A stretch of 44,189 nucleotides of DNA from Roseiflexus sp. Its GTDB lineage: Bacteria; Chloroflexota; Chloroflexia; Chloroflexales; Roseiflexaceae. Position 1 is the first letter of the stretch; the number at the start of each line of letters is the position of its first letter. The stretch is from contig JAGHYV010000037.1 of NCBI GenBank assembly GCA_017743475.1, positions 1 to 44,189 on the forward strand. The letters are read 5' to 3'. Shown here piece after piece: positions 1 to 44,189 of this stretch. Below the pieces are notes generated by a model that saw nothing but the letters and a program-made list of their open reading frames with translations, did no database searches and was not told the DNA's origin. The position numbers and the translations under genes are program-made.

Positions 1-606
1 ACGGTGGGCAGCGGTCGGTCGAGCGGGCAAACCCAGATATCGACGGCGGGCCAGCGTTCGGCGCGACTGAGGAAGACGAAGTAAGGCGCGGGAGGGAGCG
101 GGTCGGGGCGCGCCAGGCGCGGACGCCGACCGCCGCGCAGCAGGTCGATTTCGAGCAGATGGACGCCGCTGCGAAACAGGTCCTGCCGTTTCTGCTCGTA
201 AGCGTCGGCGCCGTCGGGAGTAGGGCGCTTGTTGGCGGGGGAGAGAAGTTCGATGGCGGTGACGAGGGTCTCATCGGCGACGGCGCGGAGTTCGACACGG
301 GCATAGCGAGTAGGAATGTCGAGGAGCGCCGCGCCGGTGAGCGACGGGGTGTCGACGGCGGCGGGCAGGACGGCGACGGCGGCAGGGTCGCGTTCATAGA
401 CGCCGACATCGGGGACGAGCGCACGGCGCGGGGCGGCGATCTCAATCTGCTCCAGCGCGACATAGGGGGCGATCTGCGCAATGTACCCCGGCGCGATCCG
501 CGCCTGAAGATAGTCACAGATGGCGCTGATGATCCGATGGTGAACATCGGGCCACAGGCTTGATCGTTCCAGATACGGATCCATCCCCGGAAACGGCGGT
601 TCCATA
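1..606 (-). CDS. DUF4058 family protein, cut by the window edge
   Basis: An open frame runs from an ATG at 604-606 (minus) to the window edge without a stop, about 202 codons. It opens MEPPFPGMDPYLE and continues with LWPDVHHRIISAI, the typical opening of DUF4058 proteins, which occur in multiple copies in Chloroflexi and cyanobacteria. Further on it has ALVPDVGVYER, ELLSPANKRP, YEQKRQDLF and LLEIDLLRGG, also characteristic of the family. DUF4058 resembles the PD-(D/E)XK/Uma2-like nuclease fold, but its function is unknown. The C-terminus lies outside the window. An extended -10 (TGCTATCAT, minus) lies 28 bases upstream. The family call is from recognition of the motifs. Confidence 0.85.
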
Positions 607-633
607 CGCGCCTCCTGCGTGGTGCTGTTTCCA

Positions 634-642
634 TGATAGCAT
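634..642 (-). promoter_or_regulatory. Extended -10 for the DUF4058 gene
   Basis: On the minus strand this reads TGCTATCAT, an extended -10 with five of six bases of TATAAT, 28 bases before the DUF4058 start. No convincing -35 was seen. The same TGC-TAT form recurs at several other genes of the window. Confidence 0.45.
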
Positions 643-721
643 AAGAGAGAGATGGAAAACGCTGCGCGCCCGGCGTCTCTGCGGTGCGTTTTTGCAGCGA
701 AGCGGCGATCACCGCGCATGT

Positions 722-750
722 TTGACGAAATCGCGTCGGGATGCTATACT
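722..750 (+). promoter_or_regulatory. Sigma70-type promoter of the infC-rpmI-rplT operon
   Basis: TTGACG (722-727) and TATACT (745-750) are separated by exactly 17 bases. Transcription should start near 757. The ATG at 741 lies inside this promoter, so it cannot be the infC start codon on this transcript. The predicted leader before the AUC start at 822 is about 65 nt. Confidence 0.75.
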
Positions 751-821
751 TAGCACTACATCGCGTCATTCTGGCGCGGTTTGTTTTCTGTTGCTGTTAT
801 GAATTTGAAAGGAGCGCTGCA

Positions 822-1457
822 ATCAGAGACAAGCTTCGTATCAACAATCGCATTCGCGCCCGCGAAGTGCGCTTGATTGATGAAAATGGCGTGCAGGTCG
901 GTATCGTGCCGATCCGCGACGCGCTATCCATGGCGGAAGAACGCGGGCTTGATCTGGTCGAAGTTGCGCCAAACGCTGTCCCACCCGTCTGTCGCATTCT
1001 GGATTACGGCAAGTTCTGCTACGAGCAATCGAAGAAAGAGCGCGAGGCGCGCAAGAACCAGAAGCAGGTGGAGGTCAAGCAGATCCGACTGGAACCGAAG
1101 ACCAATGAGCACGATCTTGAAGTCAAAGCCAAACAGGCGCGGCGATTTCTCCTGGAAGGCGATAAGGTTAAGTTCAATCTGCGGTTCCGCGGACGCGAGA
1201 TCTTTCATCAAGAGATTGGGCTAGAAATGCTGGAACGTATGGCGGAGGAATTGCGTGATATCTCGGTTGTCGAGCAGCGGCCAACAATGGAAGGGCGCGT
1301 ATTGACATTATTACTTGCGCCGAATCAGAAAGCCAGGGCGCAGGCGCAGCGTGAACGGCAGCAGCAGACATCTCGCAGTACAACGTCATCGGTAGCGAAG
1401 GTCAGCGCGCCCGCGTCTGATGCAGCGCCCGACAATCAGGCTGACGAAGAGGATTGA
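822..1457 (+). CDS. infC: Translation initiation factor IF-3
   Basis: IF-3 binds the 30S subunit, prevents premature 50S joining and proofreads start-codon choice. The protein (211 aa from the start chosen) has the N-terminal motif RINNRIRAREVRLID with GVQVGIV, a basic linker rich in K and R, and the C-terminal domain with LEPKTNEHDLEVKAKQ and RGREIFHQEIG. A short low-complexity tail (Q, S, A) extends beyond the core. I place the start at ATC 822-824: AAAGGAG (808-814) sits 7 bases upstream, no in-frame ATG, GTG or TTG has such a ribosome site, and the ATG at 741 lies in the promoter. Rare start codons (AUU, AUC) are known for infC in other bacteria and make IF-3 limit its own synthesis. First gene of the infC-rpmI-rplT operon. 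Confidence 0.93.
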   Translation: MRDKLRINNRIRAREVRLIDENGVQVGIVPIRDALSMAEERGLDLVEVAPNAVPPVCRILDYGKFCYEQSKKEREARKNQKQVEVKQIRLEPKTNEHDLEVKAKQARRFLLEGDKVKFNLRFRGREIFHQEIGLEMLERMAEELRDISVVEQRPTMEGRVLTLLLAPNQKARAQAQRERQQQTSRSTTSSVAKVSAPASDAAPDNQADEED

Positions 1458-1461
1458 ACGC

Positions 1462-1674
1462 ATGCCCAAAATGAAAACCCATAAAGGCGCGGCGAAGCGG
1501 TTCCGGTTGACCGGCTCAGGCAAGATGGTTCGCGCTGCTGGTCGTCGTGGTCACTTCCGTCGCCGTATGTCGTTACGCATTTTGCAACACCTTGATCGAA
1601 CGTTCGAAGTGCATAAGAGTATTCAGCGCCGCCTGCGCCGTGCGTTGCCGTACATTGCAAAGCATAGCCGGTAA
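1462..1674 (+). CDS. rpmI: 50S ribosomal protein L35
   Basis: A 70-residue basic protein starting MPKMKTHKGAAKRFRLTGSG, the standard L35 opening. It contains GRRGHFRRR and ends with ALPYIAKHSR. L35 is a small protein of the large ribosomal subunit. The start at 1462 lies 4 bases after the infC stop. A purine-rich stretch at 1446-1453 (GAAGAGGA) at the end of infC can serve as ribosome site, so translation is probably coupled. The order infC-rpmI-rplT is the classical bacterial one. Confidence 0.96.
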   Translation: MPKMKTHKGAAKRFRLTGSGKMVRAAGRRGHFRRRMSLRILQHLDRTFEVHKSIQRRLRRALPYIAKHSR

Positions 1675-1708
1675 AGGGAGCGCCTGTTTAGTATGAGGAT
1701 CAGGTTGT

Positions 1709-2062
1709 ATGGCTCGCGTTAAGCGTGGCGTCATGGTGCGTAAGCGCCACAAAAAGCTGCTTGAACAGGCAAAAGGGTATCGTGGCAGTCGTAGTCGCCG
1801 TGTCAAGGTGGCGCGAGAAACGGTGATGAAGGCGCTCTGGTATGCCTATCGCGACCGGCGTAACCGCAAGCGTGACTTTCGCCGCCTATGGATTGTGCGT
1901 ATCAATGCCGCCGCCCGGATGCATGGTATGTCGTATAGCCGCTTTATGAACGGTCTCAAGCGCGCCGGTATTGATCTTGATCGTAAAATTCTTGCCGATA
2001 TGGCAGTGCGTGATCCGGCAGCGTTTAGCCGCGTTGTCGAACAGGTGCGACAGGCGGTGTGA
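1709..2062 (+). CDS. rplT: 50S ribosomal protein L20
   Basis: A 117-residue L20: MARVKRGV at the N-terminus, then [36 protein letters not shown] and [14 protein letters not shown], all hallmark L20 stretches. L20 binds 23S rRNA early in large-subunit assembly and in several bacteria represses its own operon. No separate L20-binding leader could be identified in the short 5' region here. Its stop overlaps the start of the following methyltransferase gene by 4 bases (GTGA), which suggests coupled translation. Confidence 0.97.
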
Positions 2063-2847
2063 TTACCAGTCCGGCGAATCAGCATGTCAAACGGATCCGC
2101 TCGCTGGCTTCTGATCGTCACGAACGCCGCCGCGAGCGGATGCTTGTGCTTGAGGGGGTGCGCCTGGTCGCTGATGCGCTCGAGAGCGGCGCCACGCTGA
2201 TCCTGACGCTCTATGCTCCGGATCAGTTGCAACTCACGCCAGCAGGCGCAGCACTACTGCAACAGTTGCGCCGCCTGCCCGCCAGCTATGAGGCGACGCC
2301 GCAGGTGGTCGCTGCTGCGTCGGATACTGTTCATCCGCAGGGTGTTGTGGCGCTGGCCTCGTGGCCCCATGTTACGCCTGGTAAACCCGGATTACTGTTG
2401 GTGATCGATGCCGTTCAGGACCCTGGCAATCTGGGAACGTTGCTGCGCAGCGCCGAAGCGGTTGGCGTAGCGCAGGTACTGTGCAGTGTCGGGACAGTCG
2501 ATCTCTATGCGCCGAAGGTGGTGCGCAGCGCGATGGGGGCGCACTTCCGCCTGGCGATGGAGCAGGATTTGTCGTGGGACGCGATTGGTGAGCGCCTGGC
2601 TTTGGTCGATCATGTGTATGCCGCCGATCCGGAAGCGCGCATGCCGTACTACGCCGCTGACTGGCGTCAACCGTCGGCGTTGCTGGTCGGTAATGAAGCG
2701 CACGGTTTGAGCCAGGCGGCGCGTCGCCTGGCAACGAAGCAGATCACGATCCCGATGCGCGGCAGGACCGAATCGCTCAATGTTGCGGTCGCGGCGAGTG
2801 TAATACTCTTTGAGGCGCTGCGGCAGCGTACATTAGGACGCAGTTAG
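2059..2847 (+). CDS. TrmH/SpoU-family RNA 2'-O-methyltransferase
   Basis: A 262-residue protein starting at GTG 2059 and overlapping the L20 stop. The N-terminus ([25 protein letters not shown]) is the substrate-binding domain of rRNA 2'-O-methyltransferases. The C-terminal SPOUT domain carries the knot motifs: [18 protein letters not shown] (motif 1), [11 protein letters not shown] (motif 2) and [25 protein letters not shown] (motif 3, given here in parts as [14 protein letters not shown] and ASVILFEAL). It should transfer a methyl group from S-adenosylmethionine to a ribose in rRNA. A gene of this family next to rplT and pheS is common in Gram-positive bacteria and Chloroflexi. The exact target nucleotide is not predictable. 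Confidence 0.92.
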
Positions 2848-3126
2848 TATTGACAGGGCTGTGACGAAGCGAGTAGGCGGGCGATAGCGGACAGAGAGCG
2901 AGGGCCGGAGGGTGTGAGCCGTCGCCGTGACTCCCCGCTGAAGTTCCCTTCTGAGCCGCGATGGTGAAAGGAAGTGTAGACTGCACCGTCTCCACAGGCG
3001 CCGAGTAGTCATCGCCGGTCGCCCGCCGTTAGCAGGGCTATGAGGGTAGGGTCGAGCCATGCGACCCTGCCGAAGCAGGGTGGTACCACGGGCCACGCCT
3101 CGTCCCTGGCGAGTGCGTGGCTTTTT
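2848..3126 (+). promoter_or_regulatory. T-box leader of the pheS-pheT operon
   Basis: This gap holds a T-box riboswitch, which reads uncharged tRNA and controls transcription termination. The T-box itself is at 3077-3091 (AGGGTGGTACCACGG, consensus AGGGUGGNACCGCG), followed directly by the terminator at 3092-3126. Upstream, GCGAG plus AGTA, AGAGAG, GGTGTGAGCC and GAAG-TTC-CCTTCTGAGCC match the pattern of Stem I. The TTC triplet at 2944-2946 is in the specifier region, fitting tRNA-Phe and the downstream genes. The exact 5' end and promoter are unclear (a TTGACA at 2850-2855 lacks a good -10). Confidence 0.9.
3092..3126 (+). terminator. T-box-regulated intrinsic terminator before pheS
   Basis: GCCACGC-CTCG (3092-3102) pairs with CGAG-T-GCGTGGC (3110-3121) around the loop TCCCTGG, with one bulged T, and TTTTT follows. 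It abuts the T-box sequence, so the antiterminator and terminator are mutually exclusive as in known T-box leaders. Confidence 0.9.
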
Positions 3127-3149
3127 GTTGAACGCGGAGGAATACGAGG

Positions 3150-4193
3150 ATGTCACTGATCGATCAGTTGAACCAACTCGAACAGGAAGCCCTCGCAGCG
3201 CTGGAACAGATTGCCGATCTGACGGCGCTTGCGGAGTGGAAAAGTGCGTACCTCGGCAAGCAGGGCGCGCTTTCCCGCCTAAGCCGCGGACTTGGTGCGC
3301 TTCCGGCGGAAGAACGTCCAGTTGCTGGTGCACGCTTCAATGCGGCGCGCGCGACGCTCGAACAGGCACTCGAACGCACCGAAGCGCAGTTGAAGCGCAG
3401 CGCCCGTCAGAGTGCCTTCGAAGCCGACCGGGTCGATGTCACGCTCCCTGGTCGTGCGCCTGCCGTCGGTCGATTGCATCCCACCACCCAAATGCTCCGC
3501 ACGATTTACAGCGTATTGGGTGAGATGGGATTTCAGATCTGGGAAAGCCCGGAAGTCGAAACTGATGAGTTCAACTTTCAGTTGCTCAATATGCCGCCCG
3601 ATCATCCCGCGCGCGATATGTGGGATACGTTCTATGTCGAAACGGCACCCGGCGAGCCGACGCTGCTGCTGCGCACTCATACATCGCCGGGACAGATCTA
3701 TGCGATGCGCGCCAATGCGCCCAATCCGGTGCGCGCCATTCTGCCTGGCAAGTGTTACCGCTACGAACAGGTGACTGCACGTCACGAGATGCAATTTTAT
3801 CAGGTTGAAGGGATTGCAATCGGGGAGCAGATTTCCTTCTCGGACTTGAAAGGCACGCTGGTAGCGTTCGCTGAACGGTTGTATGGCAAGGGGGTGAAAA
3901 CGCGCTTCCGTCCCAGTTACTTCCCGTTCACCGAGCCGAGTGTCGAGTTCGATATCGAATGTTTTCTCTGCGGCGGTGCAGGATGTCGTGTATGCAAGCA
4001 TTCGGGCTGGCTCGAAATCCTCGGTGCGGGGATGATCCATCCAACTGTGCTGCGCAACGGCGGGTATGATCCCGATACGGTCAGCGGCTTTGCGTTTGGC
4101 ATGGGACCAGAGCGGATGGCAATGCTGCGCTATGGCATCGATGATATTCGCTGGTTCTTCAGCGGTGATGAACGGTTCTTGCAGCAATTCTGA
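3150..4193 (+). CDS. pheS: Phenylalanyl-tRNA synthetase alpha subunit
   Basis: The catalytic subunit of the (alpha-beta)2 enzyme that charges tRNA-Phe; 347 aa, normal length. Residues 1-90 form the N-terminal coiled coil with WKSAYLGKQGALSRL. The class II core follows: PLLRTHTSPGQIYAMR-like motif 2 (LLLRTHTSPGQIYAM), the GEQISFSDLKGTL region, and motif 3 GFAFGMGPERMAMLRYGI near the end. A four-Cys stretch (C-F-L-C then C-R-V-C) precedes HSGWLEILGAGM, as in many bacterial PheS. GGAGG at 3136-3140 lies 9 bases before the ATG at 3150. Expression is under the T-box. The stop shares one base with the start of the next gene. Confidence 0.97.
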   Translation: MSLIDQLNQLEQEALAALEQIADLTALAEWKSAYLGKQGALSRLSRGLGALPAEERPVAGARFNAARATLEQALERTEAQLKRSARQSAFEADRVDVTLPGRAPAVGRLHPTTQMLRTIYSVLGEMGFQIWESPEVETDEFNFQLLNMPPDHPARDMWDTFYVETAPGEPTLLLRTHTSPGQIYAMRANAPNPVRAILPGKCYRYEQVTARHEMQFYQVEGIAIGEQISFSDLKGTLVAFAERLYGKGVKTRFRPSYFPFTEPSVEFDIECFLCGGAGCRVCKHSGWLEILGAGMIHPTVLRNGGYDPDTVSGFAFGMGPERMAMLRYGIDDIRWFFSGDERFLQQF

Positions 4194-6001
4194 TGAATGT
4201 CTTGTCGCCGCTTGCTGCGCTGGTTGGGTTGTTTCTGGCGCTGTGTATGCTGTACAACGCCGTGACGCCGCTCGGTGAGGGACCGGACGAGCCGGGGCAT
4301 GCGGCGTATGTGTTCTTTCTGGCGCGTGAGGGGCGCCTGCCGGTGCAATGCTTGCCGCCATGCGTCAGTGATGTACCGGGCTCGGGGCATCATCCGCCGC
4401 TTGCGTATCTGCTGGCGACGCCCGCGGCGCTCTGGTTGCCGCCAACGCTGCGCTCCTTCGATCTGCCCGGTAATCCACGCTTTACCTGGGCAGGCGGCGA
4501 TCAGGTGAACGTAGTGGCGCACGGGAGCCGTGAACAGTGGCCCTGGGACGCGCAGGTGTGGTCTTGGCGATTGGCACGCCTGGCGTCGAGTCTGGCTGGC
4601 GCGGCAACGATCATCTTTACCTGTCTGGCGGCGGATGCGCTGCATCGTCGCCTGAACATCGATCCGGTGCGTGTGAACAGCAACCAGATGCCGCTGCTGG
4701 CAGCCGCATTGGTAGCGTTCAACCCGCAGTTCATCTTTACATCGTCGCTGGTGACGAATGATGCGCTGCTGGCAGCGCTCGGCGCGGCGCTTCTCTGGCT
4801 GTTCGTCAGTAGCCCGCGATCGCTGCCGCATGCAGCGCTGATCGGAGCGATCCTGGGAATGGCGCTGATCACCAAACAGAGTGCGCTGCTCTTTCTACCG
4901 ATTGCACTTGCCTGGTGCGCAACCGGTGGCGTCCGGCAACGATGTGCAGCCGTGATCCCAGTTCCCGCTGCGCTGCTGGTAGTTATTGGCGTCGCTGGAC
5001 TGGTTGGCGGTTGGTGGTATGTGCGCAACTGGATTCTGTACGGTGATCCGCTCGGTTTGCAGGCGTTTCGGGCGGAGTTCACAACGCAGGCATTCGAAGT
5101 CACTAATCCGGCAGCCTGGATGGGAGCGCTAACGACCCTGTACATATCATTCTGGGCGCACTTTGGGTGGATGAACCTGCCAGCGCCAGCGTGGACGATG
5201 CTGGTCTATACGCTAATGATTGCAACAGCGGTTGCTGGATGGATACGACGTTTGATCTGCCCGCATCAGATAACGTGCGCCTGGAACTGGCAGCTTGCGG
5301 CGTTGCCGCTGCTAGCATTCATGTGGGTGGTGAGTTTCGCTCTGACCGCCGGGCTGGTTGCCTGGCAGGGACGGATGCTCTTTCCTGCGCTGGCGGCAAT
5401 TGCTATCCTGATTGCGTGTGGTCTGGGTGTGTGGATCCGCAACCGCATGCTGACGTTCACGATTATCATCGGAATGGCGGGACTGGCCGCCTGGCTGCCG
5501 TTGGGCGTCATTCAACCGGCGTATCCATGGCAGACTCTTGCGGCGGAAGCGGCGCGCAACTGGGAAGGCGCCGACACCTATGCGCGGTTTGCCCGTTCGA
5601 CCGAACCCGGCGCTGTCATTCGCCGCTGGCGGATCGACGGAACGCCGCGTCCTGGCGCAACCATTGAGGTGGTGCTGCTGTGGCATGCACGCTCGCGCCA
5701 GGATCGCGACTGGTGGACATTCGTTCACCTGGTCGATGACAACCGACGGATTGTAGCCGAGGATAACCGCGAACCACGCGACGGTGCATACCCGATGTCG
5801 CAATGGGTGGCTGGCGATTGGGTGGAGGCGCGCTACACGCTTGCCATTCCTGCCAATCTGCCGCCTGGATCATATGCGATCCGAGTTGGGTTGTGGGACC
5901 CGGCGACTGGACGGCGCGCCGCGTTCTTCGATGATGATAATGTCTACGACCCTGATAGTGATCATGTTGTGCTTACCACGCTGGTTATCACCGGACAATA
6001 A
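4193..6001 (+). CDS. GT-C-type membrane glycosyltransferase-like protein
   Basis: A 602-residue polytopic membrane protein with about ten hydrophobic segments between residues 1 and 445. The first loop has GEGPDEPGHAAYVFFLAR and then HHPPLAYLLATP. An acidic pair in this loop plus a downstream HPPL motif is typical of GT-C enzymes (PMT/ArnT-like), which use lipid-linked sugar donors. The last 150 residues form a soluble beta-rich domain (VLLWHARSRQDRDW, TFVHLVDDN, VGLWDPATGRR) seen as a tail on other Chloroflexi membrane proteins. The substrate is unknown. The ATG overlaps the pheS stop by one base and pheT starts 9 bases after its stop, so it lies inside the pheST operon. That position is unusual and does not suggest a role in aminoacylation. 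Confidence 0.7.
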   Translation: MNVLSPLAALVGLFLALCMLYNAVTPLGEGPDEPGHAAYVFFLAREGRLPVQCLPPCVSDVPGSGHHPPLAYLLATPAALWLPPTLRSFDLPGNPRFTWAGGDQVNVVAHGSREQWPWDAQVWSWRLARLASSLAGAATIIFTCLAADALHRRLNIDPVRVNSNQMPLLAAALVAFNPQFIFTSSLVTNDALLAALGAALLWLFVSSPRSLPHAALIGAILGMALITKQSALLFLPIALAWCATGGVRQRCAAVIPVPAALLVVIGVAGLVGGWWYVRNWILYGDPLGLQAFRAEFTTQAFEVTNPAAWMGALTTLYISFWAHFGWMNLPAPAWTMLVYTLMIATAVAGWIRRLICPHQITCAWNWQLAALPLLAFMWVVSFALTAGLVAWQGRMLFPALAAIAILIACGLGVWIRNRMLTFTIIIGMAGLAAWLPLGVIQPAYPWQTLAAEAARNWEGADTYARFARSTEPGAVIRRWRIDGTPRPGATIEVVLLWHARSRQDRDWWTFVHLVDDNRRIVAEDNREPRDGAYPMSQWVAGDWVEARYTLAIPANLPPGSYAIRVGLWDPATGRRAAFFDDDNVYDPDSDHVVLTTLVITGQ

Positions 6002-6010
6002 GGAGTTCAT

Positions 6011-8518
6011 ATGCGCGTTCCATTGTCGTGGCTGAAAGAGTTCGTCGATATTACCCTGCCGATAGAAGAACTCGCTGAGCGCCTGACCCGCGCAGGGTTG
6101 GAGTGTGAGGGGATTGAACGGATCGGCGTCGAGGGCGCCGATCTGCCATGGGACCCGGAGAGAATCGTCATCGGCAGAATTCTCGAAGTCCGGCAGCATC
6201 CGAATGCGGATCGGCTTGTGCTGGCTGATGTCGATTATGGCGCCGATGCCCCGCATACGGTTGTCACCGGAGCGCCCAATCTGTTCCCTTACAAAGACAG
6301 GGGGCGATTGTCGCAACCGCTGAAGGGGGTATTCGCGCGCGAAGGCGCCGAACTGTACGACGGTCACGCCGAAGGGTGGGTGAAAACGCGACTGAAAGGT
6401 CGCCTGGTGCGTGGCATTATGTCCAACGCCATGCTCTGTTCAGAGAAAGAGTTAGGGCTTTCCGAAGATCACGAAGGTATTCTGATCCTGCCGGACGATG
6501 CGCCGGTCGGTATGCCGTTGCGCGATTATCTCGGCGATGTGGTGTTGAAGTTCGATGTCCTGCCGAACATGGCGCGCTGTCTGTCGATTGTCGGCGTGGC
6601 GCGCGAGGTGGCTGCGCTGACCGGTGTGCCCTTACGGATGCCGGAGATACACGTCGTCGAGGATGGTCCTCCAATCGAGGGGCGTGTCCGGGTGACGATC
6701 GAAGAACCTGATCTCTGCCCGCGTTTTACAGCGACCCTGATCGAGGGAGTCACTGTTGGACCATCGCCGCTCTGGATGCGGCGTCGTCTGACGATGGCTG
6801 GCATGCGCCCGATCAACAACATTGTGGACATCAGCAACTATGTGATGCTCGAACTCGGCGGCCCGAACCATATGTTCGATGCGGATCGCGTGGCGGAACA
6901 GCACCTGATCATTCGCCTGGCGCGTCCCGGCGAACGTCTGGTCACGCTCGATGGCAAGGAGCATAACCTGGATGCTTCAGTTGGCGGCGGAATGCTGCCG
7001 TTGCTGGTGTGTGACCCGCAGGGACCCCTGAGTCTGGCTGGTGTGATGGGCGGCGCATCGAGCGAAGTCAGTTCAACAACGACCAGTGTATTGCTGGAAG
7101 TCGCAGTGTGGGATCCAACAATCATCCGGCGAATGGGGACCGCATTGCGGGTACGTTCGGAGGCGTCGAAACGATTTGAGCGCGGTGTGGATTACGAATT
7201 GCCACCGCTGGTGCAGCGTCGTGCGCTTTCGTTGCTGCAACAAATTGCTGGCGGCAGAGTGGCGCAAGGCATGGTGGACAATTACCCGCGTCCGTGGAAA
7301 CCGGTGGTTCTCGACCTGACGCCGCGTGAGGTGCGCCGCATCGTTGGCATTTCGCTCAGCGCTGCCGAAATCGCCGACCTGTTGCGACCGCTGGGGTTCG
7401 CCTGCGATCTGATCAATGATGGCGCAGCAGTGCGGGTGACCGTGCCGAGTTTCCGGCGCGATGTCACGATGCTCGCCGACCTCTGCGAAGAGGTGGCGCG
7501 CATGTACGGGTATGACCGTATTCCACTCACGCTGATGGCGGATGTGCTCCCTGAGCAGCGCAACAACCCATCGCTCGAACTGGAACTGCGTGTGCGTGAT
7601 CTGCTGGCCGGGGCGGGGCTGGATGAAGCGATGACCTATTCACTGACCAGTATGGCGGCAGTCGCAAAGATCAATCCAGCTGATGCCGATGCGTCGCTCT
7701 ATCTGCGCCTGGCGAACCCGTTGACGCCGGAGCGCGAATATCTGCGCCGGTCGCTGCTGCCGACTCTCCTGGAAGCACTGGCGCAGAATCTGCGGGAACG
7801 CGAACGGACGTTGCTGTTTGAAATCGGGCGCGTGTACCTGAAGCGCGCGCCCGGAAGTGGCGAAGTGCGCCCGGAAGAACCGCGTCGTCTGGCGCTGGCG
7901 CTGGCGGGGAGGCGGTACGAACGTTCGTGGCATACGCCTGATGAGACGGTAATGGATTTTTTTGATCTGAAGGGGATTGTTGAAATGCTCCTGGCGCGCC
8001 TGAACATTGTCGATGTCCGCTTCGTGGCGCTGACCGACGATCCACGGTTTCATCCGGGGCGTGCGGCGCGGCTTGAACGCGATGGGCGTGTGATCGGCGT
8101 CATCGGCGAAGTGCACCCCGATGTTTGTGAGCGTCTGGAGATTGCTGCGCCGCGCGCGATGGCTGCTGAACTCGATCTGGAACTGCTCGGCGAACTGGTC
8201 GAACCGGTGCGCTACCGCGCGATCTCACGCTATCCCGCAACAACGAATGATCTTGCGCTAGTGATACCGGTCGATGTGCCAGCGGAACAGGTCACCCGCG
8301 CCATCCGCAAATATGCTGGCGCGCTGCTCGAGTCGCTCACGCTCTTCGATGTGTATACTGGCGAGCAGGTAGGGGCAGGCAAACGCAGTCTCGCCTATCG
8401 CCTGGTATTCCGCGCTCCCGACCGTACCCTAAATGATGCTGAGGTTGCCCGGATCCGGCAGAAAATCGTACGTGGTCTGGAACACGACCTTGGCGCCACG
8501 ATTCGGGGGGAGGGTTGA
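6011..8518 (+). CDS. pheT: Phenylalanyl-tRNA synthetase beta subunit
   Basis: 835 residues, normal for bacterial PheT. It opens MRVPLSWLKEFVDI, followed by the EMAP-like tRNA-binding domain (RQHPNADRLVLADVDYG, VVTGAPNL). The B3/B4 editing region (NNIVDISNYVMLELGGPNHMFDAD in parts: NIVDISNYVMLELG), B5 and the catalytic-like core follow. The C-terminal FDX-ACB domain, which binds the tRNA anticodon, contains ISRYPATTNDLALV and SLAYRLVFRAPDRTL. AGGAG at 6001-6005 precedes the ATG. It forms the heterotetramer with PheS, although a membrane protein gene separates the two cistrons. Confidence 0.97.
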   Translation: MRVPLSWLKEFVDITLPIEELAERLTRAGLECEGIERIGVEGADLPWDPERIVIGRILEVRQHPNADRLVLADVDYGADAPHTVVTGAPNLFPYKDRGRLSQPLKGVFAREGAELYDGHAEGWVKTRLKGRLVRGIMSNAMLCSEKELGLSEDHEGILILPDDAPVGMPLRDYLGDVVLKFDVLPNMARCLSIVGVAREVAALTGVPLRMPEIHVVEDGPPIEGRVRVTIEEPDLCPRFTATLIEGVTVGPSPLWMRRRLTMAGMRPINNIVDISNYVMLELGGPNHMFDADRVAEQHLIIRLARPGERLVTLDGKEHNLDASVGGGMLPLLVCDPQGPLSLAGVMGGASSEVSSTTTSVLLEVAVWDPTIIRRMGTALRVRSEASKRFERGVDYELPPLVQRRALSLLQQIAGGRVAQGMVDNYPRPWKPVVLDLTPREVRRIVGISLSAAEIADLLRPLGFACDLINDGAAVRVTVPSFRRDVTMLADLCEEVARMYGYDRIPLTLMADVLPEQRNNPSLELELRVRDLLAGAGLDEAMTYSLTSMAAVAKINPADADASLYLRLANPLTPEREYLRRSLLPTLLEALAQNLRERERTLLFEIGRVYLKRAPGSGEVRPEEPRRLALALAGRRYERSWHTPDETVMDFFDLKGIVEMLLARLNIVDVRFVALTDDPRFHPGRAARLERDGRVIGVIGEVHPDVCERLEIAAPRAMAAELDLELLGELVEPVRYRAISRYPATTNDLALVIPVDVPAEQVTRAIRKYAGALLESLTLFDVYTGEQVGAGKRSLAYRLVFRAPDRTLNDAEVARIRQKIVRGLEHDLGATIRGEG

Positions 8519-8546
8519 GCATTTTCTGCATTCCCGTGCGCTTGTG

Positions 8547-8620
8547 CCCCTCATTCCCCCAACCCCCTTCTCCCACAATGGGAGAAGGGGGAGTTTGGGC
8601 GTCCTGACGCCTGAAACGAG
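8547..8620. repeat. Dispersed hairpin repeat A, copy 1
   Basis: CCCCCTTCTCCCA (8563-8575) and TGGGAGAAGGGGG (8579-8591) form a perfect 13-bp stem around CAA. A second small hairpin, GGCGTC-CT-GACGCC, follows with a conserved GAAACG end. Copies with the same two-hairpin order occur at 8680-8727 and 37805-37878. The copy lies 28 bases after the pheT stop and could also act as a transcript end, although no T-run follows. Confidence 0.85.
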
Positions 8621-8679
8621 AGAAGGAACGCCGGGGCTTCGCAAAAACCTACCCCTGGAAGCGTCTCCCTGCTTTCTTC

Positions 8680-8727
8680 TCCCACAAGGGGAGAAGGGGG
8701 AATTTGGGCGTCCTGACGCCTGAAACG
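8680..8727. repeat. Dispersed hairpin repeat A, copy 2
   Basis: CTTCTCCC-ACAA-GGGGAGAAG hairpin followed by the same TTGGGCGTCCTGACGCCTG tail as copy 1. Its 5' half is shorter, so the left arm of the long stem is lost. Confidence 0.8.
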
Positions 8728-8845
8728 GCGGGTGAAATGTGAGAGCTTACCGGAAAAACCTGATCTTTTCAGCATCCTTCCCGCCCAAGAGGAGCGTAAT
8801 GGTTGTTGAGTAATTATCTGGTAAAGCCTGCAATAGCTGGGGACT

Positions 8846-8990
8846 TATGGTTTTTGAACAATTACTCCGCTCTCATCCGCACAGGTAGGTCTCGCTCTGG
8901 ATAGCCGAGGGCTTTAGCCCCATGGCAAGTTCGGCATACCGGATGTAATGCTCAATCTTCATTAGCCTGTGGCACGAGATCAAGTACCAG
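8846..8990. repeat. Dispersed repeat B, copy 1
   Basis: The stretch from GGACTTATGGTTTTTGAACA through ATAGCCGAGGGCTTTAGCCC to CATACCGGATG and CTCAATCTTCATTAGCC aligns by eye, base for base over most of its length, with 38333-38455. It carries no reading frame. The segment TCAATCTTCAT is repeated at 9000-9010. Confidence 0.7.
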
Positions 8991-9033
8991 TTTATATTTT
9001 CAATCTTCATAACGCAGTCATTTTACGGGCCTG

Positions 9034-9042
9034 TGCTATAAT
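9034..9042 (+). promoter_or_regulatory. Extended -10 promoter of the STAS gene
   Basis: TGCTATAAT, a perfect -10 with the TG extension, ends 66 bases before the STAS start. The -35 region is poor. This is the only promoter signal in the 8519-9107 gap. Confidence 0.6.
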
Positions 9043-9107
9043 CGATACAGTTTCCTGTCAGTAGCATATTGTGTTCAACAGTACAAACGCGCGAAGGAGG
9101 GCGGGTC

Positions 9108-9458
9108 ATGGAGATCACGCACAAACGGCTCAACCGTGTCGACCTGCTGACGATCAAGGGACGACTCGATGCGATGAATGCACCGCAACTCAAGCAGAAG
9201 TTCGATGAACTGTTTGACCAGAATCGCTATCGAATTGTGCTTGATCTCGCCGGACTTGAATATGTGGCCAGCCCTGGGCTGCGCGTGTTGATTGAGGCGC
9301 GTAAGCGAGCGCGTGACCGGAAACTGACTGACCTGGAAGGGGGCGATGTGCGGATTGCCAACTTACCGCCACGGATCAAGGAAGTCTTCGATCTGACCGG
9401 CTTTACCTCGCTGTTCGAGATCTATCCCGACACTGTCGAAGCAGTCGGCTCCTTCTGA
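9108..9458 (+). CDS. STAS-domain anti-anti-sigma factor-like protein
   Basis: A 116-residue single STAS domain protein (ATG 9108, preceded by AAGGAGG at 9094-9100). It contains LLTIKGRLDAMNAPQLK, IVLDLAGLEYVASPGLRVL and EVFDLTGFTSLFEIYP, the standard strand-helix pattern. In SpoIIAA/RsbV the loop reads D-S-S/T-G-L and one Ser is phosphorylated by the partner kinase. Here it reads A-S-P-G-L, keeping one Ser. It probably switches partners with the kinase encoded next and is reset by the PP2C phosphatase at 10306. What it ultimately controls (a sigma factor or another process) is not visible. Confidence 0.85.
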   Translation: MEITHKRLNRVDLLTIKGRLDAMNAPQLKQKFDELFDQNRYRIVLDLAGLEYVASPGLRVLIEARKRARDRKLTDLEGGDVRIANLPPRIKEVFDLTGFTSLFEIYPDTVEAVGSF

Positions 9459-9559
9459 AAACAAACGTTAGCAGCACTGCACATGCTGCACGTGTCAACA
9501 ATCCGGCTATGGCGCCCGTTCGACGCGCGTTGATTGCGCGTAATGCCTGACGACTGGCG

Positions 9560-10309
9560 ATGCCAATGGAATCTCTGACAGTCCTGGCCACCCTCAAATC
9601 TCTGGCGCAGATCAGCGCTTTTGTCAACGAGGCGTCTCAACGCGCCGGTCTTGACGATCATACTGCCTGGCAGGTTGAGCTGGCGGTGGATGAAGCGGCG
9701 ACAAACATCATTCAGCACGGATATGATCCCGATCATCCGGGAATTATCGAACTGACCTGGCGGATCGAGGACGATCGCCTGGTGATTACGCTACGCGACT
9801 ATGGACGACGTTTCAACCCCGATGATGTTCCGCCGCCCGATGTGTCATCGCCGCTGGAAGAACGTCAGCCAGGTGGTCTGGGACTGTACCTGATGAATCA
9901 GTTAATGGATCAGGTGCGATTCGACTTCGATGATACCGATGGAAATCTCCTGACCATGGTGAAGTATATTCAACCGCATGTCAGCGTCGATGTGCGAGAG
10001 TTTTGCCTGAGCGGCAGGCTCGACGCGGTTGGAGCAGCGTTGGCGCTTGCACCGGTCCATCAAGCGATTGCCGATGGCGCTGCATATGTCTTGATCGATT
10101 TTGGCAATGTCACATTCCTCAGCAGCACGGCGCTGCGTTCGCTCCTGCTAGCGCGGAAAGACCTGCTGGAGCGTAACGGTGAACTGCGTCTCTGCAATCT
10201 GCGCCCGCAGGTGCGCGAAGTGTTTGAATTGACCGGTTTTACTCAGGTGTTTGCCATTCATTCCTCGCGCACCGAAGCACTGGCGGCATTCGGTCAGGAA
10301 CACGTGTGA
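9560..10309 (+). CDS. RsbW-like serine kinase fused to a STAS domain
   Basis: 249 residues. Residues 1-137 are a GHKL ATPase of the anti-sigma-factor kinase type: N box ELAVDEAATNIIQHGY, G1 box LRDYGRRFNPDD, and G2 box PGGLGLYLMNQLMDQV. Residues 145-245 form a STAS domain (FCLSGRLDAVGAA, VTFLSSTALRSLL, REVFELTGFTQVF) that resembles the STAS protein just upstream. A kinase fused to a copy of its likely substrate domain suggests internal phosphorylation or competition for the free STAS protein. No strong ribosome site precedes the ATG at 9560. The last 4 bases overlap the start of the phosphatase gene. Confidence 0.88.
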   Translation: MPMESLTVLATLKSLAQISAFVNEASQRAGLDDHTAWQVELAVDEAATNIIQHGYDPDHPGIIELTWRIEDDRLVITLRDYGRRFNPDDVPPPDVSSPLEERQPGGLGLYLMNQLMDQVRFDFDDTDGNLLTMVKYIQPHVSVDVREFCLSGRLDAVGAALALAPVHQAIADGAAYVLIDFGNVTFLSSTALRSLLLARKDLLERNGELRLCNLRPQVREVFELTGFTQVFAIHSSRTEALAAFGQEHV

Positions 10310-13300
10310 GTCGTGAGCGGCAGCTCGTTCTTTACTGTCTGGTCGTAGGCGTAGCTGGCTGGACTGCGCTCGTCCTCAGCAACCCCGGTGTTGCATCGTG
10401 GGATGTGCTTGCGTTGTTCATCGTTCTGGCATTGCTGATCGAAGTAGCAGCGTTTCGAGTTCCGCCAGCCGATCCACACAGCCTGACCGGCATTGTCATT
10501 CTTGCTGCGGCGCTGGCGCTTGGTCCTGCTGACGGGGCACTGGTCGCCGCGGTGTCGGGTTTGATCTTTGGCGTGTTGCTGCCGTTGATCTATCGTCGCC
10601 CACGCACCTTCCACCTGCTGGTAGCGCGCCCACTCCTGCGCAGTGGTGTGCGCGCTGGCGCAGTGCTGGCAGGCGGTGCGCTGGCGCGGCTCCTTACCGA
10701 TGACACACCCGGTGATGTACTGTTGCTCATGGCACTGATCCTGTGCTATCCAACGCTCATTCAACTAAATCGCGTCGTCCGCGAGTATATTCAGGGCGGC
10801 GCGACCGGTGTCCTGACGTGGTGGCAGTCGTCCTGGATGCCCATTCTGGCAGCGGAAATTGCGCCACTACCGCTGGCAGCGCTCTTCGCTACCATTTATA
10901 CCCGCCTGGGGACCGGCTACTTCGTGTTTGCAGCCGCTGGTTTGTTTGCCGCCAGCCTCGCCGTGCGTCAGGCAGCAATGAACCTGCGCAACCAGGGCGC
11001 TTCCATCCGCGAGTTGGGGTTGCTGAACGAAGCCAGCCGTGAGATCATTCGTGCTGAGCTCGATGTCGATGCGCTGAGCGAATTGATCTACCGCGCCGCC
11101 AGCAAAGTCGTCGATACTTCTTCGTTTCACCTGGGGTTGTTCGAACCGGAAAGCGACCGTTATACGCTGGTCGTGCGCGTTCAGGACCGGGTGCGCCTTC
11201 CGCCGCTCACGGTCGATCTACCATGCGGCGATGGACTGGTCGGCTGGATGCGCCAGACCGGGCGCTCGCTTCTGGTGGAAGACTTCGCCACTGAAATGGA
11301 TCGGTTGCCAGCGCGTCCACGCTATCAGAGTGAACGACCGCCGCGCTCCGGCATTTATGTGCCGTTGCTCGATGGCGGCAGGGTGATCGGGACAATCTCA
11401 ATCCAGAGTTACCAGCCCTACGCTTTCGATGCCGATGATCTGCGTATGCTGTCGCTGCTGGCGGATCAGGCGGCAGTCGCAATTTCAAAGGCTCGCGCCT
11501 TCGCTGCTGCTAATGAACGCGCAGTGCAACTCCAGGCAATTCAGGATGTCAGTGAGCGCATCACTGCGATTCTCGAACTGGACCAGCTTCTCTCCTCCAT
11601 CGTTCGCCTGATCCATGAGCGCTTCGGGTATCATACAGTTCACATTTTCCTTATTGGTGAAGATGGACGGTTGCACTTCGGCGCCAGCACTGTTGAAGGA
11701 CAGATGCTCGAACGCCTGCGCCGGATGGTGTTGCAACCGGGCGAGGGTATCGTTGGCAATGTGGTGCTGACCGGTCAACCAGCTCTGGTAAATGATGTCC
11801 GCACCGATCCACGCTACATCGGCGATGACTCAAGCACCTGTGCCGAACTTGCAGTGCCGCTGCGCTATGCCGAAAAGGTCATCGGCGTGCTCGACATTCA
11901 AAGCACCGAGGCTGGGCGCTTCCAGCGCAGCGACCTGTTCGTTACCCAAACGCTGGCGGATCAGGTGGCGGTTGCAGTGGAACGTGCGCGCGCATTCCAG
12001 GCACAGCGCGAAGAAGCCTGGACGCTGAATGCGCTATTGCAGGTTGCTGAAAACCTGTCGCGTGCAACATCGCTCGATGTGCTGCTACCGGCAGTGGTGC
12101 GCCTGCCGCCACTGCTCCTCGGATGCGACCGCTGCGCCTGCCTGATCTGGGACCGGCAGGCTGCTTCGTTTACGCCACTCGCCGCTTATGGCTTGAGTCC
12201 CGCTGATCGCGCGACATTCGTCGGATGCCCGATTGCTGAACGAGACGCGCCGCTACTGGCGGAAGTGGTGCGCACGGCTGCGCCGCTGGCGCTCGACTCT
12301 GCCAGGAGTCACGGGCATCTCTGTGCACCGATTATCGAACGTTTCGGCAGTGCATCACTGCTGGCAACGCCGCTCTGGACGCGCGGCGCCACTCTGGGAG
12401 TGCTGGTGATTGACTATGGACCGGCAGAGCATCGTTTCACTGCCCGTGACATGATTCTGGCAAATGGGTTTGCGTCACAGATTGCTGGAGCACTCGAAAG
12501 TGCACTGCTAGCGCAGGACGCAGCACAGGCAGCGCGGCTGGAAGAAGAACTGCGCGTCGCCCGCGATATTCAGCGTACCCTGCTGCCGTCGCGCGCACCC
12601 AACCTGCCCGGCTGGGAAACAGCTGCTGACTGGCGCTCGGCGCGGATGGTTGGCGGTGATTTTTTCGATTACTGGTACCTTCCAACCCAGCACGAAACAT
12701 ACGATGGCAGTGGTCGATCCGGTATCTGCACCACGCCAGACCATAATGGCGATGTCTGTCAACTGCTTGGTTTCGTGATTGCTGACGTCAGTGATAAAGG
12801 CGTGCCAGCGGCGTTGTTCATGGCGCTGGCGCGTAGTCTGGTGCGCGCCGCAGCACTTGACGGATCGTCGCCCGCCGCAGCGCTTACCCGCGCCAATCGC
12901 TGGATTACGCGCGACACCGAAGCTGGCATGTTTGTGACTGTTTTCTACGGCGTGCTCGAACTGCACACCGGACGCCTGCGCTACTGTTGTGCCGGGCACA
13001 ACCCGCCGCTGCTGTTCCGCGCCGATGGCGGCGTTATCCCGTTGCAGACGCCAGGGATTGCGCTTGGCGTGCTCGAAGAGGTTACATTGACCGAAGATGA
13101 CGTGTCTATGAGCGATGGCGACGTACTGGTATGTTATACCGACGGCGTAACTGAAGCGATCAATGCCGCCGAAGAACCATTCGGCATCGAACGACTGATT
13201 GAGACGGTTGCTGCTGTGCGCACCAGCAGCGCTGCCGCTATCCTTGACGCCATTAACGACGCTCTCGGTCGCCACACTGAAGGGGCACTCTACGACGATG

Positions 13301-13347
13301 TTACTCTGGTCATCATCAAACGTGTGGCGGCGCCGTTGAGCAGTTGA
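10306..13347 (+). CDS. Membrane-bound triple-GAF PP2C phosphatase
   Basis: 1013 residues, GTG start overlapping the kinase-STAS stop. Residues 1-225 hold six or seven membrane segments (a MASE-like sensor). Three GAF domains follow at about 235-400, 406-560 and 572-735, then a short coiled coil (LEEELRVARDIQRTLLP) and a SpoIIE/RsbU-type PP2C domain at about 770-1008. The metal-binding Asp motifs are present: GGDFFDYW, VIADVSDKGVPAALF, CYTDGVTEA and YDDVTLVI. It should dephosphorylate a STAS protein in response to a membrane or small-molecule signal. With the two genes upstream it forms a complete partner-switching set. Confidence 0.92.
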   Translation: MSRERQLVLYCLVVGVAGWTALVLSNPGVASWDVLALFIVLALLIEVAAFRVPPADPHSLTGIVILAAALALGPADGALVAAVSGLIFGVLLPLIYRRPRTFHLLVARPLLRSGVRAGAVLAGGALARLLTDDTPGDVLLLMALILCYPTLIQLNRVVREYIQGGATGVLTWWQSSWMPILAAEIAPLPLAALFATIYTRLGTGYFVFAAAGLFAASLAVRQAAMNLRNQGASIRELGLLNEASREIIRAELDVDALSELIYRAASKVVDTSSFHLGLFEPESDRYTLVVRVQDRVRLPPLTVDLPCGDGLVGWMRQTGRSLLVEDFATEMDRLPARPRYQSERPPRSGIYVPLLDGGRVIGTISIQSYQPYAFDADDLRMLSLLADQAAVAISKARAFAAANERAVQLQAIQDVSERITAILELDQLLSSIVRLIHERFGYHTVHIFLIGEDGRLHFGASTVEGQMLERLRRMVLQPGEGIVGNVVLTGQPALVNDVRTDPRYIGDDSSTCAELAVPLRYAEKVIGVLDIQSTEAGRFQRSDLFVTQTLADQVAVAVERARAFQAQREEAWTLNALLQVAENLSRATSLDVLLPAVVRLPPLLLGCDRCACLIWDRQAASFTPLAAYGLSPADRATFVGCPIAERDAPLLAEVVRTAAPLALDSARSHGHLCAPIIERFGSASLLATPLWTRGATLGVLVIDYGPAEHRFTARDMILANGFASQIAGALESALLAQDAAQAARLEEELRVARDIQRTLLPSRAPNLPGWETAADWRSARMVGGDFFDYWYLPTQHETYDGSGRSGICTTPDHNGDVCQLLGFVIADVSDKGVPAALFMALARSLVRAAALDGSSPAAALTRANRWITRDTEAGMFVTVFYGVLELHTGRLRYCCAGHNPPLLFRADGGVIPLQTPGIALGVLEEVTLTEDDVSMSDGDVLVCYTDGVTEAINAAEEPFGIERLIETVAAVRTSSAAAILDAINDALGRHTEGALYDDVTLVIIKRVAAPLSS

Positions 13348-13367
13348 TACGATGCTTTGACGCAGTG

Positions 13368-13376
13368 TGTTATAAT
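13368..13376 (+). promoter_or_regulatory. Extended -10 promoter of the PhaR-like gene
   Basis: TGTTATAAT, 26 bases before the start codon. Candidate -35 hexamers (TTGATA at 13344, TTGACG at 13357) have the wrong spacing, so this looks like an extended -10 promoter. Confidence 0.55.
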
Positions 13377-13402
13377 AGGTATGTGTGATCTGGAGAGCAT
13401 TC

Positions 13403-13912
13403 ATGCAAACCATCAAAAAGTACGCTAATCGCAAACTGTATCACATTGATCGCAAACAGTACATTACCCTCGAAGGCATTGCTGCACTGGTTCAGGCAGG
13501 CGAACAGGTACGGGTAGTGGACAATGAAACCGGTGAAGATATTACTGCGCAGATCCTGGCGCAGGTTGCACTCCAGACACGCGGCGATCAGGGGCGATTG
13601 CCAACCTCGTTGCTGACCAGCCTGATCCGCGCTGGCGAAGGGACGTTGAGCGGGCTACAACGCTCGCTCGTGGGGGTATTTGGAGGCGCCGGATTCGTCA
13701 ATACCGAAATCGAACGTCGTCTGGCGCATCTCCGCGATACGGGCAAACTCAACGATCAAGAGTTTCAGCAATTACGCACGTTGCTGGTGGACGAGTACCA
13801 GTCAACAATGGCGCCCGATCTCCCCAGCAAAAGTGACATTGATCGGCTTCACGAACAGGTCGATGAATTGACCCGACTCGTTGAGCAACTCCTGGCACAA
13901 CGGAAGCAATAA
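13403..13912 (+). CDS. PhaR-like polyhydroxyalkanoate regulator
   Basis: 169 residues from ATG 13403 (GGAG at 13392-13395). The N-terminal 60 residues read TIKKYANRKLYHIDRKQYITLEG as split here: IKKYANRKLYHID and YITLEGIAALVQAG, followed by DNETGEDIT. This is the PHB/PHA accumulation regulator DNA-binding domain (PhaR N-terminus). The rest is helical and ends in a leucine-rich coiled coil (HEQVDELTRLVEQLL), which suggests oligomerisation. In proteobacteria PhaR represses phasin and PHA genes and binds PHA granules. No PHA synthase gene lies in this window, so the target here is unknown. Confidence 0.85.
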   Translation: MQTIKKYANRKLYHIDRKQYITLEGIAALVQAGEQVRVVDNETGEDITAQILAQVALQTRGDQGRLPTSLLTSLIRAGEGTLSGLQRSLVGVFGGAGFVNTEIERRLAHLRDTGKLNDQEFQQLRTLLVDEYQSTMAPDLPSKSDIDRLHEQVDELTRLVEQLLAQRKQ

Positions 13913-14046
13913 GTGTTCTACCTGACATCTGATTGCTACGGGCTCTGCAACTGGCAGAGAGGGTGGGTGATTTTCGGATAGACGCCGGTTACCAGGACTG
14001 TGTAAACGACCACGCGGTCGTTGCCGTCGCGCGTAGAGGAGCACAT

Positions 14047-15243
14047 ATGAGTGACAGAGGTGTCAAAGCGCAGCGGAGCAAAACGGCATTGGTACTGGCA
14101 GGCGGCGGAGTAACAGGCGCAGCATACGAAATCGGTGCACTGCGCGCGCTCGATGATCTTCTCCATCACTTTAGCGTCAACGACTTCGATGTTTATATTG
14201 GCACCAGTGCCGGAGCGCTGGTCGCCGCTTGCCTGGCGAATGGTCTGACACCGCACGAACTGATGCGGCACCTTGAAGTGCCGCTCGATGGAATTGCACC
14301 GCTCGATACTGGCGACCTGTTCACCCTCAATGGGCGCGACATTCTGGCGCAGGGGATGCATCTGCCGCGGGCAATGCTGCGTGTGGTGCAGGCGCTTATC
14401 TTTTCACGAAAGCATCTCTCGCTGCTCGACCTGATCGAAGCGTTTGCGCTGGCGCTCCCTAGCGGACTGTACGATATCAGTTCGCTTGAGCGCTATCTCA
14501 GCGCTATGCTCTCCCGCCCCGGTCTGACCAATGATTTTCGCGCCCTCTCCCGCGAACTGGTCGTCATTGCGACCGATCTCGATACTGGTGCGCGCGTCGT
14601 GTTTGGCATGCCGCCGTATGACACGGTGCCGATTTCGCGCGCTGTGGCTGCGTCTTCGGCAATGCCGCTGGTCTACCGTCCGGTGCGGATCGACGGGCGC
14701 GATTACATCGATGGCGGAGTGCGCGGCAATGCCAGCCTTGATCTGGCGATCGAACGCGGGGCACGCCTGATTGTCTGCGTCAATCCGCTTGTACCCTATG
14801 ATTTAGATGAGGCGGATGATGAGAAATTGCACATTCGCGACATGGGAGCGCCCGGGATTGCCAATCAGGTCTTCCGCACCCTCTTCCACTCTGCGCTGCA
14901 TTATCACCTGAAACAGATCCACCGTCGGCATCCCGATGTTGATATTATTCTGATCGAACCGGCGCGCGACGACGTTCGTATGTTCTCCGAAATGCCGATG
15001 CGCTACTCTAGTCGCACCGAAGTCGCACGGCACGGGTTCGAGACAGTAGCGCGCTTCCTGAGCGAACGGTACGAGAGTTATCGGAATATCTTCGCACGAC
15101 ACGGTATTGCGCTTCAGCCGCAACAGGCTGCCCGACGCCTGACAGCCGTCGCACACCGCGTGAATACGCCACACCCCGGTCCGCGTGAACTGCGTCAGAC
15201 GCTCGCCAGGCTGGAGCAATTCCTGAATCAATCCAACCGCTAA
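14047..15243 (+). CDS. Patatin-like phospholipase
   Basis: 398 residues. The frame is open from 13933, but ATG 14047 has AGAGGA just upstream and places the conserved domain near the N-terminus. The patatin motifs are complete: LVLAGGGVTGAAYEIGAL (oxyanion loop), IGTSAGAL with the nucleophile Ser, and DGGVRGN with the catalytic Asp. The C-terminus (about residues 270-398) is helical. The family hydrolyses acyl esters of lipids, using a Ser-Asp dyad. No signal peptide or membrane anchor is visible, so it is probably cytosolic. It ends 4 bases into the convergent VWA gene. Confidence 0.9.
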   Translation: MSDRGVKAQRSKTALVLAGGGVTGAAYEIGALRALDDLLHHFSVNDFDVYIGTSAGALVAACLANGLTPHELMRHLEVPLDGIAPLDTGDLFTLNGRDILAQGMHLPRAMLRVVQALIFSRKHLSLLDLIEAFALALPSGLYDISSLERYLSAMLSRPGLTNDFRALSRELVVIATDLDTGARVVFGMPPYDTVPISRAVAASSAMPLVYRPVRIDGRDYIDGGVRGNASLDLAIERGARLIVCVNPLVPYDLDEADDEKLHIRDMGAPGIANQVFRTLFHSALHYHLKQIHRRHPDVDIILIEPARDDVRMFSEMPMRYSSRTEVARHGFETVARFLSERYESYRNIFARHGIALQPQQAARRLTAVAHRVNTPHPGPRELRQTLARLEQFLNQSNR

Positions 15244-16469
15244 GTTCCAACCCGCTGACGTCGCTCAGGGCGGCGCGCGCCAAGCATCGCCAGTTTTGCG
15301 CCGAGTTGCTCCAGGCTTACCAGGTTGTGCACCGGCAAAAAGTCATCGATGAACGGCAGCGCCGCCTGCATCCCCTGCGTGAGCGGTTGGTAGCGTGGAT
15401 TCCCTAGCAGCGGGTTCAACCAAATCAGACGATAGCACGAACGTTGCAGCCGCGCCATTTCGCGCCCTAGCAACTGCGGATCGCCGCGATCCCATCCGTC
15501 GCTGATGAGCAACACTACCGGACTTCGCCCCAGCACCCGGCGCGACCAGTAGTAGTTGAAGTGCCTGACCGCCTCGCCAATCCGTGTCCCGCCCGACCAG
15601 TCCACCACATGTTTGCTGACAGCTGCGATGGCTTCATCGATGTCGCGTTCACGCAACAGACGGGTAATGCGCGTCAGGCGCGTGCCGAACACGAACGCTT
15701 CAACATCACGCAAGCCGTTCGAGATGGTATGCACGAACTGGAGCAGGATACGACTGTAGCGATCCATCGAGCCGCTGATGTCACACAGCACGACGAGCGG
15801 ACGCTGCCGATAGCGCGGTTCGCGGAAGGTCAGCTCAATCGGGTCGCCGCCATAGCGCAGGTTGCGGCGCAGGATGCGGCGCATATCGATCTCGCCAGCG
15901 CGCACTGCCGGGCGACGACGACGGGTGCGACGTGGCTCAATACGCCAGTCAAGCGTGCGCAGCAACTCTTTGCATGCCTGCACCTCTTCATAACTGAAGC
16001 TGCCGAAGTCTTTGGTGCGCAACGTTTCAGCGGCCGTGAAGGTGAGCGTAAAGCCGACCTTCTCTTCCTGCTGTTCTTCGTAACGATCCGGCTCATTGTG
16101 TCCATCGTCCTGGCTGCGCGGTCGGCGCGGCAGACGCAGCGGTTTCGGCGGCGTTTTGACAACCGGGATCGCCAGCATCAACGGATCAAACCCCGACTGC
16201 GTGCGCCAGTAGAAATCGAATGCGGCATCGAATACTGGCAGGTCTTCGCGTCGGCAGATCAGAGTACAGCGTGCGGCTGCGCGAAAATCCCCGCGCGCCA
16301 CAATCGGCACGTGCTCCAGTGCCCGCACCAGATCGATTGTCTGCTCGCTGCTGACTTTGATGCCAGTGCTGCGCAGCAAGTGAACAAACGCAACCACATG
16401 CGTCATCAGGTTCCCATGGGGAATCAGTGGTTCTAACTCGTCCATAGCAGCAACGTGAATCCCTGTCAC
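15240..16469 (-). CDS. VWA-domain (CoxE-like) protein, MoxR partner
   Basis: 409 residues if it starts at GTG 16469; an ATG at 16445 (MDELEPLIPHGN) is an equally plausible start. The N-terminus (VVAFVHLLRSTGIKVSSEQTI) and middle are those of CoxE-like proteins. The C-terminal von Willebrand A domain keeps the metal site: VLCDISGSMDRY, WSGGTRIGEAV and LLISDGWDRGD. It lies directly after a MoxR ATPase gene (the GTG follows its TAG without gap). Such pairs act as AAA+ chaperones that load metals or remodel protein complexes. A second pair lies at 38601-40982. Confidence 0.9.
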   Translation of the reverse strand: MTGIHVAAMDELEPLIPHGNLMTHVVAFVHLLRSTGIKVSSEQTIDLVRALEHVPIVARGDFRAAARCTLICRREDLPVFDAAFDFYWRTQSGFDPLMLAIPVVKTPPKPLRLPRRPRSQDDGHNEPDRYEEQQEEKVGFTLTFTAAETLRTKDFGSFSYEEVQACKELLRTLDWRIEPRRTRRRRPAVRAGEIDMRRILRRNLRYGGDPIELTFREPRYRQRPLVVLCDISGSMDRYSRILLQFVHTISNGLRDVEAFVFGTRLTRITRLLRERDIDEAIAAVSKHVVDWSGGTRIGEAVRHFNYYWSRRVLGRSPVVLLISDGWDRGDPQLLGREMARLQRSCYRLIWLNPLLGNPRYQPLTQGMQAALPFIDDFLPVHNLVSLEQLGAKLAMLGARRPERRQRVGT

Positions 16470-17360
16470 CTACATGCCCACTTTCTCCAGCAATGAACGC
16501 ACCCCCTGCCCGCGCACCTGCGCGATATCGTCCTGATACTTCAGGATTGCACCCAGCGTATCCTCTACCATTTCAGGGGTGAGTTCACGTGCGTCGAGCG
16601 CCGTAAGCGCAGTCGCCCAGTCAAGGGTCTCTGCGACGCCAGGGAGTTTGAAGAGATCGAGTTTGCGCAACTCGTGAACGAATGCCACAACCTGGCGCGA
16701 CAGACGGTCAGACATGCCAGGAACTTTGGCATTCACGATTTGCAGTTCTTTATCGAGCGACGGATAATCGATCCAGTAAAACAGGCAACGCCGCTTCAGC
16801 GCATCATGGATTTCGCGCGTGCGGTTGCTGGTGATAATAACCGTCGGCGGCTGGCTAGCGCGAATGGTTCCGATTTCGGGAATGCTGATCTGCCAGTCGG
16901 AGAGAAGTTCGAGCAGGAATGCCTCGAACTCTTCATCAGCACGGTCAATCTCGTCGATCAACAGCACCGGCGGGCGTTCCCAACTTTCCTCAATCGCTTG
17001 CAGCAGCGGACGCTTGATCAGAAACTCAGGGCTGAAGATTTCACTGAGTGCCGCATGCGCATCGCTGCCGCCGAGTGCCTCGATCAGGCGGATCTGCAAC
17101 ATCTGTCGGGTGTAGTTCCACTCGTATATGGTCGTGTTGACGTCGAGACCTTCGTAGCATTGCAGGCGGATCAGGTGACGATCCTGCATGCGTGCCAGTG
17201 TTTTTGCAATTTCGGTCTTCCCAACCCCTGCCTCGCCTTCGAGCAGCAATGGCTTCTGCAACTTGAGCGCCAGAAAGATTGCCGTTGCCAGCGGGCGGTC
17301 TGCGATGTAGTTATGCGCGGCAAGCGCCTGCTGTAAATCGTCAATGGTTGCAAACTGCAT
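16470..17360 (-). CDS. MoxR-family AAA+ ATPase
   Basis: 296 residues from ATG 17360 (MQFATIDDLQQAL). The frame is open farther upstream, but that part crosses the divergent promoter region and is not protein-like. Walker A is LLLEGEAGVGKTEIAK and Walker B is VLLIDEIDRADEEFEAFL. The sensor 1 region reads VIITSNRTREIHDALKRRC, and YPSLDKELQIVNAK follows. MoxR ATPases work with VWA proteins to mature or remodel target complexes, and the VWA partner follows at once. The likely client is not obvious from neighbours. Confidence 0.93.
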   Translation of the reverse strand: MQFATIDDLQQALAAHNYIADRPLATAIFLALKLQKPLLLEGEAGVGKTEIAKTLARMQDRHLIRLQCYEGLDVNTTIYEWNYTRQMLQIRLIEALGGSDAHAALSEIFSPEFLIKRPLLQAIEESWERPPVLLIDEIDRADEEFEAFLLELLSDWQISIPEIGTIRASQPPTVIITSNRTREIHDALKRRCLFYWIDYPSLDKELQIVNAKVPGMSDRLSRQVVAFVHELRKLDLFKLPGVAETLDWATALTALDARELTPEMVEDTLGAILKYQDDIAQVRGQGVRSLLEKVGM

Positions 17361-17394
17361 AGGTGTTGATCCTGTCGGGCGGGTGTATAGAATT

Positions 17395-17423
17395 ATTGTA
17401 GCACAGGCAGTGTGTGCTATAAT
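17395..17423. promoter_or_regulatory. Divergent promoter with inverted -10 elements
   Basis: ATTGTAGCACA (17395-17405) and TGTGCTATAAT (17413-17423) form an inverted repeat with one mismatch around a 7-base spacer. The right arm is an extended -10 for the DUF4870 gene (plus), 40 bases before its start. The left arm read on the minus strand is TGTGCTACAAT, an extended -10 for the moxR gene. The two promoters probably compete, or the palindrome may bind a regulator. Confidence 0.55.
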
Positions 17424-17463
17424 CGCCAGTACAACGCATAAATGAACGATGATTGTGTGACTG

Positions 17464-18375
17464 ATGGCTCTACCCGATGAAGATGAGCGATTGACGGCAG
17501 CAATGGCGCACGCCAGCATCGTTGCCAATGTTGCAGGATTGACAGGTTTGATCCTGGCAGTTCTGCTCTGGGCGACTCAGCGCAGGCGGTCGCGCTTCGT
17601 GCGGGCGCATATTGTGCAGGTGCTTGTCTACCAGATTGGCACACTTCTGGGTGTTATTGCGCTAATGCTGTTGTGGTCTGGGTGTTTGCTGCTGTCGCTG
17701 CTGCCTGCTGCGTTGCGACCGGATCTCTACCGCGACGGCACCCTGCCAGACACGTTCTGGATTGCGTTGTTCGGGTTGATCCTGCCAATCGGGTACGGGT
17801 TTGCTGCCACGCTGTACGCCATTTATGGCGCGTATCGGGTCTATCGTGGCGAACACTTTACCTACCTGCTCGTCGGGCGACTGGTGCAGCGCGATTTGCA
17901 GGAGCCGCAGTCTCCGACACCAGCCTCAGTATCGTCTCTGGCAACTCCCGGACAATCGCTCCCTCTTCCTGAACGTCCAATCCTATCAACTGCTCGACTT
18001 CCTACTCAGGCAGAACGGGCGAAGCCGACACTCACTGATATGCCAGCATCTGTGGATCAGCATCCAGCCACGGCAGAACCACTATTGCGAACGGAAAGGG
18101 AAAGGGCAGCGGTGCCTTCGTCCGAACCAGCAGCATCGGTCAGCGGGACGGCATCACCTCCATCTGTTCCGTCGCCTTCTGACCAATCACCGATGCTCGC
18201 CGTGCCGGGTGGCGCGTCTCAGGAAAGCAGCGCAACCACTCTCTCGTCTACTGACGATACCACAGTTATGCCGCTCCAGGATGCACTCGATCAGGGCGCC
18301 CGTCCAGTCGTCAGCCCGCAACCCAACGAGATCACAGCAGAACGGCGTTCAGATCACCCACCCAATGAGCGGTAG
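17464..18375 (+). CDS. DUF4870-like membrane protein with a Ser/Pro-rich tail
   Basis: 303 residues. Residues 1-140 hold four membrane segments with the DUF4870 (Tic20-like) arrangement: DERLTAAMAHASIVANVAG, then SRFVRAHIVQVLVYQ, a long hydrophobic stretch and YGAYRVYRGEHFTYLLVG. Residues 155-303 are low-complexity (Pro, Ser, Thr, Ala, Gln), probably disordered and cytosolic. Function unknown. The 3' end overlaps the convergent gamma-carbonic-anhydrase-like gene by 22 bases. Confidence 0.75.
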   Translation: MALPDEDERLTAAMAHASIVANVAGLTGLILAVLLWATQRRRSRFVRAHIVQVLVYQIGTLLGVIALMLLWSGCLLLSLLPAALRPDLYRDGTLPDTFWIALFGLILPIGYGFAATLYAIYGAYRVYRGEHFTYLLVGRLVQRDLQEPQSPTPASVSSLATPGQSLPLPERPILSTARLPTQAERAKPTLTDMPASVDQHPATAEPLLRTERERAAVPSSEPAASVSGTASPPSVPSPSDQSPMLAVPGGASQESSATTLSSTDDTTVMPLQDALDQGARPVVSPQPNEITAERRSDHPPNER

Positions 18376-18875
18376 CGCTCTTTCAGCGCCACATAGCGCT
18401 GCGCTGTGCGGCGAATCCGTTCGAGTTGTCCTTCTCCGAGCGGTCGAACCATGCCAGGGATGCCAATCACCAGCGATCCTGGTGGCACGATTGTGCCCTC
18501 GGTCACCAGCGCGCGCGCCGCGATCAGGCTGCCAGCGCCGATCCGCGCATGGTTCAGCACGACAGCACCAATACCGATCAACACATCGTCTTCGACCGTA
18601 CACCCATGCACCACAGCCGCATGCCCAATGCTCACGCCATCACCAATGGTCAACCAGGCATCGGGGTCGGCATGCAACACACTTCCATCCTGAATGTTAC
18701 ACCGTGCCCCAATGCGAATAACACCGTTATCGCCACGGATAACGACCATTGGCCATACCGATGAGTCAGCGCCGATGCTGACCGTTCCATGCACATACGC
18801 ATACGGCGAAATGTATGCGCTTGGATGGATGTCGAGACGGTCGGTAATGTCGGGGAAATGGAATGGTTCGCTCAT
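18354..18875 (-). CDS. Gamma-carbonic anhydrase-like hexapeptide-repeat protein
   Basis: 173 residues of left-handed beta-helix hexapeptide repeats. The gamma-class motifs are present: RGD (residues 47-49), NIQDGSVLH with Gln62 and His68, and IGHAAVVHGC with His85 and His90. The three His match the zinc ligands of Cam/CamH and YrdA-type proteins. A C-terminal helix (GQLERIRRTAQRYVALKERY) follows. It may hydrate CO2 or, as for many YrdA/PaaY-like proteins, have a weak or different activity. An extended -10 lies 26 bases upstream. Confidence 0.88.
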   Translation of the reverse strand: MSEPFHFPDITDRLDIHPSAYISPYAYVHGTVSIGADSSVWPMVVIRGDNGVIRIGARCNIQDGSVLHADPDAWLTIGDGVSIGHAAVVHGCTVEDDVLIGIGAVVLNHARIGAGSLIAARALVTEGTIVPPGSLVIGIPGMVRPLGEGQLERIRRTAQRYVALKERYRSLGG

Positions 18876-18900
18876 ACACGCTGTCCAGCTTTAGAGAGAG

Positions 18901-18909
18901 ATTATAGCA
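18901..18909 (-). promoter_or_regulatory. Extended -10 promoter of the gamma-CA-like gene
   Basis: TGCTATAAT on the minus strand, 26 bases before the ATG at 18875. It is identical to the elements at 9034 and 17415. Confidence 0.6.
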
Positions 18910-19071
18910 GTTCTCACAAAACACAGTATGGACGAAGTTGAACACTCCTGAGAATGGCACGCCCTACACGATGATCGAAATACATTTCGGTCTACACGCT
19001 GCTGGACACGAGCGCCTTGCGCAATGTGGTAAGCCCAGACAGAGGTCAACATATCCGAGAACTGTATAAAT

Positions 19072-20632
19072 TCAGGCGTCCCAGACTGCTTCTTCATCGC
19101 CAGTCTCTGTCGGGCGCTGCGGAAGTCTGCCCGCTGCAAAGTCGTGGATGATAAGCGGAGCAAAGGCATCGAATCCAGCAATGTTAAGCGACCGGGTATC
19201 ATTGGGATCGGCAACGCTGTAGTGTGTGGCAGTCGTGGCCACGATGATCAGCGCCGCGTTGACGCCGACCGTGTTGCGATAGCGATCCAGCACAACATGC
19301 ACCGGCTCGCAATTCGCCCACGTCTCGTTATCGGTGATGATCACGACGGCGTCTGCTGGCACACGATTGTCTGTTGCCCACAGCAGCGGCTGGGAAATAT
19401 CCGTGCCCCCGCCTTCAAGTCTTTCGATGATACTCTGGATGTCGGTGAGACTCATTGATGGCGTGATGGGCAGATTGTCACACCTCGTATCGAACCAGAG
19501 CGCATGCCAGTGCGGTTCGGTGCGCGCGGTTACCATTGCCATCACGCCACCAATTTCGCGTGGCGTGATGCCGCCAAGCGATGCAGTCGCGGCACTGTCA
19601 TCGATCCGAACACATCCACTGCCAGCAGTATTCGGACGTTTGCTGGATCAACCAGCGGGAACGCCGCAGCGAACGCCTCATCGAGCGCCTGCTGGATGGC
19701 GGGAATGGGATCCCAGGTCTGCTTCGTCTTCCTGCTCTGCCCGGCCGCATAGGTGCGCGACGCGACCAGAATGTGGAATGGATGGATTCGGGCGCGGCGC
19801 AGATGCCCAGCATCGGTCAGGCGCTTTTCCACCAGGCGCGTGGCATCGTTGAGCGGCGCGAGCACGCCCAGGCGCGTCGGCGTCGCCAGATTACGCAGTA
19901 TCGCTCCCAGCGGCATATGCGGGAGCAATGCCGCCCAAACCTCAGCGTGCTGGAGGAAGCGGGTCGGGACAGCCTCGCGCGGCAGGCGCTCGTCGGTAAT
20001 CATCTGCGCTGCCAGGGACGCCTGAGACGAATCGAGGCTGCGCAGCCGCTCAAAGGCCCAGATTTTGCGCAGAACCGGATCGGGATGCGATTCCGGACTG
20101 ATACCGGGCCACCCGTGCGCGATCCAGTACAGCACCGCACTGCGTTGTGGGTCATCCGTGCGGGCATGACTCATGTGCAAGGCACGCCGCAGCGACCAGA
20201 ATCTGCGGCGCTGATACTTGATCGCGTGGTAGGCAAGGGTCGCCGCTGGCGCGGCGAGGAACCACTGCTGCACTGCGCGCCGCAGCGCGCGCCCCCATCC
20301 GCGCATCTGCACCGCGTAGTCAACCAGCGTGAGCAGGTGTGTTCCCGTGCGCGCGACGCACGGCGTCATCTCCACGGCATATGCCCTCGTAGCCTGGTTG
20401 CCAACCGCCAGCGTCAACGCCAGAACCATGAGCGCCGGGTTGTTCGATAGCGCGCGTCCCGACTGACTGACCTCAACCACGCGATCAATGACGCGCACGC
20501 CGTCTTCCTGGATCAGCGGCGTCAGACGGCATACCGCGTCGAGAGTCAGTGCAGTGCCGCTGGCGTAATACGTATTGTCGATAGTCCCCTGAATCAAATC
20601 GCGATTGCGGCACGGATAACGCGGTTGCTCAT
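19072..20632 (-). pseudogene. Ro60/Rsr-like TROVE-VWA gene, frameshifted
   Basis: Ro60 is a ring-shaped RNA-binding protein that holds Y RNA and misfolded RNAs. The TROVE part is clear (TYYASGTALTLD, EDGVRVIDRVVEVSQSGRAL, RTGTHLLTLVDYAVQMRGWGR, AAPAATLAYHAIKYQRRR). After LLAVDVFGSM the frame is lost at about 19597-19601. Adding one base in GATGAC restores DSAATASLGGITPREIGG and MAMVTARTEPHWHAL, the rest of the VWA domain (to 19072). The best start (ATG 20632, after GAGGAAGAGGAACGCCG) is out of frame with the TROVE frame, and the expected N-terminal VPNSAGGY-like block is missing. The MIDAS motif DxSxS reads DVFGS. Two lesions point to a pseudogene; sequencing error could explain at most the first. 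Confidence 0.8.
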
Positions 20633-20713
20633 CGGCGTTCCTCTTCCTCAAAGCCAGCGGCGCACCAGAATAATGCGCCGCTGCGGAGACCAAGAATAGC
20701 ATAACCAGTGCGT

Positions 20714-20826
20714 TGGAGGCAGGGTGGGGAGTCGAACCCTGGAGGGATGTCCCCCGTTCCATATGATAACCACCATCTATGGGGCGCGCTGATGCGGACA
20801 AGGTCGGCGACAGATACTACCCTGCC
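20714..20826 (-). ncRNA. Candidate Y RNA, tRNA-like module 2
   Basis: On the minus strand GGCAGGGT (20826-20819) pairs with ACCCTGCC (20725-20718), an 8-bp acceptor-like stem. TCCA follows, which looks like a discriminator base plus CCA. A T-arm with the loop TTCGACT and a GGG/CCC stem lies directly before the 3' strand, as in tRNA, but the total (113 nt) is too long for tRNA and no D-arm or anticodon arm is visible. Bacterial Y RNAs of the YrlA type are known to mimic tRNA and are encoded next to the Ro60 gene, as here. The motif GACCTTGTCC is shared with module 1. The module lies between module 1 and the Ro60 remnant. Confidence 0.6.
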
Positions 20827-20835
20827 CTGATAAAT

Positions 20836-20950
20836 GCACAGGTGGAGAATCTGAACCTCCCAACGCCGCGAGCAGTAACTGTCATCAATGGAGGCTGGCG
20901 TGGACAAGGTCAGCAGCGAATATGCGTTCGTTGCAACCAGCTACCTGTAC
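20836..20950 (-). ncRNA. Candidate Y RNA, tRNA-like module 1
   Basis: On the minus strand GTACAGGT (20950-20943) pairs with ACCTGTGC (20843-20836), 8 bp with one U-G pair. The T-arm GGAGG-TTCAGAT-TCTCC directly abuts the 3' strand. A hairpin at 20938-20908 has GCAACGAA/TTCGCTGC arms (one mismatch) closed by GGT/ACC. The shared block GCTGACCTTGTCC then follows. Length is 115 nt. The predicted transcription start of the promoter at 20961-20989 falls a few bases before the first stem. It is a paralogue of module 2 by order of elements and shared blocks. A Ro-binding stem with the conserved Y RNA bases could not be proven by eye. Confidence 0.6.
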
Positions 20951-20960
20951 GCACCGAAAC

Positions 20961-20989
20961 ATGGTATAAGGAACGTGATCGCTTGTCAA
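20961..20989 (-). promoter_or_regulatory. Promoter of the candidate Y RNA locus
   Basis: Minus strand TTGACA (20989-20984), 17 bases, TACCAT (20966-20961). The -35 is perfect and the -10 has four of six bases; TATACC with a 15-base spacer is an alternative. The start point would be about 20954, just before the first tRNA-like module. Confidence 0.6.
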
Positions 20990-21092
20990 GACCTTCCCCA
21001 TCACGTTTGTTCCCGTTCCGAATCCTGTCGAGAATTCTAGAGTGATGATGCAATGCCCCGCGACAGCTGGATACAGCGGCACTCCCTGCCAG

Positions 21093-21114
21093 CCTTCAAC
21101 CTTCAACCTTCAAC
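21093..21114. repeat. Heptamer repeat (CCTTCAA)3
   Basis: Three copies of CCTTCAA (GGTTGAA on the minus strand). They form the last codons and the stop of the gamma-glutamyltransferase gene. The same heptamer recurs at 27098-27139. Confidence 0.85.
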
Positions 21115-22715
21115 GCCATACCTGCGCCGCCGGGGTCAGAAGCGCCGCGCAGTCTGCCATGTTCGGGATCGATGCTGATCACCTGCACCAACCCAAACGA
21201 CCCATAACTCTGCGGTGCACGAAGAACCGGGTGGCGCGCGCGCACGTCTGCGCAGACATACTCAGGGATGCGATTCTGTACCACAATGCGATCACCCTGA
21301 CAATCGAAACGCGGCGCCTGTACTGCTTCTTCTGGACTCATTCCGAAATCGATGATATTCACAATCACCTGGAGCACGCCAGTAATGATGCGATTTGCCC
21401 CCGGCGCTCCGATGACCAGTACTGGACGATTGCTAGCATATACAATCGTTGGCGACATGCCGGTGATGCGCCCTTTACGCGGCGCTATCGAGTTGCGGTG
21501 ACCGGGGATCGGGTTGAAATTGATCATCGAGTTGTTGTACATAAACCCAAGCCCTGGCGTGATCACGCCTGATGACGTACCGAGCGAATGGGTCAGCGCT
21601 ACACAGTTGCCTGCATCGTCTACAACACTGACATGCGTGGTATCGGGAGGACCACCTGGTAGTGCCTCGACCGTGATGGGGCGCCCGGCGTCGATCTGCG
21701 CGCGCCACTGTACCGCGCGTTCCTTGCTGGTCAACCACGCCACCGGCACATCATCAAACGCCGGATCGCCAATGTAGCGGTTGCGATCGGCGAACGCGGC
21801 TTTCATCGCCATTGCGACAGTGAATAGATAATCGGCGCTGTTGTGACCCAGCGATGGCAGATCATACCCTTCGAGAATATTCAGCGCTTCAATCAGGGTC
21901 GGGCCGCCATGCGGCGCCTGCGACGAGACGACAGTATACCCGCGGTACGTTCCGATGGTTGGCAATTCTTCGCGCAGCGTATACTCAGCCAGGTCCTCAG
22001 CCGTGACAAACCCATCGTTTGCGGCAATATCCTCGCTCATACGGCGCGCCAGTTCACCGTGGTAAAAATCATCGGGACCGGCTTCCGCCAGGCGGCGCAG
22101 GGTCCGGGCATAATCTGGATTGCGCAGGATCATGCCTTCGTCGTAGGGTCGTCCATCGGCTGTCAGGTAGATACGCCGTGCCTCGGCATTCGCCAGAATA
22201 TAGTCGATCAACGAACACGCTTCCGGGTAGGGGGATCGCATCTTCCAGCGGTTGGCCAGCACACTATCTACCAGAAAGCCTTCCTCTGCAACCTGTATGG
22301 CTGGCTCGAGCGCCTGTGCCCAACTGATGCTGCCCCACCGTTCCAGCAATGCCGCTAACCCTTTGACCGTGCCGGGCGTGCAGATTGCCTGGTACCCGGC
22401 ATCGTTGACCTTGCCGGTGAGAAAATAGCCCCATCCGTCGGGATTCATACCGATGAAACGATCAACCCACATATCAGGACGAACCCGCGAGCCAGCCAGC
22501 GCTGGCGCATCCAGCAGGATCGTGCGTGTCGCCGGTTCGCCCGCCAGTCGCACGATAGCTAGGGCGTAGCCGCCTATACCGCACATTTGAGGGTTGACAA
22601 TCATTTGCACGAAGGCGCAGGTCACGGCGGCATCGATGGCATTGCCGCCCGCCATGAGTACCCTCGCCCCCGCTTCAACAGCCATAGGTTCGGGCGCCAC
22701 GATCATTCCGGCCAT
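21096..22715 (-). CDS. Gamma-glutamyltransferase family protein
   Basis: 539 residues of the GGT/Ntn-hydrolase family, which cleaves gamma-glutamyl bonds such as that of glutathione. It opens MIVAPEPMAVEAGARVLMAGGNAIDAAV. The self-cleavage site and nucleophile are seen in PPDTTHVSVVD (Thr359 by this numbering), so precursor processing into two subunits is expected. SSGVITPGLGFMYNNSM and MSPTIV further match the small subunit. No signal peptide is visible, unlike the periplasmic enzymes, so it may be cytosolic. The last residues (ALKVEG and stop) are encoded by a heptamer repeat and replace the usual GGT end, so the C-terminal tail has been reshaped. Confidence 0.92.
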   Translation of the reverse strand: MAGMIVAPEPMAVEAGARVLMAGGNAIDAAVTCAFVQMIVNPQMCGIGGYALAIVRLAGEPATRTILLDAPALAGSRVRPDMWVDRFIGMNPDGWGYFLTGKVNDAGYQAICTPGTVKGLAALLERWGSISWAQALEPAIQVAEEGFLVDSVLANRWKMRSPYPEACSLIDYILANAEARRIYLTADGRPYDEGMILRNPDYARTLRRLAEAGPDDFYHGELARRMSEDIAANDGFVTAEDLAEYTLREELPTIGTYRGYTVVSSQAPHGGPTLIEALNILEGYDLPSLGHNSADYLFTVAMAMKAAFADRNRYIGDPAFDDVPVAWLTSKERAVQWRAQIDAGRPITVEALPGGPPDTTHVSVVDDAGNCVALTHSLGTSSGVITPGLGFMYNNSMINFNPIPGHRNSIAPRKGRITGMSPTIVYASNRPVLVIGAPGANRIITGVLQVIVNIIDFGMSPEEAVQAPRFDCQGDRIVVQNRIPEYVCADVRARHPVLRAPQSYGSFGLVQVISIDPEHGRLRGASDPGGAGMALKVEG

Positions 22716-22733
22716 AGGAGTCTCTTTCTTTCA

Positions 22734-22764
22734 TTGTATGAGAATGGGTGTGAGGCAGTATACT
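22734..22764 (+). promoter_or_regulatory. Promoter of the alpha/beta hydrolase gene
   Basis: TTGTAT (22734-22739) and TATACT (22759-22764), with a 19-base spacer. A second TATACT overlaps at 22764-22769. It lies about 36 bases before the ATG. Confidence 0.45.
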
Positions 22765-22799
22765 ATACTTGTTGAGCAGTTAAGACAGGAGAACGCTCC

Positions 22800-23759
22800 A
22801 TGACGAGTTTTCGGAGCCTGGCGCCATTCATTCTCGGTCTGGGCATGGGAGCAGCGATCGGTCCGACGGTCTATCGCGCAGTACAGGCGCAGCGTCTGAT
22901 GCTGTTCGGCATGCGTCAACCGTTATGGCGCTACCCCGCTGATCTCCGCTTGACGGCAGAGGATGTTGTGTTTCCGTCGCAGGATGGCGTCACGTTGCGC
23001 GGATGGTTCATTCATCGCGCCAATGATGACGGCACGCCTGCACCAGCAGTAATTTTTGTTCATGGCTGGCCCTGGAATCGCTGCGGGAACCGTGCTGGCG
23101 CCACGGTGCTTCCCGATCGCACGGTTGATTTTCTCGAGCCGGCGTCTGCTCTTAGCAACGCCGGGTTTCATGTCTTGCTGTTCGATCTGCGGAACCACGG
23201 TCTCAGCGATGCCAGTCCGCCGGTGACCTTCGGCGTCAACGAGGCGCGCGATGTCATTGGCGCGGTGACGATGCTTCGCACACGAAGGGATGTGGACGGA
23301 GCGCGCATTGGTCTGATCGGATACTCCATGGGGGCGAATGCCGCGCTGCGCGCCGCTCCCGACTGCGCCCCTATCCGCAGTATCGTCGCGGTGCAACCGA
23401 CGAGCGCGGAAGTATTTGCACCGAATGCCGCGCGTGACATCCTCGGTCCTGCCGGTCCGATGCTGATCCGGATGGGGGGATTGATCCATCAGGCGTTTGG
23501 TGCGCCGCCATTTGCTGCGATTGCGCCTGCTGCCTGGACGCCGCGCTTGCAAGACACCGACGTGCTATACATCCAGGGCGCTGGTGACCGCTGGGGATCG
23601 CTCGCCGACGTCGAGGCCATGGCGACGAACACGCCCCGCGCACGTCCGGTGATCGTCGCGCCGTCGAGCGAACGTTACGGCGGCTACCTGTACGTCGTCG
23701 AACATTGTGCGGAGATCGTCGCGTTCTTCCGTGAGACGCTGGGTGGGGAGGGCGGTTGA
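22800..23759 (+). CDS. Alpha/beta hydrolase with N-terminal hydrophobic segment
   Basis: 319 residues; ATG 22800 with CAGGAGA upstream. Residues 5-30 are hydrophobic and may anchor it in the membrane. The hydrolase fold has PAVIFVHGWPWNRCG (oxyanion HG), the nucleophile elbow LIGYSMGANAALRAA (Ser), QGAGDRWGS (Asp) and VVEHCAEIVAFF (His). The family includes esterases and dipeptidyl hydrolases, and the substrate is unknown. It is divergent from the gamma-glutamyltransferase gene. Confidence 0.87.
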   Translation: MTSFRSLAPFILGLGMGAAIGPTVYRAVQAQRLMLFGMRQPLWRYPADLRLTAEDVVFPSQDGVTLRGWFIHRANDDGTPAPAVIFVHGWPWNRCGNRAGATVLPDRTVDFLEPASALSNAGFHVLLFDLRNHGLSDASPPVTFGVNEARDVIGAVTMLRTRRDVDGARIGLIGYSMGANAALRAAPDCAPIRSIVAVQPTSAEVFAPNAARDILGPAGPMLIRMGGLIHQAFGAPPFAAIAPAAWTPRLQDTDVLYIQGAGDRWGSLADVEAMATNTPRARPVIVAPSSERYGGYLYVVEHCAEIVAFFRETLGGEGG

Positions 23760-23835
23760 AGGTGCAGGGGTGTAGTGTAGCGCTCCTGACCAGTGACATT
23801 CAACCGAAGATCTGAACATAAAGTGCTGGTAACGT

Positions 23836-24446
23836 CTATTGCTTTACCCTGCCACGGCGTTTAATGCCCAGTCCGTGGAGAAACAAATCCGGCACATCAA
23901 TCTGGTCGTCTGGGTGTTTGCGACAGACGTCCAATTCGAGCAAAAATTCGAGAAATTCAGCCGGGGTTTTGCGCAGCGGGCGCTGCTTTTCCTGTGGATT
24001 GTTGCGCCAGGCCGACCAATCCTGGGCCAGGATCTCTTCCCACTCTTGGTGAGTCATCAGCACTTCGCGTTGCGACAATCGTCTGGTTAGTGCTTCTAAC
24101 CAGGGCATCTCACGGCTCTTGAGCAACCGTACATACTCATCCGAAACCTGATCCAGCGCGTGGCGCAACGAGGTGGGATGTAACAGGTGCTGCTCGCCAG
24201 CCCGCGCCGCATCCAATTCCTGGGCAGCTGCATAGCCCCACAGGCTGACCAGATTGCGCGTCGTAATGTGCCTCCGCCCAGAGCATCGGCAAACCACAGT
24301 GCCACACGGATGCGGGCAAAAATATCGGATGAAAGCAAGGTACGCTCGACCTGCTGCTGGCGGACAAGATCTTCCAACGCATGGAGCGCTGCCTGCCGCG
24401 CCTGGTCAAAATGACGTATGGGAGCACTGTTTATCGAATCACTCAA
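23836..24446 (-). pseudogene. Unknown helical protein, second gene of a HEPN pair, frameshifted
   Basis: The frame beginning at TTG 24446 (LSDSINSAPIRHFDQ) overlaps the stop of the preceding gene. It runs through RQAALHALEDLVRQQQVERTL as two parts here (RQAALHALEDLV, RQQQVERTL), to IRVALWFADALGGG and is then lost. One base later a new frame continues HITTRNLVSLWGYAAAQELD, SLRHALDQVSDEYVRLLKS and ends GLGIKRRGRVKQ at 23836. A single-base loss in the G/C run near 24273-24276 would explain this. The family is not recognised. It is mostly helical and is translationally coupled to the HEPN-like gene, so it may be its partner. Confidence 0.55.
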
Positions 24447-24858
24447 TCCACATCTGCTGCACCGTTTGTTGGTACACACGTTCGGCTTCTGTGAGCCAGT
24501 TCTGCGCCTGCTGCCATGTGAGGTCGCCCGGCGCGCGGTAGCGCATGGTTTCTTTCCAACCGGCAGGCAGGGTAGCGTAGGCGATGTCCGGCAGCAGATC
24601 GGGGATGTAACGCGCCGTGTGCGGACTGTCGCCGGTTGCCAGCGCCGCAACCCAGGCATTGAGCGCGCTCAGGTCTTGCCCCTGCAATGAAGCGCCGCTA
24701 ACCTGCAACAGCGTTTTAAGCACACACTCGACGACATAGCCGACGTGATAGCCAGCGCCGTCGTAGCGGGCAGCGTCCAGCAACGCTTGCGCATTGTCCG
24801 GGCGTTTGCGCGCCGCTTCGGAATAATCATCGCCGTTGGGTTAACACAAGCGAGACAT
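24439..24858 (-). pseudogene. HEPN-like gene with an in-frame stop at codon 6
   Basis: ATG 24858 has AGAGGT just upstream and reads M-S-R-L-C, then TAA (24841-24843). After the stop the same frame continues PNGDDYSEAARKRPDNAQAL, LDAARYDGAGYHVGYVVE and CVLKTLLQVSG, and ends QQTVQQMWIE. The run AGYHVGYVVECVLK is typical of HEPN proteins, which are often RNases of toxin-antitoxin or abortive systems. No initiation codon with a good ribosome site lies after the stop, so the gene is probably dead. The HEPN R-x4-6-H motif is not evident. Confidence 0.6.
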
Positions 24859-24988
24859 AGCACCTCTTGCGAAAATTCTACTGCTACCAGACCATCTGCG
24901 AACGTGACACTGGGGGAACAGGGACGCGGATGGCAATAAAATACCCGGCAGCATGCCGGGCATTCATTATGAAATGAAGTATTGTTGC

Positions 24989-25063
24989 TGGCTCCCCGAC
25001 CAGGATTCGAACCTGGAACCTACTGATTAACAGTCAGCCGCTCTACCGTTGAGCTATCGGGGA
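24989..25063 (-). tRNA. tRNA-Asn (GUU), CCA encoded
   Basis: Minus strand: acceptor TCCCCGA/TCGGGGA, D-arm GCTC-AACGGTA-GAGC, anticodon arm CTGAC-TGTTAAT-CAG region with anticodon GTT, and T-arm CCAGG-TTCGAAT-CCTGG. Discriminator G at 24992 and an encoded CCA at 24991-24989. All bases of a canonical class I tRNA are in place. Confidence 0.97.
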
Positions 25064-25082
25064 TCATCGATTCCGGTATGAG

Positions 25083-25111
25083 ATTATACACGCGCCCTGT
25101 CAGTCTGTCAA
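25083..25111 (-). promoter_or_regulatory. Consensus promoter of tRNA-Asn
   Basis: Minus strand TTGACA (25111-25106), 17 bases, TATAAT (25088-25083): a perfect consensus, 19 bases before the tRNA 5' end. Confidence 0.85.
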
Positions 25112-25199
25112 ACTTGACTCGCACGTTTGCTGTGTGCTACGATGCCTTATGTTCTGAATCCGTTTATCGCCCGTCACCTTCTGAAGAAGAGGTGTCCAC

Positions 25200-27131
25200 T
25201 TGACAATCCAAGATACCACCACTGGCATACCCCCGATGATCGGACGCTGCCTGACGATCCCGCAATGGCTCGACTATGTTGCCCGCTATCAGTTCAGGCA
25301 GTTGACGCCATCGAAAGTGGTACTCCACCACACCTGGCGCCCGACGGTGCAACAGTGGCGCGGGCTTGCGTCTATGCAGGGCATGCAGCGCTATTACGCT
25401 GGCAAGGGATGGACGTCGGCACCCCACATTTATGTTGCTCCCGACGGGATCTGGCTGTTTACACCGATGAAAGACATCGGCATCCATGCCGGTCCCGGCA
25501 ATGGCAGCCTGAAAGCAGGATGGTACTCGATCGGCGTCGAAATGGTCGGCGACTACGACCGCGAGCGACCGTCCGGTGCGGTATGGGAAGGAACAAAAGC
25601 GGTACTCGGCGGGTTATCGCGTCGCCTCGGCATTCCGCCCGCGACCCTGATTGCTTTCCATCGTGATTATAGCAAGAAGAGTTGTCCGGGATGGGCAGTC
25701 ACCAAAGAATGGGTGATCGGCGAGATCAGCGCCTGGCTAAACAATGTCGCGCCGCCGCCGCCGCCGCCACCCGGTCCGATCGGTCCAATCCCGCCTGAGG
25801 TCGAAGAACTTGCCGAGGCGTTGCTTGACCAGAGTTATGCCCGCCGCGGCGAGGGGTACAACAGCAGTTGGGCGTTTCATCAGTTTGCGGTTGAGAACAA
25901 CCTGGGCTTTCCAACCGCGAAAAGTCAGCGATTGACGCATGGCGGGAAGACGTACAATTACCAACCATTCGCGCGAGATACGCTCTTTTGTGAGGTGCCG
26001 AACTGGGGTGAGGTGCAGCGACTCTCACACCTGCTTGCCGGTTCCATTCCGCCTCCCGGAACCCTTGGGCGCGCATTGCTCGATGCCACCTACGCTACTG
26101 GCGGCTCGGCATTTCGCCCCGATTGGGCATTTCACCAGTATGCGATTGCCAGTCAAACGCTGGGGCCGCCTCTGGAACCGGCGAAGACGCTGATTGTTGA
26201 TGGCATTTCCTACAGTTACCAGGTCTTTGCCACCGATACGATTTTCAATCGGGGCACAGACTGGAAGAATATCCAGCGCCTGAGCGCCCTTGCCAATACG
26301 ACTGACCCGGCGCAGGCAAAAGTGCGCGACGCGCTGCTCAACGCAACCTATGCCGCCGCAGGACAGCAGTACCGTCCCGATTGGGCGTTCCATCAGCTGG
26401 CGCGCACATGGAACCTGGGCGCACCGCTCGGCAAAACCGATCCGATCACGGTTGGCGGCAAACAGTACAACTTTCAAGTGTACGCCACCGATACGCTCTA
26501 CAACATCGTGCCGAACTGGAGCGACGTGAAACGTCTTAGCGCCATTTTCAGTCCGCAACAGACACTGCTTGTTGCACCGACGCCGGTCACAGCGCTCCTT
26601 CCGTCCGGTGCAGTTCTTGCGCCTGAGTGGGACACATTCTACATCCGGCGGTTTACAGTCGCCGGACGCGCGCCGAGCGCCTATGGCAGTCGCAGCGGCT
26701 CGAAGATCCGCCTGATCGTGCTGCACGGTGATGAAGGACCGGCGCTCCGGTCGCTCGAACAGATGGCGATGCCCGGCGCAGCGTCGATGACGCACTACTA
26801 CGTCGCTGCCGACGGCGCGATCTATCAGTTGCTCGATGATGAGTTTGCCGCATTTCACAGCGGCATAGCGTACTGGAATGGCGCGCGCCGCAACATCAAT
26901 CGCAGCAGCATAGGCATTGCTCTCGAGCGCCCGAACCATGGGTATACCGACGCATCACGCTGCGCTCTGGCGTGGCTGATCGCCCGTCTACGCGCGCAGT
27001 ACGACATCCCGCCTTCCGGCGTTGTTCGCTGGGGAGATATGTCGCCGTCCGCAGCGAACGATCTCGCCGATCTTCCCAGGGAATGGTATCGGGGGGAGGT
27101 TGAAGGTTGCAGGTTGAAGGTTGCAGGTTGA
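25200..27131 (+). CDS. Two-domain N-acetylmuramoyl-L-alanine amidase with three repeats
   Basis: 643 residues from TTG 25200 (AGAGGT at 25188-25193). Residues 36-175 are an amidase_2/PGRP domain with zinc ligands His43/44, His154 and Cys162 (VVLHHTW, IAFHRDYSKKSCPGW). A poly-Pro linker (184-192) follows. Three repeats of about 90 residues then share L-L-x-x-x-Y, W-A-F-H-Q, Y-x-(V/P)-(F/Y)-A-x-D-T and (Q/K)-R-L-S. A second amidase-like domain (about 520-635) has VLHGDEG and SMTHYYVAADG but lacks the His and Cys of the catalytic end (VRWGDMSPSAAND), so it is probably inactive and may bind peptidoglycan. No signal peptide is visible. The C-terminus (GCRLKVAG) comes from a heptamer repeat. First gene of a cassette with CHAT and HTH/STAND-like genes. 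Confidence 0.8.
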   Translation: MTIQDTTTGIPPMIGRCLTIPQWLDYVARYQFRQLTPSKVVLHHTWRPTVQQWRGLASMQGMQRYYAGKGWTSAPHIYVAPDGIWLFTPMKDIGIHAGPGNGSLKAGWYSIGVEMVGDYDRERPSGAVWEGTKAVLGGLSRRLGIPPATLIAFHRDYSKKSCPGWAVTKEWVIGEISAWLNNVAPPPPPPPGPIGPIPPEVEELAEALLDQSYARRGEGYNSSWAFHQFAVENNLGFPTAKSQRLTHGGKTYNYQPFARDTLFCEVPNWGEVQRLSHLLAGSIPPPGTLGRALLDATYATGGSAFRPDWAFHQYAIASQTLGPPLEPAKTLIVDGISYSYQVFATDTIFNRGTDWKNIQRLSALANTTDPAQAKVRDALLNATYAAAGQQYRPDWAFHQLARTWNLGAPLGKTDPITVGGKQYNFQVYATDTLYNIVPNWSDVKRLSAIFSPQQTLLVAPTPVTALLPSGAVLAPEWDTFYIRRFTVAGRAPSAYGSRSGSKIRLIVLHGDEGPALRSLEQMAMPGAASMTHYYVAADGAIYQLLDDEFAAFHSGIAYWNGARRNINRSSIGIALERPNHGYTDASRCALAWLIARLRAQYDIPPSGVVRWGDMSPSAANDLADLPREWYRGEVEGCRLKVAG

Positions 27132-27139
27132 AGGTTGAA
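27098..27139 (+). repeat. Heptamer repeat, six units (GGTTGAA/GGTTGCA)
   Basis: Six contiguous heptamers, alternating GGTTGAA and GGTTGCA and ending with two GGTTGAA. They encode the amidase tail and its stop and separate it from the CHAT gene. Such 7-bp repeats are insertion-prone. Confidence 0.9.
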
Positions 27140-27163
27140 AAGGCGGAAAGAAGGAGCAGCCCT

Positions 27164-29656
27164 GTGCCTGTTGATTTCAACAAACTCACCCTGATGCCAG
27201 TCAGCGAATGTGTCATTGCCGAAGAGACGGCGTCGCTCTGGCACGTATACCATCTCTTGCCGCCCCGACGCGAGGACCGCCTGTACCGCTTTGTGATCGT
27301 GCCGCTTGCTGATGGAACCTGCATCGTCGCCCGCTGGATCGAAGTCGAAGAGATCGTCCATCGGCTGCTGCGCTACGATGATGTTCGCGATTGGACACTC
27401 GTCGATCTGGCGAACTATACACCGCCGCCCGACTATGTCGAGCCGGACGACCATATTGCCGCTAAACTGGCGACCCTTTCGCTTGCGAACCTGATCCAGT
27501 GCCTGAAGCCTGCGCTCGCTTTGGATCGCCGGGCGCACACCACCCACCAGGCGCGCACTGCACGCGACGATCATCCTGGCAGGCGCGTTGTTGTGCTGGA
27601 CAACGGTGCAATCTACGGTGTTATCTTTGAGGAACTGCTTACAGCTGGCGAGGTCGCCTCCGACCCGTTTCACTCCACAGTGACGTCGGCAATGCCGGAA
27701 ATCGTCGCGGATGCCAGTGATCACAACACGGTTTTCACATCCGACATGGGCGACGTATTGCCGGATGTGCCGATACCCGACGACAGCTCAGACGAACTGA
27801 CCGACAGTTCAACCGGCGATATATCTACCAGTGCGCTTCGTATGAGTCAGTTCACCGTATCGCCCGACGCGGGCGCCGATGTCGAGTGCACGCCGGTGTC
27901 GTCGCTGCTGAACGAAGTCGCAGCAACGCAGGATGACCGGGTCTTCAATCTCTGGATCGAACAGCGGCTCGTACAGGAAGCGGAGATTGTCGGCGGCGGC
28001 AAGACCCTGACGCGCATCGTGCCGCCCAACGAAGCGCTGAGCGTCGGCGGTATGTACACCGTCAACGTGAATGTCGCAGCGCCGCTTGCCAGCGCCCGCG
28101 TGCGCTCAGGGGGCGTCAAGCAGGCGGAAGAGATGACAACCGCAACACAGATCGAAATAGATGTGCGTCTGGTCGCCGATGGCGGATTCTTCAAAGTGTA
28201 CGGCATTCCGCAGCAAAAGATTATCTTCCCGCGCGGCGGCGTCTCAAAGAACTTCGCCAGTTTCACGATCGAACCACTTAGGCAGGGAGTTGGCGAGATC
28301 ACTGCAATCCTTTCACTCAATCAAAAGCCATTTCAGAAGATCGTTGCGCAGGTGGCAATTGGCGACACAGCACTGGCAGCATTGCCCGCCGAACCGGTGC
28401 GCGCCAGCGGGTTGACTCTCGCAGCTGCTGCAACGACGATGAGCAGTCCTCTCGCCTATCCCCCGGAGACCGATGCCAGTCTGGTTATTATTCGCGAGAC
28501 TACCGGATATACCTTCCTCCTTTTGCTGGGAAGCGGGTACACCGTTGCGCGCCTGAACCTGGCAGAAAAAGAGATCGTCGATGCAATCCGCCGGGCGCGC
28601 GTCGGTTTTCTCGACAAAATTGTCAAAAAACTCGATCCATCGCGCAACGTCTATGCCTATCAACTCAAAGATACGACGATCCCGGAGGCGATCCATCAAG
28701 AAGCGCTGCGCGATCTGCGGCAGATCGGCGACCTGCTGTTCCGCGCGCTGTTCTTCGCTCCCGGCAGCGGCGACCAGGGACGCGAGATGGGGCATTTGTT
28801 GCGTGCCACCACTGCCGAGCGCGAACTGCGCATCAACGTGATCGCTGAACGTTTTGCCTTTCCCTGGTCGCTGATCTACGCCCTGCCCTTCAAACCGACC
28901 GATCCGGTCGATCCGAACGGCTTCTGGGGGTATCGCCACATTATCGAGTACACACCGCAATTCAGCGCCAGGCAACCAACCGCCTTCGCCCCTGAAATCA
29001 GGGCAGGAGACCGGCTCCATTTTGGTTTCGTCTTCGATCAAACGATCGACGCGCAGTTCGATGCGCCAATTGTTGGCAAACAACGCCAGATCCTGCCCGG
29101 CATTAGCGGGGTGACCGTCGCCGAATACGATACCCGTGATAAGTTCCTCGATCTCTTGAGCCGTTCCCAGGGCGTGCCCCACATTATCTATTTCTATGGG
29201 CATGCGGTCAGTCGTTCACCAGGAGAGAAGGATGCAGCCACTGGCATCGAGTATGGGTTGGGCGACTCCTACCTGAGCATTAATGGCGAAGCGGTGACGC
29301 TCGACGAAATGAACCTGTACGCCGGACTTGACCTCGACCGGTTCGACAGCGCGCCGCTGGTGATCCTCAACGCCTGTGAGAGCGCCGAATTATCGCCAGA
29401 ACTGTACAATGGTCTCGTTCCCTACCTGATCGGGCGCGGAGCGCGTGGAGTCATTGGCACGGAGGTGTTGATGCCCGCCTACTTTGCCGCCGAGTTCGCG
29501 CCTGCTCTCCTGCGCCGGTTTGCCGCCGGCAACATGCGCCTCGGCGATCTGCTACGCGACATGCGACGCGAGTATTTGCGCGAGAAACGGAATGTGTTGC
29601 CGTTGATCTACGCCCTGTACAGCAATGCAGAATTGATCGTCACACGTAGCAGGTGA
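27164..29656 (+). CDS. CHAT-domain (caspase-like) protease
   Basis: 830 residues from GTG 27164, which has AAGGAG at 27151-27156; the frame is open earlier, but only through the repeat. Residues 1-90 resemble the small sensor-like domain often fused to Chloroflexi effectors (ECVIAEETASLWHVYHLLP). The middle holds an acidic low-complexity stretch and a beta-rich domain (SVGGMYTVNVNVAAPLASA). Residues about 560-825 are a CHAT domain with catalytic His680 (IIYFYGHAVS) and Cys738 (LVILNACESAELS), then GARGVIGTEVLMP. CHAT proteases cleave protein targets in defence and cell-death pathways. Its gene partners are the amidase upstream and the HTH protein downstream, 6 bases away. Confidence 0.85.
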   Translation: MPVDFNKLTLMPVSECVIAEETASLWHVYHLLPPRREDRLYRFVIVPLADGTCIVARWIEVEEIVHRLLRYDDVRDWTLVDLANYTPPPDYVEPDDHIAAKLATLSLANLIQCLKPALALDRRAHTTHQARTARDDHPGRRVVVLDNGAIYGVIFEELLTAGEVASDPFHSTVTSAMPEIVADASDHNTVFTSDMGDVLPDVPIPDDSSDELTDSSTGDISTSALRMSQFTVSPDAGADVECTPVSSLLNEVAATQDDRVFNLWIEQRLVQEAEIVGGGKTLTRIVPPNEALSVGGMYTVNVNVAAPLASARVRSGGVKQAEEMTTATQIEIDVRLVADGGFFKVYGIPQQKIIFPRGGVSKNFASFTIEPLRQGVGEITAILSLNQKPFQKIVAQVAIGDTALAALPAEPVRASGLTLAAAATTMSSPLAYPPETDASLVIIRETTGYTFLLLLGSGYTVARLNLAEKEIVDAIRRARVGFLDKIVKKLDPSRNVYAYQLKDTTIPEAIHQEALRDLRQIGDLLFRALFFAPGSGDQGREMGHLLRATTAERELRINVIAERFAFPWSLIYALPFKPTDPVDPNGFWGYRHIIEYTPQFSARQPTAFAPEIRAGDRLHFGFVFDQTIDAQFDAPIVGKQRQILPGISGVTVAEYDTRDKFLDLLSRSQGVPHIIYFYGHAVSRSPGEKDAATGIEYGLGDSYLSINGEAVTLDEMNLYAGLDLDRFDSAPLVILNACESAELSPELYNGLVPYLIGRGARGVIGTEVLMPAYFAAEFAPALLRRFAAGNMRLGDLLRDMRREYLREKRNVLPLIYALYSNAELIVTRSR

Positions 29657-29662
29657 CCGGCG

Positions 29663-31246
29663 ATGAAAACCGATCTCGAACTTCCCCGCCTCACCAGCGC
29701 AGATCTTGCCGAGCGTTTTGGCAATGATGAGGCCGCGTTGCGACGATACCGGATGCTCGTGGCACTACTGCGCGAAAGACGTTCACCAGGAGAAGTAGCG
29801 CGCACCTTCGGTGTCAGCCGTGAAAGCCTGCGCCGGTTGCGCGAAGCGTTCCGACGTGGCGGTCTGGCTGCGCTGAAGAGTCGCAGGCGCGGCGGGGGAC
29901 ATCTCGTGCGCGGTAGTCCGCTGGCGCGTGCCCTGCGCCAGGAACTCGCTGCTGAGCCGGGGTTGCCCGCGAATGTGCTCTGGAAGAGGGTGCAGGCACG
30001 ATTACGCGACGAAGGAATCGTTGATGTTCCGCGCAGTACCTTTTATCGACTGCTGGCGCGCCTGCGCGACGAAGAGAGCGGCACAGGATTGAGCAGTGCT
30101 ACTGTGCGTCTGGTGCGCGAGGCGCTTAGTGCGCTTCTCGAAGACCCGCCACTCACGCTAGGACGCAGTGACCTGGCGAAGTTGCTGCTGGCGGACGAGA
30201 CTGATGTGCAACAACGTGGGCGCCGCTTACAAACTGCATTGCGGGCAGCGATCGAACAATTACGCCCATCAGACGATGCCGGTCCGATTCTGAACGACCC
30301 GCGCTGGCGGCACTACCTGATCATCGCTGGCGAATACGAAGCAGGAGAAACGCGCACCGATCTCCAGGAGATGCTGGCACTGAGCGCCAGCACCTATAGT
30401 CGCGCGAAACGTGAGGCATTGGAACGATTGTCTGCACTGTTACCTTCTGCAATCGAAGCGTTACCGCCGCCTGCACCGCCGGTTCACCTCTATACCCCTC
30501 CTTCCGTCTCGGTTCCCGGTTACGAAGACGAGATCAACCTGTACATGTCCTCGTTAAGACGCGACGGCCTGGCGCTCATCTGGGGCGATCCGGACCAGGC
30601 GTTCAACCTGGCTGCTAAGCTTGCAGCGCATTTGCAGAGCCGGGGGCAGAAGGTTATCTGGCACGCAGCCGCACCGCCTGACACTGAACCACGACCGGGA
30701 CTGCGTTTGTTGCAAACCCTCGCCGCTGCGCTTGCGGCGGAAGGCGACGATGAACTGTGGCGATACCTGGCAGCGCCGGACGCAACCCCGCTTGTCTGGC
30801 ATCTTGACGTGCTTGCAAATACGATTGGTGGGCGACGCTGGGTGGTTGTCGTGGCGAACACACACTGGCTGACCGATAGCGACGCCATTCAGACGCTCGA
30901 TGTATTGACGACGGCATATGAACAGCGCGAGATCCGCCTGACGCTCGCCGGGCGCGATCTGCCGCTCTGGGCAGATACGGAGCGCTGGCCTCCATTGCCG
31001 GGGTCAACCGATCAGGCAGCTGTCAGGGAATTTCTTCAGCGCCTGGCGCGGCGCTCATCGACAGCTAGTGCGTTACCCCTTTCCGATGTGGTGCGCGAAC
31101 GCACGATGCAGGTGCTGGAAGCATTGCCGGTTGATCAGGTCGCCTTTCTCTCGCCCGACGAACGCGACCGCCTGATTGCAGCGCTTGTTCCGATTGAGCA
31201 GTTGCTGGCAACACTCCGTGGCGTAGCCGATCAGATACCGCCGTGA
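29663..31246 (+). CDS. HTH protein with degenerate STAND-like NTPase domain
   Basis: 527 residues. Residues 25-75 form a transposase-like HTH (LRERRSPGEVARTFGVSRESLRRLREAF in parts: SPGEVARTFGVSRESLRRL), and a second HTH or winged part follows to about residue 150. The next part is helical. Around 295-400 the chain has the layout of a STAND/NACHT P-loop (GLALIWGDPDQAFNLAAKL and WVVVVANTHWLTDS) but the Walker A GKS/T and a clear Walker B acidic pair are missing, so it is probably a non-hydrolysing sensor or regulator. It follows the CHAT gene by 6 bases and is likely cotranscribed. No catalytic residues of a transposase are present. Confidence 0.6.
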   Translation: MKTDLELPRLTSADLAERFGNDEAALRRYRMLVALLRERRSPGEVARTFGVSRESLRRLREAFRRGGLAALKSRRRGGGHLVRGSPLARALRQELAAEPGLPANVLWKRVQARLRDEGIVDVPRSTFYRLLARLRDEESGTGLSSATVRLVREALSALLEDPPLTLGRSDLAKLLLADETDVQQRGRRLQTALRAAIEQLRPSDDAGPILNDPRWRHYLIIAGEYEAGETRTDLQEMLALSASTYSRAKREALERLSALLPSAIEALPPPAPPVHLYTPPSVSVPGYEDEINLYMSSLRRDGLALIWGDPDQAFNLAAKLAAHLQSRGQKVIWHAAAPPDTEPRPGLRLLQTLAAALAAEGDDELWRYLAAPDATPLVWHLDVLANTIGGRRWVVVVANTHWLTDSDAIQTLDVLTTAYEQREIRLTLAGRDLPLWADTERWPPLPGSTDQAAVREFLQRLARRSSTASALPLSDVVRERTMQVLEALPVDQVAFLSPDERDRLIAALVPIEQLLATLRGVADQIPP

Positions 31247-31369
31247 CAGGCAGCGGGAGTGCATATCCTGCCAGTGTGCAGCGCACATCGACGGAATAAT
31301 ATTGAGTGCGACGCTCGCCTGCGCGAACTGGCGTTATGGGTTTCGTTCGGTGCACAAATGAGGTTCACG

Positions 31370-31882
31370 ATGGACATCGCAACACTGGCTAAGGATGTGA
31401 CGCTGTTTCTGACCCCCTTCCTGCCGTATCTGCTCAAAGCCGGCGAGAAGGCGGTGGAGGAAGCTGGCACGAAACTGGGTGGTGAGGCTTGAGAGCGTGC
31501 CAGGAGTCTGTGGAATCGACTGCGCCCGCAGATCGAGGCGAAACCGACCGCACAGGAAGCCGTGACCGACGCAGCGGCGGCGCCGCAGGACGAGGACGCT
31601 CAGGCTGCTTTGCGCCTGCAACTGCGCAAACTGCTGGCAGAGGACAAGGATCTGGCGCGGGAGATCGGGCAGCAGTGGGCTGCGGCGCAGGCGGCAGGGG
31701 TGACGATCACCGCGTCCGGCGAGCGCTCCGTGGCGGCGCAGACCATCACCGGCAGCGCGGTTGTCACCGGCGACCGCAACACCGTGCAGAGCGGCAAGTA
31801 TAACGTCAAAATTGATAAGGCCTCGGGACTGGCGATTGGTGATAATGCGCGGATTGACCGCGCTGGTGATGATACAGAGTAA
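31370..31882 (+). pseudogene. Small effector-associated adaptor broken by one TGA
   Basis: ATG 31370 (GAGG upstream) reads MDIATLAKDVTLFLTPFLPY, LLKAGEKAVEEAG, TKLGGEA and then TGA (31490-31492). The same frame continues ERARSLWNRLRPQIEAKP, TAQEAVTDAAAAP, AALRLQLRKLLAEDKDLA and ends at 31882. Relatives known to me have Trp at the stop position, so TGG to TGA is the likely change. The C-terminal half has the glycine-rich repeats TITGSAVVTGDRNTV and ASGLAIGDNARID. This layout (helical N-terminus, beta-prone G-D-x-N tail) belongs to small proteins near NLR-type genes. Re-initiation at ATG 31562 could give a 106-residue C-terminal half with only the signalling tail. Confidence 0.65.
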
Positions 31883-32090
31883 CGCTTTGGTGGGAGCTTG
31901 CCTGTGACCGATGCTATCGGGTTCGCGATAGTCCGGCGCGCCGGAGAACGCTCGTGACAATTAAAGCAGCCCATCAGTTGTTTGTGCGACTCTGTCACAC
32001 ATTGCCGGTCTAAATCCCTCTTCCTGGGCGAGGGAAGTCAGTAGACCGAAGCCTGGGATCGCGGGCCTCTGACTCGACCAGAGGGTAGAA

Positions 32091-32132
32091 CCTGGGTGCG
32101 CGGGCCTGGGTGCGCGGACCTGGGTGCGCGGG
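32091..32132 (+). repeat. Tandem 14-bp repeat, three units
   Basis: CCTGGGTGCGCGGG, CCTGGGTGCGCGGA and CCTGGGTGCGCGGG, followed by CCTCTGGCCCGC, which can pair with the last GCGGGCC. A related unit (CCTGGGATCGCGGGCCTCTG) lies at 32051-32070. The rest of 31883-32326 shows no gene. Confidence 0.85.
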
Positions 32133-32326
32133 CCTCTGGCCCGCATTCGCAGCAATATGGTCTGCGCGTGTATCTGCTGGCAATCACACCAAGAGGTGAG
32201 CCATTGTTTGAGCGCTTCTTACTGGCAGGGAGCCGTCAGGTATATAATGCATTGAGCGAATGGGATCGGCATCAGGCTGACGACAGCAGAGAATGTGCAT
32301 ACCCTTGACCCATCACCAGGTGCATC

Positions 32327-35300
32327 ATGCTCGACGACTTTCTCGCCAACCTCGCTGTCAACCTGGCCCACGAGCTGCTACGGGCCGGCGCCGACCGGCT
32401 GCGCACCCTGGCTTTTGGCGACGCCGAAGAACGCAGCCTGCACCACTGCTACCAGGCCGGCTTTCAAGCGATGCTGGATACTGTCTGCGCGAGCCTGGAC
32501 CGCGACCATCAGGCATTGGTCGAGACCATCCTGCGCCAGTTCGTCACCGCCCCCGGCGTGGCTCAGACGCTGCTGGATGTGGCCCTGGCTGGCGCGGACC
32601 TGCCCGACCTGCCTGCCCTGCGTGCCGCCTTCGACGCCCTGGACTTCGACCGCGCCACTCTGCCGATTGATTTCGACCGGGCGCTGACCGCTTTCCATCG
32701 CAGCCTGAGCGAGACCCTGGTGGCCGAGGCCACCCGTCCGAATAGCCCTCTCTTCAACCGAGTCAACCTGGGCCGGATGCTGACCATCCAGGCCCTATTG
32801 CAGCAACAGGGTTTTACGCTTGAAACCATCGTGCAGCGGTTGCAGCGCCTGGAAACCCAGGCGGGCGCCATCGTCTACAACGTGATCATTGCCGAAGCCA
32901 CCGGTGTCGCCATCGGTGACGGGGCGCGGGTAGAGCACACTCTCCCCGCCGACGTGCGCGCTACCCTGGACGACGTGCTGCGCCGACTTACCAAGCCAAA
33001 GCCTCTGAAAGCGATACCACCTTCAATCTCACCACCTAGAACTGAAGTGTTTGTAGGACGAGAGCGGGAGAAAAATGAGTTTCAACGTGCCTTGAAGGGC
33101 GTACTCGGCGTCACAAGCGAGACGGACTGGGCCCAGGTATTCTTCATCTGTGGCGAAGGTGGGATGGGGAAAAGCACACTATTGGGTGAGTATGCGCAAA
33201 TATGTGAAGCACACCAAGAACAGCTGTTCTGGCTATATGTGGATTGGGATCTTACCGGTATTAATTCCCAAAGTGGGACTGTCAAGATGATGCAGTTAAT
33301 GAAAGATTGGTTGCAGGGAAAATATCAACTCGATTTTCCCTGTTTCCGTGATGTCGAGACTACGCGATCTACGATCTTGGAAAGAGTTAATGCACTACGA
33401 TCTGATTTCAGAGGTGATTCCCAGGAGCAATTTGAACACTACTTGAGGGCTAACTTGTCAGAGTCAGACTACTCCTTCTATGATCCGCGAGAACGTCAGA
33501 TAAAGTATTCTGAGGCATTTGTTTCTGATCTTTGTCAAATTGCCCGTAATCGTCCGATTATCTTAATGTTCGACACCTACGAAGCTGTTTGGCACTTTGC
33601 CGGTGATTGGATAAGAGGCGGACTATATCGCTATTGTCTGGGGAATCCAGAGGTAGGACGCAGGTTCATTTTCGTTATCGCGGGAAGAATTCCTGAAGAG
33701 GAAGAAATCCGACATCGGGACTGTGTGCGCTCGTATGCCCGCCCACTTGCTTACTATAGCAAAACGCTGGACAAATTTACAGAGAATGATATTAACGACT
33801 TTCTATCGAAGGAGGTACCTAACCAGCCGATAGCTCCTCCTCTGGTGTCGCGAATTCTTTTCGTTACAAGAGGCATTCCTCTCGCAGTAAGAGGAATTGC
33901 CGAGCTCATCAGAGATAAACATGATATCATGCAAATCTTTGGAGACATTAAAGAACCTCTCGCAGAACGCCATGTACTACCTTTGGTAACTCAACGCTTT
34001 CTCAAATACTGCCTGGAACGGCAAAAAGACTGGGACAGGGACTGTATCTACACATTCGCTATTATCCGTCAAAGCGTGATAACTGAGAGTAGTACAGGTA
34101 TTTCGGCACGGCGTCACAAATTTCTACGGGATATCTGGTTCAAAGCTAAATTAATCAACAGTAGTGATGATTTCTATGATACTAGAGAGTATCTTAGACG
34201 ACAGTATTCTTTTCTCCTCACTAGTGGCGAAATGCACTCGGATGTACGATTCTTTTTGCGGAAGGCGCTTCATCAAGCTGCCATCCAACAAGGAAGGCTG
34301 ATAGAGCTAAATGAAGCTGCCAAAGACATCTGCGAGACGAGGCTTAGCGAACGGGAAGGAGAACTCAAAGCTCAATACGGTCATGATAGATCAGAGAGGG
34401 AAAAGTACAGGGACGTGCAGTGGCAGGAATGGCTTTTGGACTGGGTAAATCATTGTCTGTGGCTACGGAGGTACGATGATGTAACCAAGAGAATCGTCAA
34501 TGAATATGTAATGGCAATGCGGTATGGAAGTGAAGGATTTCATAGAAGATTGTTAAGCTTCGTTAAAGAAGACGAGCTTTTTTATAATTCTTTGCCACCA
34601 CGCAATAAAGAACTTATAGAAAAGCTTTCCAACTTGTCAGAGTGGTCTGGAGAGGCGAGTTTAGAAGCAGCGAAGGAGCAAATTTTAGAATTTTTGGAAG
34701 GAAAACAGCGTATACTTGCCTATCTTACCACTGCTGAAGCAGCTATCAAGAAGGGGGCATTTGAGCCGGCACGAAGACAAATAGACGAAGCCGTACAGTT
34801 GTATACGAAGTTGTATACGCGAGAAGGGCAAAAAGACCAAACGGTTGAAAAGGAAATAGGAAATGCTCTTTTTCTTCTAGGGCAACGACTTTCCTCTTCA
34901 TCGAGAAAACGACAAATTCAGCAAGATAGCCTGAGTGTTTTGAAAGAAGCGCTGAATTGGTTACCAGATAGCGCGAACATTCGCTGTGCCATTGGTAATA
35001 CTCTTCTCAATCTTTTGAGACCGGAAGAGGCTAAATTGTATTTTAAAAGAGCTCTGGAAATCTCCAAGGGAACAAGCAAAGAGGCGATTCGAGGACTGGA
35101 GAGAGTAGATCATTACGTAAATACCGCACTCTTTCACCCAAGAAAGCAGGCACGTATTCTTACAGTGGAAGGAAGTGTGTTAAGCTCGAGAGGGGAATTC
35201 GAAGAAGCGGAACAGTTGTTTAAAGCGGCGATAAGATCGGATCGTTCATACATCCCTGCGTATGTGAAACTCAGTCTGCTCTTATTAAGAGCCCAGGGTA

Positions 35301-35923
35301 ATCCAGAGAAAGCATTGGAGATATTGAGTGAGATAGAAGTCGATAAAATTTCTGAAACCTACCTAAAAGCTACGGTGTACGACGCATATGGAGCCACATA
35401 TCTTGTGCTAGAGCAATCCGACAAGGCTATTGAGGCTTATAAACAGGCTACAGACCTATCACCAGAATATATCAATCCCTGGAACGGTTTGGGAAAAACT
35501 TACATCCGGTTGGGGAAAGCGAGAGAGGCAATAGAGGCGTTCACGCAAGCTTTGGAAGTGAGGAAAAGGAATAGAAGCCTAAGAGCATCTCTATTCTGGA
35601 TACGCAACGGGCTTGGTATGGCATACTTGTTGAATGATCAACCGAATGGAGCAGCAGATTCTTTTCTGCTTGCTGAATCGTTATGCAGAAGATGCCTAGG
35701 AAAGGAGACCCTTCAGTACTATACATTGGCAAATTTGGGAGTTGCACTTTTCGGCCAGCACAAATATGAAGAATCTTTAGAGGAATTCAAGCGCTTTGCC
35801 AAAATATGCCAACCACGCGGACTCGTACAGGAATTGCTTGCTGATGTTCAATTGATCGGCAGGTGTGCCGGAATACGGGGTTGGCACCAGATAACTGCAT
35901 TTCTTACCTCTCTGTTACAATGA
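32327..35923 (+). CDS. NLR-like STAND NTPase with TPR repeats
   Basis: 1198 residues. Residues 1-205 form a helical N-terminal domain ending in ATGVAIGDGARVEHTL, a motif also found in the small adaptor upstream. A STAND/NACHT-type NTPase follows: EVFVGREREKNEF, Walker A CGEGGMGKSTLL (275-286), Walker B PIILMFDTYEAVW (Asp416), FIFVIAGR and the RGIPLAVRGIAEL motif. Residues about 560-800 are helical. Residues about 830-1190 are TPR repeats (NPWNGLGKTYIRLGKAREAIEAF in part: GLGKTYIRLGKAREAI). This is the build of bacterial NLR-related immune sensors, where TPRs sense and the N-terminus recruits an effector. The N-terminal third is G+C-rich and the rest A+T-rich (hand counts: 43/60 at 32341, 28/60 at 33541, 23/60 at 34861), indicating a chimeric gene. 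Confidence 0.85.
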   Translation: MLDDFLANLAVNLAHELLRAGADRLRTLAFGDAEERSLHHCYQAGFQAMLDTVCASLDRDHQALVETILRQFVTAPGVAQTLLDVALAGADLPDLPALRAAFDALDFDRATLPIDFDRALTAFHRSLSETLVAEATRPNSPLFNRVNLGRMLTIQALLQQQGFTLETIVQRLQRLETQAGAIVYNVIIAEATGVAIGDGARVEHTLPADVRATLDDVLRRLTKPKPLKAIPPSISPPRTEVFVGREREKNEFQRALKGVLGVTSETDWAQVFFICGEGGMGKSTLLGEYAQICEAHQEQLFWLYVDWDLTGINSQSGTVKMMQLMKDWLQGKYQLDFPCFRDVETTRSTILERVNALRSDFRGDSQEQFEHYLRANLSESDYSFYDPRERQIKYSEAFVSDLCQIARNRPIILMFDTYEAVWHFAGDWIRGGLYRYCLGNPEVGRRFIFVIAGRIPEEEEIRHRDCVRSYARPLAYYSKTLDKFTENDINDFLSKEVPNQPIAPPLVSRILFVTRGIPLAVRGIAELIRDKHDIMQIFGDIKEPLAERHVLPLVTQRFLKYCLERQKDWDRDCIYTFAIIRQSVITESSTGISARRHKFLRDIWFKAKLINSSDDFYDTREYLRRQYSFLLTSGEMHSDVRFFLRKALHQAAIQQGRLIELNEAAKDICETRLSEREGELKAQYGHDRSEREKYRDVQWQEWLLDWVNHCLWLRRYDDVTKRIVNEYVMAMRYGSEGFHRRLLSFVKEDELFYNSLPPRNKELIEKLSNLSEWSGEASLEAAKEQILEFLEGKQRILAYLTTAEAAIKKGAFEPARRQIDEAVQLYTKLYTREGQKDQTVEKEIGNALFLLGQRLSSSSRKRQIQQDSLSVLKEALNWLPDSANIRCAIGNTLLNLLRPEEAKLYFKRALEISKGTSKEAIRGLERVDHYVNTALFHPRKQARILTVEGSVLSSRGEFEEAEQLFKAAIRSDRSYIPAYVKLSLLLLRAQGNPEKALEILSEIEVDKISETYLKATVYDAYGATYLVLEQSDKAIEAYKQATDLSPEYINPWNGLGKTYIRLGKAREAIEAFTQALEVRKRNRSLRASLFWIRNGLGMAYLLNDQPNGAADSFLLAESLCRRCLGKETLQYYTLANLGVALFGQHKYEESLEEFKRFAKICQPRGLVQELLADVQLIGRCAGIRGWHQITAFLTSLLQ

Positions 35924-35924
35924 G

Positions 35925-36036
35925 TGGCCCGGCCTGGACTCGAACCAGGGACCTCTATCGAGACATCACCCCCATATGGGGCGAGAGGATGCCTCTGCCT
36001 TATCAGGGCAGCGCTCTACCCCTGAGCTACCGGGCC
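35925..36036 (-). tRNA. tRNA-Ile (GAU) with a 40-nt variable-loop insert
   Basis: Minus strand: acceptor GGCCCGG/CCGGGCC, D-arm GCTC-AGGGGTA-GAGC, anticodon arm CTGCC-CTGATAA-GGCAG with anticodon GAT, and T-arm CCTGG-TTCGAGT-CCAGG. The variable region is 45 nt. Removing 40 nt (35952-35991) restores the normal AGGTC loop. The insert is flanked by a direct repeat AGAGG and can fold as GGCATC/GATGTC and CCCC-ATAT-GGGG. CCA is not encoded (A then CTCA), unlike tRNA-Asn. A near-consensus promoter lies upstream. Identity rests on the anticodon only. Confidence 0.8.
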
Positions 36037-36048
36037 AAGGCATCCTTA

Positions 36049-36077
36049 ATTATAAGGCTTTACCCTATCTTTGCCAA
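36049..36077 (-). promoter_or_regulatory. Promoter of tRNA-Ile
   Basis: Minus strand TTGGCA (36077-36072), 17 bases, TATAAT (36054-36049), 12 bases before the tRNA 5' end. The tRNA gene should be transcribed. Confidence 0.75.
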
Positions 36078-36249
36078 GGAAGGGGGTTTTATTCCGTCCC
36101 CGCTACTAGCAGGCGCGTGCTCCTCTGAAGCAATGCCGCTATCTACAGCCTGGTCCTCTCCTGCGATGGCTGCCTGCTGGCTTGCAGGGACGGGGGCGAT
36201 CAGGTATGGATTTTCGATTAAAGCGGTCGCCAGAAAGGTTGAGTGATTG

Positions 36250-37165
36250 TATCCTTCCCAGTATGCGGCTTACCCTGTCAACTTTCGCGAGCACGTGCTT
36301 GCGGTCGTAGATGGCGGAATGGAGCCGGCCAATGGCGGCTTGTACGTTCTGCGTCAGCAAACCGACCATCAAGCCATGGATATCCTGCCGTGCGGTCGGG
36401 CTGCCGTTGGTTGGCGGTGCTGATCCTGGCCATCCTACCGGTATCTCCAACGCCCTGCTTGCCAACCGTCGGTTAGCAGCAGCCCGATGCGACCCTCACC
36501 GACATCGGGCCACATGGAACGGGAGCCGCGCACCCGTGAGCCTCTGAGTGCTCGCACTAGCCATCCATCGCACGGTTCTAAAGACTCTGCATGCATTTGA
36601 GCAGAACACGGAGGCGCAAGCGGCCTTTTGCGCCCAACTGGGGCGGCACCGCAGCAAGGATGCGGCGGTGATTGACGAGTGTGGCAGGCAATATCGATCT
36701 GACTCGACGCCCTGCCCACGTCCCGCACGTGGTCTGTGCCGTTGGTTCCGCGCCGTGCCACGCGCCGCCCAGCACAACCTTGATTGCGCCGCTGAGTCTG
36801 CACGGGACCTGGTCATCGGTGATGCTGGAAGGTGCCACTGATCGCCTAGCGTTTGCAACCTCCATCGAGCACGTCCTGGTGCCGAGCCTGCGCCTTGAGC
36901 AAACCGTGCTCATGGACAACCCGAGCGCCCATCACAGCAAGCAGGTGGAGCACCTGATCACGGTCCGCGGCTGCGAGCTCCGCTTTCTACCGGACTTCTC
37001 GCCGATTGAACCAGCGTGCGCCAAGAGTGGCTGGCACAAAGTCGGAGCGTGCAGCGTCTACGAGGTCGTGAGCGCCTCGTTGCCCGGCATTATCCCCGCT
37101 GACGCACGCAGCTTTTTGTGGCTTCCGGTGTGCCTGGCATCGAAATCAACCTTTACGAGAAACGC
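36250..37165 (+). pseudogene. IS630-family transposase remnant, several frameshifts
   Basis: Pieces of an IS630-type transposase follow one another in changing frames: YPVNFREHVLAVVDGGMEPA (N-terminal HTH region, near 36260), GISNALLANRRLAA (near 36450), AIHRTVLKTLHAFEQN (near 36560), GSAPCHAPPSTTLIAPLSL with HGTWSSVMLEGATDRLAF (36740-36860), and LEQTVLMDNPSAHHSK plus RFLPDFSPIEPA (36895-37020, the DDE region). At least three frame changes are needed, so it is inactive. No terminal inverted repeats were found by eye. It abuts a HEAT-like fragment. Confidence 0.75.
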
Positions 37166-37754
37166 TATAGAGGACCCACAGGCGGCCCTGGACGACGGCG
37201 ACTGGCAGCGGCATCGCATCGCCCTGGCCGGTCTGGCCCGCAGCGCCGAGGCGATGCCTGCCCGCTTCAACCGCAGCGCCGCCGATCTGGAGCCGCTGCT
37301 ACTGCGGGCCACTCGGGACTTGAACAGTTTCAACGCCCGGCGCTTTGCCATTACCGCTCTCTCCTACCTGCGGGTGATCACGCCAGAAGTGCTGACAGCG
37401 CTGCTGCGGCTGGTCGGCGACACGCAAGAGGTGCAAGACGACGCTCTGGCGGCAGCGGGGCGCTTCAACCGGTTGCATCCCTCGTTGGGCCAGGCGCTGC
37501 CGCAGGAACTCGTTACTGCCCTGACCGATCCCAGCGCGCTGCGGGCGCGGGCGGCTATTCGCCTGCTGGAGGCGCTGGGCACGTCACCGGTGGCCCAGTC
37601 CGCACCCGGCCTGCGCCGGCAGATCGTCGCAGCGCTGGCTGCCGCGCTGCAAGACTCCAACGGTCGCCGGTATGTGTGGGTCTCGGCGGAAAAATCGGAC
37701 GGCACGCTCGACCAGGACCTTTACCGGGCACTGCTGCGGGTGGCGGGGTTCTGA
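37166..37754 (+). pseudogene. HEAT-repeat-like C-terminal fragment
   Basis: From about 37166 the frame reads AIEDPQAALDDGDWQRHRIALAGLARS in short blocks, then LLLRATRDLNSFNARRFAIT, ALSYLRVITPEVLTALLRL, DDALAAAGRFNRL and ALRARAAIRLLEALGT, and ends RALLRVAGF. Helical repeats with this pattern are the C-terminal sensor part of some NACHT-type proteins. The N-terminal NTPase part is missing, cut by the transposase remnant. The frame joins the transposase frame by chance or by decay. It has no own start, so it is a gene remnant. Confidence 0.5.
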
Positions 37755-37804
37755 GCGCGGCAACAATCGCGGATGCGCGGTTCACATTGCCATTCCCATG
37801 TGCG

Positions 37805-37878
37805 TTCGCCCCTCATCCCCCTAACCCCCTTCTCCCACAAGGGGAGAAGGGGGAGTCTGGGCGTCCTGATGGCCGAAA
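37805..37878. repeat. Dispersed hairpin repeat A, copy 3
   Basis: CCCCCTTCTCCC (37825-37836) pairs with GGGAGAAGGGGG to 37853, followed by TCTGGGCGTCCTGATGGCCG. It matches the copies at 8547 and 8680. It lies about 50 bases after the HEAT-like fragment. Confidence 0.85.
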
Positions 37879-37972
37879 CAGGAGATGGCGCGCAGGGGCT
37901 TGCCAGAACATCTACCTCTGTGAGGGCTGACCGGGGGTTCACCCCGACAGCACGCGCCAGCCCGCGCAAGCG

Positions 37973-38192
37973 GGCTTCGCCCTGGAAGCCGGAATAGAAC
38001 ACGGATCGGCACGGATACGACGGATCAGCGCGGATGTTGATGAGTTTTGTCTGGAATAGTCTGGGCCTGCCGTGGCGCGCGAGGCGCCTGCTTCGCCTTG
38101 GAAGCTGGAATAGAACACGGATTCGGTACGGATCGGACGGATCAGCGCGGATGTTGATGAGTTTTGTCTGGAATAGTCTGGACCTGCCGTGT
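37973..38192 (+). repeat. Tandem copies of dispersed repeat C
   Basis: Two units (37973-38075 and 38090-38192) share GGCTTCGCC-TGGAAGC-GGAATAGAACACGG, GATCAGCGCGGATGTTGATG and AGTTTTGTCTGGAATAGTCTGG in the same order. A third, partial unit is at 38483-38547 and further ones are at 44070-44189. No conserved reading frame is seen; a minus-strand frame across them (37939-38511) is repeat DNA. Confidence 0.85.
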
Positions 38193-38332
38193 CACGAGGC
38201 ACCCGCTTCCGGCGACGGGTGCAGCCACGTCCAACAGACCTTATGAGCACAGCGCTCCCTATCTCCGCGCCTCCGCGTGAGCCGGTCCAATGCACGCGGA
38301 GATGTGAAGGACGCGGAGCGTAGACCGAAATG

Positions 38333-38455
38333 ATGGTCTTTGAGTCATTATTCCGCTCTAGCCCGCGCAGGCGGGCTTTGCCTTGCATAGCCAAGGTCTT
38401 CAGCCCGACGGCACGAGACGCATACCGGATGATATTCTCAATCTCCATCAGCCCC
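38333..38455. repeat. Dispersed repeat B, copy 2
   Basis: Aligns by eye with 8846-8990 (TTTGAGTCATTATTCCGCTC, AGCCCGACGGCACGAGACGC, CATACCGGATGATATTCTCA). Copy 1 lies after pheT, 29 kb away. Confidence 0.7.
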
Positions 38456-38482
38456 ACAGCACGCGCCAGCCCGCGCAGGCAG

Positions 38483-38547
38483 GCTTTGCCCTGGAAGCTG
38501 GAATAGAACACGGATCGGCACGGATACGACGGATCAGCGCGGATGTT
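38483..38547 (+). repeat. Dispersed repeat C, third copy (partial)
   Basis: GGCTTTGCCCTGGAAGCTGG, AATAGAACACGGATCGGCAC and GATCAGCGCGGATGTTA repeat the start of the units at 37973 and 38090, then the similarity ends. Confidence 0.8.
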
Positions 38548-38600
38548 ATGGTGTGTTCAACCCTGTCCAACAAGACCAATCTTTGTGAGAGGGATGCGGA

Positions 38601-39989
38601 TCACTGGAACAACCCATCCACCGCTGCGACAAGCTGGCGCAGATTACTGACGTGGTGCACTGCATCGCACATCGGACCGTAGATGTGCATATGGTTATCG
38701 TCGCGTCCCCAGCGGTAGGGTGGCTCCGGGTTGAACCACACCACACGGTGCGCGCGCCGTTTGATGATCTCAAATGCGCGTGGGTTTGGCGGCGACAGGT
38801 GATCATCCCCATCACCAAGGAAGATCACGGTTGTGCGGCGGTCTACCGCGTCGAGGTGATCCCGGATGAAGGTTGCCAGACATTCGCTCAGGTTTGTCTG
38901 CCACGGACCGCCCTGCACCCGCTCTGGCACGACGCGGATTGCCTCTTCGGGTCGCAACCGCTGGAAGTCAGCCTGCACATCGGCAATAGTGCGATAGTAC
39001 ACAAACGGTCGGGTGCGACTGATCTGATCCTGGAGCGCGTAGACCAGCATGAGCATAAAGCCGGTAACAGCGCGCATCGAGCCGGACACATCGCAGATGA
39101 CGGTAATGCGTGGCTTCAAATGTCTACGACGGTGACGGATGTCGAGCGGGACGCCGCTGTAACGCAGGTTGGCGCGAATCGTGCTTTTGGCATCGAGTGC
39201 ACCTTTGCTGGCGCGTTTCTGCCGGAGCGCGACGCGGGTGCGCAACTGCGCCGCCAGGCGATTGATAACAGCGCGCATATCATCATCGTTCTGGTGCTGC
39301 AACTCCTCGAACGGACGGTCCTGGAGGTCTTCGATAGGGCGACGGCGTCGCTCCTCAGATTCGTACTGTTGCAACCCGTTGCCGACCTCCTTGCCGATCT
39401 GCTGCGCCAGCGCCGCGCGGTTTTCGCGCGCTTCCTGCTCCAGTTGCCGCAATGCCGCCTCGCTGACCCCCGCCTGACGCAGACGTTCGAGCAATTCCTG
39501 GAGCAACTGCTCCAGACGGTCGAAGTGCAACTCGCGTAGCGCACGGCGTGTCGCCCACGGCTGAAAGCCAGTGACCATCTGCATCGCAGTAGTGTTCGCA
39601 CTGAGGAACTGGCGCATCTGGCTGCCGCTCATGCCCTGTCCAGTCATCATCATCTCGAACAGGCGGCGGAGTTGCTCTGGCGTCAACGACGCTAGCATCT
39701 GCTGGAGCGTGCGCTCCAGTTGTTCGCGCTCTTCGGGCGACATCCCACTACCGGGTTGGTGGAGCGGCGGCGGCATGTCAAGCCCGAAGAAACGCGGGAA
39801 GAGTTCATCGAACGTTGGCAGGTCGCGTGGCTCTTTCACCAGCGACGCGCGTAATGCTGAACGAAAGAACTGTTTATCAGCGACGCCAGTTATTTCGATG
39901 CAACGCATGGCATCGATGCTTTCGGCGAGCGAGATGCGCACACCCCTGGCGCGTAGCGCGTGGATAAAATCAACCACTCGTTGATCCAT
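38601..39989 (-). CDS. VWA-domain (CoxE-like) protein, second copy
   Basis: 462 residues; ATG 39989 with GGAGG just upstream. The N-terminus (VVDFIHALRARGVRISLAES) is that of CoxE-like proteins. The middle is charged and helical (EEREQLERTLQQMLASLTPE in part: REQLERTLQQMLASL). The C-terminal VWA domain keeps ITVICDVSGSMRAVTG and TVIFLGDGDDHLSPPN. It starts 12 bases after the MoxR stop and is the partner of that ATPase. It resembles the pair at 15240-17360 in domain build, but the sequences differ enough to be old paralogues. Confidence 0.9.
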   Translation of the reverse strand: MDQRVVDFIHALRARGVRISLAESIDAMRCIEITGVADKQFFRSALRASLVKEPRDLPTFDELFPRFFGLDMPPPLHQPGSGMSPEEREQLERTLQQMLASLTPEQLRRLFEMMMTGQGMSGSQMRQFLSANTTAMQMVTGFQPWATRRALRELHFDRLEQLLQELLERLRQAGVSEAALRQLEQEARENRAALAQQIGKEVGNGLQQYESEERRRRPIEDLQDRPFEELQHQNDDDMRAVINRLAAQLRTRVALRQKRASKGALDAKSTIRANLRYSGVPLDIRHRRRHLKPRITVICDVSGSMRAVTGFMLMLVYALQDQISRTRPFVYYRTIADVQADFQRLRPEEAIRVVPERVQGGPWQTNLSECLATFIRDHLDAVDRRTTVIFLGDGDDHLSPPNPRAFEIIKRRAHRVVWFNPEPPYRWGRDDNHMHIYGPMCDAVHHVSNLRQLVAAVDGLFQ

Positions 39990-40001
39990 CCCTTTCCTCC
40001 C

Positions 40002-40982
40002 CTAGTTGCCGCGGAAGCGGCTACTCTCGTCGTCGCGGCGCAACCGCCCAAATTCATCCCGCTCGCGACGCATCCGATCACCCTCATCACGAACCATTGC
40101 GCGGCGCGCGCGCTGCAGATCGCCCTCAAATTTCAGCAGCACATTCAAGGTATTCTCGATCGTCGCCCGGTCGAGATGGCGCGCGTTGAGTTCGAGCAGC
40201 GCGCGCGCCCAATCGATCGTCTCTGAGACGCTAGGGTGCTTCTTCAGATCCATACTGCGCAACCGCTGCACCAGTTCAACTGCCTGCTGCGCCAGTTTAG
40301 GCGGCAGCCCTGGAACCTTCAGATTGATGATCTGCAACTCCTGGTCTGCGGTAGGATAATCAATGTGAAGATAGAGGCAGCGCCGCTTGAGCGCCTCAGA
40401 CAGCTCGCGGGTATTGTTGCTGGTGAGCAGAACCATCGGTTGGTGGCGGGCACGGATGGTACCAAGTTCAGGCACGCTGACCTGAAAATCGCTCAGCACT
40501 TCGAGCAAGAACGCCTCAAACTCAGCGTCGGCGCGGTCGATCTCATCGATCAGTAGGGTCACGGGGCGCTCGCTGGTGATCGCTTTCAGCAGCGGGCGCG
40601 GCAGCATAAAACGGCTGGAGAAGAACACATCCTCTTCGGCTGCCAGTCGGTCGGCAGCCTCAGCGAGGGTCGTGACACCTGCCAGCAGATCGTTAAGTTT
40701 ATCGCGCAGCAACTGCGTGTAGAGAAGTTGCTTCGCGTATTCCCATTCATAGAGCGCCTTGGTTTCGTCAAGACCCTCGTAGCACTGAAGACGGATCAGG
40801 TCACGCCCGGTCGCCGTTGCCCAGACCTTTGCGAGTTCGGTTTTACCCACCCCGGCCGGACCTTCGGCGAGGATTGGCTTACCAAGTTTTTCCGCCAGAA
40901 ACACGGTGGTGGCGATTTCATCGGAAGGAATGTAGCGTTGCGCGCTCAGCGCCGCTTTGACATCGCTAATCGTGTTGAACAC
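40002..40982 (-). CDS. MoxR-family AAA+ ATPase, second copy
   Basis: 326 residues from GTG 40982 (AAAGG upstream). Walker A is ILAEGPAGVGKTELAK, Walker B is VTLLIDEIDRADAEFEAFL and the sensor reads VLLTSNNTRELSEALKRRC. It resembles the copy at 16470-17360 in these blocks and differs by a charged C-terminal tail (RMRRERDEFGRLRRDD). It lies between the metallophosphoesterase gene (14-base gap) and the VWA gene (12-base gap), so the three form an operon. Confidence 0.94.
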   Translation of the reverse strand: MFNTISDVKAALSAQRYIPSDEIATTVFLAEKLGKPILAEGPAGVGKTELAKVWATATGRDLIRLQCYEGLDETKALYEWEYAKQLLYTQLLRDKLNDLLAGVTTLAEAADRLAAEEDVFFSSRFMLPRPLLKAITSERPVTLLIDEIDRADAEFEAFLLEVLSDFQVSVPELGTIRARHQPMVLLTSNNTRELSEALKRRCLYLHIDYPTADQELQIINLKVPGLPPKLAQQAVELVQRLRSMDLKKHPSVSETIDWARALLELNARHLDRATIENTLNVLLKFEGDLQRARRAMVRDEGDRMRRERDEFGRLRRDDESSRFRGN

Positions 40983-40996
40983 TGCCGATAGCCTTT

Positions 40997-41848
40997 CTAC
41001 TCCGGTTGTGTGCCGTAGACGGTGTGCTCCATGCGAACCATGCTGTCCGTCAGTTCGATCAGAACGCCGTGGAAACGGCGCTGATCACGACCCGGATTGA
41101 TGCACCAGGTTGTGCCAATCCGGGTTGCATACGCCCCGCTCAGCGCTGGCGCTTCGTGAATGTGCCCGTGCAGGGTGAGCGGCGGTTGGTAGTGTTCGAT
41201 GAAGGTGCGCAGTGCCCGACTGCCGACGTGTCGCCCGTTCGGCATCAGGTCGAGCGGCGTATCGACTGGCGGGGTATGACAGACATACACCGTTCGTCGT
41301 GGGTCGCTGCGCCCGGCAAGTGCAGCTAGATCGTCTGCAATTGAGGGCAACCCTTCGAACTCATGGCGTTGGAGCGGTCGAATGACGCTGCCACGACTGA
41401 CAAAGGCATGATCAAAACTGAACGCCAGCAGTGATCCCTCGTCACGGCGCTCAAAATCCTTAATGCTGAACGGCGTCGGCGGCACGCAGGCGTACCCGGC
41501 GATCCAGAGATCGTCGTTCAACCGGTAGACACGCTCGTGGAGAGGGTGCGCTAGCCCTTCGACCGCGAGTTCTTCCACTGCGGCATACGCCGCCGCCCAA
41601 TCGTCGTTGCCAGGCAGCAGATAGACCTCTACCATCGGATGGTGTGCGCGAAATGCGCGGAGCGCTGGTGCGAGGTCACGCTCGACGAACCTACGCTGCG
41701 TCTCCAGTGCATCGTCACGCCGAATTGTGTGCGGCAAAAGATCCCCTGCGACAACAACCGCCTGCGCTTGACGTTGCGCTGCGAACTCGAATAATGCCCG
41801 ATAATCGGCGATGTTCCCGTGGAGATCGGCAGTACAGGCAATACGCAT
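40997..41848 (-). CDS. Calcineurin-like metallophosphoesterase
   Basis: 283 residues. The metal-site blocks are all present: MRIACTADLHGN (D, H), VVVAGDLLPH, LLPGNDDW (GND), VYVCHTPPVD and LHGHIHEAP (GHxH). The family hydrolyses phosphomono- or diesters with a two-metal centre. It heads the operon with the second MoxR-VWA pair, though a substrate link between them is not known. An extended -10 (41938-41930) lies 82 bases upstream. Confidence 0.9.
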   Translation of the reverse strand: MRIACTADLHGNIADYRALFEFAAQRQAQAVVVAGDLLPHTIRRDDALETQRRFVERDLAPALRAFRAHHPMVEVYLLPGNDDWAAAYAAVEELAVEGLAHPLHERVYRLNDDLWIAGYACVPPTPFSIKDFERRDEGSLLAFSFDHAFVSRGSVIRPLQRHEFEGLPSIADDLAALAGRSDPRRTVYVCHTPPVDTPLDLMPNGRHVGSRALRTFIEHYQPPLTLHGHIHEAPALSGAYATRIGTTWCINPGRDQRRFHGVLIELTDSMVRMEHTVYGTQPE

Positions 41849-41929
41849 ATGCTGTAGTCACAAAGATAAGCCGTCTGGCAACACCTCTGAACGCTATGCG
41901 GACAGAGAAGGGCGGGGACCTTTACCGAA

Positions 41930-41938
41930 ATTATAGCA
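41930..41938 (-). promoter_or_regulatory. Extended -10 of the metallophosphoesterase-moxR-VWA operon
   Basis: TGCTATAAT on the minus strand, identical to the elements at 9034, 17415 and 18901. No clear -35 hexamer is seen at the expected distance. Confidence 0.55.
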
Positions 41939-42109
41939 TGGACGGTGATGAAATGGATGAAATGATACCAGGCTTCTTGCTCTTTTGATAGTTTTGAAAT
42001 ACAGGACGTATATGCCGCTTCCCTGTTCCCTTGCCAGACGTGGTACGATATCTCATCAACAACGCAAACCATCCGCGCTATCTGCTCGCCTTCCCAGGAG
42101 ACACTGCTT

Positions 42110-42202
42110 ATGACCCAGACACCCCCCCATCGCACTCCGACGCAGAACACGCCGCCTGACGCCAATCCGTTCCGCTACGGCTGGCGTCTCTGGTCTCTAT
42201 GA
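42110..42202 (+). pseudogene. Truncated Uma2-like gene start
   Basis: AGGAG (42096-42100) and ATG 42110 give 30 codons, MTQTPPHRTPTQNTPP then NPFRYGWRLWSL and a stop. NPFRYGWR is a typical early motif of Uma2/DUF820 restriction-like proteins of Chloroflexi and cyanobacteria, but the chain then ends, where relatives continue for about 200 residues. It is read as a remnant of a longer gene, deleted or replaced downstream. Confidence 0.45.
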
Positions 42203-42254
42203 TGAATATTAGCCCGATGCGCACATCGACTGTCTTGCATGTAGCGGCACAGGC

Positions 42255-42977
42255 TCAGTGCTGTCTGCTATTCAGCGGCATTTCGTCATACGTGCAACCG
42301 TCCAGTTCCCGACCGGTCAGATCTTTGCGCACCCCGCCCCATTGCTTGAAGAAAAACGGCACATGTGCGCGCCGGCACTGTTCCAGAATCGAGCGAACCC
42401 ACTCCGCCTGCATCGGGCGCGCACCAGGACCCGACTCACCGCCGACAATCACCCAGTGGATCCCGTCGAGCGGAAGGTCGTCCAGCGGACCTAATAACGG
42501 TTCACACGATAAAAAGCGTACATATGCCGGAACCGCCTGAAGATCGTGAATCCGATGGATCACGCGCCGGTTTTCGACGCTGACCCCCATCCAGATATTC
42601 GGCGCCCAATCGAGATGCTGCGCCAGGTCGCGCAGGCGTGCGCTACGTTTTGTCAGGATCTGAAACGTGTGCTGTGGACAGTCGTGCATCGTTGCGAACA
42701 CACGCTGAATGAACTCCAGCGGAACGCTTTCGTGGAACAGGTCGCTCATCGAGTTCACGAAGATCATGCGGGGCTGACGCCGGCGTTTCGGGAGGTCAAG
42801 CACGGCGGGATGCAACGTGACAGTGAAGCCGTTGCGGTAGCGGACGCTGCCCATCGCCTGAAGACGACGCGCGAGGCGTTCAGCGTAGCAGTGTTTGCAC
42901 CCGGTGCTGACTTTTGAGCAACCGGTTACTGGATTCCACGTCGCTTCAGTCCATTCGATGTTCGAGTGTTCAGCCAT
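42255..42977 (-). CDS. Phage Gp37/Gp68-type (DUF5131) three-Cys protein
   Basis: 240 residues. It opens [20 protein letters not shown] with Cys20, Cys27 and Cys30 in [18 protein letters not shown], a C-x6-C-x2-C cluster that resembles radical-SAM metal sites. Then [36 protein letters not shown] and [16 protein letters not shown] follow, all standard for the family. Its reaction is not established. It starts 2 bases after the TcmP stop, and the two families are known to occur together in phages and defence-rich regions. Confidence 0.9.
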
Positions 42978-42979
42978 GA

Positions 42980-43870
42980 TTATGTGCTCAAGATATGCTG
43001 TGCAATTTTTATGGCAGTCTCTGACCCCTTTGGATTGCCTGATGCGAAGCAGAGCAGATACAGCGGATTATTACACGAATTGCGCAGGGCTAGAGGGTTT
43101 TCCGCGACTTTGTAGAAAGCCGTTTGCAACCTTTCGATGAAGAATCGCCCGATCATATTAAGATCAGCTTCTTTCGTGTAATACTCCTCCTCTTTGCCGA
43201 AGAGTGTCATTTGTGTATGGTGAGCATAAAAGGCTTTTTCCCATCCATTTGTGCCAAACATTCTGGTCAAAGCATGTGCCCAAGCTCCGGTTGGCGGCTG
43301 ATTTCTTGTCAAGAGACGGTTGACTGCCATCCCCAGTGGAAATAACAACCACAAATCCACTGCCTGCGTTTGACCCAATGCCTCAATCAGATCCCAGGAT
43401 ACCTGCATACCATAAGGATCGAGAAAAACCGCGGCGCGAGCGTATCGCCAATCATTCCGGTGACACCATTGTATGAGATATTGATTGGCGTCTGTTTCAA
43501 CGACTTCGATGTCGTGCCCCTTGATACGAAACTCGTTTGCGAGCTTTTCCAGCTCTTTTGCTCGTTCTGGATCGCGCTCAATGAACAGATACCTTTTGAA
43601 CGGCGGTTCTACTTCGAGCGCAATACGGGCGCTACCCTTGAGAAAAGCCTCGGTTTCGGGTTCTTCCAGTTCCGGAAAAAGTGGGTTATCCGGGGGTGGT
43701 TGCGATGCCGGTGTGCGGTACCCTGTGCCAGCAAAAGCGTCGACGTAGATGGGTGTCAACTTCCTGGCTCTTTCATTGCCGCTGAAAATAGTCATGTACG
43801 CTTCCAGGTACTTGCGCACACGCTCCAGTTTGTCGGTTGTCCAGTTGCCGCCGAAGCAATGGTCGGCCAT
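42980..43870 (-). CDS. tcmP: Three-Cys-motif partner protein TcmP
   Basis: 296 residues of the TcmP family, methyltransferase-like: [15 protein letters not shown] (motif I region), [27 protein letters not shown] and [20 protein letters not shown], with [14 protein letters not shown] downstream. It opens [22 protein letters not shown]. The family is found with three-Cys proteins of the Gp37/Gp68 kind, and the partner follows here. The substrate is unknown; modification of a nucleic acid or protein is possible. No recognition domain is visible. Confidence 0.9.
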
Positions 43871-44039
43871 GACGCTGCTCTAGAACGAGGTTATGACAGA
43901 ATGCCAGAACAATTGTACGACGGTTTGCACAACAGGTCAACACTCTTTGCACACATCAAGCCACATTATGTTGTATCATCGGGAAAGACCCGATTGCTCG
44001 CACCTGCGCACCGGATGCAGTGATTCGTGACTTCGCCTG

Positions 44040-44189
44040 CATGCCGTTGCTTTCGCACCATCGTCGCAGACGGGCTTCGCCTTGGAAGCTGGAATAGAAC
44101 ACGGATCGGCACGGATATGACGGATCGGCACGGATGATGTCTTGTCTGGAATAGTCCGCGCAGGCGGGCTTCGCCTTGGAAGCTGGAAT
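44040..44189 (+). repeat. Dispersed repeat C, copies at the window end
   Basis: GGGCTTCGCCTTGGAAGCTGG-type blocks occur at 44070-44090 and 44165-44189, with AATAGAACACGGATCGGCAC, ACGGATATGACGGATCGG and TCTTGTCTGGAATAGTC between them. The unit is the same as at 37973-38192. The array runs off the window edge. Confidence 0.8.

Follow-up and report, generated by a model that had tools for sequence, protein, structure and literature searches.

Two tandem modules upstream of a ro60 pseudogene

The window, as the term is used here, is the whole 44,189-nt stretch of Roseiflexus sp. DNA that was analysed (contig JAGHYV010000037.1), and the locus described below lies on its minus strand. In the direction of transcription, a promoter-like site, TTGACA-17-TACCAT (20961..20989), is followed by two modules, M1 (20950-20836) and M2 (20826-20714), by a GC-rich hairpin (20655..20683), and by a ro60 pseudogene with TROVE and vWA domains (19072..20632). 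The -10 element ends about 10 nt ahead of the 5' strand of the M1 acceptor. A reading of this DNA made without relatives (the sequence-only reading) had placed a promoter here, and it holds up: the site is the sole promoter-like one in 700 nt, with 0.3 expected, and the congener G068 keeps it as TTGACA-17-TATCAT, the -10 element ending 7 nt ahead of the acceptor. No promoter of sigma-70 consensus was found upstream of the other arrays checked. The hairpin between M2 and ro60, AGCGGCGC..GCGCCGCT, is without a U-tract; its stem is identical in the window and G068 (folding z of -3.07 and -2.72, respectively), and it is possibly a processing or leader element. A few genes downstream of ro60, also on the minus strand (15240-17528), a CoxE-type VWA protein and a MoxR-type AAA ATPase are encoded.

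Both modules are as first described, with 8-bp closing stems, T-arms, a common block and, in M2, a TCCA end. In M1, GTACAGGT (20950-20943) pairs with ACCTGTGC (20843-20836) through 8 bp including one G-U, so that the acceptor (20950-20944/20842-20836) has 8 bp counting T8-A; its T-arm (20860-20844) has 5 bp, GGAGG/TCTCC, and a loop, TTCAGAT, that has mutated away from the consensus. In M2, GGCAGGGT (20826-20819) pairs with ACCCTGCC (20725-20718) through 8 bp, and just 3 bp of the T-arm adjoin the loop TTCGACT. Read as a tRNA, M2 has a 7-bp acceptor, GGCAGGG/CCCTGCC (20826-20820/20724-20718), then T73, then CCA at 20716-20714. The common block, GACCTTGTCC, is found at 20911-20902 in M1, where it is the presumed Ro60-binding strand, and at 20805-20796 in M2, which also has the Y strand CCCCATAGATGGTGGTTATC at about 20784-20765. 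A D-arm is absent from both modules, and the distal helix of the Y hairpin is broken in M1.

Taken by itself, the window gives weak evidence, since folding energies are unremarkable (z of -1.2 for M1 and -2.0 for M2, weak on their own) and neither Rfam nor ARAGORN has a match at the module stretch. The YrlA covariance model proposed as a check in the sequence-only reading (RF02553, gathering score 69) has no match in the window and gives 28-33 bits in relatives, and both window modules are below the tRNA cut-off of RF00005. The signal comes instead from relatives. R1, a covariance model built from ten Chloroflexales modules with the window left out of the seed, gave M2 19.3 bits (E 8e-6) and M1 11.7 bits (E 0.0019) over the 901 nt scanned, the next best match being 5.5 bits. 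These low scores and the missing D-arms count against reading the window modules as tRNA-shaped Y RNAs.

Decay of the locus within the genus

The reference for ro60 was the intact gene of G068, which spans contig C406 and JAUQOW010000029.1 (L054) with a 40-aa overlap that is 100% identical. Compared with it, the window gene has two frame-breaking deletions, one of 79 nt in the N-terminal part near 20606 and one of 1 nt near 19589, as well as a MIDAS motif changed from DVSGSM to DVFGSM with loss of the serine. The claim of an adjoining TROVE/Ro60 gene thus stands as far as both domains (TROVE and vWA_Ro60) are concerned, but they lie in two frames and not in one open frame, and what adjoins the modules is a pseudogene. 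Between the window and G068, ro60 has a pairwise dN/dS of 0.15 (312 codons), which points to damage that is either recent or in part an artefact of assembly, although sequencing can hardly account for a loss of 79 nt.

The orthologous module pair of G068 is 67-69% identical to that of the window. Its first module, the complete orthologue of M1 with D-arm and ACCA, has a perfect tRNA shape, GCACGGG-TA-GCTC..GAGC-insert-GGGGG-TTCGAAT-CCCCC-CCCGTGC-ACCA, and its second module, the orthologue of M2, likewise lacks the D-arm. Between M1 and G068, compensatory changes are found at acceptor pair 5 and T-stem pair 3 (A-T/G-C in each case). Folding energies did not discriminate here either, the G068 module having a z of -0.71 with its first four bases left out of the fold. 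In the closed genome of another congener, G065, ro60 and the promoter are gone and a 36-nt piece of M2 is left, with flanks that are 92% identical. A DNA similarity search across the order found only G068 and this G065 scar. The ro60/Y RNA locus is being lost in the genus, and the window has a decaying example of it, whose function in this genome is probably lost or nearly so. Elsewhere in the order, L090 (G035:C172:133500-143500) holds a second truncated ro60, with a frame of about 220 aa and no module found, which is another sign of repeated loss.

Intact relatives

In Chloroflexales with Ro60, the Rfam tRNA model matches elements of 107-149 nt upstream of ro60, covering acceptor, D-arm and T-arm, with a long insert at the anticodon loop. 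An intact module consists of a 7-bp acceptor, U8-A9, a D-arm, a T-arm whose loop is of the elbow type, and sometimes CCA, and a Y hairpin of 56-105 nt replaces the anticodon arm. Such elements pass the tRNA covariance score (42-54 bits), yet they do so without an anticodon arm of tRNA length. In most loci, at most a few hundred nt separate the modules from ro60 downstream of them. The modules form arrays of one to five; three to five occur in L061 and L065, and many loci have a single module. As arrays of this size are common, the tandem pair, which had been singled out as the unusual feature, is not what sets the locus apart. The closed acceptor-like fold and CCA-like end are borne out by the 7-bp acceptor, T73 and CCA of M2 and by the relatives: CCA is encoded at the right place in 13 out of 33 modules, compared with 6 of the 12 canonical tRNAs that were sampled.

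Within the order, R1 has twelve long matches at 84 bits or more, and 11 come from genomes that have Ro60. Ten of these matches simply recover the seed modules, and the one in G048 closely copies a seed. The one independent match is a perfect module in G003 (C61, L121 2198-2323), a genome with no detectable ro60, where the tRNA-shaped Y RNA may be an orphan that has outlived its protein or the gene may lie in an assembly gap. Outside the order and the seed, R1 finds long matches beside ro60 in other Chloroflexota (L082, L083 and L086), three tandem modules beside ro60 on plasmid pAQ7 of the cyanobacterium Picosynechococcus PCC 7002, and a long match beside ro60 in the viral contig L136. The three RNAs of PCC 7002 lie upstream of SYNPCC7002_RS15900, and GAACGGA..TCCGTTC-GCCA is one of their acceptors. 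Covariation within Picosynechococcus, at 98% identity, is uninformative. Searches with the Ro60 proteins of PCC 7002 and of G050 as queries found no viral relatives.

Several other RNAs were seen in loci of this kind. L083 (G196:C102:6500-11570) and L084 (G314:C44:33000-40000), both from Chloroflexota outside the order, have about 20 canonical tRNA genes upstream of ro60, and in L084 a Deinococcus-type Y RNA and a YrlA lie between the tRNA array and ro60. A canonical tRNA with a CAT anticodon is found inside or beside the Y RNA array of two related genomes (L064 2558-2633, minus strand; L068 1732-1804, plus strand). The nematode stem-bulge RNA model RF01656 matches short Y-like hairpins beside bacterial or viral ro60 genes or modules (L121 2127-2192, L133 2916-2979 and L136 2706-2772) with 32-45 bits, its cut-off being 38. 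L089 appears to have two short Y RNAs of the same kind with no tRNA domain.

The acceptor is formed within each module

A register test was applied in which, for each D-arm, the T-arm whose flanking strand pairs with its acceptor strand was sought. In classical loci (L084 of Chloroflexota, L129 of Nonomuraea, L132 of Sparky, L126 of Kenrey, L131 of Trina, L127 of Bosea and the viral L134, L135 and L137), the acceptor pairs with the T-arm just upstream through a loop of 2-8 nt. In the tRNA-shaped class its partner is the downstream T-arm, which follows the D-arm at a distance of 57-97 nt. A set of 33 modules, among which 27 acceptors are distinct, has 182 of 189 acceptor cells paired, against a mean of 115 and a maximum of 136 in 2000 shuffles. 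This count is lowered by one L065 module entered with a wrong start and, as a percentage, is inflated because the models by which most modules came to light favour the acceptor. In the same set 73 of 75 T-stem cells are paired. Pairing with the acceptor of a neighbouring module is mostly lower, and equal where neighbours have like acceptors. The closing stems thus covary across relatives and the modules are conserved beside Ro60 genes, two points whose absence would have told against the sequence-only reading.

Cleaner evidence than the paired percentage is given by this neighbour test and by a scan of viral contigs that was blind to acceptor and D-arm. The pattern TTGCCC-N3-8-GGGCCG-N30-60-GGTTCGA returned 58 stretches, and these yielded nine modules on six contigs with a D-arm of 4/4, an acceptor of 7/7 (6/7 in one) and the tRNA register. 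A ro60 gene lies on five of the six contigs within the fetched DNA, the sixth fetch covering only 5.4 kb. L187 and L194, two viral candidates with 6/7 acceptors, were not counted as modules, being without a tRNA-like D-arm. Applied genome-wide in the phylum, the same pattern gave 6 matches against 4 for its reversed control, which is near chance except in G196, so the pattern is informative only together with a structure check.

Relation to known Y RNAs

In bacteria, Ro60 usually partners with Y RNAs; the human form of the protein is targeted by autoantibodies in lupus. In YrlA and the Y RNA of D. radiodurans, a tRNA-like body is known for docking a partner (PNPase) or for gating Ro60.

The modules share with YrlA (RF02553, from Salmonella and others) a D-arm, a T-arm, an acceptor stem, a Y stem with an AcUuGucGcc-like motif, and a place next to Ro60. 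What differs is where the RNA ends. The YrlA consensus in Rfam runs from the 5' strand of the Y stem through the T-arm, the 3' strand of the acceptor, a short loop, the 5' strand of the acceptor and the D-arm to the 3' strand of the Y stem with AAcUuGucGcc. The modules run from the 5' strand of the acceptor through the D-arm, the ACCUUG(C/U)CC strand, a loop, the GGGCCGA..GGUUAC strand and the T-arm to the 3' strand of the acceptor. The two represent one cycle cut at different places: in YrlA, pairing of the two ends makes the Rsr-binding stem and a short loop closes the acceptor, whereas the modules have an open acceptor and a capped Y stem. It is the pairing of the acceptor that tells the two forms apart. 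A published description already treats YrlA (PDB 6CU1) as a circularly permuted tRNA (PMC11472068; YrlA is reviewed in PMC8394870). Known bacterial Y RNAs bind Rsr through the lower, basal stem (PMC4726728), which is formed by the two ends of the RNA (PMC8394870). No description of a Y RNA with an open acceptor was found in the literature searched, a search that did not extend to the main primary papers.

The stem motif assigned to Ro60 binding, ACCUUG(C/U)CC..GGGCCGA/CCCA..GGUUA(C/U)C, matches the YrlA and Deinococcus Y consensus by alignment only. Its first strand, of the ACCUUG(C/U)CC type, is GACCTTGTCC in M1 and M2, and its second strand corresponds to GGgCCgaAGuGGuCaCGGUUaC, with which the Deinococcus Y RNA model begins at its 5' end. 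The D. radiodurans Y RNA (RF01053) has GGGCCGA..GG..GGUUAC in common with the Y strand of the insert, but there this strand lies at the 5' end of the RNA, while in the modules it forms the 3' side of a hairpin inside the RNA. Modules of genus g29 and G050 have a more divergent Y hairpin, ACUUCCUCG..CGAGGUGAU, within an unchanged architecture. With canonical tRNA (RF00005) the modules share the acceptor, U8-A9, D-arm, T-arm and, in part, CCA, and they are set apart by the insert in place of the anticodon arm or loop. The earlier proposal of a double Y RNA locus beside Ro60 is therefore supported, as predicted homology, by the Y motif and the relatives. The notable point is the topology: the modules are circular permutations of YrlA in which the ends lie at the acceptor instead of the Ro60-binding stem. 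This permutation, the loss of the D-arms in the window and the state of ro60 had all been overlooked. The permuted form also causes Rfam and tRNA finders to miss or misname these RNAs.

Proposed nature of the modules: a tRNA body with a Y hairpin

We consider it very probable that M1 and M2 are what is left of an array of tRNA-shaped Y RNAs that was transcribed in the direction of ro60 and is now decaying, the intact units being a tRNA body with a Y hairpin for an anticodon arm or loop, that is, YrlA circularly permuted. For processing, binding and function we infer the following. One transcript would be cut into units by RNase P and RNase Z, and the free acceptor end of each unit may then receive CCA. 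Ro60 would hold the Y hairpin, and the tRNA body, by likeness to YrlA and the D. radiodurans Y RNA, might dock a partner such as PNPase or gate Ro60.

Three other readings were considered, each quite improbable. The units could be tandem classical YrlA RNAs that run from Y stem to Y stem, the acceptor being formed across neighbouring modules. True YrlA-form loci do occur in the same phylum (L084) and in phages, and the sub-threshold YrlA matches of Rfam straddle the module borders. However, this reading was rejected on the pairing of acceptors, which is 7/7 within modules, often in single-module loci that have no neighbour; in addition, promoter and first acceptor coincide in G068 and in the window, and the spacers between modules exceed the 2-8-nt loops of the YrlA form. 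Just as doubtful is that the modules and the following hairpin form a cis-acting leader that regulates ro60, for instance through Ro60 binding its own leader, with no separate RNAs released. The position of most modules shortly upstream of ro60 and the conserved hairpin after M2 would suit such a leader, but in three viral contigs (L143, L174 and L175) the modules lie downstream of ro60, the perfect module of G003 has no ro60 to regulate, and the known Y RNAs, to our knowledge, act in trans. Somewhat less probable still is that these are dead tRNA pseudogenes or tRNA genes whose insert is spliced out as an intron: the Rfam tRNA scores of the relatives, one G068 element that ARAGORN names tRNA-Phe, and the real tRNA genes adjoining some arrays point that way, yet the insert carries the Y motif and is too short for a group I intron, no anticodon is conserved, and the modules sit beside Ro60 across phyla and phages.

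Evolution of the two forms

In a tree of 39 Ro60 proteins, some long branches of which are unsure, the YrlA form and the tRNA form are interleaved. Counting only branches with good support, the tRNA form requires three changes or more; one sister pair, at 100/93, joins L138 of the YrlA form to L146 of the tRNA form. A tandem array would offer an easy route, as a change in which break becomes the ends would convert one form into the other. In the Rhodococcus phage Trina (L131 2143-2351), a 209-nt pseudo tRNA annotated directly upstream of the Ro gene is probably a Y RNA.

More tentatively, and with the chances rather against it than for it, tRNA-shaped Y RNAs might constitute a second, widespread bacterial and phage form that matures like tRNA and uses its free CCA end for CCA addition, charging, or docking of EF-Tu or a nuclease. 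Repeated switching between the two permutations, through a change in which of the breaks in a tandem array supplies the ends, would then be a natural case of recurrent circular permutation of an RNA. Switching of this kind, as placed on the Ro60 tree, would mean that evolution can move the ends of the RNA and still preserve its fold.

Why Y RNAs mimic tRNA is an open question in the field. An RNA that matches a whole tRNA in all but the anticodon arm and has a free acceptor end permits a direct test of whether Y RNAs are processed, CCA-tailed, modified or charged as tRNAs are, and also allows one to ask whether the free end feeds PNPase. The presence of this form in Picosynechococcus PCC 7002, which serves as a laboratory model, and in phage contigs gives systems in which such tests could be made.
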